From Diadema setosum (lineage: Eukaryota; Echinodermata; Echinoidea; Diadematoida; Diadematidae), in contig CM067064.1 of assembly GCA_033980235.1 (NCBI GenBank), positions 2,406,501 through 2,470,500 of the forward strand: a stretch of DNA of 64,000 nucleotides. The letters are read 5' to 3'. Below are positions 1 through 64,000 of the stretch, one piece after another (positions within the stretch are counted from its first letter, which is position 1; each line of letters opens with the position of its first letter). The notes under the pieces are model-generated. The model made no database searches. It saw only the letters and a list, made by a program, of their open reading frames with translations, and was not told where the DNA came from. The position numbers and the translations under genes are program-made.

Positions 1-290
1 GATCAAATGTTATGGCCCATAATCGAAACGCGCCCTAAACACTTAACATTGGGCCTTAAAAGTTCATTGACCCCTGCCTGTGACCTTTAACCTTGAGGTG
101 ACCTTCGTACTAAGTAAAAGGTAAAACTTTGTATGACCACTCTTCCCTCCAAGTTTGATTCAAATTGAAGCCCAGAGTACAGAGTTATTCAAGTTTTTAT
201 AGCATTACGGACAGACGACGGACGGACGGACGGACGACGGACGGACAGACGCCGCAGGCGATCCCTTAGTCTCCCCTCACCGGTGGGCTC
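1..290. repeat. Dispersed repeat with GGAC microsatellite
   Basis: Positions 208-250 are a short GGAC/GACG-rich microsatellite. It is followed by a CACCGGTG palindrome in the 'ctcaccggtgggctcgac' segment. I recognise this combination only as a style of dispersed repeat common in marine invertebrate genomes. No coding potential is seen. Confidence 0.4.
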
Positions 291-1197
291 GACAAAAACG
301 ATCCAACATAACGACTACACAAAAACGCGTGATCTTCCATGGTCATCATGCCTACATCTCCAGGATGAAAAATGTCAAAAATATATCTCGTGTCAATCAC
401 CAGAAATGCATCAGGTGAGTCACCAGAGTGAGAATTGGATGGTGGAGGAGAAATTGAGTAATTTCGTCTTATCCGACAAGAGCAGAATTTGTTTTTTGTT
501 TGTTTGGTTTTTTTTTTACCCCAACAACGAAAGAGTGAGAGTCTGTCGTGAACACAATATGTCATACGACCCAAGGAACCAGCAGGCCTACACTCAAAAG
601 AATTCGGTTTCAATTATTGTCTGGGAACTGTGTCAATATCTGTGGAGTGGGTGAAGTGATTGTCGCTGCTGGGGACATGGGTGACGTCAAATATCGGGAG
701 CTTCTGAACTCTCACTTTTCTCCATCCATTAGTAATATCTTTGGCGAGGAGCAAAACCAGTTCATTTTTATTTTTCAGAATGAAAACGCAATGCTGGCGC
801 ACAGGGTTGCCCACAAGGACTAATAGCAAGACGAAACTGGGTACAATATCGGGCGCACTGCTTTATATGTACGCAAAGGAGAATCTGTGGGATGACATCA
901 AAACGGCCCTCACCAAGACCCAACCAACCACCAGCGAGGGTCGGGCAGGGAGGTTCCTGGTCGGGGGTAGCATCATCAAAGAAAACCCGTGTGCCATTTG
1001 AAATCCAAACGTCCGCGATATCTGGTCTACCACGCCTTAAACCCACGGCGGATTACAGTATTTCGCATGGTAATGCGAAGGGACGAGAAAGGTCTGCTGT
1101 AAATGAAAACAATGTTGTGGACATGGAATTAGATTGAATTAAAAGATTAAAAAAAAAAATCAAACCTAAGAAAGAGAGAGAAAAAAAAACAACGTAC

Positions 1198-1452
1198 CCA
1201 TCATCACTGATACTGTGAATGTGCACAGCTGTTCATTGCCGTACGCGTCAGTTGCAATGTACACGATGGTAAGGGAAGAACCTGTTGCAAAGAAGGTGCC
1301 ACTGGGAAAGTTTGTCGAGGTTGTGGGAGCAATACCAGAATTATCGGTCGCACTTGGTTGCTGCCATGTAACTATTCGTCCAGCTACTGAAGAATCAACA
1401 GTTATTTCTATATCGGCTGGACAGAAAGTAAACACTGGAGCTATGCTGTCGA
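1198..1452 (-). CDS. HYR-domain exon A1 (internal exon)
   Basis: This is an internal exon of a minus-strand gene. It encodes one complete HYR (hyalin repeat) domain of 85 codons, an Ig-like extracellular adhesion module found in hyalin-type and other cell-surface proteins. The start (VDSIAPVFTFCP), the ATDNSGIAP core, the second cysteine (QLCTFTV) and the strand pattern fit the family. The acceptor is TTCTCTCCAG before TCGACAGC and the donor is ATGG|GTACGT, so both ends are phase 1 and the exon could be duplicated or skipped without breaking frame. It is one codon shorter than A2 and A3 (STNFPSG against SAPNFPxG). Downstream exons lie beyond the left edge. The host gene cannot be named from single domains; hyalin is one possibility. 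Confidence 0.85.
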
Positions 1453-2395
1453 CTGGAGAGAAAACGGACAACAGATGAGAAATGACAACAGATCAGTAAT
1501 TACGTGCAGACTAATGCGAGATATTTATCATGGGTGGCAATGTACGATGTGACCTGAATAAATTTGTGCTGTAAATATCGATGTTCATCTTAAGAACTGC
1601 ATATAATTGTTTGCGTGATAATGCATATTGCAGTGGCAAGTCAGTCAAAATATGTTAATACTACATAATAAAGAAAGCTAGCTTGTCTTTCTTTTGTATC
1701 ATTCCTTCTAATTCTTAAAAACTGTTCACATTAAAGCTTATTCATGAGAAAGACAGGTTTTCTTTTATTAATCTATTTACACCGTGCAATTTCATCAAAA
1801 ATAAACTCTGTCAATATAGACATCTTACCTCAAGCAAAGTACTTTTGAGTTTGTCAACAACCCACTCTAACAGATTTTAAATTCCAAAAGCTCGTAATGG
1901 CAAATCCTTTCAAAATAAGGAAGAACGACTACATTTTAGAAAAAAGCCTGACATTCCTGTCACGGTCCTGAGATTTTACAACTAGCTAAAGGACTGTGGA
2001 ATTGAATCGTCCCGAATCATGCGAATAAAGATAATTTCCACGCAGCTTATCTCTTCGCAGGGTAAAGAAAAACCAAACAGACGTAAAGACATACAGTCCT
2101 TGTTAATCTAACATTAGTCAGTATAGAACTTTATTCCCACTTTACTGGAAAAAACCACCAAATGCTTTTGCTTGTCCATAAGACTATCGTATTAAGGCTT
2201 TTCCCTAAAAAAAAGTAGGAAAGTAGAAAAAAAAAATAGAACCAAGATAGTAAGATATTTAAACCAAAATATCCTAATAAAAGTACACGTATTTCCTTTC
2301 ATACGTGTTCTTATGTTTGCCATCATCTTTCTGTCAGCTACTTTTCCAAACTTTGGGATTAAAAGCAGTCCAAGCCTATGATCAGTACGAAGGAT
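1453..2395 (-). other. Intron sequence between A1 and the LINE insertion
   Basis: This is AT-rich intron that is strongly similar to 10336-11735 and 17343-18735 in the other two units, with shared blocks such as 'atcgatgttc' and 'tacaccgtgcaatt'. No ORF or RNA structure is supported. Confidence 0.7.
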
Positions 2396-2399
2396 AGTA

Positions 2400-2402
<3 letters not shown>

Positions 2403-2475
<73 letters not shown>

Positions 2476-2490
2476 CATATATATTTTATA
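2403..2490. repeat. (AT)n microsatellite in intron B1-A1
   Basis: This is a long interrupted (AT)n tract. Units 2 and 3 carry (AT)n tracts at the homologous place (11740-11800 and 18738-18770), so the microsatellite predates the duplications. In unit 1 the LINE 3' tail sits directly beside it. Confidence 0.9.
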
Positions 2491-2672
2491 TATACATAAT
2501 AATAATAATAACAAAAATACAGGGTACGTAGGCCTACTTATAATGCGCCAGTTCCACATAGTTAACGTGCTCAAGGCGCAGTAGAAGAAGTAAGTTATGA
2601 AATACAAAAATCCTTACACAAACATGCACATGAAAATGAATGACACAATAATGATAATGAAACAAATATACA

Positions 2673-3332
2673 TCATAATATACAATTCTTCTGGAAAATG
2701 GTCATGAACAAATGAGTCTTGAGGGCAGCTTTAAAGGAGTCAACATTCGAAATGTGACGGATAGCTTGGGGCAACTGATTCCACAGGTAAGGTCCAACAT
2801 GTGCAAACGACCGATCCCCCCATGATTTCTTCGTTTTTGGAACAACAAGCAATCTACAATCGGATGACCTTAAACATGAAGGATTATAAAATGTCAGTAA
2901 ATTAACATTGTACTCTGGGGCAGATCCACGTATGGAATGAAAAACAAATAGTAATAGTTTAAATACAATGCGAGATTCAACAGGTAACCAATGCAATGAG
3001 GACAAAACAGGGGTAATGTGAGTATTTCTCCTGGTAAGGGTAACAATGCGGGCTGCTGAATTTTGCAATTTTTGTAACCGTGAAAGTTGAGATTGTGGTA
3101 GCTGAAATAGGAGTGCATTACCAAAGTCAAGTCGGGATGATATAAGAGCATGAACTATTTTTTCTGTGGCTGAATGAGTTAAATAATTGCGAATAATGCC
3201 CAAATTCCGTAACTGATATCTCACGGATTTACAGACAGCAGAGATCTGAACAGACATGGACATTGTAGAATCAAATAATACTCCCAAGATTTCTACATGA
3301 TTTAGATGAAGCAATAACCACATCATTGTCAA
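2673..3332 (-). pseudogene. L2-like LINE: reverse transcriptase C-terminal part
   Basis: This is the thumb and C-terminal region of the LINE polymerase. Visible marks are 'EILGVLFDSTMSMSVQI' (the post-catalytic motif that follows the YADD block), 'LDFGNALLFQLP', 'LHWLPVESRI' and a terminal 'DSFKAALKTHLF'. These match the usual C-terminal order of L2/CR1-like RTs. It lies in a different frame from the palm domain at 3479-4090, so a frameshift separates them. The ORF is open for 219 codons, which suggests fairly recent decay. Confidence 0.8.
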
Positions 3333-3478
3333 CCGTTAAAGAAGGAAGACTAACCTTGTCAAGTAGAACCTTGGAACCGATAAATAACAACTCTGACTTT
3401 TCCTGATTTAACTTCAATGAATGCGAGCTCATAAACTTTTTGATATCATGGATGCAAGCCTCAAGTTTCTGAATGATG

Positions 3479-4090
3479 TCAAAGATATTGGTTTGGGTAG
3501 GTAGAAATGATGTATATACTTATCTTGATATCATCAGCATAACAATGATAGTTTAAAGAGTGACAATGTAAAATCTCTTTCAAACCAGTCAGATAAATCG
3601 AGAAAAGCGTTGGGCCCCCGACAGATCCTTGTGGGACACCACAGTCTAATGGAGCAGGATCAGATTTTGCATTATTAACACAAACAACCTGAAACCTTTC
3701 AGATAAGTATGACTTGAACCACTCAAGAGCTTTACCATCAACACCTAATGACTTCAAATCATTCACCAGAATCGTATGATTAACAGTATCAAATGCTGAT
3801 GATAAATCAAGCAGTAAGAGAACAGTAATCTTTCCATCATCCATATCTCTCAAAATATCAATGGATAAGTTAACTAGTAAGGTATCAACACTATGATGCG
3901 GCCGATATGCTGACTGACGGTTATCTAAGAGATTATTCTCCAGCAGATAGTCTGATAATCGTGAAAAGACAACACGCTCAAGGATCTTGGACAAAAATGG
4001 AAGGTTCGATACAGGCCGGTAATGCTGCAGAGCCTCAGGATCAAGGGATGGCTTCTTTAACAAAGGGTGAATGCAAGCCAACTGTAGCAC
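3479..4090 (-). pseudogene. L2-like LINE: reverse transcriptase palm and fingers
   Basis: The catalytic RT core carries 'YRPVSNLPFLSKILERVV', 'LLDLSSAFDTVNH' (first catalytic Asp), 'GVPQGS' and 'HCYADDIKIS' (the YADD catalytic pair). These motifs and their spacing are those of L2-clade LINEs. The catalytic residues are intact, but the ORF is cut on both sides by frame changes. The GVPQGSVGGPTLF stretch departs from the more usual GVPQGS-LGPLLF. Confidence 0.85.
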
Positions 4091-4727
4091 ACTCTTTCAC
4101 TAAGATCGTAGGATTCGGATCTAATTCGCAGGACTTTGGTGATATGTTGCGCAGAAGTTTCTCAATCTCAGCTGGAGTGGTAGATTCAAATGATAACAAA
4201 GATGCACTTGTTTGCAAGGGTCGTTGAGGGGTGACACCTGCATGAAATTTGCTACATATGTTACTAATCTTTGACTTGAAGAACTGGATGAAGAGCTGTG
4301 CCAAGGATTGAGCATTCATATAAGCTGGAAGGGGTGATGACTTCTTGCGATTCAGGAGACGATTATCCACACTAAATAGACGCTTCGAATCTGATCCGCA
4401 GTCTTCAATGAGACTAACATAGTAGTTACGCTTGGCCTTGCGAACAAGAGAATGAACAATCTGTCTCTGATGGGAGTACAGCTGCCGATCTATCTCCAGT
4501 TTGCCTTTGGTACGCCATTTCCGTTCAGCTTTTCGACAGCTACGCTTAGCAAGGATGATCTCATGAGTATACCATGGACTTGTGGACTGATCCCTCCTGA
4601 TGCACATCTTAGCAGGTGCGACAGTGTCGAGAATGGTGCCTAGATGCGAGTTATAATTGTCAACAGCACTGCACACATCCAAGTCAGATGAAGACAACTT
4701 AAAGGCATTGCAAACATCAGCAGCCAA
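4041..4727 (-). pseudogene. L2-like LINE: linker between endonuclease and RT
   Basis: This is the basic linker region ('CRKAERKWRTKGKLEIDRQL', 'RKAKRNYYVSLIED') that joins endonuclease and RT in APE-type LINEs, followed by 'FFKSKISNICS'. It is not in the frame of either neighbour. I see no separate function. Confidence 0.7.
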
Positions 4728-4738
4728 TGCAATCCTGT

Positions 4739-5671
4739 CTATCGATCTGATATTTCGAACAACCTTGTATCTCCTAATCTGGCGAGGTTTATCAAGATGG
4801 AGGTTGCAAGTAATGGCAGAATGATCAGATATGCCAGGTATGACTTGAACATTGGAATGAATTCACACCCGGACGAGCGAAACAGTAATACATCGAGAAT
4901 ATGTCCCTTCTCATGGGTAGGGACATCTATAACCTGGATGAGACCATGGCTAGAGAGCAATTCATTGAATTTCTTAGTGTTGGAAGAAGCCAGATTGTCC
5001 AGATGAACATTCAAGTCACCACGTATCAAAAGAGGTGTCGGACGAAAAATGTTATCATCAAGCATGGATGAGAACTCATCTAAGAACTTAGTGAAAGAAG
5101 ATCGAGTCCCAGGTGGCCTGTAGATAATGACAATATCGGTGCTGATGCTGTTTGATGTAACAGTACCTGACATCACTTCAAAGCTGTCATAGACAGAAGA
5201 TGGTTTAACACTCACGTTCAGTTCATTGCGGTAAAGGAATCCAATGCCTCCACCTCGTCTACCAGGTCTGGGTCGGTGCTTGAAGATATAGCCATCTGGA
5301 CAGAAGTCAGCCACCACTGCATCATCACATGGAGTAAACCATGACTCACAGACGCATACAATGTCAAGGTGCTTATCTATGATTAGGACATCTCTCTTTG
5401 GATAGTTGATGTTCATGCTGCTGCTGTCTTCTTCTCCTTCTGGAGCCCTTGCTTCCACGATGAGTCTTCCTTCTGCGATGAATACCCAAGGCTTTGATTC
5501 TGCTGAACAGTTCATCAGGCAGTCTGGTGTAGAGCACACGTGGAAAAGGCTGTAAATCACGTAGAGTGGTACCAGTATATATAATACGCTGGTTATGCTT
5601 TGGAGCAAGGGGATAAACACTATCATGAGATCCATCATGAGGGTCTGATGGACCAGGGTTGGTGCTGACAT
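4739..5671 (-). pseudogene. L2-like LINE: apurinic endonuclease domain
   Basis: This is an EEP/APE-like endonuclease that nicks target DNA for target-primed reverse transcription. Visible motifs are 'VCVCESWFTP' (usually ETWL/ESWL), 'RRGGGIGFLYRNEL', 'IVIIYRPPGT' and 'LLIRGDLNVHLD' (the usual GDFN motif reads GDLN). The first about 65 codons of the open frame are out-of-frame sequence; recognisable homology begins near 5460. The final catalytic 'SDH' motif is not seen, and the frame ends in a stop after 'FEISDR', so the domain is damaged at its C-terminus. Confidence 0.8.
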
Positions 5672-5993
5672 CTCCAGATTTCAGAAGTAAGAGCTCAAAG
5701 GTGGCTGGAGAGTTTGCATAATATACAACACGTGTTCCATAGCATTTCTTCACATAGGTTGCCTTGGTATAGCCAGTGCACTGGCTGTGGTGCTCTTTCA
5801 GGTAAGTCCCTTGCACTGCAGCACAAAGAAGACAAAGAGAGTGAACTTGACCAGATCCATTGTTGACAGGAATGTTATTGTCCAAGACCTTTTGTATCCC
5901 AGGGAAGGTTGAGTGAGCAGGCTCTAATGCTGAGAAAACATGGAGTACAGTGCCAATGCCTTGCAATGTAGCAAGGGCAAAACATCTTTCCAA
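5373..5993 (-). pseudogene. L2-like LINE: N-terminal region with 2A-like motif
   Basis: This is the leader part of the LINE polyprotein. It holds 'LLLLKSGDVSTNPGP' at about 5649-5693, which matches the C-terminal part of the 2A translational-recoding motif except that the usual Glu is Ser-Thr (DVSTNPGP against DVExNPGP). A basic RRRKTHRGSKGSRRRRR stretch follows. From the literature, 2A-like motifs are known in echinoderm and other APE-type LINEs. Upstream cysteines (CLLCAAVQ, HHSQC) may be an eroded zinc knuckle. The frame changes before the endonuclease. Confidence 0.65.
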
Positions 5994-6431
5994 AAAAATC
6001 TGAAGGTTGGAAGTGAATTCTTAATCCAAAAATTGTCCAGCAGGATCTATGACATATATACTGACATGTGGCAGAGTCAAATGAAGACAGGCATGATGAA
6101 ATACAGAAAGAGCAACAACAAAATGAAGAGCAGAAAGAGAGGGCAACCAGGGGGTGGTGCACACTTCTCAAAAAAAAAAAAAAAAGAAGTATGAATACTT
6201 TTTTATGAACGGGCCCATTTTTTACCGAAAAGGAAAACCCAGACTCAAAACAATAACAAAAAGGAAGCAAAATATCATAACTCACACGAAAACGAAATAT
6301 TATGTCAAACTGTGGCATTAGGTGTGCTCTTTTCACGGGATAAACGAGTTTCAGTGATTCTTCAGAATCGTTACTCCTGCTCTGTTATCAGAATTATTCA
6401 CCAAAAATAATGACATGAATCCACCACTTAC

Positions 6432-6683
6432 CTAAGACTTGAACTGTGAAGGTGCAAGTGTTCTGATTTCCGTTGTTGTCTGTTGCAGTGTAAGTAACAG
6501 TTGTTGGCTGGCCTCCTACAACAAAGTTGGATCCACTTTGTATCGATGAAACCAGCGAGGCAATACCATATGTATCACTTGCTGTGCCTGGTTCCCATGT
6601 AACAGGTACCAAAGAGCCAGCGGATGGTCCAACAGTCAGCAGGATGTTGTCTGGGCACACCAATGTCGGCGGTGTATTGTCGA
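6432..6683 (-). CDS. HYR-domain exon B1 (internal exon)
   Basis: This is an internal exon encoding one type-B HYR domain of exactly 84 codons (VDNTPPTLVCPDNI... to ...TCTFTVQVLG), with the family's paired cysteines and the ATDNNGNQNTC core. The acceptor is CATCTCTCCTAG before TCGACAAT. The donor is CTTAG|GTAAGTGG, the best donor of the six. Both ends are phase 1. It differs from B2 and B3 at shared sites (VVGGQP against YAGGPP; NTC against NVC), so it is the outgroup copy. Spliced mRNA order would be A2-B1-A1. A role in extracellular adhesion is inferred from the domain only. Confidence 0.87.
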
Positions 6684-8004
6684 CTAGGAGAGATGGGGGA
6701 AAATGGATGATGCTTATCGACGGTCTGCCCTAAGTAGAAAGTATTCAATCCGCTGCCAAGAATAGTGATATTTATATGTACCCCTACCATCGACACTACA
6801 ACCATTAAAACCACCACAACGTAAAGTAACAATAAAAACAAAATACAAGGATAACATTTATTTGTCTGCACTCGGTACAGAGGGCTATCACATAGGAAAA
6901 GGTTGACATGAACAGCTCGCGTGTGGTAAGCTGTTACTCTGTCAAATAGCAACAGCAACAGGCAATAGCAACAAAATGGAGCATGGTATAGGTTCGTTCA
7001 CAGGGTCAAACCTCTACAGACTCATACATAAGAAAGTACTGTTTCAATAACAAGAATGGAGATCGATCCGAAGAAATTTCTTTATCAGGACTAATCAACC
7101 CCCCCCCCCCAAAAAAAAAAAAAGAATAAAGAAGGAAAAAGAATGACATTTATTTTCCTTCATTATGTACCTAATGTACGAAGTAAATGAAAAGAAGAAA
7201 AATAAAAATAAATACATCCAGCGGAATGAAACAGAGTGTTAGAAGCCGAATTGCATGACTTTCTTTGTTGTGCTTTTCTGGAACGAAGAGAGTACGCGCA
7301 GTGCCTTGGGTGGAGTGATGGTATGAGGCCCATCTAATACACTCAATATTCAATATTCAACTTTATTTTTACTTCCATCAAATAAACAAAGAAATTATAT
7401 ACATTGCATATGTACAGGATATTTGTAATACTTGCAGAACATAATTTGACAAGGTACATAAATATGAAAATGAGAGGTAGATGCGATTATGAGTAGATTA
7501 TGAGTAGATTCAATAGAGTTTGACAAGAAGATGCAGGAGAATAGTAAGGAACTGGATAGACAATGAAACGAAACATTCATGCAAGAAAAATAAAATTTCC
7601 CGGATGTACGTCTGATAAGAAATATGACCCTCTCGTAGCCTATTCACCGTATCAATACAGCATTGAATATGGAACGAAGTAAGCGATACCGCATCAAAGA
7701 GACATGCCGGTACTACACTGAATGTAGAACACACGCGTGCTTGCTACAAACTTTCCCTCTGCGAAGAAAATATCTTGTCACAAAACCACGTATTACATTA
7801 TAAATTATTTCTCACAGAAATAATTATGTAATATGGGTATGTAGATTTTCAGTGAGGCAAATGGCCAAGCTTATCAGTTACCATGAGATATTGATAATAG
7901 TTTTTTATTTACGACAATATATTGCTTCAAGTGCTATATGACCAAGGCTTTTCATGTTGTTATTTAAGTCGCAGTCCGGCGACCGCAGCATATAGATGAG
8001 AGTA
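6684..8004 (-). other. Intron between A2 and B1, unit-1 side
   Basis: This is AT-rich intron homologous to 13965-15590 of unit 2 but without the foldback palindrome seen there. Small poly-C/poly-A runs occur at 7099-7125. No gene is seen. Confidence 0.6.
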
Positions 8005-8450
8005 AGAACCAACATTATATAGATGATGACTGGCGGGGGAGGGAACATACCGAATGTTCCACCCGAAGGGTTTGAAATGCTATTGAGGAACTTATAGCCT
8101 CCCGAATTAGCATTTCAAACCCTGAGGGTGGAACGTTTGGTACATGTTCCCGACAACAAAAGTCATCATCTGTTATATTATATGAGTTAGCCAAATACGT
8201 CAACGTCAACCACCAGCACAACGCACAAGATCGCGCCGATCGCTCGCGCTTCGCATGATCGCTCACGCAAAGCCAAATTCAATGTGTTCGCGCGGTCCTA
8301 GGCCTTCAGTCATTATTGTTACGTGAAAATGTTTCAAATGGGAGAACATTATACAAGAATGTTCCCCCATGGGCGAACATAACGAATGTTCCTCCATCAC
8401 GTGACTGTTTTTAGCCAATCACTAACCGGTATTTGTCTAACCCATTTAAT
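8005..8450. repeat. Hairpin-bearing insertion, units 1 and 3 only
   Basis: The segment begins with an imperfect hairpin (about 8020-8170): 'gatgatgact' plus 'tttgaaatgct' pair with 'agcatttcaaa' plus 'agtcatcatc'. The same block is at 20373-20865 in unit 3, with a longer loop. Unit 2 runs through the equivalent site (near 15615) without it. It behaves like a MITE or a deleted segment. The exact ends are not clear. Confidence 0.6.
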
Positions 8451-8619
8451 TTAAAATATTACAATACAATGGCGATATAATAAGCAATAAAATTATGATG
8501 TATGAGTTTAGAAGGAATGGTCGAAGGCGGCGAGATAACGCCCAAAGATAAAGCGAACGCATAGTGTTAGGGAGATTTTTCATTTTTACGGTTGTCATGG
8601 TCTATTTTTTCTTGCCGAG

Positions 8620-8820
8620 ATAATTTTTTTTATTTTTTTTATTTTTTTTATTTTTTTATTTTTTTATTTATTTTTTGTTGGGGGGGGGGGGGGCGGCAAA
8701 ATCTTGACGGGGGGGGGGGGGGGCACATTCATGTGACGGTGTGAGATCCTCGGTGAGGGAGCAAAGCGACCGGGGGGGGGGGGGGAGGGTGTGGGAGGGG
8801 AGGGGATTACCCCCCTCCGG
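8620..8820. repeat. T-rich (T7-8A)n tract and poly-G runs
   Basis: Several copies of a run of seven or eight T followed by A are followed by four long G runs separated by short spacers. This is low-complexity sequence where sequencing or assembly length may be unreliable. Confidence 0.85.
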
Positions 8821-9175
8821 TGGTAGGGACTTTTTGTAAAACGGAGTACAATAGTCGCGTTTGTAGAGCATTTAAAAGCAAATTTCTAGGAAATTAAGTG
8901 GATAGAATCATTGCGAAGGACTATGATTATACGGGGTTCATTATTTTATGTGACGGTGTGAGATCCTCGGTGAGGGAGCGAAGCGACCGAGCGGAGGAGG
9001 GTGTGGAAGGGGATACCCCTTCCGCGACCGAGCGGGGGAGGGTGTGGAAGGCGATACCCCTTCCCCTGCATAGGGACTTTTTGTAGAAACAGAGTATGAA
9101 AGTTGCGTTTATAGAGCATTTAAATCAAATTTCTAGGGAATTAAACATAGTAAAAAGAAATCACTGCGAAGGACT
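8720..9175. repeat. GACGGTGTGAG-family repeat, two tandem partial copies
   Basis: 'Gtgacggtgtgagatcctcg' occurs at about 8733 and 8950, each followed by a GGGAGGGTGTGG block and 'tagggactttttgta'. A third copy lies at 16015-16165 in unit 3. The GAAGCGACCGAGCG core is duplicated inside the second copy. This is a dispersed repeat of unknown class. Confidence 0.6.
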
Positions 9176-10077
9176 ATAAGCATAACTAATGCAAAATATT
9201 CATTTTACAATAAGTATGGACATAGCGAAAGAGCCACTCTCACTTTGCCATTCGTCTGAAATGTATTCACTAAAAGCTAAAACAAAATCGCATTGTTCGA
9301 GCAATAAAAATTATTATTGTATTACAAGAAAGCATAGAAGAAAAGGAAAAATGTATGGTTTACTAAAAGTATGTTCCACGGGGCACACCCGAGGACACGA
9401 GGCTACCATCTATGCACTAAATCTACTCGTAAGTAAATATAAGCCTATATATATAAAGAATGTATATTGTTAGTGAATAACAATCGTCCCGTTAGGGCCA
9501 AAAAATATTGCATTTTTAGTTATAAAATTGATAACTTTTACACAAGAAAAGTACCTTCATTGTTCAGTTTGGTCTTAAAATAATTGATTAATTATTTGTT
9601 TGTTTGTGTGTTCTTTTTTTTTTACTGGTAGCCCAAGGGGGGGGGGGGGGGTTGGGTTTAAACCCGCTAACTCCCCCCCCCCCCCCCCCCCCCCCCCCCC
9701 GCTGTGTAGATCCGCCACTGCACAATGCCGGCGCACAGGATTGCCCACAAGGACCAATAGCAAGACGAAACTGGGTACACCTTATAGGGGCGCAATCACC
9801 AGATGCTGACGCAATGGAGAATCTGTGGGATGTTATCAAGACAGCCCTCACCAAGGCCCGACAAACCTAGGGTCGGGGGCAGCCTCATCCAAGAAAACCC
9901 ACAGGTCATTTGAAATTAAAAAAAAAAATTGTTCCCGAAATCTCGTGTACCACGCGTTAAACTCACGGCGGATTACAGCATTTCGCTGTCGTCAATCAAA
10001 GCAATACTGTGGACAGGAATTAAATTGAATTAAAAAAAGGCCTCACCCTAAAAAAAAAAGAGATAAAAACCCCTTAC

Positions 10078-10335
10078 CTATCATCAATGACACTGTGAAT
10101 GTACACTGCTGCTGATTGTCGTACGGGTCAATTGCAGTGTACACGATGGTAGCGGAAGAGCCTGTTGCAAAGAAGGTGCCTCTGGGAAAGTTTGGCGCAG
10201 AGATTGTGGGAGCAATACCAGAATTATCGGTCGCGGTTGGTTGCTCCCATGTAACTACTTGTCCAGATACTGAAGAATCAACAGTTATTTCTATATCGGC
10301 TGGACAGAAAGTAAAAACCGGAGCTATACTGTCGA
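10078..10335 (-). CDS. HYR-domain exon A2 (internal exon)
   Basis: This internal exon encodes an 86-codon type-A HYR domain (VDSIAPVFTFCP... to ...QQCTFTVSLMIG). The acceptor is TCTCTCCTCAG before TCGACAG, the donor is ATAG|GTAAGG, and both ends are phase 1. Compared with A3 there are 20 nucleotide differences in 258. By codon comparison 17 change amino acids and 3 do not, and 16 of the 20 fall in the part encoding the last third of the domain. The first 165 bases of adjoining intron differ from unit 3 at only 3 places. The conserved half contains the CPADIEITVDSS and TATDNSGIAP strands. Confidence 0.87.
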
Positions 10336-11739
10336 CTGAGGAGAGAGCAGACAACAGATGAGAAATGACGACCGCAGTAATTACATGGAGGCTAATGAGA
10401 GGTATATTTCTTGAGTGGCAATGTACGATGAGACATGAATTTGTGCTGTAAATATCGATGTTCTCCTTACGAACTGCATGAAATTGTTTGCTTTATACAG
10501 CCTGCTGTAGTGGTAATCCAGTCAAAATATATTAACAATATATAATAAAGAAAGCTTTTTTTTCTATTAAATATTCCTTCTAATGCTCAAATACTGTTTA
10601 CATGGAAGCTAATGCATGAACAGGACAAAATCCAAATTTTTATTAATGCATTTACACCGTGCAATTTTATCAAACAAAATTCAGTCAATATCCACATCTC
10701 ACCTCAACCAAAGTATTTTTGAGTTGGTCAACATCCCACATTAACAGATTGTCTCTATAGCTACAGTTTCAAAAGCTCTTGATTGCAAATCCTCTCAAAA
10801 TATGGAAGAGCGACAGTTTAGAATAAACCTGACATTCTTGGCAGGATCCTCAGATCTTACAATTAGCTAAAGGATTGTGGAAATGAATCGTCCCGAATAA
10901 TCTGAATAAAGTGAATTTCCACGCGGTTTAGATCTTCGCAGGGTTAAGAATAAGCAAACAGACCCTATAAGAAATATAGTCCTTGTTAATCTGACAACAG
11001 TCAGTATAGAATTTGCCGGACACTTTACTTGGAAAACAGTCAAATACTCTTCCTTGTCCATTAGACCAGCGTATAAAGACTTAATGCATTTACACCGTGC
11101 AATTATATCAAACGAAACTCGGTCAATATACACATCTCAGCTCAAGCAAAGTATTTTTGAGTTTGTCAACAGCTCACACTATTAAACAGATTGTCTCTAT
11201 TGCTACAGTTTCAAAAGCTCTTGATTGCAAAATCCTCTCGAAATATGAAAGAGCGACAGTTAAGAAAAAAAACCCCTGACATTCTTGGCAGGATCCTAAG
11301 ATTTTACAATCAGCTAAAGGATTGTGGAATTGAATCACCCCAAATAATCTGAATAAAGTGAATTTCCACGCGGTTTAGATCTTCGCAGGGTAAAGAATAA
11401 GCAAACATACTATAAGAAATATAGCCCTTGTTAATATAACAATAGTCAGTATAGAATTTGCCGCCCACTTTACTTGGAAAACCGTCAAATACTTTTGATG
11501 TCCATTTGACTACCCTATAAAGACATTTCCCTCTATTCTTCTTATAAAAAGTAAAAAAGTAGAAAACAGAACCAAGATACATGTAGTTAGATATTTGAAC
11601 CAAAATATCTTAATAAAAGTTCACGTATTTTCAGACGTGTTCTTATCTTTGCCATCATCTTTACGTCATCTAGTTTCCCAAACTTTGGAATTAAAGGCAG
11701 TCCAAGCCAATGATCAGTACTAGGGACAGTATGAAATTA

Positions 11740-11741
11740 TC

Positions 11742-11800
<59 letters not shown>
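11740..11800. repeat. (AT)n microsatellite, unit 2
   Basis: This is a pure (AT)n tract homologous to 2403-2490 and 18738-18770. A second tract lies at 12062-12098, on the other side of the MITE. The original tract was probably split by that insertion. Confidence 0.9.
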
Positions 11801-11808
<8 letters not shown>

Positions 11809-11814
11809 ATATAT

Positions 11815-12058
11815 GAAGAGTTTGTTCGCAAAAACCGGTAAGTCCATTTTTGAAGATTTTGAAGTTCGGTCTCTGTCATAAAGTACAAAATAATACTTTT
11901 TAAACGATATATTGGTGACTACATACAAAGGTACATGTTTGAAGTTATGGTCAAAAGAAGCAAATTTTTTTTATTATTCTCTTTAGTTTTCTTTACCTTT
12001 AATCGCAAATATCTCCATTTGGAGATCCATCCACTTATCGGTTTTTGCGAACAAACTC

Positions 12059-12061
<3 letters not shown>
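11815..12061. mobile_element. Small TIR MITE inside (AT)n, unit 2 only
   Basis: The ends are inverted repeats: GAAGAGTTTGTTCGCAAAAA starts at 11815 and its complement ends at 12061. The match continues to about 29 bp with one mismatch (CCGGTAAGT against CCGATAAGT). The element is 247 bp, has no coding capacity and is flanked by TA on both sides. Its class is not determined; TA flanks would suit Tc1/mariner. Confidence 0.8.
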
Positions 12062-12099
<38 letters not shown>

Positions 12100-12364
12100 T
12101 TGGTGTGCATACATCTTATAAACGGGCCACTTATTATCGAATAAGAAAAACCCGACTCAAAACAACAACAAAAAGGAAGCAAAATATCATAACCCTAATC
12201 GCTGAAAACGAAAAATCTCAAACAGTGGCAGTAGGTGTGCTCTTTTCACAGGATTTACGAGTTTAAGAGATTCTTTAGAATCGCAACTCATGCTCTGTTA
12301 TCAGACTTATTCACCAAAATAATGACATGAAACCAACCATCAATGACATGAAACCATCAAATCA

Positions 12365-13708
12365 CCTAGGCCCATGATATACATTTATATCTAACTGCCA
12401 TATTTATGTATAAACACATTCGAAATTTATTACCATTTTTCCATAATGCCCTAGTAACCAATGACCATATTCACCCATACCCTACCCGTCGTTCCCATGA
12501 TTTACTTGCTCAAAAGTCGATTAGACATCACGGTCCGGATACATGGAACACTCTTCCTGAGGAGTTGAAACAGTGTACCTCCTTGTTTCATTCAAAGCAA
12601 ACTTAAAGAAGCATATTTTACTGCAGTATACTTCAAATACGAGTTAAGCATGAATAATTTATATGAATCATGTTGGTCTCCCGATAGCAACATCCATATA
12701 TTATGTCGTTCACTCTTCCAGCAAACCAATTTCATTATTCTAAATTCCAGCCTATCTGCCCCAGTGCACTTTCAAGCACCTGCACGCACATTCACCACCA
12801 TCACACATCAGAGTTTAGTTTCCCCTGCTATCTTCGCAGCAGAATTTGTCTTGTTACACATTTAATACGTCCCTACCTTTTCCTCGGGCCGGCCATCTTT
12901 TCAAGCAATGCTTACAATGGCGGCCCTCTGCATTATCGCTTCTTAAATGTAATATTGTTATTGTAATCCCTGCTGCATAGACATGCATACCGTAATACTA
13001 TATCATTAATTTCCTTTATCGTTGTTTATGCAAGTCAAACGACTCTGTTTCAAATACAGTCAAACCTGCCTTAGCGGCCACCTCTCTATAGCGGCCACCT
13101 GTCTATAGCGGCCACTGAAAAATCCCCCCGAGAGAAAAGCCATGTTAAAGACCCTGTGTATAGCGGCCACCTGTCTAACGCGGCCAGCGGCCACAAATTT
13201 TGTTTCCCGCGGTAGATTTTAACCTGTCTATAGCGGCCAAAAACCCGATGGAGTGGTAGCCGAGCTGATAATTCAGGGTGTTTTTCTGCTTTTTAGCTGT
13301 GCCAGTCATTTCTGGGCAACATTCAGTGATCGCCACCGTTGCATTCATTACTTATTCAGTCACAATAATGCACTAATTCATGACTGTGCACATGCTACAT
13401 CTAGTGTACTGTGCAACAATTTCATAAACACCGGCATTGTTCTATGCATGATACACACGTGTGCATACGTACACACATAAATGTACATGTATATACAACG
13501 ATGATACATGTACATGTAGGCAATGCACACAAAGTTGGATTACCTGTCTATAGCGACCACCTGTCTATAACGGCCACTTTTTCCGTATCCCTTGGGTGGC
13601 CGCTATAGACAGGTTTGACTGTATACTTTGTATGTTTCCCATGTTCATGATTATGTAATTTATGTATATTGATTTGCAGAAAATAAAGTATCTATCAAAC
13701 TATCAAAC
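12365..13708 (+). mobile_element. 5'-truncated LINE fragment abutting exon B2
   Basis: This insertion is absent from units 1 and 3. The ORF from 12406 to 12606 carries LINE RT C-terminal marks: 'KHIRNLLPFFHNA', 'YPTRRSHDLL', 'GPDTWNTLPEEL'. The 3' end is 'aaataaagtatctatcaaac' with a TATCAAAC-type tail at 13691-13708. It landed exactly at the B2 splice donor and is interrupted by the MITE at 13057-13621. The host intron resumes on the low side at 'aaaccatcaaatcacctag'. Confidence 0.75.
13057..13621. mobile_element. TA-flanked TIR MITE (GCGGCCAC repeats)
   Basis: The ends are CAGTCAAACCTG and CAGGTTTGACTG, flanked by TA duplications at 13055-13056 and 13622-13623. The motif 'ctgtctatagcggccac' recurs near both ends, mostly in direct orientation on the left and inverted at the far right. 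The element is 565 bp with no transposase. TIR style and TA target suggest a pogo/Tigger-like non-autonomous family (inference). It sits inside the LINE fragment, so it is the younger insertion. Confidence 0.85.
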
Positions 13709-13960
13709 CTAAGACTTGAACTGTGAAGCCACAGACGTTCTGATTTCCGTTGTTGTCTGTTGCCGTGTAAGTCACAGTTGTTGGTGGGCCTCCTGCATAA
13801 AAGTTGGATCCACTTTGTATCGACGAAACCAGCGAGGCAATACCATATGTATCACTTGCTGTGGCTGGTTCCCATGTAACAGGTGCCAAAGAGCAAGCGG
13901 ATGGTCCAACAGTCAGCAGGATGTTGTCTGGGCACACCAATGTCGGCGGTGTATTGTCGA
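13709..13960 (-). CDS. HYR-domain exon B2, donor altered by LINE insertion
   Basis: This internal exon encodes an 84-codon type-B HYR domain (VDNTPPTLVCPDNI... to ...NVCGFTVQVLG), open throughout and with phase 1 at both ends. The acceptor TCACTCCTAG is intact. The donor side is unusual: in B1 it is GTAAGT and in B3 GTGATT, but here a LINE 3' tail abuts the exon and the donor reads TTAG|GTTTGATAG. GT is kept while positions +3 to +6 are lost. An extra unpaired cysteine (SACSLAP) replaces AGS or DDS. Splicing of this exon may be weak or shifted, and it may be skipped without a frameshift. Confidence 0.8.
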
Positions 13961-14234
13961 CTAGGAGTGATGGGGGAAAATAGAGGAGTTATTAGTGTTT
14001 ATCGACAGTCTGCCATACGTAGAAAGGATTTAATGTGCTGCCAAGAAAAGTGATATTTTTCACTGTATCCCCACCACCAGCACTACAACCATTAAAACCA
14101 CCACAACGTAAAGTAAGAATAAAAAAAGAATCAAGGATGACATTTATTTTTCTGCGCTCAGTACATAAAGGAAAAAGTTAGCATGAATAACCCGCGAGTG
14201 ATAAGCTGTCAATCTGTGAAGTTCATTCTAAGGC

Positions 14235-14592
14235 AAAATAGGAAAAAATAGAGGGGTCATCCCACTACACCGACACCAACGAGTCAAACAGCCCACGAGT
14301 TCGACATTGAAAACAGGTCCATGAGTCATACAGCTCACTAGTCATACAGCCCTTGAGTTCGACACTAGGAAAATAAAGCCCATGAGTTCGACACTATCTA
14401 AAAACAGCCCACTAGTTCGACAAATATAACACGGGGCTTATTGTGTCGGTTTCGTGGGCATTGTTAGCTTTAAAAGTGTCGAGCTAATGGGCTGTATAAT
14501 TCGTGAGCTGTATAACTCATGGACTGTATGACTTGTAAGCTGTATGATTCATGGGCTGTATGACTCGTGGGTGTCGGTCTCGTGACGTGCAC
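14235..14592. mobile_element. Foldback palindrome with GAGTTCGACA motifs, unit 2
   Basis: This is a palindromic element. The left half repeats 'agcccacgagttcgaca' and 'gagtcatacagc'; the right half carries their complements ('tgtcgagctaatgggctgt', 'gctgtatgactcgtg'). The outer ends are 'caccgacacc' and 'gggtgtcggt'. The same element is at 19630-19985. Unit 1 lacks it at the matching site near 6940, which shows an insertion. It has no ORF. Confidence 0.8.
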
Positions 14593-14999
14593 CCAAAATA
14601 GATTATGGTGTGAGGCTCGTACACGATGTCAAACCTCCACGGATCGTACATAAGAAGGTACTTTTTCATAAGAAGAATGGAGATCGAACCGAAGAAATTC
14701 TTTATCAGGACTTGTCTTATCCCGAAAAAAAAAAACCGAATAAAAACGGAAAAATCATGAACATTTACATTTTCCTTCATAGTGTACATAATGTTTATAT
14801 AAAATAAATGAAGAGAAGAGAAGTGAAAATAAATACATCCGGCGGAATGAAACAGAATGTTAGAAGCCGAATTGCATGACTTTCTTTGTTCTGCTTTTCT
14901 GGAACGAAGAGAGTATACGCGCAGTGCCTTGGGTGGAGTGATGGTATGAGTCCCATCTAATACATTTAATATTCAATATTCAACTATATTTTCACCTCC

Positions 15000-15960
15000 A
15001 TCAAATAAACAAAGAAATTATATACATTGCATATGTACAGGATATTTGTAATTCTTACAGAACATAATTTGACAAGGTACATAAATATGAAAATGAGAAG
15101 TAGATGCGATTATGAGTAGATTATGAGTAGATTATGAGTAGATTCAATAGAGTTTGACAAGAAGGTGCAGGAGAATAGTAAGGAACTGGATAGACAATGA
15201 AACGATACTAGTAAGTTCGTGGGAAAAAAGTCAGACTTCCTGGATGTACGTCAGTTAAGAAATGAACCTCTTGTAGCCTGTTCAGGATATAAAGCATTCA
15301 ATATGGTATATGGAACAACGTTAGGAATACCACATCAGAGGAGAGACATGTTGTTACATTGTAGAACACACGAGTGCTTTCTACAGTCCCTCCTCGAAGA
15401 TGATATCTTGCCACAAAACCACGTACATTGTGAACCATTTCTCATAGAAACGTGAATATGTAAATTTCCAGTGAAGCAAATGACCAAGCTTCTCAGTTGC
15501 CATGAAATGTTGATAATATTTTCTTCATGTACGACATTATGATGCTTCAAGTGCTTTGAGCAAGGCTTTTCACGTTGTTAGTTAAGTCGCAGTCCGGCGA
15601 CCGCAGCATAGATGAGAGTATAGTACCCACATAAATATTACAATACAATGGCGATATAACAAGTAATATACTGTATGAGTTTAGCGGGAAAGGTCGAACG
15701 CAGCGAGTAAAATGCCCAAAGATAAAGCGTACGCATAGCGTAGGCAAAGAGGATTGGCAATATTGTTCCTTTATGGTGAACATCTTTAGTGTCTTCTAGG
15801 AAACAGCATGTCTCGCCAAAAGAGAACAAGCATTCCGCTATCACCCGGTTTTGTGAAAGGTAACTCTGACCGTCTTCCCTAAAGTCGTATAGGCCAATTA
15901 CACTTACCTGGTGCCTCTGTAAATTGATAGAAAGAATGATATAGGTTTGGAATCTGGGGA
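15000..15960 (-). other. Intron between A3 and B2, gene-free
   Basis: The first part (15000-15590) is homologous to 7360-7975. The later part (15600-15960) is homologous to 20865-21215. Nothing coding is supported, apart from a speculative 9-nt splice-flanked segment near 15910 described under findings. Confidence 0.6.
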
Positions 15961-17084
15961 AAATACATGTACATGCAGCATCGATTTTTCGTTTGAATGG
16001 TTTGGTTTATTTTATGTGACGGTGTGAGCTCTTCGGTGAGGGAGCAAAGCGACCGAGCGGGGGAGGGGGTGGAAGGGGCTACCCCTTCCCCGGCATAGGG
16101 ACTTTTTGTAAAAACAGAGTATGAAAGTTGCGTTTATAGAGCATTTAAATCAAATTTCTAGGGAATTAAACATAGTTAAAAGAAATCACTGCGAACGACT
16201 ATAATCATAACTAATGCAAAATATTCACTTTACTATAAGTATGGACATAGCGAGAGAGCCACTCTCATTTTGCCATTCGTCTGAAATGTATCAATTAATA
16301 GCTAAAACAAAATCACTTTGTTCGAGCAATAAAAATTATTCCTGTGTTACAAGAAAGCATGGAAGAAAAGGAAAAATGTATGGTTTACTAAAGGTATATT
16401 CCACGGGACACACTCGAGGACGCGAGGCTACCATCTATGCACTAAATCTACTCGTAAGTAAATATTAGTGTATACAATGTGTATTGTTAGTGAATTATAA
16501 TTTTCGCTCCGTTAGGGCCAAAAATATTGCATTTTCAGTTATGAAATTGATAACTTTTACACAAGAAAAATACCTTCATTGTTCAGTTTGGTCTTAAAAT
16601 AATTGATTAATTATTTGTTTGTTTGTGTGTTCTATCTTTTTTTTTTTTACTGGTAGCCCAAGGGAGGGGGAGGTTAAACCCGCTACCCCCCCCCCCCCCC
16701 CCCCCCTCTGTAGATCTGCCACTGCACAATGCCGGCGCACAGGATTGCCAACCAGGACCAATAGCAAGACGAAACTGGGTACACCTTATAGGGGCGCAAT
16801 CACCAGATGCTGACGCAATGGAGAATCTATGGGATGTTATCCAGACAGCCCTCACCAAGGCCCGACCAACTTAAGGTCGGGGGCAGCATCATCCAAAAAA
16901 CCAACAGGTCATTTGAAATTTAAAAAAAAAAAAGCGATTGTTCCCGAAATCTGGTGTACCACGCGTTAAACTCACGGCGGATTACAGCATTTCGCTGTCG
17001 TCAATCAAAACAATACTGTGGACAGGAATAAAATTGAATTAAAAAAGGCCTAACCCTAAAAAAAAAGACATAAAAAACTCTTAC

Positions 17085-17342
17085 CTATCATCACTGACAA
17101 TCTGAATACACACTGCCGGTAATTGCTGTACGGGTCAGTTGCAGTGTACAAGATGGTAGCGGAAGAGCCTGTTCTAAACAAGGTGCCACTGGGAAAGTTT
17201 GGCGCAGAGATTGTGGGAGCAATACCAGAATTATCGGTCGCGGTTGGTTGCTCCCATGTAACTACTTGTCCAAATACTGAAGAATCAACAGTTATTTCTA
17301 TGTCAGCTGGACAGAAAGTAAAGACCGGAGCTATACTGTCGA
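17085..17342 (-). CDS. HYR-domain exon A3 (internal exon)
   Basis: This internal exon encodes an 86-codon type-A HYR domain with an intact frame, acceptor TTTCTCCTCAG and donor ATAG|GTAAGA, both phase 1. Its first 50 codons are nearly the same as in A2. The last third has many replacements: FFAT to LFRT, IVYTAID to ILYTATD, YDNQQQC to YSNYRQC and TFTVSL to VFRLSV. The paired cysteines and the DPY turn are kept. The HYR signature FTV reads FRL here, so the last beta strand has changed polarity. Confidence 0.85.
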
Positions 17343-18736
17343 CTGAGGAGAAAGCAGACAACAGATGAGAAATGACCACCGCAGTAATTACATGGAGGCT
17401 AATGAGAGGTATATTTCTTGAGTGGCAATGTACGATGAGACATGAATTTGTGCTGTAAATATCGATGTTCTCCTTACGAACTGCATAAAATTGTTTGCTT
17501 TATACAGCCTGTTCTAGCGGTAATTCAGTCAAAATATGTTAATACTACATAATAAAGAAAGTTTTTTTTTCTATTAAATATTCCTTCTAATGCTCAAACA
17601 CTGTTTATATGGAAGCTAATGCATGAAAAGGACAATTTTTTTTTTATTAATGCATTTACACCGTGTAATTTTATCAAACAAAACTCGGTCAATATACACA
17701 TCTCACCTCAACCAAAGTATTTTTGAGTTGGTCAACAGCCCACACTAACAGATTGTCTCTATAGCTACAGTTTCAAAAGCTCTTGATTGCAAATCCTCTC
17801 AAAATATGGAAGAGCGACAGTTTAGAATAAACCTGACATTCATGGCAGGATCCTGAGATCTTACAATCAGCTAAAGGATTGTGGAAATGAATCGTCCCGA
17901 ATAATCTGAATAAAGTGAATTTCCACGCGGTTTAAATCGTCGCAGGGTAAAGAATAAGCAAACAGACCCTATAAGAAATATAGTCCTTGTTAATCTAACA
18001 ACAGTCAGTATAGAATTTGCCGGACACTTTACTTGGAAAACAGTCAAATACTCTTCCTTGTCCATTAGACCAGCGTATAAAGACTTAATGCATTTACACC
18101 GTGCAATTATATCAAACGAAACTCGGTCAATATACACATCTCAGTTCAAGCAAAGTATTTTTGAGTTTGTCAACAGCTCACACTATTAAACAGATTGTCT
18201 CTATAGCTACAGTTTCAAATGCTCTTGATTGCAAAATCCTCTCAAAATATGAAAGAGCGACAATTTAGAAAAACCTGACATTCTTTGCAGGATCTTAAGA
18301 TTTTACAATTAGCTTAAGGATTGTGGAATTGAATCGCCCCGAATAATCTGAATTAAGTGAATTTCCATGCGGTTTAGATCTTCGCAGGTTAAAGAATAAG
18401 CAAACATACTATAAGAAATATAGTCCTTGTTAATCTAACAATAGTTAGTATAGAATTTGCAGCCAACTTTACTTGGCAAACCGTCAAATACTTTTGCTTG
18501 TCCATTAGACTATCTTATAAAGACTTTTCCCTCTATTCTTCTCATAAAAAAGTAAAAAAGTAGAAAACAGAACCAAGATATTTAGATATTTGAACCAAAA
18601 TGTCTAAATAAAAGTTCACGTATTTTCAGACGTGTTCTTATCTTTGCCATCATCTTTAGGTCATCTAGTTTCCCAAACTTTGGAATTAAAGGCAGTCCAA
18701 GCCAATGATCAGTACTAAGGCTAGTATAATATATAT

Positions 18737-18737
<1 letters not shown>

Positions 18738-18775
<38 letters not shown>

Positions 18776-18798
18776 CATATAAATATAAATTATACTAT

Positions 18799-18838
<40 letters not shown>
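18738..18838. repeat. Two (AT)n tracts, unit 3
   Basis: Two (AT)n tracts (18738-18770 and 18805-18838) are separated by 'catacatataaatataaatt'. They correspond to the (AT)n site of the other units, without the MITE or the LINE. Confidence 0.9.
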
Positions 18839-18840
<2 letters not shown>

Positions 18841-19083
18841 TTGGTGTGCATACATCTTATAAACGGACCACTTATTATCGAATAAGAAAAACCCGACTCA
18901 AAACAACAACAAAAAGGAAGCAAAATATCATAACCCTAATCGCTGATAACGAAAAATCTCAAATAGTTGCAGTAGGTGTGCTCTTTCACAAGATTTAGGA
19001 GTTTAAGAGATTCTTTAGAACCGCAACTCATGCTCTGTTATCAGACTTATTCACCAAAATAATGACATGAAACCATCAATCAC

Positions 19084-19335
19084 CTAAGACTTGAACTGTG
19101 AAGCTACAGACGTTCTGATTTCCGTTGTTGTCTGTTGCCTCGTAAGTCACAGTTGTTGGTGGGCCTCCTGCATAAAAGTTGGATCCACTTTGTATTGACG
19201 AAACCAGCGAGGCAATACCATATGTATCACTTGCTGTGGCTGGTTCCCATGTAACAGGTACCAAGGAGTCATCGGTTGGACCAACTGTCAGCAGGATGTT
19301 GTCTGGGCACACCAATGTCGGCGGTGTATTGTCGA
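19084..19335 (-). CDS. HYR-domain exon B3 (internal exon)
   Basis: This internal exon encodes an 84-codon type-B HYR domain, the most upstream coding exon of this gene in the window. The acceptor is CATCACTCCTAG before TCGACAAT. The donor is CTTAG|GTGATT, weaker than the GTAAGT of B1. It shares YAGGPP and NVC with B2, so the two are sister copies. Compared with B2 there are 12 nucleotide differences, 8 of them replacement changes (for example TDDS against SACS, YEAT against YTAT). The exon before it, which must end in phase 1, is not found in this window. Confidence 0.86.
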
Positions 19336-19629
19336 CTAGGAGTGATGGGGAAAAATGAAGGAGGTTTATCAGTGTTTATCGACAGTCTGCCATACGTAGA
19401 AAGGATTTAATGTGCTGCCAAGAATAGTGATATTTTTCACTGTATCCCCACCACCAATACTACAACCATTAAAACCACCGCAAGGTAAAGTAAAAAAAAA
19501 AAAAAAATCAAGGATGACATTTATTTTTCTGCGCTCAGTACATAAAGGAAAAAGTTAGCATGAATAACCCGCGAGTGATAAGCTGTCAATCTGTGAAGTT
19601 CATTCTAAGGCAAAATAGGAAAAAATAGA

Positions 19630-19985
19630 GGGGTCATCCCACTACACCGACACCAGCGAGTCAAACAGCCCACAAGTTCGACATTGAAAACAGGTCCATG
19701 AGTCATACAGCTTACGAGTCATACAGCCCTTGAGTTCGACACTAGGAAAATAAAGCCCATGAGTTCGACACTATCTAAAAACAGCCCACGAGTTCGACAA
19801 ATATAACACGGGGCTTATTGTGTCGGTCTCGTGGGCCTTGTTAGCTTTAATAGTGTCGAGCTAATGGGCTGTATAATTCGTGAGCTGTATAACTCATGAT
19901 GGACTGTATGACTCGTGAGCTGTATGACTCATGCCCCCATCGGGCTGTATGACTCGTGGGTGTCGGTCTCGTGACGTGCACCCAA
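19630..19985. mobile_element. Foldback palindrome with GAGTTCGACA motifs, unit 3
   Basis: This is the second copy of the element at 14235-14592, in the same position relative to its B exon. A small 'catgcccccatcgg' insertion sits near 19930. Presence in units 2 and 3 only supports these being the most recent duplicates. Confidence 0.8.
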
Positions 19986-20372
19986 AATAGATTATGGTAT
20001 AGGCTCGTCCACAATGTCAAACCTCCACGGATCGTGCATAAGAAAGTATTGTTTTCATTAGAAGAATGGAGATTGAACCGAAGAAATTTCTTTATCAGGA
20101 CTTGTCATATCCCGAAAAAACAGAATAAAAACGGAAAAATCATAAACATTTATTTTCCTTCATTGTGTACATAATGTATAAAGTGAATTATTTCGCACAT
20201 AAATATTCATTTAATATTGGGTATGTAGATTTTCATTGAGGCAAATGGCCAAGCTTATCAGTTACCATGAGATATTGATAATAGTTTCTTTATGTACAAC
20301 ATTATATTGCTTCAAGTGCTATAGGAGCAAGGCTTTTCACGCAGTCCGGCGACCGCAGCATATAGATGAGAG

Positions 20373-20865
20373 TAAGCACCAAAATTATATAGATGATGAC
20401 TGGCGGGGGAGGGAACATACCGAATGTTCTACCCGAAGGGTTTGAAATGCTATTGAGGGAGATTATAAGTCCCTCGACTTCGTCTCGGGACTTATAGCCT
20501 CCCGAATTAGCATTTCAAACCCTGAGGGTGGAACGTTTGGTACATGTTCCCGACAACAAAAGTCATCATCTGTTACATTATATGGGTTAGTCAAATACGT
20601 CAAACACGTCAACATCACCCACCAGCACAACGCACTCGATCGCGCCGATCGCTCGCGCTTCGCATGATCGCCCACGCAAAGCCAAATTCACTGTGCGCGC
20701 GCGGTCCTATAGGCCTTCTGTCAAATTTTGTTACGTGAAAATATTTCCCATGGGAGACATTATACAAGAATGTTCACCCATGGGCGAACATAACGAATGT
20801 ACCTCCATCACGTGACTGTGTTTAGCCAATCACTAACCGGTATTTGAATAACCCAATTAATGTAA
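20373..20865. repeat. Hairpin-bearing insertion, unit 3
   Basis: This is a copy of the block at 8005-8450. The hairpin is better preserved here because the loop contains 'aagtccctcgacttcg' and its near-complement 'cgtctcgggactt'. It is followed by the same 'ccatcacgtgactgt' tail. Confidence 0.6.
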
Positions 20866-21224
20866 AATAATACAATACAATGGCGATATATATAATAAGC
20901 AATATACAAATGTAATGTATGAATATAGAAGGAATGGTCGAAGGCGGCGAGAGAACGCCCAGATAAAGCGAACGCATAACGTAGGCAGACGATTGGGCAA
21001 AATGGTTCCTTTATGATGAACATCTTTAGTGTCTTCTAGGAAACAGCATGTCTCGCCAAAAGAGAACAAGCATTCCACTATCACCCGGTTTTTGAAAGGT
21101 ATCTCTGACCATCTTCCCTAAGGTCGTATAGGCCAATTACACTTATCTGGTGCCTCTGTAAATTGATGGAAAGAATGATTAACAATAGATAGGTTTGGAA
21201 TCTGGTGAAAGCACATGTACAGTA

Positions 21225-22164
21225 CTAGACCGGGGGCCCAGAGGATTTACTCAGCTGAAAAGGGTCACACTTTTTGATGGTCTATAAGGATGTGGCCAAG
21301 GGTCAATAAAATGAATTGCTGGCAAGTCACATCCTGTACCGTAAGCCTAGGGGCCACAGAAAGGGGCCCCGAAAAATGGATTTATTCAGCCGAAGGGGGT
21401 CACGGACAAAAGTTGGTGGATACTGTTCCTTTGGGTGTACTTATCATGAAAACAGCAATGCCAGCTATTTTATCCTGTACGGGGCTCCAGACAGTAGCCC
21501 CAAAGGGCCCCACCCATATGGTGTTATTCAGCTGAAAAGGGTCACGGCTAATTTCTTTTGCAATGGAAGTAGTACCCATCAGAGATATCCAAAACACCAA
21601 TGCCAGCTATTTTATCCTGTACGGTGCCCCAGACAGTAGCCCCAAAGTGCCCCACCCCCTATAGGCCCTACGTACAAACACACACATACATTGATTTTAT
21701 TCAGCTGAAAAGAGTCAAGGCTAATTTCTTTTGCAATGGTAGTATTACCCATCAGAGATATCCAAAACACCAAAGCCAGCTATTTATCCTGTACGGGGCC
21801 CCAGACAGTAGCCCCAAAGTGCCCCCCCCCCCCCCACACACACACACACACACACATTAGTTTCATGCAGCTGAAAAGGGTCACGGCTAATTTCTTTTGC
21901 AATGGAAGTAGTACCCATCAAAATAAAATACCAAAGCCAGTTATTTTATCCTGCACGGGGCCCCAGACAGTAACCCCAAATTGCCGCCTCACCGCCCCCC
22001 CCCCCCCCCCACACACACACACATTGATTTTATTCAGCTGAAAAGGGTCACGGCTACTTTCTTTTGCAATCGGAAGTAGTACACATCAGAGATATCTAAA
22101 ACACTAAAGCCAGTTATTTTATCCTGTACGGGGCCCCAGACAGTAGCCCCAAAGTGCCCCCCCC

Positions 22165-22212
<48 letters not shown>

Positions 22213-22340
22213 TGGTTTCATTCAGCCGAAAAGGATCACGGCTAATTTCTTTTGCAATGGAAGTAGTACCCATCTGTTACCCAAAATACCAAAGTCAGAT
22301 ATTTTATCCTGCACGGGGCCCCAGACAGTAGCTCCAAAGT
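21225..22340 (+). repeat. Left array of an about 110-150 bp repeat with (CA)n
   Basis: There are about seven degenerate tandem copies. Each reads roughly 'ttcagctgaaaagggtcacg', 'ttcttttgcaatggaagtag', 'acccatcagagatatcc', 'agctattttatcctgtacgg', 'ggccccagacagtagcccc', and most add a C-run plus (CA)n. Copy length varies mainly through the C/CA tract. The complementary array lies at 23050-25110, so the two form long inverted arms. Confidence 0.85.
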
Positions 22341-22343
22341 GCT

Positions 22344-23050
22344 TTGCTTTCTTCTCTTCTTTGTCTTCTTCTCTTCTTCTTGTTAAATATGCGCTCCTTC
22401 GTCTTCATTTTCGCGACAACGACAACGTCCTCCTCATCATCATCAGTTTTGCTGTTTTGGCAAACATTTTCCAGCGTATCGGCTACGTTCGATTTTAGAG
22501 CGGCGAGAGCGGAAGACATGCGTAATTGAGTCTGGGAAAGCGTAGGAACAGCGTAACTAAAGCGACCAACAGCGTTATCGAAGCAGGAATGAAGCGTCGT
22601 AGGAACAGGCCTTGATTTTATACGAGAGTAGAGAACTTAGTGAGAGCGTCATTAAAGCGGGAAGGTCGTTCTTTGATCAAGAAAGCGGCGCAGCAGCGGG
22701 ACCACGTCGGTGTCTAGTTTAGACTATTCCCGTTCTTGTGCCGCTGTTACTACGGTCAGAAAAACCTGGAATTGTTACGCTCATCCCGGGGTATTTACAC
22801 TGTCACTGCTCTCTCCCCGTTTGAGCTACGATTCAAAATAGGTCAATCTTGATGGGGAGATGGGGAAGAAATTTTGAACAAGTTCAAAATTTCTTCCCGA
22901 TCTGTAAAATTGCCAGATCCAACCCCATCACCCAAACGCTGCTGCTAGATGCTCCCGGTCCCCGTACACTTGTGCCGCCCTCTCCCGATCTGACAGATTG
23001 AATAGATCGGGATGCAGATCTTGATAGTGGAATCACATGTGGGGACACTT
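22344..23050. other. Central segment between inverted arrays
   Basis: This is unique-looking sequence with a TCTTC-rich start, a stretch with repeated 'agcg' words (22540-22700) and a perfect palindrome at 22863-22898. I see no convincing gene. The short ORFs overlapping 22304-22529 lie in low-complexity TCTTC sequence. Confidence 0.5.
22863..22898. repeat. Perfect 17-bp-arm palindrome
   Basis: 'Gggaagaaattttgaac', a 2-nt AA spacer, then its exact reverse complement. All 17 pairs match. It lies in the centre of the foldback-like element. Confidence 0.9.
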
Positions 23051-24955
23051 TAGGAACACTCCGTGGGCCCCCGTACAGCTATAACTGGTTTCGGTGTTTT
23101 TGATACCTCGTTGAGCACTACTTCCATTGAAAAAGAAATTATAGCCGTGATTCTTTTCACTTAGAATAAAATAATACTGGAGCACTTTCCAGCTATACTG
23201 GCTGGGGGCCCCTTAAAGAATAAAAATAACTGGATGGGTTTGTGTTTTAGGTATACCTCAGCTGTTAATTCCACTGCCAAGGAAAATAGGCATACATGAC
23301 TCTTTTCACCTAAAAACATTTAATTCATATAGGGTGGGAATACCTTGGGGCTATACCTGTCAAGGGCCCTGCATCTGGGCCAATTTCGCACCTCTTTTAA
23401 TCCAATTCTTTAGTGCTGAATTAAATTTAGCAAAAATTTAGCCTAGATGACAAGGTAGTTAAATGTCATGATATCTTCATTCAAATTCATTTTGAAACAT
23501 TCACATTACCTCTAACCTTATTTTAAATAACACTTTTTCAACTGAAATTCATATATATAACAAACACAATTCCACTATCCGTTCATTCATAAATTCATAA
23601 TGATATAGTCACGTGATTACGTATATGCTGCGCTCGTTCATTCAAATTTATTTCTCAGTGGGCATCTAATTTAACATGTTCTGCGGTCAGTTAAACAGAT
23701 ATGTTCATGCTTGACCTCTTTCCTTAATTTCTTTCATCGAAGTTATTGTTTTGTGTTAAAGCATCATAACATTTCATGTTTTCGTATTCGTTTAAGAGAC
23801 TTTGACAACAGTTTTTTTTTTTTTACGTGCTTATTGAATCCGAAGAAGTAAGAAGCCACAAATTATCTGGCCGTTACGAGCGCTTTATTACGAGCGGTCA
23901 GCCAGTTCCAGGAAGTCAAGGTTATGATCCTCATTTTTTTTAAAATAATTCTTTCTATGTCTTCTAGAGATGTACGTCTGTATCTATTGTGCTGTCATGA
24001 CTATAAAAAATGAAGTTAATCTGCATTACTGGTACACGTATAGGCCTATAATGACATGTATGAAAGAGAAGGAGCGTTCTCAATAACAACCAAATCCAGT
24101 TATACTAGATAAAAAAGTGTGATACTTTTACTGCTTTATAACAGTATTTTATAGATGAAACAAAAACACATATAGAAAGACACGTTAAAATGTTCTCATC
24201 TTTAAAAAAAGAAATAGCATGATGTAAATTTGAATGAACACGTTTGGAATTTGACTGTCTTTCGCGAAATTTAATGACTGAAATACCCTTTTCGGCAAGT
24301 CAAGGCGAATTTGAATGAACGTATAGGTACCAGCCAATTTGAATACCCATTTTACGAATTCGAACCTTCTATCAAGGCTTAATGAACCGACAAAAGTGCG
24401 AAATTGACTGGGAAAACCTAACTGGCTTTGATGTTTTGGGTATCTATGATGTAAACTAAGGCCTACTTCGATTGTAAAAGAAAAACAACTATGACTCTTT
24501 TCAGCTAAATGATGTCATAATAATTATGTGGGGGAGGGGCACTTTATGGCTACTGTACCGGGCCCAGTACAGGATGAAATGACGGGTTTTCGTAATATGG
24601 TCATCTCGGTTGTGCACTATAAAGAAGTATGCTTCCTTTGCAAATTTCTTGGGTGTTTTGCTACTGTAACCTATAGGACCCCGTATACAGGATAAGATGA
24701 CTTGCTTTTGGTGTTTGTGATATCTCTGCTCAGTAGGCCCTGATATTTACATTACAAAAGAATTTGTAAGACCATTTTCAGCTGATTCACAGTACATGTA
24801 TAATGGATAGGACACTGTGGGGCTACTGTCTGGGGCTCCGTACATCATAAAATAACTGGAATTGGTGTGTTGGATATCTCTGATGGGTACTACTTCCATT
24901 GCAAAAAAAAAAAAAAAAATAGCCGTGGCCCTTTTCAGCTGAATGAAACTAATGT

Positions 24956-24986
<31 letters not shown>

Positions 24987-25110
24987 GGGGGGGGGGGAGG
25001 GGGCACTTTGGGGCTACTGTCTGGGGCCCCGTACAGGATGAAATAGCTGGCATTGGTGCTTTGGATATCTCTGATGGGTACTACTTCCATTGCAAAAGAA
25101 ATTAGATATT
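23050..25110 (-). repeat. Right array, inverted copies of the same repeat
   Basis: Copies of the 21225-22340 repeat lie in reverse orientation. The last one (about 25000-25100, 'gggctactgtctggggcccc', 'gatgggtactacttccattg') is the least diverged. A (TG)n/poly-G tract at 24951-25008 mirrors the poly-C/(CA)n of the left array. The array is interrupted by the element at 23383-24405. Copies near that element are more diverged. Confidence 0.8.
23383..24405. mobile_element. Palindromic element nested in the right array
   Basis: The ends are imperfect inverted repeats ('ccaatttcgcac' at 23391 and 'gtgcgaaattgac' at 24395). Internally 'ttcattcaaat' and 'atttgaatgaac' recur in opposite orientations. 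It is about 1 kb, non-coding and AT-rich. This is probably a MITE; the ends are approximate. Confidence 0.5.
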
Positions 25111-27280
25111 CGCCAAGCTTGGCACGTACATAAAAGATGTAGCGTAGCGTATTTATCTAGTGATTTGTTTAAATGAGCACTGCCCCAACCCATAAGAAGG
25201 GAGGAGATGGAGCCCCCCCCCCCCCCCCCCCCACCATCTCCGCCCTTTGAACAAGACGAGGGGAGTGGGGTCGTTCGCGTGGAATTCAGAATTCTCTGGG
25301 CAAACCCTACATATATGAAAATAGGAATACATACTTGAAGAATTTATTTTTTTTTACAGTCAAGAGTAATTCGTCGCTGTCACCACGAACTGGCATTTTA
25401 TCGCTCTAGCGCACGAACGTTGATTTCGAGTAAATCGCGTTTAAAGTTTTCATGTTTTTAAACTTTATGTTTGAATGCGTTAATGGAATAAGATTACACT
25501 GAATTTGATATGTAGTCAATCTACATGACTCAGGCTTTCTATTGGAGTATTCTTTTATGATCAATCATCAAGAATTTCGTCACAATTAGCTTCCATACAA
25601 AAATGTCAGTTCGTGGTGACTAAAGAAATCGTTTTCCCGCTGTGCGCAGTCACCACGAAGTGACATATTCAGTGTTGTGTATACGCATTGTCAATGGAGT
25701 ATCCAGCACAAATCATAAGAAATCGGGCAATCGTTTGTTTGTTCATATTTCTATACTTGAACTTATTGAAAATATTTCACTATTAATGAATGAGCATAAA
25801 CAGCACACAAACTTTCTATAGATGTGAATCGTGCTGAAATATCAGTTCTCAGTATACGCCAATATGGGCTCCCAAACAAAAATGTCATTTTGTGAAAACT
25901 TCACTACACACATTGACACAGTCCGAAGTTTTGACAAAGAGACATATACAATGCGCATTCTCACATTATAACACAGGGTGTACACAGACATTATGGGTAC
26001 ACACAGACAAACACACACTCACAACCCCCCCCCCCCCACACACACACACACACACACAACACACATACACACCCACAGAAGCTCACACAGCTAATAAGCA
26101 GAATGACATATTCAGCCATCTCGACTAAAACAAAACAAAAAACCCCGTGATTTTTCGGTGATCTTCGGGTGCTCACCATCTCCCCCCCCCCACGCGTCAT
26201 ACTATGAAAAAAAAAAGCAAAACAAAACAAAAACAAACAAACCAAAAAGGTTTGGGGGAGGAGTCGAGGCACCAAAAATGGTCAAAAATGGTCTGAAAAA
26301 TAAAAACAAATTTGGGTCGGGCCTGGACACAATAAAGAAATGTGTAACACATTTACATGTGAGCGAAACACTCTTCTGGTACAATACAACCATATGAGAA
26401 TGCTGATCATCATTCCAAAGGTAAACAAGTATGCAAATTATTGAAAAAAATTTATGCAATTTTTATCAACATCCAAATTGGTTGTATTTCATAACACTGG
26501 CTGTAGTATTTCCTTAAAAGAATTCAACAGCATATGTTCGCTTTATTGTTGAATATTTCTAAGATTTGATTAAAGAGATGAATGTGATTGGTTAGCTGTA
26601 CCAAGTTTTTAAAAAGGAAAAAAAGATCAGTTTCTGAAACCGAAGTATTAAACGGATGGTATCACTATATCAAATGGAATTTACGAATAACTATCTCCAT
26701 ATCTACAAACCATCCCCATGAGGTTTCATCAAACTCCAACAACCATATACCGCAGAAGTATGATGAAATTCGTTGCTTTCACTTCTTGAAGCACCTAACA
26801 AACTTTTTGAAGTGAAAGTTTCGGGGCTCCATATTTACACAGCACCAGGGACAGTGAAAGCATACTAGAGCTACACATCTAACAAATTTGAGAGACTACA
26901 AAAATATAGTAAACAATGCTCTTACGACTATAAACAGCATATCACCTGTTACACACTCCATAGACTCCGGCACATAGAATTGGGAAATGTTTCATGCTGA
27001 GCTCACATCACGATTATTATGAAATAAAATGGATATTTTAATACATAATTGTTCAGCTTTTTGAATGGAAGAGTGAGTCGTTGTCAGGAGCATTGCTACT
27101 TTCATCAGGAGAAAAGTCTGTCTCACCCCACACAACTGTTAGAAGTGCCTAGTTACTCCCACTGAAACAGATTTGACCTCATAAGTAGGCACCTATTTTC
27201 ACTCAAAATGCACAAAACAACATCAGGTAAATTTAATTTTGTGCTTGCACTGTAAAATTGACACATTTTTGTGTTTGGAG
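25111..27280. other. Gene-free stretch
   Basis: It contains a poly-C run flanked by short inverted repeats (25198-25250), a 32-bp inverted-repeat partner (25368-25399), two 'gtcaccacga' motifs (25600-25665), a C-run/(CA)n tract (26026-26060) and AT-rich sequence. No ORF with recognisable homology is seen. Confidence 0.6.
25368..25399. repeat. 32-bp inverted repeat partner (left)
   Basis: This 32-bp sequence, containing GTCACCACGAACTGGCATTT, is exactly complementary to 39406-39437, about 14 kb away. Related partial copies lie at 25600-25620 and 25649-25666. Confidence 0.85.
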
Positions 27281-27286
27281 AGTGGC

Positions 27287-28430
27287 CAGTGGCGTATCTA
27301 GGGGGGGGGGGGGGGGGGGGGCAAGGGGGGGGGGCACGTGCCCCGCGGCCGTGATTTGGCAAAACAACGTATCTGAACTGTTTTGTGGTTTTTCAGGTTT
27401 TTGGCTTTTCAGATACATTAAGCCATTTCTGATCATCTGTCAAAATTTCAGCTCTCAAAGTGATATTGATTTTTAGAAAAATGCATTTAAATTTCAGCAA
27501 TTTTTCAAATTAGGTCCAAATAATTTGGCAAAACAACGTAACTTACTTACGTTGTTCTGCCAAAACAGTTTCTGTCCCAGATCTCATTTGAGCTTCCGGT
27601 TGTTCTGGCAGAATAACGCATCTTCGTTGTGTGACATGGCAAAACAACGTAACTGCAGCACGTAAAACTAGCATGCAGCTGCGTGTCTGCTGTGCGCTGC
27701 ACTCCACGACTCTGTGTAAGACACACGGTCTACGTGGCTAGCCTGGGCCGGCTCTGCGCGCAGATCCATTTCACGGCCGTGATTTGGCAAAACAACGTAT
27801 CTGCGTTTTGGTACTTTCGAGATATTCGTGATTTTAGATTTTGAAGCTACAAAGTACTAGAATTGTTCCCATATCTCTCCAGTCGAATAATTTTCCAAGA
27901 CACTTTTTTAAAAATATGGCTTATATCATTCTTCTAGTATCTAGCTAAAATTTAAGTCAAAAAGAGATTTTTTTGTTCAAAATATAAAAGATATTTTGGA
28001 GATACGTTGTTTTGCCAAAACACCCAAACTTCGGATCACGTGCGTGATTAGGCAAAACAACGCAAGTTGTTCTGCGCACCACGGCAGTAGCATGGCAGAA
28101 CAACGTATCTGCAGCGTGCAGCGTAGATACGTTGTTTTGCCAAAACACCCAAACTTCGGATCACGTGCGTGATTAGGCAAAACAACGCAAGTTGTTCTGC
28201 GCACCACGGCAGTAGCATGGCAGAACAACGTATCTGCAGCGTGCAGCGTAGATACGTTGTTTTGCCAAAACACCCAAACTTCGGATCACGTGCGTGATTA
28301 GGCAAAACAACGCAAGTTGTTCTGCACACGTCCACGGCAGTAGCATGGCAGAACAACGTATCTTACCTCACACTGAGCAGTAGCAAGGCAGAACAACGTA
28401 TCTGCAGCGTGCAACGTGAAAAATAAGCCT
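27287..28430. repeat. AACAACGTA palindrome-rich tandem repeat
   Basis: It starts with CAGTGGCGTATCTAGGG and a poly-G run. The core 'tggcaaaacaacgta' or its complement then recurs more than ten times in both orientations. At 28003-28350 it forms about three tandem copies of a 123-bp unit that runs from a GATACGTTGTTTTGCC arm to a GCAGAACAACGTATC arm. Overlapping frames that look open here are a by-product of the repeat. Confidence 0.8.
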
Positions 28431-31400
28431 TATCATTAAGATCGACAGTGCAGTGCAACAACATGATGTCAATCTACAGCCAAGATAGATCTAGCACATT
28501 TTGAGATAAATTTCAGATAATTTATACGTAAAATACTTCCACTAAGGAGGCTGACAATCACTATTTTCCCCAGGACCCAACAACCATACAGACTAACACA
28601 CTCTAGATGATAGATCTAAAGTTAGGCCTAGTCTTACTTAATAGAATACCTACACTCTATTATACATGTAATGTTACGACGATCAGCCCACTCACGAAGT
28701 GAGCGGGAGGGTTTCGGGGCTATTGAAAGTGTAACTTAGTTAATTAAAATTAATTAAAATACAGTCGCTTGCAAAACTATTGATGCCGTTGAACATTTTC
28801 AAATCTTTTTTCTTTCTGAAAAGTTATCGAGTATGTACTAAATGTACTTAGTTGTTATCTGTCAATTACAGTAAATTTTGTTTGAACTTCATTTGCATAT
28901 ACAATATATAGTTATTGAAATGTCCATTCTTTTTTGTTATCATTAATTTGTTGATTTTTGTAATCCCTTGATGTAAGAGTGTTCATTCATTGTTACAAAT
29001 ACATATATTTGGATTAATATTGAAGACTAAAATACGAGTTTGGGTAAAGTCTGTGAAATGGATGTCATTACCTTTATTTCTGGCATTGATATGAACTTGA
29101 AATACAATAACTTTTAGAATATGACAATGCATGAGTGGCAACAAAAGTATATTACTGTATGAGAATTGACATGATATTAACAAAAAATAAAATGGGTATA
29201 AAAAGTTGTCTGGACATCTGTACATACACCTCGTTTCACAGACACAAACACGCATTTGAAATAATATGTGTGTTAACATTGGGACCCCTATTTCAATTTA
29301 TATTTTTTATTTGGCTTATTTTAACGGTTTTCATTGAGATGAAAGAATTCAAAGAGAAAGAATGATATTGCGTACTTTGTTATTTTGTTAAAAGTTCTTG
29401 ATATTTGGTTGATTGAATGAATTGTATACGTAAGGCTAACACCTCTAACGATAATATGCCTCAAGTCTTTGAACAACAACAATGATAAAAATGATATATC
29501 AGGTAATTATGGATCCAGGTTTTAATGTTTTTAGGTGTACCTTGACCACACACACACACACACACGCACACACACAAACTAACAAAAAGTACAAAAAAGT
29601 ACAAAAAACACAAAACACACACAAAAACACAGAATTGTTAGAGGTGCAAACATTTTCTCAGTAGAATAACTTTGAGAAAGACATGACAGAAATGTAGACG
29701 CAGACACTGATTTACATCTGTTGAATATTTATAAGAAAAAATTGTGTACATCTGTTTCTCAAGACAACAGCATTTACAGAAATCATTCGCTTATTTTCAA
29801 GTCTTAAGAATATGGAATAGATATCTACGATTTCTTCTTACAATTTAAGAGAGAGTTTGATATGTCATTATGCTTTTATCACAATGAAAGCAAATCAACG
29901 GTAACCAAACATTATCATGATGGTAAAAAATTAAAAAGATGTCATTTAATTCCTGAGTAAAGGAGCTTACATGAGTATCACAGGTGAACAAAACACTGGG
30001 AACAACATTTTCAATTTCAATAGAGCAGAACATGATTGTTGTTTTTTCTAGAGATTATTTATATTATTCCATATCAGACCTTCGCACCCAGTCTTACCTT
30101 GGAAGATAAGAACATCTACAAATTACAAATTATAACACACAAAACATTTCTAATCCTTACTGTTGTTGGAAGTTCTAGTGTAGTAAGAAGTAAATACTTG
30201 GGTAAAAAACAATTATTAGGCAGGTGAAAAGAAGGGGAAAATTGCAACAGAATTCATCTTAAAACACACTTGCATAAATGTCCTATCATACAAGCGATTT
30301 GCTGTGCTGCAATAAATCTGCATTGTCTGAGAGCTCCCGGAGGGATTAGGCGCGAAATATATTAAAATTATGCCCGCAGTAATGTTACTGTTTCCCTGGT
30401 CCTCTGTAATATGTTGACATGATCCAATCGACATGATATTGATTTTGAGGGCAAGCATTTACAACAGTATTTGATATGAACAAGTGATAGTTTTACCTAA
30501 AGTTGATAGTCATAATTTCAAAGGGCAATAAGCCCTCATCATATTTTTTATCGAAATAGAAATCTTCAGTTTCATATCAATATTCAAAAAAAAAATCTTT
30601 CTTGTGCCTTCATAACGTGAGTATAGTCATTAACACTTCACAGTTGAGTTTTGCGAGTTCTTAATTTAACTGTGAAAGATTTGCCTGATCCTATATAAAC
30701 AATCCAAGTGTTATCATTTTTCTTCTAGAGTTGACTGATCTACTATACAATCCACTCCATCTTTCATGTCATTCTGGCGGGCGTGCACAGCTGTTCTGAA
30801 ATGTGTAGTTGCTCTTTCCTCTGCTTTCGAACTGCTCAGCAGACCACTGCAGGAAAATGTAAAAGAAACGAAAGAGAATAATTAACACAAAATAAGACAC
30901 TTTGTTACTTCCATACAGAACAGCAAGTAAATTTCAACTCTGCTTTAGCTATGTTAAATTTTTCATTTCACATGGTTATGTGTAACAAATCCTCTCTCAG
31001 ATACCCCCCCCCCCCAAAAAAAAAAAAAAAACCTAGGAAAATGAGAATGCGTAAATATTCAAATACTCTCAGAACATTTATTATTAGACATCATACAATA
31101 CCCCTTGAGGATGTTCAAGTCTGTGTGTTTGTTTTTGAGAGAAAATGGTGACTATTTCATCAGTTTTTATTATCTTTTTTGTTCTTTTTCATCGTTAAGG
31201 AATAAACTGTGAAATGTGGTACTCTCCAATTATCATAGAGTCATCATCATGGATTCTGACGTCTTCTTTTTTTTTTAAAGTTTTCCAAATGCCGGCTTGT
31301 GTGGTCAATGATGGTGACAAAGATTTGAATCATTTCTTCTCCTTTTTTTTTTGGGGGGGGGGTATGAATTAATAAGTGATTATTCAGCTTATACCTTTTA

Positions 31401-32980
31401 TTGAACTTGATACTCTACATTCCTTTTCTGTGCTGGTCCACACTGGCGGTTATTGTGGACACTGAAAAGAGAGACAAGCAAATATGTATTTCAACACGAA
31501 CGTTTCACATTATCAAAAGCAGACGCCTGGGTCTGAATATTTGAACTTTCCATTTTATTTAAAACCACCTTACTTAAGAATAAATATCTGAATTCCGTAA
31601 GATTTTGCCCTCAACATTTTTATGGGGGGGGGGGGGGGTGGAACGTATAGCATCTATAGGATCTACCATGGCTGCAATGCATTATATTGATACTATCGAA
31701 ATGAAAAATTAAATCAACCAAAACTTTAAATTATGATTTTGAATAATATCTACAGTTAACTAAAATTGCAAAAGAAAAAAAGAAAGGAAATCAGGCCTCC
31801 ACAGTTAGCAGGTATACAGTACCATTAAATTTGACTTTAATTATGGGACTAATTTTAAGTGGGTAAAATTCCCGTATGTTTGAAAACACCACAATCACAT
31901 TCTTAATCCTTTAAAGAAATAACAAACAGGATCTAAGAGACAAAGATACCTTTGTTGAACCAAAGTTGAAGACTAAACATTATGTTTTGTCCTTATTTTA
32001 TGCCAAACTAATGATGTTGACGTAATTATTAGAACATATCGTCTGCCATCAGTTTACCTTGCCAATGAAAATGGAATTCATCACTATCAAGCTTTACTGT
32101 CATTTGTTTGTAGTCGAGTCTACTGTCTACTATAGTATAAAGCTGTTACTTATTTTTTTAGACATTTAGACGAAAACTGAATTTTAGGTAGAAGACGTCA
32201 AGTCGAATGATGTCAATGATCATAACAGTATATTCGGTTACACTTAAATGAATTGCGCAAAGATAGACGCCCTTAATCTCTTAATTATAACTGTCAGTGT
32301 TGATCTACTGGACCACAAGTAGTAGTAGAAGTTTACTAGAACCACAACCACACCATCGTATACCACGCCATACTATTATATAGGCCAAACGTTACTAACG
32401 TTTAAATGGGCTATGTTTTGCCAAGCCCACCCAAAGGCAAGGCTGTCATACTCAGATAGCTCTTAGCTTGCTCTATACTTTCTTAACTTGCTGAGTTTCT
32501 GTATCTCTTTTTCTAACCATCGTTTTCTTAAATCTTAGTGAAATCTATTATGATATACTGAAAGCACTGAACCCTATACTGGCGAAGCGCACTTATCAGT
32601 CGCAGTGCTAGCTTGCAGGGATGCTAGCTGCAAGCAGTTATGAGGGATTCGACCAAAGATCGCAGTCACGCTTTGCTGCATTGTGAACCATGAAGTCATG
32701 CCCGCCGTTCTGTTTTGCAGTGGAATAGATATCCTCCTGACCAGTTAATATCACTACCACAAAGAAAATCAGCAGTAACGCCGGTAAGTTTTATTTTGTG
32801 TCAGGTCTAAGTTTGATCTAGTCTATTCCACTGTACACAGCCCAGTCGCTGTAGCCGAAGGTAATTTGCACAGCGTACTAACAGCGTCTGGTCGGGCTAG
32901 ATCTAGTCCAACCAGACGCCGTGCGAAGTAGGCCTACGGAGATTGGGCTGTAGGACCTACAGGCCCCCTACTCAGTCAAG
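28431..32980. other. Gene-free AT-rich stretch
   Basis: A possible Tc1-like terminus occurs at 28762 (CAGTCGCTTGCAAAACTATT), with no matching second end found. Also present are a (CA)n tract (29550-29580), poly-C/A (31005-31030), poly-G (31352-31363 and 31626-31638) and a short palindrome near 32880-32925 (GTCTGGT and ACCAGAC). I see no gene. Confidence 0.55.
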
Positions 32981-32984
32981 TTTC

Positions 32985-34388
32985 ATCGATGTACATTGGC
33001 AATAGCCGGGCGCCACTCCTTGGGGGCGCAAAAAAACAAAAAAAAAAACGAAGAAGAAGAAAAAAAGACAAAAAAAAAAACGAAGAAGAAGAAAAAAGAA
33101 GAAGAAGAAGAAAAAAAAAATATCTCGCCCGGAAGGGGGAGGGAGAGTGGTGGGGGGGGGGGGGGAGGGGCAGAAAACCAAATCAAATAAGATAAAAACA
33201 AAACATGATGATGACGCGGACAAAATGACAATGTTTATTGTGTTCACACAAAAATTATTTTATGTTCTGTGAGCTGAAATACAAAAATTTTCGGCTCGCT
33301 CGCTGCGCTCGCTCGGCAAAATTTGTATAAAAAAGAAGGTAAGAACAAAACGTGGTGATGACAAAATGGCAGTGTCTATTGTGTTCACACATGTCATTTA
33401 GCAGGCAAAATGTTTCACGGAGCAGCGGCTGCAATTTCATTCGTTCTGAAGCGATCGCCCATTGGATCAAAAGAGGGCGTCAACGGTTTCCATTTGTATA
33501 AAAAAGAGAAGAAGATAAGAACAAAACGTGACGATGACGCGGACAAAATGATAATGTCTATTGTGTACACTCATGTCATTTTATATCTATCTGGAAAAAT
33601 GTTACACGGAGCAGCGACTGTAATTTCATTCGGTTTGAAGCGATCGCCGATTGGATCAAAAGAGGACGCCATCGGTTTCGAACATACAGGGAAGGGGGGC
33701 GCAAGAAAAACATCAAAAAAGATTGAAAAAAAAAACGTAATGATGACGCAGAAATATACAAATTTCGGCTCACTCGCTCGTACTAATTTAGAGTATTTTT
33801 TCAAGTCCTCAGTTTGTTGGTATAAATCGTTATCTATGAGGTCGTCACTATAATTGTGAGATTTAATAAGCAAAAAATGACAAGAATTCCATGTTTTGCA
33901 AGCTGAAATACAAAAATTTTCGGCTCGCTTGCTGCGCTCTCTCGCCAAAATTTATAAAAAAAAATATAAGAACAATACGTGATGATGACGAGGACATTTA
34001 CAAATTTCAGCTCACTCGCGCGCACTAATTTAGAGTATTCTTTAAAGTCCTCAGTTTTTTGGTATAAATCGATATCTATAATGCTGTCACTATATCTTGA
34101 TTAGAATTGTAAGATTTGGTAAGCAAAAAATGACAAGAATTCCATGTTTTGTAAGCTGAAATACAAAAATTTTCGGCTCGCTCGCTGCGCTCGCTCGCCA
34201 AAATCTATCAAAATTCACTACATTTAAATCACCCTCAAAAAGATCCCTTTTTAAGTGCTTGAAAAAGCATCATGTAGACTTTGGTTAAAGTCCCTACCGG
34301 GATGGGGTTGGGGTTGAACACTTTTTCAGAATTAGGGGCGCAATATTCGTGCTTGCCCCGGGCGCCGTTTTCCCTAGATACGCCACTG
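32985..34388. repeat. GCTCGCTCGC-containing composite repeat
   Basis: The motif 'ttttcggctcgctcgctgcg' recurs at 33288, 33916 (variant) and 34170, each preceded by 'aagctgaaatacaaaaa' and followed by 'ccaaaat'. A GCGATCGCC block near 33451 and 33641 is also duplicated. The left part is purine-rich (GAA)n/A-run sequence with poly-G. It ends at CCCTAGATACGCCACTG (34372-34388), the exact complement of the sequence at 27287. Confidence 0.7.
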
Positions 34389-34439
34389 CTGGAGACGAGT
34401 ACTTTGCTCACACCTTTCCTTTTGTGATGAATTCTGAAA

Positions 34440-34784
34440 TCATGGAAAAGAACCAATGTTAATACAATGCAGGTGATTCATGATGGTTATACAATGGGAT
34501 AGGTCCATTTTAGTCAAGGGGCTTGTTTTATTCTTGTTTGCCTCCACCTCTATAGGGTGGTCTGCTGCTGCCCATCCCTTGGTTCCGCAACCCCTGCAAT
34601 CATGCAATTGCCTTACAAGGTACTTAGGGGTCACTGGGTGATCTTGCCATAGAGACAGGGTGAAGACATGGGGACTTGCTTGAGCACTCCTAAGACAGAA
34701 GATCCAAAGCCCAACCTTACCAGCAACCATCCACAGAGCTATCTGACAATTGGCATGCTGACATTGTTGCCTAAATGCAGCCAT
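34440..34784 (-). pseudogene. Fragment similar to 35305-35525, inverted
   Basis: The minus-strand frame contains 'SPHVFTLSLWQDH' and '..HDCRGCG'. These parallel 'NFHVFILFLWQMI' and 'NIIRCGCN' on the plus strand at 35305-35529. Both look like remnants of a cysteine-rich module (xLLxxIxCxC) known from many invertebrate transposon-associated proteins. The assignment is tentative. Confidence 0.3.
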
Positions 34785-34785
34785 A

Positions 34786-35170
34786 ATTTGATTTGATTTG
34801 ATTTGATTTATTCACAAAATGCATATACATACATTATTCACAAATATGTACATAGTTTGTACATGAAACATGTTATTATACATTTTGTGTGGATCGTCAT
34901 AAGCTATGAAAAGCTTGACTGGGACGTCCAGTATGGATAAGGTGCACATAATGTACATAAACATCATACAATAAAAATGTATTATACGCATTCAATTGAT
35001 TCATAGATAGGGAAATGAGAGAAGGAGAGAGAAAGAAAGAAAAAAAAAGGAGAGGAAGAAAGAAGGAGAGGGATACTCTACATCATGGTGGTTAAAGGTA
35101 TACAAGATTTACAATTCTGGTAACAACTAACATAGGTGAAAGGCTTCACTGTTCTCGAGGTATATGGATT
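34786..35170 (-). mobile_element. LINE 3' end with (AAATC)n tail
   Basis: On the minus strand this ends in AATAAATCAAATCAAATC. The preceding sequence resembles the 3' UTR style of the LINE end at 36329. No coding part is left. Confidence 0.5.
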
Positions 35171-35304
35171 TTACCGCCAGTTTTCTCGGAGTGAATGTAT
35201 CTGCATATGATGTCAAGGGAGCCTTTGAGATCTGTAAGGTGCTGCCTCATTCTCATCAATGCCTCTGAAATCCCACAAGCCAACCTAGATTTCCCTCCCA
35301 TCAC

Positions 35305-35525
35305 TTGAAAGCTTTGACCCCCCAAACTGGTGGTGCAGATGTTGGTCTGGTGCCATCTCTGATACCACCCAAGTTACCTACAATACTGTCTCTGGCCTGG
35401 CAACAAAGCCAAAGGGCTTCAACGGGTGGTAAAGCAAATTTTCATGTCTTCATCCTGTTTCTATGGCAAATGATTACCCTCTGCGCCCCTGAGGAAGTGC
35501 TGAACATCATCAGATGTGGTTGCAA
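35305..35525 (+). pseudogene. Cysteine-rich module remnant
   Basis: The frame ends '...PEEVLNIIRCGCN' just where a TTAA-flanked MITE begins. Sequence after the MITE (36092 onward, 'ggcaattgcaggactg') resembles the matching part of the inverted copy at 34600, so the MITE interrupts this remnant. Family identity is uncertain. Confidence 0.3.
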
Positions 35526-36091
35526 TTAAAGGGAAGATAAACCCCAAGAGCAATGTGGATTGAGTGAAAGCAGCAACATTAGTAGAACACATCAGTGAAA
35601 GTTTGAAGAAAATCGGACAATCGATGCAAAAGTTATGAATTTTTAAAGTTTTGGTGATGGAACCGCTGGATGAGGAGACTACTAGAGGTTATGACGTATG
35701 AGTGGACAACAATACCAAGAAAACATAAAGAAAATTCTACAAAAATCAATTTTTCATGAAAATTACAAATTCCATAAACTTGATATTGACATATGTTAAG
35801 GGTAGCAATTATTCCCCCTGCTTTCTGAAAGAGGTTGGTCCATTGCTCTTTCATAATTCTATAAAAGTGAATTTTTGTTGAATTTCCTTTATATTTTCTT
35901 TGTATTGTTGTCCACTCATACGTCATATCCTCTAGTAGTCTCCTCATCCAGCGGTTCCAACACCAAAACTTTAAAAATTCATAACTTTTGCATCGATTGT
36001 TCGATTTTCCTCAAACTTTCACTGATGTGTTCTACTAATGTTGCTGCTTTCACTCAATCCACATTGCTCTTTGGGTTTACCTTCCCTTTAA
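35526..36091. mobile_element. TTAA-flanked long-TIR MITE, copy 1
   Basis: This is a near-perfect foldback. The left arm begins TTAAAGGGAAG and the right arm ends CTTCCCTTTAA, with arms of roughly 200 bp or more at high identity (for example 'caatgtggattgagtgaaag' on both). TTAA at both ends fits piggyBac- or Kolobok-type target sites. It is non-coding; open frames inside are incidental. Confidence 0.85.
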
Positions 36092-36328
36092 GGCAATTGC
36101 AGGACTGATATTTATGCATCTTTTGCCTGAGAATCCTGCAAATTTGGGGCTGATGTCGCCTGCTGCCAAACATCAAATTAAAGAGATCTTTGAAGACAAT
36201 AAAAAGGACAGTTTTAGTTTTAGGACAAGAATGAATGAACTCATGATGTCAAAGTATATAAATCAACACCTGAGAACTGAGAGAGAATTGAAAAAGGTAC
36301 CTCACATTGCTCGGTGGTTGATGTTTAA

Positions 36329-37300
36329 TTGATTTGATTTGATTTGATTTATTGTTCCACATCTCAAAACATCAAACATGATACGATCGATTGAACATAA
36401 GATTGAACATAGCTTCGTGATTACAAAGAATACAAGAGAAGACAATTTAACAAACATGAAATGTGGGGACCTACTAAAAAGCAAAGCTTGTAATGTATAG
36501 GTCCCTGTATAGATGAAAGTGTTGGTCTTCTTGAACAACCTAGTAACGAAAGCTATGAAAGGAAGGAAAGGGACGTAAAAGGCAAGAGAGCAAAAAGAGC
36601 AAGAGAAAGGAATAAAATATACGAAAGCATAGCGAAATACAAAGTAGCCACCTGTGTTGCGTTTACAAGACTCCTTGTCACCCGAGCAACACAGTTACGT
36701 AAATGTAAGAATGCGCAAAAATGCACATGATACATAATGATTCATTGAGTTATGAATAGCCTTGACATATAAATGACTCAGTAAAAAGAACGAAAAGCAA
36801 ACCTGGAATACATAATAGACAACGAATCTGATAAAGAAGAGGGAGTTCAAATAAAATTGCATGTTTTGTTATGAGATATAAGCCTACACAAGGGATTTTT
36901 TTTAGTTTACGTTTAAAACAATTCAGTGACAACGATGCAGTAATGTCGGAGTCAAGGCTATTCCAGAATGTCGGACCTGTATGTACTATTGTTTGCAGTT
37001 CTCACGGGAGAAAAGTGAAATGAATTTTCCTGTCTTGTAGGGTAGGAATGTATAACTTTATTTTTTACAAACATGGGAGTGAAAGCATATGGTAATTTAG
37101 TTAACTGGTACATAAATATCCCAAGGGAGTAAGAATATATATAAAAAATCTTTAAGAGGTTATTACTTTTGAACAGTGGGCTTGTCGGTGCTAAATAATT
37201 GGTACAATTGATAATCCTTATAGCTCGTTTTTGTATTCTGAAGATAGACTCCAGGCGTATTTTGAGACAATTCCTCCAGGCCAGTATACTATAATGAATA
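36329..37300 (-). mobile_element. CR1-like LINE 3' fragment with (AAATC)n tail
   Basis: The minus-strand tail is AATAAATCAAATCAAATC. About 130 bp upstream on that strand, 'ggacctactaaaaagcaaag' matches the 3' UTR of the LINE pair at 39755 and 46024 (ggacccactaaaaagacaga). A distal coding remnant is suggested near 37200-37290. It is degraded. Confidence 0.55.
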
Positions 37301-37908
37301 ATGAATATTAATGAATAGTTTGTACGGTATTGCGTTAGGACAGTTTCATTTATGCCTTCACCAGTTTTTGTTGTTGTTTTAATTCAAGAAGAAAGTCCAG
37401 TTTGCTCGATAATATCAAGGTGGTACTCCTAAATTATATCATATCGCAGTGATGGAGGTTATGATCCATTTCAAACTCGCCTCAGGACCCCCCCACCCAT
37501 ACTCCTTGCTGAAAAAAAAGCTACATCGTAAAAGGGTTTTTAGTTTTGTCATTTAATGTCCGATGTGTTTTTGTCGGCAGCCATGTATCTCTGCATTACT
37601 GTATAGGATTTTCTGTACCTTATTAATAATGGTTTTAGGGGAATGCATATTAGAAGCTTTGCTTTCTAGCTTCCCCTCCATTTTTAACATTATTTGATAA
37701 ATACCATGAATCTCACCATCTTAATAATGACATTTTTATATTCAACCTGCATGTACAAGAACATGATGGTATTGATTTTTTGCGTGATGTTAAGTGCACT
37801 TTTATTCTTTCAATGTCTTTGTTGAAACAAAAGAAAAGATATGAACTTGTGTTAAACATCGTAAGGCTTATGAATATTAAATGCTCAAAACTCCATTCAT
37901 AACTGAGT

Positions 37909-38368
37909 ATCTGAATATAAGAAAGACCCAAGTCCATGGAAGACCATTTCGAGTAAACTTCAAAAAACTTCATATCTTTTTTATTTGTCCAATAATATTC
38001 TATTCAACTGTGATGGGAAGGTAACATTGTATATACAAATTAGAACATATTATACTATTATGACAATTAACATTTACATTATTGTGGAGAGGCCATTTTG
38101 TGTGATGGATTTGGGTCGTTATTTGAATCATATACATGATATTCTGCTATAGAGATGAGAGAAGGATGAGAGAGGGTGCTATGATATGAATGTAAGAATG
38201 ACCCAAGTCCTTCATTCTTACATTCATACTCATTCATTTCAGGTACTTCCGGGGGTAATAGGATTTATCAAATATACACAAGATGAGTCCATGCATAAGC
38301 TACAATTTGCTATGTCAAACTGAATTTGGCCAAAAATTGGACTTGGGTCGTTCTTATATTCAGGTCTT
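37909..38368. mobile_element. TIR MITE with GACCCAAGTCC motif
   Basis: The ends CTGAATATAAGAAAGACCCA and the complement of CTGAATATAAGAACGACCCA are inverted and nearly identical over about 25 bp. An internal copy, 'gtaagaatgacccaagtcc', lies at 38190. It is non-coding. Confidence 0.65.
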
Positions 38369-38529
38369 CAATTCCTAGCAAGAATCCTAATCTATTTGCT
38401 AAATTAGGACTTTTGCATTACAAAAGAATAATTTTTTGTTCAGAACATTCTTCAGATATATGATCAGCACTAAATGTCGATGTAGCTGCATGTCAGAAAA
38501 AAAAAACAGCAAATTGGTTTTCTATTTCC

Positions 38530-38995
38530 ACATATATTTTTGCTATATCTTATACAGGAGAATAAGAGTTGCGACCATTTTGAATTTTAGAATTTAAAAG
38601 AATAAAAATACATGTAGGCCGTCTATATTGTAAGTGGCACCCAATATATTTCTATTGCACACGCAGCACATTATAACAGCGTAGGTACGGGACTGCAAAT
38701 ACAGTAAATTTGTTTTATACTTCCATGCATATTTTTTTGCCATTCATATTGTACATGAGCATAGGAATGGCGGCCATTTTGAATTGAAAATGAGCTTTAA
38801 ATACTAAATGAACCCTATGCAATGGAAATTCTCTTACAGATGCAGATGGAGTAACTGTAGGGACATACAGTGTAACTGTACAAAGTTTAGTGGAATAATT
38901 GGTCATAGAATGCATATTATTGTGATTATCACGGCCAAATTAGCATATTTGCGGCCATTTTGCATTTTGCATTTTGCCGAAAATGCTCAAGGTTT
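38530..38995 (+). repeat. Degenerate tandem repeat, period about 180-196 bp
   Basis: There are three copies of a block ending in 'ggccattttgaatt' (near 38575, 38771 and 38951), each preceded by 'catattgtacatgagcata'-like sequence. It is non-coding. Confidence 0.6.
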
Positions 38996-39117
38996 GGCGA
39001 GTGGCATCAATCAGATTTGGAATCAGCACCCGAATTGACAAAAAACATCAAAAAAAAAAAAAAAACACATTGTATACATAAAAAAGAAACAATTTTAGGA
39101 GCCGTCTAGCCTGGACT

Positions 39118-39285
39118 AAAGAGGCATTTTAGTGCGCGTTGCAAAGTGTCTCTTTTGTGATATCTTGATCAGTGGATTTAGTTACAAACTTAATTTTCAC
39201 AAAGAGACATTTCAGCGCGCGTTGCAAAGTGTCTCTTTTGTGATATCTGAATCCGCGGATTTAGCTAAATGTCGTTTCATGTGTA
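39118..39285 (+). repeat. 83-bp tandem duplication
   Basis: 'Cgcgttgcaaagtgtctctt' and 'ttgtgatatct' occur twice, about 83 bp apart, each followed by a 'gcggattta' or 'gtggattta' block. Confidence 0.75.
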
Positions 39286-39405
39286 CGTCATAATTACGTA
39301 ACCATTGAAATATGAGTCTCCAAATTTAGCAGGAATGTAAAGGGTCTAGAGTAGTATCGAAAAATGAGAAAATCTCGAAGACGTGAAATCCAACCATTTT
39401 TCACT

Positions 39406-39437
39406 AAAATGCCAGTTCGTGGTGACAGCGACGAATT
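39406..39437. repeat. 32-bp inverted repeat partner (right)
   Basis: Exact reverse complement of 25368-25399. Confidence 0.85.
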
Positions 39438-39754
39438 GCACACAATTTTATCACATTTTTAGAAGGTAGACCTATACTTTGAAATTTCTCGTCTGCTTAT
39501 GATGTGGGGGATACCTTGGTCTTATCCCCCGCTTTTGGGAAGGGTAACAAATAATTGGACTTGTTGCCCCTTCGAACAAAGTGGGATTCTATTACCCTAT
39601 GTAGAGATGGTACCTCCCACGTTTGGTGAAAATCAAACATTTCTCAAGAGGATGCAGAATACGTGAAAATCCCCCACCCCCTCACTCACGCCCCCCCCCC
39701 CATAGGAACACCCCTCTATTCGCCACAATCAAACGTGAAATAAAATTTCATGGC

Positions 39755-42180
39755 ATTCAATTCAATTCAATTCAAAGTTTATTTCATTTTTCGACAAAAT
39801 GTATGTTTCACTTCATTTAATAACAGAGAATAACTTAAGTAGAACATAGTGAAATGAAAAGACAATAACAATTGAGGACCTATAGTAATCATACATTGTA
39901 TAGTAAAAAAGAAACAGAAGTGATCAAAGTGAGGTACATCTATACCGATGCTTTAAGTGCGAAAAATGGAGGGACCCACTAAAAAGACAGAGCTTGTAGT
40001 GTGTGGGCCCCTCTGGAGAAGAACATCGATGAAAAGATAAATTTAATCATCGTAGATACAAAAAATAACAAAGTGGAAGAAGTCTGGAAGCCCACTGAAA
40101 ATTAGATTAACCAATAAATACATTTTCATAGACGCGAACAAACATGAAACAGGACTAGACAACAAGACAACTACTGAAGAAAAGGTTGTACAGGACAACA
40201 CGGGGTGGACGACACTAACGAACTGAGGACAAAATAGCAGACAAGAACGCAAAACAGAAACAGAAACAGTACAGGACAACAGAAACAACATAAACATAAA
40301 CAGCCATCTTCGGCAGAAGCATGCCAAGAGAAACAGAAGATAGTTGTGGGGAAAAGTAATATTTTGACGCCTGAAAGAAAGACAAGAAAATAGAAAATAG
40401 GACATGTGAAGAGGAGTAACATACGGAAAGTCAACTTGTAGACGCTATGGGCAAAATGACAAAGATGACAACATTGCAACATCCAAGAAAAAAAATACCA
40501 TTAATTCTTCAAAGAGGGGACAAAGTGAGCAAGTCAGTATGTAAGAAAAAAAGGCCAAAAGGTTAATTCAGTATTGTAGAGTCATACGATTGCAATAAAA
40601 AAGACTTCAGTCTCCTCTTGAAGAATATAAGGATGGAGCGTTTTTTATGTGATGATTCAAAGAATTCCAATAATTTGGGCCTACATAAATAAGTGTGTTT
40701 TTAGCAAAAATCGTTCTTAAAAGAGGTAAATGAAATTCACTGGAACGGCTAGTGGGATATTCATGAAATGATTGAATTTTTAGGAATATAGAATCAAAAA
40801 TAGACGGAAGCAAGTTATTGCAATACTTGTACATAAATTGCCCTAAATTAAACAAAAACAAATCTGTCATTTTTAAGAGCTTGTCAGAGGCAAACAACAT
40901 ATGTGTATGAGAACGTACAGGGGAATTACAGATAACACGGAGAGCTTTCTTTTGTAAAAGGAACACTTTCTCTAATAAATTCTGATGCGTGTTGCCCCAA
41001 ACTAATACTCCATAATGAAGATGAGGCAATATTAACGACGAATATAACATAAGTAATGATTTTTGTGGAATATGAAATTTCAATATATTTATAATGCATA
41101 TATTACGTGAAATTATATTGCAAACATTATCAACATGTGATTTCCAGGAAAGTTTGTCATCCACAATGACACCCAAAAATTTGATATGTGAGACTCTTTG
41201 TAGATGAGAGTCATCTAATACTATATTTGTACTTAAACTATCAACAGTATTACTAAAAAGCATATATTTCATTTTGTGAGCATTGAGTGATAGCCTATTG
41301 GCCCTGGCCCAGTTTGTCACTTTTTTCAATTCAATGTTGATTTTATGGAGAAGAAAATCAATATCATTATGGGCAAAAAATAAATTTGTGTCATCTGCAA
41401 AATGAATAAAAGAGAGGTCGTCGGATACGCGACAAAAATCATTAATATAAATAATGAACAATAACGGCCCTAAAAGACTTCCCTGTGGGACGCCGCATAT
41501 GACTTCTCTGACAACTGAATCATTGTTTTTTATTGTAACAAATTGTTTTCTATCAAGTAAATAACTCTTGAACCACTCAAAGACCTTCCCACGTATTCCA
41601 TAATGCGATAACTTATAAAGTAAAATATCATGATTGATAGTGTCGAAGGCCTTGGAGAAGTCCAAGAAGAGACTATTACTTACTATAAAATTAGAATGGT
41701 TATCAATTGCATGAACAACTCTATCAACAAAATGCAAAAGAGCATGCGTAGTACTGTGTTTCTCACGAAAACCAAACTGACAATTCGTAAAAACTTCATG
41801 TACCTTCAACATTGTTCATTCTCTTGTAAATGAGTTTTTCTAAGACCTGAGACAACGACGATAATAATGAAATTGGGCGATAATTGCTGACTTCAAACTT
41901 ATCACCTATCTTAAATATTGGGATTACTTTAGCTAATTAAATTTTCATTTTGTCGGGAAACACAAAGTTAAAAATTGACAAATGAAATATATGAGCAAAT
42001 GGATCAGCAATCGAGGAAATAACACCCTTAAGTACAAAATCATCTATCTCATCATAACCAGAACTTCGTTTATTTTCAAAAGAGGAAACTATATCAATAA
42101 TTTCAAATCTGTTAGTTGGTATAAAGAATATGGAATCAGAGTTACTAAAATCATGAGGCAATTCATTTGCAGCTATTATT
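39755..42180 (-). mobile_element. CR1/jockey-like LINE, minus-strand copy
   Basis: This is a 3' portion of an APE-type LINE with RT, a long 3' UTR and an (AATTG)n tail (39755-39774). It is the left arm of a palindrome with 43685-46024. The 5' end of this copy lies at 42180, where sequence switches to a plus-strand endonuclease fragment. Confidence 0.85.
40607..41812 (-). pseudogene. CR1/jockey-like LINE reverse transcriptase
   Basis: 401 codons are open. RT marks in order are 'NCQFGFREKHST', 'FLDFSKAFDTINHD' (catalytic Asp), 'VICGVPQGSLLGPLLF', 'IHFADDTNLFF' (catalytic FADD pair), 'NRLSLNAHK' and 'IKFLGVIVD'; the C-terminus is 'YVGPNYWNSL'. The catalytic residues are intact. The frame begins just after a 2-nt deletion relative to the plus copy, which separates it from the upstream part ('LSSLSQVLEKLIYKRMNN'). 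It lacks endonuclease in cis, so it is a truncated, non-autonomous copy. Confidence 0.85.
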
Positions 42181-43110
42181 CATGAAGATATCTCTAGAAT
42201 GGACAATATTGTTGAATCTTTGTTTATAGAAATTCTTATCCCAGGATGTAGAAATCTTATGGTAGGCACTATATACAGACCACCTAATTCAAACTTTTCC
42301 CAGGTGTTTAAGGCAGTGAAGTGTAACAAATTGTTTTCTATCAAGTAAATAACTCTTGAACCACTCAAAGACCTTCCCACGTATTCCATAATGCGATAAC
42401 TTATAAAGTAAAATATCATGATTGATAGTGTCGAAGGCCTTGGAGAAGTCCAAGAAGAGACTATTACTTACTATAAAATTAGAATGGTTATCAATTGCAT
42501 GAACAACTCTATCAACAAAATGCAAAAGAGCATGCGTAGTACTGTGTTTCTCACGAAAACCAAACTGACAATTCGTAAAAACTTCATGTACCTTCAACAT
42601 TGTTCATTCTCTCGTAAATGAGTTTTTCTAAGACCTGAGACAACGACGATAATAATGAAATTGGGCGATAATTGCTGACTTCAAACTTATCACCTGTCTT
42701 AAATATTGGGATTACTTTAGCTAATTAAATTTTCATTTTGTCGGGAAACACACCGTTAAAAATTGACAAATGAAATATATGAGCAAGTGGATCAGCAATC
42801 GAGGAAATAACACCCTTAAGTACAAAATCATCTATCTCATCATAACCAGAACTTCGTTTATTTTCAAAAGAGGAAACTATATCAATAATTTCAAATCTGT
42901 TAGTTGGTATAAACAATGTGGAATCAGAGTTACTAAAATCATGAGGCAATTCATTTGCAGCTATTATTCATGAAGATATCTCTAGAATGGACAATATTGT
43001 TGAATCTTTGTTTATAGAAATTCTTATCCCAGGATGTAGAAATCTTATGGTAGGCACTATATACAGACCACCTAATTCAAACTTTTCCCAGGTGTTTAAG
43101 GCAGTGAAGT
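41535..43110. repeat. 788-bp direct tandem duplication inside the LINE palindrome
   Basis: About 41535-42322 is repeated at about 42323-43110 with few changes (for example 'aaagaatatgg' against 'aaacaatgtgg'). Each copy is itself chimeric: a minus-strand RT N-terminal fragment joined at a sharp boundary (42180, 42968) to about 140 bp of plus-strand endonuclease sequence (RNLMVGTIYRPPNSNF). Confidence 0.85.
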
Positions 43111-43269
43111 CACATAATGAAATTCAAAGTAGGTAAAAATTCCAGGCAGTCCCACTTGGCTATAAATACCCGTGTCAGTGAGCAGTAAGCATCTTTTCAA
43201 AGGGAATACGGCTTTAAATAGACAGACCAGCAACACCATGCAGTATTGGGTGCAATGCAGACAATTAGC

Positions 43270-46024
43270 TCACTGAGTCAGGAGTATTTGGCAGCGATGA
43301 CGTTAATATTTCTTTTCATAATTTTATGGAAATTTTTAATCATCATTTAGATGATGTAATTCCAAAACAAAGAAATAGAACAGAGTATAAAAAAACACCC
43401 AGGTTACCTTGAATTTCAAGATCAATTCTTCGTTCGATTGATAGGAAAAATCGTTTGTATTATAAGTACAAATTGGAAAAAAACTGAGCGATCGAAGAAT
43501 AGATATGCATCATACAAAAATATTTTGACTATGATTTTACGTTCTAAAAAGAAAAGATATTATTCTAAGCAATTATCGAGATATAAGTTTGATATGAAAA
43601 ATACTTGGAAAGTTCTAAAACAGGCCATGAATGTTCCGAGTAAAAACTCTGACATTGATAAAATTAAACTGAATGATGAATTGATTAATGATAGTTTCCT
43701 CTTTTGAAAATAAACGAAGTTCTGGTTATGATGAGATAGATGATTTTGTACTTAAGGGTGTTATTTCCTCGATTGCTGATCCACTTGCTCATATATTTAA
43801 TTTTTAACGGTGTGTTTCCCGACAAAATGAAATTAGCTGAAGTGATCCCAATATCTAAGACAGGTGATAAGTTTGAAGTCAGCAATTATCGCCCAATTTC
43901 ATTATTATCGTCGTTGTCTAAGGTCTTAGAAAAACTCATTTACAAGAGAATGAACAATGTTTTGAAGGTACATGAAGTTTTTACGAATTGTCAGTTTGGT
44001 TTTCGTGAGAAACACAGTACTACGCATGCTCTTTTGCATTTTGTTGATAGAGTTGTTCATGCAATTGATAACCATTCTCATTTATTAAGTATCTTCTTGG
44101 ACTTCTCCAAGGCCTTCGACACTATCAGTCATGATATTTTACTTTATATGTTATCGCATTATGGAATACATGGGAAGGTCTTTGAGTGGTTCAAGAGTTA
44201 TTTACTTGATAGAAAACAATTTGTTACAATAAAAAAACAATGATTCAGTTGTCAGAGAAGTCATATGCGGCGTCCCACAGGGAAGTCTTTTAGGGCCGTT
44301 ATTGTTCATTATTTATATTAATGATTTTTGTCGCGTATCCGACGACCTCTCTTTTATTCATTTTGCAGATGACACAAATTTATTTTTTGCCCATAATGAT
44401 ATTGATTTTCTTCTCCATAAAATCAACATTGAATTGAAAAAAGTGACAAACTGGGCCAGGGCCAATAGGCTATCACTCAATGCTCACAAAACGAAATATA
44501 TGCTTTTTAGTAATACTGTTGATAGTTTAAGTACAAATATAGTATTAGATGACTCTCATCTACAAAGAGTCTCACATATCAAATTTTTGGGTGTCATTGT
44601 GGATGACAAACTTTCCTGGAAATCACATGTTGATAATGTTTGCAATATAATTTCACGTAATATAGGCATTATAAATAGATTGAAATTTCATACTCCACAA
44701 AAATCATTACTTATGTTATATTCGTTGTTTATATTGCCTCATCTTAATTATGGAGTATTAGTTTGGGGCAACACGCATCAGAATTTATTAGAGAAAGTGT
44801 TCCTTTTACAAAAGAAAGCTCTCCGTGTTATCTGTTATTCCCCTGTACGTTCTCATACAAATATGTTGTTTGCCTCTAACAAGCTCTTAAAAATGACAGA
44901 TTTGTTTTTGTTCAATTTAGGGCAATTTATGTACAAGTATTGCAATAACTTGCTTCCGTCTATTTTTGATTCTATATTCCTAAAAAAATCAATCATTTCA
45001 TGAATATCCCACTAGGCGTTCCAGTGAATTTCATTTACCTCTTTTAAGAACGATTTTTGCTAAAAACACACTTATTTATGTAGGCCCAAATTATTGGAAT
45101 TCTTTGAATCATCACATAAAAAACGCTCCATCCATATATTCTTTCAAGAGGAGACTGAAGTCTTTTTTATTGCAATCGTATGACTCTACAATACTGAATT
45201 AACCTTTTGGCCTTTTTTTCTTACATACTGACTTGCTCACTTTGTCCCCTCTTTGAAGAATTAATGGTATTTTTTTTCTTGGATGTTTGCAATGTTGTCA
45301 TCTTTGTCATTTTGCCCATAGCGTCTACAAGTTGACTTTCCGTATGTTACTCCTCTTCACATGTCCTATTTTCTATTTTCTTGTCTTTCTTTCAGGCGTC
45401 AAAATATTACTTTTCCCCACAACTATCTTCTGTTTCTCTTGGCATGCTTCTGCCGAAGATGGCTGTTTATGTTTATGTTTATGTTGTTTCTGTTGTCCCG
45501 TACTGTTTCTGTCTCTGTTTTGCGTTCTTGTCTGCTATTTTGTCTTCAGTTCGTCAGTCTCGTCCACCCCGTTTTGTCCTGTACAACCTTTTCTTCAGTA
45601 GTTGTCTTGTTGTCTAGTCCTGTTTCATGTTTGTTCGCGTCTATGAAAATGTATTTATTGATTAATCTAATTTTCAGTGGGCTTCCAGACTTCTTCCACT
45701 TTGTTATTTTTTGTATCTACGATGATTAAATTTATCTTTTCATCGATGTTCTTCTCCAGAGGGGCCCACATACTACAAGCTCTGTCTTTTTAGTGGGTCC
45801 CTCCATTTTTCGCACTTAAAGCATCGGTATACATGTACCTCACTTTGATCACTTCTGTTTCTTTTTTACTATACAATGTATGATTACTATAGGTCCTCAA
45901 TTGTTATTGTCTTTTCATTTCACTATGTTCTACTTAAGTTATTCTCTGTTATTAAATGAAGTGAAACATATGTTTTGTCGAAAAATGAAATAAACTTTGA
46001 ATTGAATTGAATTGAATTGAATTG
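43270..46024 (+). mobile_element. CR1/jockey-like LINE, plus-strand copy
   Basis: It contains a linker (43320-43680), an internally deleted join near 43690, an RT and a complete 3' UTR ending in (GAATT)n at 45995-46024. It is the right arm of the palindrome with 39755-42180; 3' UTR segments are almost identical to the left arm. Confidence 0.85.
43740..45003 (+). pseudogene. LINE reverse transcriptase, frameshifted plus copy
   Basis: This is the RT core split into two frames (43740-44243 and 44302-45003) by an extra A in a homopolymer at 44228-44240. The first part has 'YRPISLLSSLSKVLEKLIY' and 'FLDFSKAFDTISHD'. The second has 'HFADDTNLFF' and 'FLGVIVDDKLSW', ending early at 'LKKSIIS' where another A-run shift occurs. 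GVPQGS lies between the frames. It is not functional as it stands. Confidence 0.85.
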
Positions 46025-46401
46025 AGAGTAAGTCAAAACCATCGTGATAGAAAGTCAAAACCCTCGTGATAGAATTCGTAAACCCTCCGCGACTTTTCCA
46101 CTGACAAGTACACGTCAAAGAGATTTTCCCAGTGACTGCTATAGTGCGGACAGTACTTTATATTTTGATGAACGTCCTTTAATTAGTCAATAATTTCCTT
46201 CTACAATTTAATACACAGATTATATTATGTTTTCCCTTTTCAGAAGAATATTTTTCCTCTTCTAAGTCGCTTCCAAATCATGTATTTCTGCATCTTAATA
46301 GTGTCAAAGAAAGTTCCATATCAAAACAGGCATCAATTTTAATGGAATTTCAGCTGTAGATGTTTCAGTCTGTTTTTCGAGGCTTGAACAAGATTCCCTA
46401 A

Positions 46402-48676
46402 GACCAGGCGTCCACTAGGGCGCGGACAAGACCCGGACAAGACCCGGAATGCAAATTTGGTATTCCGCACTCCTTCGGCAACCTGAACGTGTCCGCTCAC
46501 TGTCCTAAACATGTCCGGGCGTTTCCGCACCGTCGAGAGAGAGAAAAATTTCCGCGTCCAAATTTTGATCGAGACCAAAATTTGGACGCGGAAATGAACT
46601 TCCTGACACCTTCGGCGACTTGTCCTGACGATGTCCTGAGGATGTCCCGCTTGTCCGGAACCCTTCCGCTCCTTCCGCACACGCTCCGGAAAGAATCCCG
46701 CGGTGTGGGGAAGCTTCGCGAATGAAAGCGGAAGACACCAGGAATGTTTTAGGACAGCGCGGAGCCGATGCGGATCTATATATGCAAGTGTCCGGAACCG
46801 ATGCGGAAATTTTGTGACCCAGACACGAAAGTGTCGACACTTTCCGCGAGCGTCATGCCAATGAAACGCAAAAAGAGCAAGAAGGGAGGCGAGGCCCCAT
46901 GCAAATATCCCCATCACAGGCACACCTTTCGTCTATTGATGAAGAACAGGTAAATCTGAAGAGTTCCAGGTCCCAGAAGGCAAGGAAGAAGGTAGTAGAG
47001 ACTGTGCCAATAGCAACCTGAAAGAAGTGAAATCAGCCCTCCTAACCTCCTAGTAAGTTTATGTTGATTTGATCTTTTCAGAAATTATTTTTCATCTGAG
47101 TGACTTTCATGGTTCCCATTACTTATTATGGTACATTTTCCTTTATGTTGTTTTCTTATTTTATTTGCAAACAAACTAGGCTGTCCCATGTGACAGCTAG
47201 CCCAGCTGAAAAATCCCAAAAGTAGGTGGAAATACACTCAGAAAAAAAAAAGCATAAAATTTTTAGCTAAATGTTAATGTATCATATAAACATGAGCAAG
47301 TTGTTATGCATACGTAAATGCTGTCTAATGGTACAATATACTAGAACAAAAGACAAATTCATCACAATAAAAAGCATGAATTCAACTGAAAAAAATATAC
47401 CTGTGGTCTCACTTCAATGTAATATCTTTGAAGCTCAAAAAACAATGAAAAGCTAAAGATAATGGAGGAAAATAAATTTTCTGTCAAATCAAAATTCGAG
47501 TGAAATGAGAGAAAAAGCAATAAGTTATGAACTCGAAAAATTGTTTCATTTCTTTCTTTCTTTCTTTCTTTTTGCTGAGTGTATATATTTAAGTACACTC
47601 TAAGCATCACAAATCATTTCAGAAATATTCTTTACCTGAATGATTTTTGTAGTTATTACCTAATGATTTTATGTTCTCTCTTTGTTTTAGCTGCAAATAA
47701 ACTTGATTGTCCAATTTGACAGCCCAGCTGAACCCCCCCCCCCCAAAAAAAAGTAAATTAAAGTAAGTTAAAAATATTTCCCCATTTTTACACTTCATTG
47801 ACAATAGGCTAGTAAGCTCTCAGCATGCAAAAAAAAAAAAAAAAAAAAAAAAACTTCTCGGACTTGAATCATTGCAAAATGTTCAAAAGTGATCAAAGTA
47901 ATAGATAGAGATGCACAAGAGTAAAAATGAGAGAAAGAATAACAAATTTTATGATTAGGGTCAGTTTGGCATGCTCTGCAGAAGTATCAGATAAAACATG
48001 TATCTACTTCACGATGGATAAAACACAGGTCTAAAAAAACGGGAATAAAGAATATATGGTTCAAAAAGTTTGCGAATATCAATCATGTGACTGTAGGAAG
48101 AGAAAAGATGGTTCTCCCAGATGAGATAAATAAAAAAAAAAAAAATGAGTCGTCAGCCGACATGCAGACAATCCTATTCTTCGACTTTTGATGGTCACAT
48201 TTGTAAAATAATATTGACCAATCATATCAATAATATCAGCAGCTACTGCGGAAGTACAACAAGGAGCATCAATGACGGCTAGCAGTCAAATGAGGAAAAA
48301 TCAAAGTCAGCGCCAAATTTATACCTGTCCATTTTCCTGGTATTGTCCGCAGTTTGTCCGCATGCCTAACTTATGTTGTCCGGAAGGTATCCTGATTGTC
48401 CGCGTTCATTCCTGGTGTAATCCTAGATGTTTCCGCGCTGCCCGGCTACGATTAGCATATTCCGAGGTATTTCGCGCTCTTCCGGAGTGATTCCTAGGAA
48501 TGTCCGCAGTCAGTCCGCGGACAGTCCGCGGACAGTCCGCGGACAGTCCTAGGAATGTCCCAGGACAAGCCGATTCACAAAGTTATTCCGCGTCTGTCGC
48601 GGACAGGATGCCGAAATGACAAAATTTGCTTCCGCAACCCTTCCGGGGCTTGTCCGCGCCCAAGTGGACGTCCGCC
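46402..48676. mobile_element. TIR DNA element with GTCCGC-type subterminal motifs
   Basis: The ends are inverted: 'cgtccactagggcgcggaca' at 46409 and, at the right, the complement of 'cgtccacttgggcgcggaca'. For about 350 bp inside each end, variants of TGTCCGC, TTCCGC and CCGGA are densely repeated. The middle (46950-48250) is AT-rich and lacks a transposase. CCCTAA occurs on both outer flanks (46396-46401 and 48675-48680) and may be a target duplication. Superfamily is not assigned. Confidence 0.75.
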
Positions 48677-48872
48677 CTAAAGCAACAAATGACTCTTTTC
48701 AACTAAATTTCATTTATTTAATCTTGATGCACGTCGTATTTCCCCCTTTTTTATCGATTTTAAAAAGAGGCTGTTGTTTTTTTTTTTTCAGCAGTGTAGT
48801 TTACTGCAGTGTTTCGTAGGATCAAAAATAATCTTATTTTTATTAAGATATATGAATGTAGACCTATTCTTA

Positions 48873-48875
<3 letters not shown>

Positions 48876-48917
<42 letters not shown>
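48876..48917. repeat. (AT)n microsatellite
   Basis: Pure (AT)n tract of about 42 bp. Confidence 0.9.
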
Positions 48918-48920
<3 letters not shown>

Positions 48921-49089
48921 CGTTCACACACCTCATACGTATACGACCAACGGTAGACTCGAATTCTCACGAATGATCCGACAACATCTATTAGACGCAG
49001 AAAGAAATCCCACGCTGATCCCTGGCCTGATTAATATGTCTGTGAACGAAGTGCTGCGATAGCCAGGTTATATCATAAAGATCATGATG

Positions 49090-49240
49090 ATGAAGGCCCT
49101 ATTGCATAAGTTGACATCAGACATAAGTTAGAAAATCAAATAAGTCTCTGAATACTTTGAATCTTATTTCATGATACCTGACTTACGTTTGATTTTCGGA
49201 CATATTTTATTACATCTTTTTATGCAACAGGGTCCAGTTG
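49090..49240. repeat. Short inverted-repeat element (ATTGCATAA ends)
   Basis: 'Ggccctattgcataa' at about 49094 pairs with 'ttatgcaacagggtcc' at about 49219. This is a hairpin of about 140 bp, probably a small MITE. A further hairpin, 'ggcgcatacccag' with 'ctgggtatgcgcc', lies at 49512-49569. Confidence 0.55.
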
Positions 49241-49569
49241 CATTTTTTTTTTTTGTAATCATAAGGTCTACAACGTTCTGGATTGAGTTTTGTTTTGTTG
49301 TTGTTTTTTTATATACATGGGCATTCTTACATAAAGGGCATTCACTAATATCTTATTTTGCCTTTTCGAAATGCACATGAAAGTTCAATTACGAATAAAA
49401 ATAACGGTGGAAAAGATTCGGATGATCTGGCACTGAGCTTTTCATGTGACTTATAGGAGCGTTGCAAGAAAGTTGCATTAAACTGCAACGTAATCGATTC
49501 TGCTGCATGGTAAAGATTACGGCGCATACCCAGCCCGAATTCGGGCGTCGCAATCACTGGGTATGCGCC

Positions 49570-50130
49570 CTCACTCGGCTCAGCGCAATACAGCGGGCGT
49601 ACAGCACGTACACAAGCTGCAACTCGGAGAAACAAAGATGAAACAAAAACGGCTAGAAAAGAGACTATAATAGGTAAACATGCGATTGATTGCAAATAGC
49701 GCAAATGGTTTAATTGATTACAAGCTTGCCTGCAGCTAAACCTTGTAATTGATATATCAATTGCAAAGTTTACAATGGATAGTTGCAATCAATTGCAGCT
49801 CAACCGTCTTGCAACATCTCACTCATCTTTAAAGGATACCTCCAGAATGATGATTAGTAGATTTTTGCATTTGAAAAACTAATGATTAGGTATACTGAGG
49901 ACAGAGTTTCAGAATTTGTGATAATTGGGATGAAGAGTAAGAATATTTTCAATATTTATAACATATTGTAATAAACAAGGATGATGACATGGCAGGGTCA
50001 TAAGAATGCATGCGTTGGCGCTCAAGGAAGCAGAACAAAAGAAGAAAGCATGCATAGATTATACACAGGTGAACTCGCAAGAAACCGGTATTGTAATGGT
50101 ATAACACTGCTACATTTCTGAAATATGTGA
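49570..50130. other. Gene-free stretch
   Basis: AT-rich sequence in which I see no gene or clear repeat. Confidence 0.4.
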
Positions 50131-50133
50131 GCC

Positions 50134-50450
50134 TCCTATGTTTGTTTGTTTGTTTGTTTGTTTGGTTTATTTCTGCATTTTCTTTCTCCGAATACAATTG
50201 CAAATGAAAACAAAATGATACAGATACATACAAATCAATACAAAGAAAAATCATTCGCGTAACAACATTCAGTCTGAAGTGGCATAATTATGAATCAAAA
50301 TAACATATTAAGGCATACTGTATCTATTAACAAAGGAGAAATCAATACAGGGGACCGTCATCATAAGCAGAGCTTGACGTGGATGAGGCCCTATCTGAAT
50401 ATGTGATACCAATGTAATACAACACCAATTATATATGTACTCATAAAACT
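50134..50450 (-). mobile_element. LINE 3' end with (CAAA)n tail
   Basis: The minus-strand end is a run of CAAAC repeats. The upstream block 'cagagcttgacgtgg...ggccc' parallels the CR1-like 3' UTR ('cagagcttgtagtgtgtggg'). It is a 3' UTR remnant only. Confidence 0.45.
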
Positions 50451-51654
50451 CTTAATCTTAATACACAAAACACATTTTGCTACAGAAAAAAAAAACAGAA
50501 AAGAAAAATAGTGACTTGGCGCTTTAGAACAAGAAAGAAAAAAAAAACAGCACGCAGCACCATTGACTGCTGCATGGTATAGTAGACAATAAAAGTGTAG
50601 GTGTGTGCGAGTGACAGTGCGTCGTGTGTGCAGGTGACAGTGCAAGAGAAAATAAATAATATGTCATCATCCTTCTTCAGTGTAATTTGTTTGAAGGTTT
50701 TTCAAAGTATTTTTTTCTCTGTTCAGGAACGCCCAAACAAAAATCCACAAATCTATACGTGGAACTGTTGTTTTATGTACTTCATGATGTGAAATTATGA
50801 AAATCGTCTGGAATGCTTCTTTAAGAAACCTATTTGTTTTGCCCCTGCAGTATGTACTATAAATATGACGTCTACGGTCTCGCCTTTCGCAAACGTAAAG
50901 ATTTTCACTTGTGTTATAAATTACATTCAATCCTTTTGACAAACGTTTTGGACATGCTTACTCGAAATCAAGCGATCTTTTATAATAAAAAAAAAAACAC
51001 GCACACACATTTTGTCTTGATTAAAAAGACGCAGGGTATAGGCCTAATTTCAATATGTTCCACTGAGAGCTACCGCGGTCATTGTTTATCAATAGGCCAC
51101 TTTCAATAGGCCACTTTCAATAGTGCAAACCAGAAAAACACCCGGACAGCGCACACCTCCGCCAAGCCAGCAATTTTTTCTACCCTTACATGTAATGCAA
51201 TTTCCAAATATAGGAGCCTTTTGTTTATGTTGAACCTCGACACGTGCCGAGTTGCTTAATTTGAAACACGATTACAAACACGTTTCCAATATTTAAAGCC
51301 AGTTCGGATATAGCTCATGTGCACATGGGTATAGATGACCTTTCATTTTTCTCAGTTGGTTAGGCACTTCGATCAATTCAAAGCTACATACTAGTAATGC
51401 AGCAACTTGCCGAACATAGCAATTTATGGATTTCGTATTCTAACAAAAAATGAACCTGTGTAGATGAAGTGACCAGAATGGTTCGTCAATCAACACTTTG
51501 GGTAGCATCTATTTCATTGTGCTGTTTTTAAGTTGGATTATTTTGAATGCTTAGTCTTTTTCCCCTTTAATTGTGCACTCTTATGATTTGTTCATTATCT
51601 ATTTATTTGATGAGTTTCATAGCAAAAAAAGTAAGTAAGTAAGTAAGTAATACC

Positions 51655-51790
51655 AACATAAGGTATGGTCCAGCTCGGTGGTCTAGTGGAGATGACGCCT
51701 GTCCGGTGATCAGGAGGTCGTAGGTTCGAATCCTGCTCGAGTATGTACGCCCATGAATTTTTTATCATGGCTACTACTAAAATACTGATC
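51655..51790 (+). repeat. tRNA-derived SINE head
   Basis: A box A-like 'tggtctagtgg' at about 51678 and a box B 'ggttcgaatcc' at about 51723 have tRNA spacing, and an anticodon-arm-like CCTG/CAGG stem lies between. The acceptor stem does not pair well and there is no clean tRNA fold, so this is a SINE or tRNA pseudogene. A (GTAA)n run precedes it. Confidence 0.6.
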
Positions 51791-52079
51791 AATTCAGTGC
51801 TTATTTACGTCGATGTAGGGCAATTTGTCAATCAGTTGCAGATATATATTTCCATCTGAATTCAAAAATGCAAAAGCATCCTCGTATGCAGGGACGTCGA
51901 TCCTGGAGGACGAGGGGAGCGGACGGGGAGGGGGGGGGGGACGTATCATTTTGTTCCCCAATGATTCCCGAAATGAGGGAAATTTTCTTGCGTTTTTTTA
52001 TAGAAAACTGTCTTTAAATATCTTATCCAAAGTGTGCACCAGATTGCACAATTTCAATTCTGGAAATGAAAAAAAAAAA

Positions 52080-52560
52080 AAAAAATCTCTGTCGCGCAGG
52101 AGGGGGATACCTCCTACTACCTCCCCCCCCCCCCCTTTTCGGTCCTTTTAATTGTTTTTTTTTTTTTTTTTAATTCACAGATTTCCAAATGTTTCATCTT
52201 AAGTGTGCACCAGGTCTGTCACTTCATTTACAAAAAAAAAGAAAAACAAAAGATCAACCGCGGATGGGAGGGGATATCTTCTTTCAATCAACCCTTTCCC
52301 CGCTTGGTTTCAACCTTTCATCAAGCAAGATCATAAGTTTTTCAATATTTCACTCAAAGTGTGCACCAGATCGTTGAATTTCAATTTAAAAAAATGCAAA
52401 ATCTCTCCTCTCCTCTCCTCTCCCCCTCTGTGCCCCTTTCCCTAGCCTTTGTACACTTTTCAGATTTACAAAAAAAAAAAAAAAAGCTGATTAATTCTGA
52501 GTGCACAAGACTTATCACTAAAATTCCGAAAACTCAAATATTTCCTCATGTACAATAGTG
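52080..52560 (+). repeat. Degenerate tandem repeat with AGTGTGCACCAG
   Basis: 'Aaagtgtgcaccag' or 'aagtgtgcaccag' recurs at about 52029, 52200 and 52358, and 'gagtgcacaagac' at 52499. Each is followed by an A-run and a C/T-rich block. The period is roughly 150-170 bp. It is non-coding. Confidence 0.55.
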
Positions 52561-52660
52561 GGGGGCGCAAGGGATTTTTGGTTCAAAATTTTCCAAAAGC
52601 ACCAAAATTTGGCACACATGTAGCCCAAACCATACTATTTCGATTTTTGATGGGCGCCAA

Positions 52661-53330
52661 GAAGGGCGCCCTCTGGGGCGGCCATATTGGCAAAATCCAA
52701 TATGGCCGCCATATAGGTTTAAATGTCACTTGCATTAGAAAACATAAAAAGGATTATAATCATTTAAAAAGTCAGGTTAAGAGGTTTTCTGGGTCAAGAA
52801 ATTCGAATCTGAAGTTGTTTTTATGGTCTGAAGTCAATTTTTCTTAATAAGGTCACCTTAAGGTCATAGGGGTCAAGCCATTGTATTCATAACATTTTAT
52901 TGAAAAAATGGCTTGCCCATGGTCAATATTCCAGGAATGCCAGCCTTAGTAATAGAATTGCAGTTGTCGACGGCTGAAAAAAGGATATTTCTTGTGAAGG
53001 GCGCCCTCCGGGGCGGCATATTTACAAAATTCAATATGGCTGCCACCTACGTTTAAAGGCCAGTATAACAACTAAAAACCTTTAAAGTGTTACAATAATT
53101 GAAAAGTCAGCTTTAGAAGGTTTATGGGTCAAGGAATTCGATTCTGAAGTTGTTTTTATGGTCTAATGTCAACTTTTCCTTATAAGGTCTCCCTAAAGGT
53201 CATTTGGGGTCAAACCATTATATTCACAAGAGGTAATTTAGAAAATGGCTTGCCTATAGTCAATATAGGAGGAACGCAAGCCCTGCTAATAGAATTGCAG
53301 TTGTTGAGGGCTGTGGGAGAGGGAAAGGTG
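52661..53330 (+). repeat. Two-copy tandem repeat, period 335 bp
   Basis: 'Gaagggcgccctctggggcg' starts at 52661 and its match at 52996. Both copies include 'aatatggc' palindromic words, 'gaagttgtttttatggtct' and 'atagaattgcagttgt'. They are moderately diverged. Confidence 0.85.
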
Positions 53331-53473
53331 GGCTTTCTCACGAGTAACATCAATATATCTGCTTTCATGTTAAGATTTCAAACACTGTAGGCATACACTC
53401 ATGAATTATAATAAGAACCCCTTTCTGAGAGTAATTATGTTTAAGGGATCTTAATGAGATCCTTATTTCACAA

Positions 53474-54042
53474 TTAAAGGACAATTTCACCTTCATAGAC
53501 ATGTGGGTTCAGTGAATGCAACAATATTAGTAGAACACGTCTGAGAGAGTTTGAGGAAAATCGGACAATCCATTCAAAAGTTATGAATTTTTTAAGTTTC
53601 TGCTCACTTAAGGCTGAATGAGAAGACTACTATAGCTTGTGATGTCACATGTGTACATCGATATAAAGAAAGATCAAAGAAAATTCAACATATTCCCACT
53701 TTTCTCGCATTAGTTTTGAACACTTGACTTCTCTCTTTCAGAAGGCAGGGGGAAATAATATTACCCTTAACATTATGTCAGTAACAAGTCGAAGAAATAT
53801 GCACTTTACTCAAAAAGTAAGGTTTTGTGAAATTCTCCTTTTATTTTCTTTATATTGTTGTACGCATATGACATCATACATTGTAGTAGTCTTCTCATCT
53901 AGCGGTGACTGCGCAGATACTTAAAAGATTCGTAACTCTTGAACGGATTGTCCGATTTTCCCAAAACTTTCATTGATGTGTTCTACCAATATTGTTGCAT
54001 TAATTAAATCCACAAGTATTAAAAGGTGGACTTGTCCTTTAA
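53474..54042. mobile_element. TTAA-flanked long-TIR MITE, copy 2
   Basis: TTAAAGGACAA at the left and TTGTCCTTTAA at the right. The internal arms share 'agtagaacac', 'gaaaatcggacaatc' and 'aaaagttatgaatttt' with copy 1 at 35526-36091, so both belong to one family. The arms are more diverged than in copy 1. Confidence 0.8.
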
Positions 54043-56900
54043 ATTTGAAGACTTGGTAACCCTTCAATTTCATTTTTAATGATTACTTACGGTAATTTTT
54101 TTTCTGCATCATTTCAATAATGGCCTGTTATAATATGGCTACACAAGCTTTTAAGTGAGGTTCTGTCCAAAGCTATGGCATATCATAGTTCACGTCACAA
54201 TCATTCCATTAATTATTTTTACATAACAGGCGCTAAGAGGAAATGTCCTCACCGACTGGTCATTTGCGGAATTCAATATATTTGCATTTGCTTTAATGAC
54301 AGCCAAAAGAGTTAATTAGAATTCTGGGTAATGCCCTTTCAAAGAGTTTTCAAGATTTGATATTGCATTTTTATTTTCATCTTCATCTGCAAGGAATGCA
54401 ATAAAAACATACATATATGAGAAATAGAATCCTATTGTTACCTAATATATTAATAGTTTAGCAATAAGGGGAGGGGGCTACTCTCTATATTACCAGCGTC
54501 CTTGATGTTACCACTAAAAAAAGAAGTGTTTTTATTTCTCTGTTGCAGTTCAAGATATTCATAATTCAGATTTAAATTCAATGAAATAATAATTATGAAG
54601 ATCACTCCTAATCTGGATGAAAGAAAAAATTCTATCGTGTTAAGAGAGTTTTTAGTACATCAGGTTGGCATCAATTTGCTATTTTCGAACTTGTGTAAGA
54701 AAGTTCTATTCTAAAGTCCTTATAGGAAATTGTATGTTTCTCCACAGCTAAATATGCCGTTCAGAGAACATGACGGTCCTGCTGACGCCATGTAGGGAGC
54801 AAGCATATTTCACTGGTGCCACAGTGACACCATTAACAGGGTACAGATTAGATATGTTATAATACAACTTTCATGACACCTTCTAGGGTATGTTAAGATT
54901 CTGTCCAAAGTGCTTGGACGCAAATTGGTATGATATCACAAGACTTTATAAGTTGGTATCTCGTTGGTCTGAAGACTATAGGTTGCAACTCTACTCTCCG
55001 CAACATCTCTACGACGCACGTCTCCTGGAGACGAGCCCGATCTCCAGGATCCGCAGGAGAATCGAACATTTTCGATTTTTGCAGAGACTATTTCCGTCTT
55101 CCAGCTTGTCTCCGAGACGTCTCTGCGAAGTCTCCATCACTGTGGCCATGTCTTGGGGACTAAATTTGTCTGCAACATCTTCGAGATGTCCCCGCATCTT
55201 GTGGAGACCGTAATAACATAATGGCGACGAAAGGGACAAGTCGCTGAGAAAAGACGTCTCTGATAAGTCCCTGCGACTGCAAAAGCCGTGCCAACACCCC
55301 CGTGACTTCCAAGCAAACAAGTTGTCCCTTTGTTTGAAGACGTCTTGGACGTCGCTCTGGAAATGGCGTTAGTTGTGAAATAATTTCTTCGAGACGCTGG
55401 CATAGCGACAATGTCTCCTATCGTCAGATAGGCCCTCAATGCCCTCCCTCCCCCCCCCCCCCCCACTTTAAGTTTGCAGCGGTATCAAACTACATTGTAC
55501 TGACCATGGCTCGCCTGACACCTGCTCTTACATTGTGCATTTTCACATTCATTCATTCATTCATTCATTTCATTATTTTTTTCCATTTCCATGTTTTCCA
55601 CCTCCAAATGCATGCCTTGAAACAGCTGTTGTGCAGAAGAATGAAATTTGGTACTGACATGACTGAAGCATTGCGGAGAGTGGCCGATAGTACTAGTAAT
55701 TGCCATGTACATATACCTGTGTCATCTTTCCCCCAACTCCGCTCCCTGAAGTCAGGGATCACATCATGACCCATGCTGTCATGATTCCAGTAGAAACTTG
55801 CAGCAGCCAGATCTGCTCCCACGTTATGACGAGATGATGCCTGCCGTCGTTGACGCTGGTTGCTCCATAAACCTTGTTGCTCATCAGTCCTTGCTGGACA
55901 TGAGCACGATTATTAAGGTAGTTAGTGTGTCACTGAGCTCTGGTTTGCTTACCCATACTGCTTAGGCATTTTGCATGCCACATCAAAGCAAGTCTGAAGT
56001 AATGTCGCACCCTGTCAGTGCCTGATGTTGGACTCTGGAAGAGAGGTATGCTGTACAGGAACGAGCTGAAAAGGCCTTTATCTTTTCAATACCACGACCC
56101 ACCCGTAACTCCCTCAGATCAAAGGGATTAAAAAAAGAAAGCACACTACCGAAAATGTGATGTTATGCTCATCCGTACGAATGTATACTGTTTTCAGAAA
56201 ATGCTTTCAGAAAACGTTATGTCATCCTTTGTAAGGATATCTTTGCGTAGATCGCATATAAGTTGTTGGAAAGCTGAAGGGTTGTATGATCACAATTCCT
56301 GTTGGATATTTCCGTCTCGTATCAGGTGCTCAGGATGAGTTGTCCGTCCCATTCATTCTTGGATATCTGTGCGCTGATAAATGAGGGCAGTTCTTTATTT
56401 TTCAATCTTAATTTTCAGGAAGCCGCTACACTCGTCCTATCATAATTTGAGATTTGAGTGGTGCCATCACTATCTCTTGTCAGAGGACAGCACATGCAGT
56501 GTTGCTGCGCAAAAATGTTAAGATTATTTTCTTCAGGATCAGTATCCCACACAACATCAATAGGTGTTCAGTTTCCCTAGTCATTTGCTCTTTCAGTAAA
56601 GAAACGGTTTCGTTTGATAAAAAGAGAATAGAAAGAGATAAGAAAAAAACTTCAGCTGAATTGTCTTCACCTACTCTGATAAGATACTGCCATTAAAGTA
56701 CTTTAATAATCGAATTTAGCTAACTGCCCCTAAAATACTGGTCTGACCTGGATTGAGAAGCTCGATTCCCTGGAAGCTTCGGCCATTGCTTCCTTCACTG
56801 AAGAAGCAGACGCTGTTTTGTCAAGGGAGAACAGGCATACACCAATTTCAGCAGGAGGAGAATCATATCGTTTGCCAGCTGAAAGTTATATATTGACCAT
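54043..56900. other. Gene-free stretch with a GTCTC/GAGAC-rich segment
   Basis: At 54900-55420 variants of GTCTC, GGAGAC and CGACGTC recur densely, like subterminal regions of DNA transposons, but no terminal repeats were found. Then comes a poly-C run (55451-55463). The rest shows no gene I can support. Confidence 0.45.
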
Positions 56901-56904
56901 GAAA

Positions 56905-57275
56905 GGTGACGAGGTGGCTCAGTCGGTAGCGTATGGCTTGCGGTCTAAAGATTGTGTTACGGCGCGGGTTCGAATCACACTTATCTCAAGTCTAGCTGAG
57001 CAATGGTGTGTGTTGTCATACCGTCCCCTCTAGTAGAGGCACAACACTTTGCACCTCATCACTTAGATATAAATAGTGGAAGTCACTTGTGTGAAAGAAT
57101 CACAAACCCAGCAGACACATGAAAAGATCCCGAATCGGCATTCCGTTATCGGAAAACTCAGGGGCATAAACCGGTAAAGTGGTCCGCCCCAAGTACATAC
57201 GACTGACCAGTTAGTTGCATATACGGGCTATCCAGCTATCTCGTCAGAGGGAAAAACGAAGACAAAATAAGATTA
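56905..57275 (+). repeat. tRNA-derived SINE
   Basis: Box A 'tggctcagtcgg' (about 56925) and box B 'gggttcgaatcac' (about 56966) form a tRNA-like head. A tRNA-unrelated body of about 290 bp ('cccctctagtagaggcacaa', 'gaaaactcaggggc') follows. No 3' tail repeat is obvious before the (AT)n region. Confidence 0.65.
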
Positions 57276-57356
57276 GGCGTGTTTATTACCCTCTTTGCCT
57301 TTGCACCCTGATTCGGCACCTTGGAATACTATGGCGGCCGTATTTAAGCATGTTTA

Positions 57357-57361
57357 TGTAT

Positions 57362-57414
<53 letters not shown>

Positions 57415-57440
57415 TATATTATATATATATATATATATAT

Positions 57441-57487
<47 letters not shown>

Positions 57488-57511
57488 TATATTATATATA
57501 TATATATATAT

Positions 57512-57556
<45 letters not shown>
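57357..57556. repeat. (AT)n/(TATTA) microsatellite
   Basis: About 200 bp of (AT)n with regularly placed TTATATTATA interruptions. The open frame through it is meaningless. Confidence 0.9.
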
Positions 57557-57558
<2 letters not shown>

Positions 57559-58036
57559 TGTGGCGAAGTTCGGTCGCACTGCGATGTCGCAGTCATATAT
57601 CCCTGGTCCTACGGCTCTATGTGTGTTGTGAATAACTTGTTGGTAGATGTGTGATGATAGATTGGTGTCTACGACGAACTTCGGTCAGGATGGCCAAGCT
57701 AGGCGCGAGTTCGTTCGGCCGCAATATACGGCCCAAGATACCAGTTAATTCCTACTACCAATTTTATTTCTACCAATTATCTACCAGTTCTCCATCAACA
57801 GTCCATCATACCAGCTTCATCATCACAGTCCATCATACTTAAAATTCTCACGTAGGAAAAATCACTCTTCCCTCGATGGTTTAACTTCCAACTGGTAGTC
57901 TTTAATTCCGATTTAACTTCTGCTCAACAACAGTCCAATAGTCCAATACACATTCACAGCTTACTGCGCCGTCCCGGTCTTGCTACCATAAAATCCCGAA
58001 CCTTAAGTCCCGTCCTGGCGGCCTGTCATGTATTAC
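57559..58036 (-). other. Candidate 3' LTR of the Ty3/Gypsy-type element
   Basis: It begins TGTGGCGAAG and ends CATGTATTACA, so on the minus strand it runs TG...CA, 478 bp, with an internal AATAAA (in 'gtagaaataaaattggtag'). The CTACCA words typical of 59.9-61.1 kb are also frequent here, which hints at the same element. No polypurine tract or second LTR is visible and the nested LINE complicates the boundary, so this is only a candidate. Confidence 0.3.
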
Positions 58037-58092
58037 AGATCTAGGCTAGCTGGCTTCCAAATGCTAGCTAGCTTCTAGGCTAGCTAGCTTCC

Positions 58093-58953
58093 AAATGGAA
58101 ACATCAAATTCACATATTTACTGATGGATCCAAATTGCCAAATGAAGGCAATTCAGCTGCCGCCTTTTACGTGCCATCACTTCGCTATTTCCAATGCAAA
58201 AGATTACGTGATCACACATCATCATATCGAGCAGAACTATCTGCAATCATCCTCGCCCTAAACTGGCTTGAGCAATTAGACCTCCACACAGGAGCTGTCA
58301 TATTCAGCGATTCGCTGAGCTCACTTAAAGCCATCAAATCACAACCGTACGACGACAACTTCATCACTGAAATCAGGACAATTGTCACTCGTCTAGAATA
58401 TAAAGGCACGGACATCTCACTCGAATGGATTCCGTCACACTGTGGAATTCACGGCAATGAAGCCGCTGATTCCCGAGCTAAAGAAGCCTTGACGAAACCT
58501 ATCGAAATCTACAACGACCTTAGTTTTTCAGAGATAAAGTCAGTCCTTGTAACTAAGTATAAAACAGAATGGCAAAGTAAGTGGAATAACTCAACCTCCT
58601 TTCTAAAAACCATCCAATCATCTGTAAATTTTCAACCATTCACATGTCATCTTCCCAGACAACATGAAATGATTATACACAGGTTGAGAATGGGCTGTCT
58701 CGGCCTTAACTATGATTTAGCAAAAATAGCAAAACACCCCACAGGAAACTGCCCCCATTGCCCCACTCCTGAAACAGTTATACATTTTCTAATAGAATGG
58801 CCGAAATATACAATAGAAAGTGCCATGTTAATGGCAGAAACCAACATAAATCGTGACTCTGATATCATTAAACTTTTAGCGTCTCAAAATCGAAATATTC
58901 AAAATTCCATAATCACATTTGTGTACAGGACAAATCGTTTGAGTCAAAGATAA
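58093..58953 (+). pseudogene. LINE fragment with RNase H domain
   Basis: This is the C-terminal part of a non-LTR retrotransposon polyprotein of the RNase H-bearing (I/jockey-like) group. The RNase HI catalytic set is visible: 'FTDGS' (D), 'SYRAELSAI' (E), 'IFSDSLSSLKAI' (D) and 'GNEAADSRAK' (D), preceded by 'WIPSHCGIHGN'. A C-terminal knuckle 'CPHCPTPETVIHFLIEWPKY' has Trp where the family normally has Cys. The frame is open from at least 58093 through TTG at 58135; no own start is present, so it is 5' truncated. The 3' UTR runs to 59342 ('aataaaatgaatat') or to the (CAA)n at 59700. Confidence 0.8.
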
Positions 58954-59700
58954 GTTTGACGAACCTTAAAGATTATAATGTAGTATTTTTATAATGAAGT
59001 GTAAAGTAGAAAATTTATTTTGTAAAATTTGTAAAACAGTGAATTATTGATATTATGTGAATGTGTATTTGTATGATCTCAGATGTATACATGAGTAGGT
59101 ATGAGTGTGTATATAGGCATATACACACATGCATATTATATCATATGCCGCAGTGTATATTAGTATTCGGAAGATTAGTGTAGATGTTTTATTTTACATG
59201 TACATTAGAATATGTTGAAGGTATAGGCCTACCACCAGTGCACCTATCTTCATCATTTGCACCCTTGATTCTGCCCACAAATGTTCGCTATATACATATT
59301 GAAAAAAAAAGATAAATAAAATGAATATATTTGGATTTGGATTATATCGGAATATTGTTCTCCACACGCTCAGGCATGACGGTCGCCACCATCCTTCTCG
59401 AGTTACCTAGGGCGCACGCCTGAGAAGCCTGCGAAACGCATTTCGCCGGGTTGGTAAGACAGAACCGAGGGTGGCAACGTGGCCGTTTTGACTGAGCGAG
59501 GAAAACATCAAAATTTTTATGATTAAAATAAAAATATGGTTGGAAATAAAACAAATATGGATATTATGATAGAATTTAAATTTGTTAAGAAATATTGATA
59601 ATTAATCTATAGGGAAATATATATATTATATAGTCTGGCAAAAATAGTCAAAATTATGACTGATTGCCATTAAACCTAAAACAACAACAACAACAACAGC
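58954..59700 (+). mobile_element. LINE 3' UTR and (CAA)n tail
   Basis: Non-coding sequence after the RNase H frame. There are two possible ends: an A-rich 'aataaaatgaat' end near 59342, and a typical 'gattgccattaaacctaaaa' end with (CAA)n at 59681-59700. The second may belong to another element. Confidence 0.5.
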
Positions 59701-59945
59701 GATCAGGAACACACTATCCTGACCATCGCCTTACTAGAAACTGCTTATACACAGCTCGAACTTTGAGAGCTCGATCCAACTCGACTGCTATGCACGTTTC
59801 ATACACAGATCTAGGCTTGGTTAGCAATCAGGAACACATTATCCTGATCATCGCCTACACTAGACTGTTCCGTACACGGCTCAAGTTAGCTTTGATAGCT
59901 CGATGCAACTCAACACGTACTAAGACATGTTTACCTTATCCGTCC
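59701..59945 (+). repeat. Two-copy tandem repeat, period 125 bp
   Basis: 'Gatcaggaacacactatcct' at 59701 recurs as 'aatcaggaacacattatcct' at 59826, followed in both by 'catcgcc', 'gctcgatccaactcga' (variant) and 'cacg'. Confidence 0.8.
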
Positions 59946-60816
59946 CACCTCGACGACGAGCCCAAAACTAAATTGCCCAATTATATTTTTACTCAATAAT
60001 TATAAGCGTAGTTAATCAATATTTCCACCACTAATACACCAATGGGGGGGGGGGGGCAATTCTTACCAAACCCCTACATATTTGGTCTCAAATTACTGGT
60101 ATCAATTATTTCTCCCTGAAACATAAGTTATCTTACCCCCTCTATGCCCCTATCTTACATAATATTCAGCAATTTAACCAAAACCGGGATTTTGGACCTC
60201 ACTTATAATAACGTTACTACCAAATAATAATCGATTACGCTTTAATACTATCGATAGTGAATTATACCCGGCTTATTATACACAAATCATCTTGCGGAAA
60301 TAATCGATTTCGCTACACGACCCCCCGACCCACCAAGTTCGGTCCCCGAGCTTATACTACTTTCAATTCTAAACACTATAAACGTCAACACTTTAAACAC
60401 AAACCGACCTCCATTACATTCCGACTGGTATCAACTACCAAAACACTTATACTGGTGTCCACCACCAAATCTTTTAAAACATCATCTTATGAATTATAAT
60501 AACACTCATTGCTTCTTTCGGACCATAAACACTATGTACATTCTAATGCTACTCCTCCAGCCTTGTCTAATACCTCTGCTTCCAACATGGACACAACAAA
60601 CTCTAACTTTGAGAAGAAGAAGAAGGCTAAGGCTCCATATATACCAATCGCAATGTTGATACCGATATGATTCTACCAACTCTTCCGAACAATTCTACCA
60701 ACACCTGGTATCGCTTTAATCACTTTACTCCACTACCTCTCGGGACGACTACATCTCTGTACATAAGCTTCATTGATACCAACTTAATACCATCATTCTT
60801 TGAGAACAATTACATT
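59946..60816 (-). other. Non-coding stretch downstream of the C2H2 ORF
   Basis: AT-rich sequence with frequent CTACCA or ACCAAA words on the plus strand and a poly-G run (60045-60056). It is probably the 3' untranslated part of the same element as the ORFs to its right. I see no gene. Confidence 0.45.
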
Positions 60817-61104
60817 AGTAATGTCCATCAGTCCTTGGGAAATGTTCATTGTTAACAACTTAATGTCCAATTTAAAACGGGCAGATTAAATTTAGCGTCC
60901 GTATCTGCCCTTCTCTACCAATAATCGCTTCCACATCTTCCTTCCGGTGTCTGCTAACACTTTCACTATCTTCGCGAATAATTAACTTGGTAATACTCAT
61001 CGGTCCTCAAAACGTCCAATTATAACTTATTGTCCAAACTCAACTGGGCAAATTATGTTTAACGTCCATATCTGCCCTTGCATTTCTACCAAATTTCGCT
61101 TCCA
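60817..61104 (-). repeat. Degenerate tandem repeat, period about 171 bp
   Basis: 'Taatgtccatcagtcctt' to 'ataatcgcttccac' (60819-60933) recurs diverged as 'taatactcatcggtcctc' to 'aatttcgcttccac' (60991-61105). The shared core is 'cgtccgtatctgccctt' / 'cgtccatatctgccctt'. The second copy ends exactly at the stop codon of the C2H2 ORF, so it is its 3' UTR. Confidence 0.7.
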
Positions 61105-61836
61105 CTACTTTTCCTCCACGGTTTCGGTCACTACCTCCAAAAACTCGCCACCAGTCGTCAAGAACCGCCCCGTCTTCCTGGTCCACGTTCGGCCAGGCCA
61201 CAACACCAGCGTCTCGGTAGCGCTGAAACTGGTCTTCCCTCTGCGACGTAATTCTCCTAGCCTCCCTCGGATAATCCCCCCGTCAATGTCGGATGGTGAC
61301 ACCTGGGCCCCGATTTCACATGTTACCGGGGATTTGACTTCAGGTACCACGTCCTCTATCACGAATCGCCTCCTTCCGCCCGTCAGGTCGAGGAGCCCGC
61401 CGCCATAGTTGTCCTCATCCAACACCGGGGTACTGCTTCTTTCAGATGTGACGCTCCTCACCGGGCTGACACTTCTCTCAGGGGTGCACCTCTCAGGCGT
61501 GCACCGGGAAGGGGTTGGAGTAGAGGGGCACAGGGGGGATCTACTCCTGGGTCTGGTTTCCGTTGACGGCGGTTTCTTACTCCTAATTGGCGCATAAACT
61601 GGGGTTTTCAAATGTACCCTCCCTGGAGCTACATCGGTGGCGTGAGTCCCGTAGTGGCGTTCTAATTCTCGCTTGTGCAGCGTCTGGAAAGCACAGCGAT
61701 CACACCTAAATTTTGGGGTGTGCACGTCGAATTCGTGTCGTTGCATCGAGCTTCTACTGGAAAAGGACCGCCGGCACACCTTACAACGGTAGACTTCTCC
61801 CCTATCTGAACAGGACTTGGGCTTGGGGGTAGACAT
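61105..61836 (-). CDS. Intact C2H2 zinc-finger ORF downstream of Nanos ORF
   Basis: A 243-codon intronless ORF. The ATG at 61836 has A at -3; an in-frame TTG lies five codons upstream. Two C2H2 fingers lie at residues 18-39 (C18, C21, H34, H39) and 45-65 (C45, C48, H61, H65), spaced by a short TPKFR linker. A Ser/Pro/Arg-rich region (about 75-125, with SPxCxPExC repeats) and an unrelated C-terminal half follow. I do not recognise a named family; nucleic-acid binding is inferred from the fingers. It starts about 170 bp after the Nanos stop on the same strand and is followed by tandem repeats, not an LTR. It could be an accessory ORF of the retroelement or a host gene. The frame is intact. Confidence 0.65.
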   Translation of the reverse strand: MSTPKPKSCSDRGEVYRCKVCRRSFSSRSSMQRHEFDVHTPKFRCDRCAFQTLHKRELERHYGTHATDVAPGRVHLKTPVYAPIRSKKPPSTETRPRSRSPLCPSTPTPSRCTPERCTPERSVSPVRSVTSERSSTPVLDEDNYGGGLLDLTGGRRRFVIEDVVPEVKSPVTCEIGAQVSPSDIDGGIIRGRLGELRRRGKTSFSATETLVLWPGRTWTRKTGRFLTTGGEFLEVVTETVEEK

Positions 61837-62008
61837 CGTTCTGTTCAACAAATAATATCAATCGAATGTTACTCGCGACTTTAATCAAATCCCTACAGTC
61901 ATACAACACATTTTATAATCAACTCGTGCGAAGTTGGTATCTGACATGGTCCATATTCGCTGCTGCTTCTTCTCTTCCGGTGTTAGCCGCTGGACGCTGG
62001 CGGTGCTG

Positions 62009-62677
62009 CTACCTGGTATCACAGCTCCTCAGCCGTCCGGTAGCATTCCGTGGGGTTTTGAAATACAGCCCCGCTGTGCTGACGTCACTGGTAGATCCCG
62101 GCCCTGCTGACCCAGGCAGCTTTTTCTTCTTTAATAACGGACAGTACTTAATCGTGTGAGCCTCGTCCCCGGTGGCACGACAAATCGGGCATCTGTATGC
62201 CCGAAGTACAGGACAGGTAGTTTTCCCGTCTATGGACTTCAGCGCATGGCTTCCGTAGACCTGCAAACTTTCACCATTGTTTTTGCAGAAAACGCACCAA
62301 GCCACCGATCTGCTGAGTGGTCCATCACTTCCATCTCGTCCTCGTAGAGCGGTGATGACTGGTAGAATCCCCTCGTTGCTCAGCCAACGGCTACCAGTTG
62401 ACAGACACCCAGCTGCATCGCCGTCCTTCCGTAAGGCCGGATACTGGTATCTCGTCCCTAGGTCCTGGGATCCACTCTTTTTCGTCACTGTCGCTTCCCA
62501 TTCGTTTGACCCCAGGTAGCTATTGAACGGGCCTCGCACCTGTTCAAAATCAAAGAACTGGTCGCCCGTCTCTTGGTCCACGGACTCCCTCTTCTTCTTC
62601 CCCGTTGATACCAGATTACTCAGCCCGAAATAATCGTTGAAGGGACTGTACAAATCCCCCTCTTTGAAAGATGCCAT
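62009..62677 (-). CDS. nanos: Nanos-type zinc-finger protein, intronless, 222 codons
   Basis: Nanos proteins are germline translational repressors that work with Pumilio and recruit the CCR4-NOT deadenylase. The double finger is complete: C128, C131, H144, C155, then C163, C166, H174, C179, which is exactly CX2CX12HX10CX7CX2CX7HX4C, with the family words [19 protein letters not shown] and KYCP. Near the N-terminus, residues 12-23 ([12 protein letters not shown]) match the NOT1-interacting motif, and residues 50-56 (PFNSYLG) look like a second, partial copy. The start chosen is ATG at 62677 (G at -3 and +4); GTG at 62716 and a weaker ATG at 62704 lie upstream in frame. The stop is TAG at 62009. 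It begins about 118 bp after the retroelement pol stop on the same strand. Identity is very likely; host gene or element-borne is open. Confidence 0.88.
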
Positions 62678-62794
62678 GACGTCACCTGCACTGCACCTGC
62701 ACATTAATGATACCACAGTCTGTAATCCTCTTTATTTAGCTCGTCGAATATATTCGAGTACCACTCGATTATTTAGATTCGTTACTTAGCCTAA

Positions 62795-63322
62795 TTATCT
62801 ATAATACTGCGGCCGACGCCTATCCCTCCTCGGATAACGCCTTACCCCATTCCATTCATCATCGTCGTACGCCGTAGGCACAGTCGGAGACTCCCGGTTC
62901 CTAACTGGCGATTGAGAATCCACTTCTCCCTCTTCATAGGTAGAGGGGTGGGTAGCATCAGCTTCTTCCAGCCCTGACTCTTCCAGCTCTACGTTGGCAG
63001 CAGTGCCTCGCTGCTGGTTTCCATCCTGTACCACCTCCCTGTTTGGCTCGAACTCCCAAACTGGTCTTGGTACCCCCGTGTACTGCTTCAAACGATCTAC
63101 GTGGACAACCAGTGGCTTGGACCGAGGCGTCAATTGGAGTCGAACAGTCACGTCGGATAACTTGGTGACTATCAGGTACGGTCCCAGCCATTTGGTCTGC
63201 AGCTTTGGACTCTGGCCTTTCACCCTCATCTTGCGTCGTAGCCATGCATACTGGCCCTGGTTGAAGGCAGATCCATAGGCCTTCTGGTCATAGAACTGTT
63301 TCTGCTTCCTACAGGCCGACAT
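62795..63322 (-). pseudogene. Ty3/Gypsy integrase C-terminus with GPY module
   Basis: This continues the same frame after the single TGA. 'KQFYDQKAYG' is the usual start of the integrase C-terminal region. 'KLQTKWLGPYLIVTKL' holds the GPY motif (residues 47-49 from the ATG at 63322) and 'VVHVDRLKQY' ends the module. An acidic and then basic tail of about 90 residues follows (EEADATHPSTYEEGE; RRYPRRDRRRPQYYR). The stop is TAA at 62795. No chromodomain is seen. Confidence 0.85.
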
Positions 63323-63337
63323 CTGTTTTGCCCTGGC

Positions 63338-64000
63338 TCAGTTGTGGGCCCTCTGCATCCGAATCCGTAGCCCCTCCGCGTAATCGGTCTGGAGGTCCTG
63401 CTGGCCGTCAACATCATCTGGTGTGACGAGGTCCCCGGGTAGTACCAATTCTCGCCCCAACATTAGCATGTTGGGAGTTTCCCCAGTCGATTCCTGAGCA
63501 CAGCTACGGTAGGCACAGGTGGCGAAAGGGAGGAGTTGATCCCAATCCTTTTCCTGCCTCTCCACGTCCAGTAGTGTAGCAACTGTGTCTATTAGTGTGC
63601 GGTTGTACCTTTCTACGAGCCCGTCTGACTTCGGGTTGTAGGCTGTGGTCCTGGTCTTGTTCACCCCCATCAGTTTGCAGACTTCACTGAAGACTTCAGA
63701 GATGAAATTGCGGCCTTGGTCTGAATGCACGAATCTCGGCACTCCAAATCGACAAATGTACTCCACCACTAATTTCTCCGCCACTGTCTCCGCCCTTTCA
63801 TCTGGTATTGGGTAGGCCTCCATCCATTTTGTGAAGTAGTCGCCAATCACCAGGATGTACTTGTTCCCATGCTTGGTACGGGGGAAAGGGCCCATGATGT
63901 CCAGTGCCACCCTCTCCATCGGGAACCCACTAATTCTTTGTTGTAGTGGTGCTCGATTAGCTTTACCAGAACATTTCCTTCTGGCACATACGTCACATTG
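63338..64000 (-). pseudogene. Ty3/Gypsy integrase, catalytic core (partial)
   Basis: Integrase inserts the element's cDNA into host DNA. The core has its first Asp in 'VALDIMGPFP', the second in 'HSDQGRNF' and the Glu in 'DGLVERYNRTL', with 35 residues between second Asp and Glu (DX35E). 'CDVCARRK' at the edge is the end of the HHCC zinc-binding domain. The frame is open to the window edge upstream. It ends in a TGA after 'RMQRAHN', five codons before the ATG of the next frame and in the same phase. That TGA is a probable point nonsense mutation in an otherwise clean pol. Confidence 0.85.

Follow-up and report, generated by a model that had tools for sequence, protein, structure and literature searches.

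A retroelement must be expressed in the germ line if it is to be passed on, and it is there that hosts silence such elements; Nanos is a conserved regulator of germ cells and represses translation by way of CCR4-NOT. Both are met side by side in a 64,000-nucleotide stretch of the genome of the sea urchin Diadema setosum (hereafter the window), where the minus strand carries in tandem a pol, a Nanos ORF and an ORF with two C2H2 fingers. The initial annotation of this locus proposed a retroelement that had captured Nanos and named as alternative a single-exon nanos gene of the host, to which an element truncated at its 3' end had become fused on the upstream side. We asked which of these the locus represents, and what a mobile element might do with such a protein.

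Organization of the element in the window

The architecture first described for this segment was borne out (Table 1), including the double CCHC finger and the NOT1-interaction-like motif (NIM), the latter recognized in the alignment and so far a predicted binding motif. No LTR was found between pol, Nanos and C2H2 in the window copy, and there is no room for one, as the gaps of 117 nt and 172 nt are too short compared with an LTR of ~1 kb; an LTR with a target duplication between pol and Nanos had been named among the findings that would count against capture. The element reaches beyond 61105..64000, with its 3' LTR at 60317-59700 and 58051-57559 and its 5' LTR outside the window. LTR homology breaks off at 59700 and picks up again at 58051, bracketing a nested non-LTR retrotransposon that is taken as 5'-truncated. 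Because its pol contains a single in-frame TGA (63340-63338), this copy is damaged; its Nanos and C2H2 frames are open.

Table 1. Features of the element copy and of its surroundings (positions in the window)
Feature	Position	Strand	Evidence
(TA)n microsatellite, insertion site adjoining 3' LTR end	57350..57558		sequence; LTR end abuts atatat
3' LTR, distal part, terminates in TTCGCCACA	57559..58051	-	99.8% vs own 5' LTR over 486 bp; LTR end pattern
Nested non-LTR retrotransposon inside 3' LTR, RNase H ORF and (AAC)n tail, foreign to element	58052..59699	+	RNase H E 3.7e-10
3' LTR, proximal part (U3), starts with TGTAGCGAAATCGAT	59700..60317	-	96.8% vs own 5' LTR over 622 bp
Polypurine-tract-like G-rich stretch directly before 3' LTR	60318..60334	-	similar in five other copies shown
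3' untranslated region with two diverged ~138-nt units	60318..61104	-	96.4-97.5% full-length identity to six other copies
C2H2 accessory ORF, 243 aa, two zinc fingers and S/P/R-rich tail	61105..61836 (ATG side 61836)	-	domain search
Nanos-C2H2 spacer, 172 nt, ends ttgttgaacag/aacg ahead of C2H2 ATG	61837..62008	-	sequence
Nanos ORF, 222 aa, begins 117 nt past pol stop	62009..62677	-	zf-nanos E 9.7e-25, 87 bits vs cut-off 27; PDB 3alr E 6.5e-19
Nanos double CCHC zinc-finger domain, codons 127-181	62135..62299	-	domain search, alignment
NIM-like putative CNOT1-binding motif Y-x-x-F-x-D-Y-x-x-L, within codons 10-24	62606..62650	-	alignment; motif positions from PMC4003280
pol C-terminal end with stop	62795..63337	-	Integrase_p58_C E 1.2e-12, SH3_Tf2-1 E 6.3e-8
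pol integrase core, cut by window end	63338..64000	-	rve E 1.2e-13

Regarding the class of the element, two copies have gag-pol as one uninterrupted reading frame, 1761 codons long, that includes CCHC, protease, RT, RNase H, H2C2 and rve domains; the order protease-RT-RNase H-integrase is found within one pol (copy c3, in three pieces), and the best solved-structure match of the element RT is the Ty3 RT (E 2.9e-82). The copy in the window is thus a damaged member of a D. setosum family of Ty3/Gypsy LTR retrotransposons. The description of Nanos as lying in the env position holds topologically, as an ORF after pol, but not in kind: in Pfam, neither of the two ORFs after pol matches an env family, the matches being zf-nanos and C2H2.

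A dispersed family and a separate host gene

Eight close Nanos copies, the window copy and seven others (c2-c8), were found on five scaffolds (C5, C6 with three, C7 with two, C11 and C12). The initial annotation had suggested a search for dispersed, LTR-bounded copies, and all eight have the order pol-Nanos-C2H2, with LTR sequence on either side in seven (c7: 3' LTR alone found); the seven others are 84-98% identical in nucleotides per piece. Copy c2 has partly lost pol and retains only part of the 3' untranslated region, and in c6 a ~19-kb insertion splits C2H2. Identity between 5' and 3' LTRs is 100% over 1005 bp in c4 (one pair), 99.7% in c3, 98.5% in c8, 98.3% in c5, 98.6% over the 350 bp found in c6 (the end of its 3' LTR was not found) and 95.9-99.1%, in pieces, in c2. 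The copies have in common TG...CA LTR ends, mostly (TA)n targets and a primer-binding site, TGGTGTCAGGAGTGGGAT, located 2 nt past the 5' LTR in most of them, which we take to match tRNA-Leu. A GTAT target duplication is visible in c3; five other copies lie inside (TA)n, which would mask any duplication, and one outer end is lacking in each of c6 and c7. At three older places, two on C18 and one on C14, Nanos-C2H2 is retained, in one case with pol too.

The host nanos gene is located elsewhere, as a single open frame at C4:20204432-20205064 with 98.6% identity to P0005, and neither pol nor C2H2 was found in the 9 kb fetched around it, nor at the host-type loci L028-L030 (8-9.5 kb each). This host gene is itself single-exon, and the window alone does not discriminate between a captured gene and a host nanos with a truncated element fused upstream; the fusion is however rejected by the multi-copy unit, flanked by LTRs and primer site, and by the separate host locus. 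An assembly artefact or chimera, to which multi-copy repeats are prone, is likewise rejected, since the unit occurs at eight loci of the assembly and since Nanos proteins of close similarity are annotated separately, on contigs of other lengths, in D. setosum and D. antillarum. From the constant order, the flanking LTRs and a host gene free of pol and C2H2, we regard it as nearly certain that a Ty3/Gypsy element captured a full-length, intron-free, echinoderm-type Nanos, now lying between gag-pol and C2H2 and mobile with the element.

This has a consequence for annotation. The Diadema proteins P0001-P0004, named 'nanos homolog 3-like' or 'uncharacterized', are 89-95% identical to the window-copy Nanos and are, on this identity, very probably transposon genes, unsuitable as host nanos. 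Two of them, P0002 and P0004 of D. antillarum, fall in the same clade as the element Nanos in a tree of six of the eight close copies, two of four Diadema clusters and a selection of other hits; this tree is short and weakly supported, and long-branch rows make it unsafe, as is the placement of C14 in both trees. One scan of viral contigs gave no Nanos relative, an NCBIfam search gave no match, and no Nanos-carrying element was among the papers listed in literature searches joining nanos with transposable elements; in the portion available of a sea-cucumber genome paper with many mentions of gypsy, nanos never occurs (PMC13228809).

Conservation of the Nanos protein and its possible roles

In vertebrate Nanos proteins, an N-terminal NIM recruits CNOT1, and its residues F1, W4, D6, Y7 and L10 are nearly invariant (PMC4003280). 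Among 12 sequences compared, the tandem CCHC-CCHC zinc ligands are intact in 10, a ligand being lost in one element copy and in one D. antillarum protein, and the key NIM residues are retained in 10, two having lost one of them; c2 has a stop directly after these residues. The Y/F residues of the element NIM are the same as in Diadema host Nanos, and CNOT1 binding is predicted. Judged by its sequence, the element Nanos retains both working parts, a double CCHC RNA-binding domain and a NIM of the CNOT1-recruiting type. An AlphaFold2 model was set aside (pLDDT 41).

The best overall explanation, to which we give a probability of about 85%, is that a Ty3/Gypsy family captured Nanos and makes it as an accessory protein, for which repression is proposed. 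AG acceptor-like sequences ahead of both start codons (before the C2H2 ATG in seven of eight copies, that of c6 not being located by the exact string used) lead us to infer that Nanos and C2H2 are produced from spliced or subgenomic RNAs. The element Nanos would then bind RNA, probably with Pumilio, and recruit CCR4-NOT, so that chosen mRNAs might be repressed or deadenylated in germ cells or in their precursors in the early embryo; repression there would favour expression and inheritance of the element in these same cells. Translational repression of host mRNAs in the germline is thus the use that we favour, tentatively. A Nanos-carrying element would directly illustrate how a transposon takes over a control protein that belongs to the germline, and it makes testable the question of whether an element can alter germ-cell fate or translation in its own favour.

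Alternatively, the element Nanos might act on the element RNA, so that this RNA leaves translation and is packaged or stored instead, Pumilio being bound to its 3' untranslated region. This region is well conserved in the family, and one UGUANAUA site (window 60540, minus strand) is present in the window copy and in all five of the seven other copies that were scanned, where 0.13 is expected per region; one of the two 3' untranslated units of L026 also has the motif, at a position taken, from spacing, as equivalent. Against this, it is a single site in non-independent copies, the aligned position is one base off in L025, the motif is lost in the other L026 unit and none was found in L027. The DND1-NANOS motif AUGAAUU does not occur from the end of pol to the LTR. 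We consider such autoregulation unlikely.

Nanos could also be a passenger that was acquired by chance and is retained since it costs the element little, without a role for the element. Indeed, its frame is open in six and stopped in two of the eight close copies, and, excluding codons that contain gaps or stops, the whole-ORF dN/dS of the window copy against c3-c8 is 0.84-1.07, whereas the same comparison gives 0.10-0.14 for the integrase core and 0.27-0.44 for C2H2. Among the ten pairs of c3-c7, nine differ by 6-7 nonsynonymous and 0-2 synonymous changes and c3-c4 by 0 and 1, and private changes hit the fingers (8/39) and NIM (5/39) at roughly the expected frequency. Over its full length, Nanos has been under weak constraint recently. 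However, none of the 18 nonsynonymous codon differences fixed between the window copy and all six of c3-c8 (against 4 synonymous) falls in the 55 finger codons or the 15 NIM codons, and Nanos is still present in copies with near-identical LTRs. At low dN/dS (0.48-0.50, 0.24-0.26 and 0.12-0.19 against older copies; 0.08-0.39 for fingers alone), the frame has moreover persisted ever since C14/C18-type copies branched off; these values have only the window copy and c4 as young reference, leave out gapped and stop codons and include some decay, the older copies being dead and synonymous distances large or saturated. In neutral simulations, which ignore indels, the frame stays open in 1.3% of runs at 0.2 substitutions per site and in 0-0.05% at 0.4-1.0, making neutral survival improbable. 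A mere passenger is, in our view, quite unlikely.

Finally, the element Nanos might serve as a decoy that rivals host Nanos in binding to Pumilio or CNOT1, which would free host mRNAs or weaken silencing. Both binding surfaces are kept in most copies, and the linker outside fingers and NIM appears free to diverge (dN/dS 1.41, window copy vs c4, on few changes); retention of the NIM, however, suits an active repressor at least equally, and no dominant-negative feature was seen, making a decoy a rather improbable reading.

Comparison with known systems

With its LTRs, tRNA primer site, polypurine-tract-like sequence and one-frame gag-pol with a full domain set, the captured-Nanos element resembles other Ty3/Gypsy elements (Metaviridae), from which it differs by two extra 3' ORFs, neither of them env-like; it is thereby also unlike env-bearing gypsy elements and errantiviruses. 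Echinoid host nanos genes (the D. setosum C4 gene, corresponding to P0005, and Lytechinus P0007 and P0009) share with the element Nanos the double CCHC fingers, the NIM and a C-terminal TPR-x-x-x-GR, whereas the element Nanos is multi-copy, enclosed by LTRs, about 38-46% identical to them over its length and fast-changing in its linker.

Captured host coding sequences are retained in crocodilian ERV proviruses as well; these carry KIT-ligand or nectin3, and the KIT-ligand-type ORFs are reported to be under purifying selection (PMC4299795). Those are, however, ERVs of vertebrates whose captured genes encode cell-surface proteins or growth factors, and not a Ty3/Gypsy element with a germline RNA-binding repressor. 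Cer1 of Caenorhabditis elegans is reported to be a germ-cell-expressed LTR element whose extra protein CERV, made from a spliced mRNA, handles element RNA (PMC10309623). It is likewise an LTR element with an added accessory protein, CERV being described there as novel, in contrast to a captured Nanos in the Diadema element.

A further comparison is with a sister Diadema lineage (C16, C20, C7 and C5; L032-L035), which has a related gag-pol (RT/RNase H pieces about 73-83% identical; IN 78-80% in L032 and L033), a C2H2 ORF (~44%, tblastn) and, in L032 and L033, the same primer site; its C20 copy is inserted in (TA)n and is bounded by LTRs of 921 bp that are 100% identical to each other. The C2H2 ORF, for which none of 1325 candidates from a set of 5.8 billion proteins reached E <= 0.01 and for which the PDB gave generic C2H2 chains only (53 at E <= 0.1), is thus part of the common frame of both lineages. 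In the slot where one lineage carries Nanos, the sister has a second retropepsin ORF (Asp_protease_2 E 5.9e-9 in the C20 copy), so that the place between pol and C2H2 holds variable cargo and accessory genes have been exchanged there. Such a slot may be modular, receiving a duplicated retropepsin in the sister and, in the other branch, a captured Nanos possibly used as a viral-type accessory that controls mRNAs of the host or of the element in germ cells, a scenario that we put forward with some reserve.

Structure and copies of the element

The window copy is part of a Ty3/Gypsy element family in which pol is followed by Nanos and by an ORF with two C2H2 fingers. As reported in the initial annotation, the three lie in tandem on one strand with both accessory ORFs open; 117 nt separate the pol stop from Nanos and 172 nt Nanos from C2H2 (Table). 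The window pol has an rve domain (Pfam, E 1.2e-13), and the closest solved structure to the window Nanos is Nanos 3alr (E 6.5e-19). A six-frame search of the 885.7-Mb D. setosum assembly returned 16 Nanos matches, eight of them close (88-100%, the window copy included; hereafter own and c2-c8) and distributed over scaffolds C6 (three, the window itself spanning C6:2406501-2470500), C7 (two), C5, C11 and C12 (one each). The order pol, Nanos, C2H2 is present in all eight, part of pol being missing from c2. When the 5' and 3' sides of each copy were fetched apart and compared, LTR pairs were obtained for six copies and then for c6 as the seventh, and the dispersed, LTR-bounded copies that had been suggested as a check are thus found. 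Pair identity is 100% over 1005 bp in c4, 99.7% over 1005 bp in c3, 98.5% in c8, 98.3% in c5, 96.8% over 622 bp plus 99.8% over 486 bp in own, 95.9-99.1% (piecewise) in c2 and 98.6% over the 350 bp located in c6; for c7, the 3' LTR was found and the 5' LTR was not.

The LTR termini are TGTAGCGAAATCGAT...TTCGCCACA, followed by the primer-binding site TGGTGTCAGGAGTGGGAT, which we take to be the complement of a tRNA-Leu 3' end. In own, c2, c5, c7 and c8, the final ~50 bp of the LTR plus this site occur as two or three tandem units; the length of the repeated ends varies accordingly (1005-1149 bp aligned), and multiple primer sites are present in some copies. Regarding insertion sites, (TA)n directly abuts the 3' LTR end in six of the seven Nanos-lineage copies having one (own, c2, c4, c5, c7 and c8), c3 shows a GTAT duplication within AT-rich DNA, and the 5' flank of c6 is less repetitive. 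In a sister lineage without Nanos (see below), the C20 copy likewise has its 3' LTR end directly at atatat, and (TA)n microsatellite insertion in both lineages suggests an integrase target preference.

In c3 and c8, gag-pol forms a single frame of 1761 codons; it is open over the 1415 codons of the fetched piece in c4 and broken in the remaining five close copies. Searched as three pieces, c3 contains a CCHC knuckle, a gag-type protease, RT, RNase H, H2C2, rve, p58_C and SH3 domains, the structure nearest to its RT-RNase H piece being Ty3 (4ol8, E 2.9e-82). Nanos is open in six of the eight copies, with stops in c2 and c5, and a complete open C2H2 ORF is found in four (own, c3, c4, c5).

Table. 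Coordinates of features in the window, in fetched pieces (L) and on assembly scaffolds (C).
Feature	Location	Strand	Remarks
Ty3/Gypsy pol end, window	stop at 62795	minus	Integrase_p58_C, E 1.2e-12 (Pfam)
In-frame TGA (one), window	63340-63338		interrupts integrase core
Nanos ORF, window	62677..62009	minus	222 aa; zf-nanos, E 9.7e-25 (Pfam)
C2H2 ORF, window	61836..61105	minus	243 aa, two fingers; weak Pfam C2H2 matches
3' UTR units, window	61104-60969; 60934-60797	minus	~138 nt, diverged
Pumilio-type site, window	60540-60533	minus	UGUACAUA; one site, 3' UTR
3' LTR, window	60317-59700 + 58051-57559		two parts separated by a LINE with RNase H ORF
Inverted repeat, window	53467-53703 / 53813-54049		237-nt arms, 77% complementary, 109 nt spacing; perhaps foldback or MITE-type element
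LTR-end/primer-site repeats	L009, L010, L013 (5' side); L018, L021, L023, L024 (3' side)		tandem
Insertion in c6	G000:C7:1539156-1558027		~19 kb, breaks C2H2 ORF; between L022 and L040
c6 beyond insertion	C7:1558.0-1559.2 kb		final C2H2 codons, 3' UTR, start of 3' LTR
Older copy	C18:24.125M		pol upstream as well; nt identity: integrase 84.7%, Nanos 79.7%, C2H2 83%
Older copy	C18:3.586M		about 66-75%; of pol end, only a 96-bp piece, just upstream
Older copy	C14:24.615M		62-74%; no pol found
Duplication in old C18 copy	L025 5717-7348		C2H2 ORF and part of 3' UTR, tandem
Host nanos	C4:20204432-20205064		single frame; 98.6% to P0005
Decayed host-nanos relative	C4:16.837M = L030 4084-4361
Second, distinct Nanos-type gene	C15:21.438M = L028 4161-4730
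Second retropepsin ORF, C20 sister copy	L033 2280-2846	minus	free-standing; homologues in L032, L034, L035

A sister lineage with a second protease

The C2H2 ORF has 32 matches in the assembly; outside the Nanos-bearing copies these include five places with identities of about 41-51%, besides a few weak matches. At four of these five (C16, C20, C7:24.58M and C5) gag-pol relatives lie upstream of C2H2, with 73-83% identity in RT/RNase H pieces and 78-80% in the integrase of C16 and C20; the C7 copy is partly deleted, the C5 copy badly decayed, and the fifth place (C11) has an internal deletion. The sister C2H2 ORFs form a single group in the tree (support 100/100). No Nanos match at E <= 1e-3 was found in any of the five places, and at four of them a second aspartic-protease ORF sits between pol and C2H2 (Asp_protease_2, E 5.9e-9, in C20, the copy scanned with Pfam). 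The C20 LTRs (921 bp) are 100% identical and lie within (TA)n; no 3' LTR was found for C16 within the 5.3 kb fetched. Gag-pol and C2H2 are therefore the common frame of both lineages, and the slot between them carries either Nanos or a second protease, the latter being an odd accessory gene in its own right.

Relatives and origin of the Nanos gene

Nanos followed by C2H2 also occurs at three further, older places, all with stops or frame breaks (Table). Against the alternative raised in the initial annotation, a host nanos gene with a truncated element fused upstream, host nanos proved to be a separate locus on C4, and the element copies are multiple. No pol or C2H2 match at E <= 1e-3 was found at the two C4 loci or the C15 locus (8.0-9.5 kb searched at each).

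In protein searches, the Diadema clusters P0001-P0004 share 89-95% identity with the window Nanos, versus 42-58% for the host-type Diadema P0005 and P0006 (P0001 represents eight sequences, P0002 three and the others one apiece). Two motifs are common to the element protein and the Diadema host gene, PFxDYFGLxxLVST at the N terminus and TPRxxxGR at the C terminus. Outside Diadema, among the 120 of 614 profile-search matches listed, nothing exceeds 42% identity at >=70% query coverage, higher identities spanning little beyond the fingers. In the phylogeny (28 rows) that the initial annotation had called for, the element sequences do form a clade (90/91), to which D. antillarum and both C18 copies belong; neither the C14 copy nor the donor is placed.

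Selection on Nanos

By Nei-Gojobori counts between own and c3-c8, dN/dS rises from the integrase core (0.10-0.14) through the pol end (0.21-0.24) and C2H2 (0.27-0.44) to Nanos (0.84-1.07); within c3-c7, nine of ten pairs show 6-7 nonsynonymous and 0-2 synonymous Nanos differences, which together speak against strong recent constraint on the whole of Nanos. The 18 nonsynonymous codon differences fixed between own and all six of c3-c8 lie outside the 55 finger codons and the 15 codons of the N-terminal CNOT1-binding motif (NIM), with a chance of about 0.001 if codons are taken as equal and independent ((152/222)^18); the four fixed synonymous differences, one in the fingers, are too few as a control. 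Private changes look random (8/39 in the fingers, 5/39 in the NIM), as expected once copies have inserted. Comparison with the older copies gives a Nanos dN/dS of 0.48-0.50 for C18a (fingers 0.33-0.39), 0.24-0.26 for C18b (0.10-0.14) and 0.12-0.19 for C14 (0.08), the last at a saturated synonymous distance near or over 2. In simulations with substitutions only, indels ignored, a neutral frame stays open in 1.3% of cases when 0.2 substitutions per site are applied, and in 0-0.05% when 0.4-1.0 are. The synonymous distance between own and c3-c8 is far smaller in Nanos (0.053-0.061) than in integrase (0.23-0.27), and the window copy is therefore probably a mosaic, which we infer to stem from template switching.

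Possible role of the element Nanos

According to Bhandari et al. (PMC4003280), the vertebrate NIM binds CNOT1 and is sufficient for repression, and its residues F1, W4, D6, Y7 and L10 are nearly invariant and occur in echinoderms as well. The element Nanos has Y, F, D, Y and L at these positions, as does its host. AG acceptor-like sequences precede the ATGs of both Nanos and C2H2, the latter retained despite an indel; scanning the leaders of four copies revealed no GTRAG donor, and three of these copies have one about 580-660 nt downstream. The Pumilio-type site is present in all five other close copies scanned; among older ones, one of the two L026 units retains it and the other does not, and L025 departs from it by a single base. 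We therefore rank highest, at a tentative probability of about 0.4, that the element Nanos would repress chosen host mRNAs in germ cells. Autoregulation of the element comes second and a passenger Nanos third, a decoy function being the least probable.

Each ~138-nt unit of the 3' UTR can form GGGCAGAT...AT(C/T)TGCCC pairing, one stem pair being G-C, G-U or A-U among relatives and the stem disrupted in some; the units might serve in RNA export or packaging.

Relation to known systems

Among the open-licence papers listed for nanos with retrotransposons or transposable elements, or for captured or accessory ORFs, no title or abstract opening names a Nanos-bearing retroelement. Cer1 is described as a germline LTR element having an accessory protein (PMC10309623). 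Retroviruses and LTR elements are already known to capture host genes (PMC4299795, PMC6431247). We judge the Nanos-bearing element to be a new form of such capture, unusual in its cargo.
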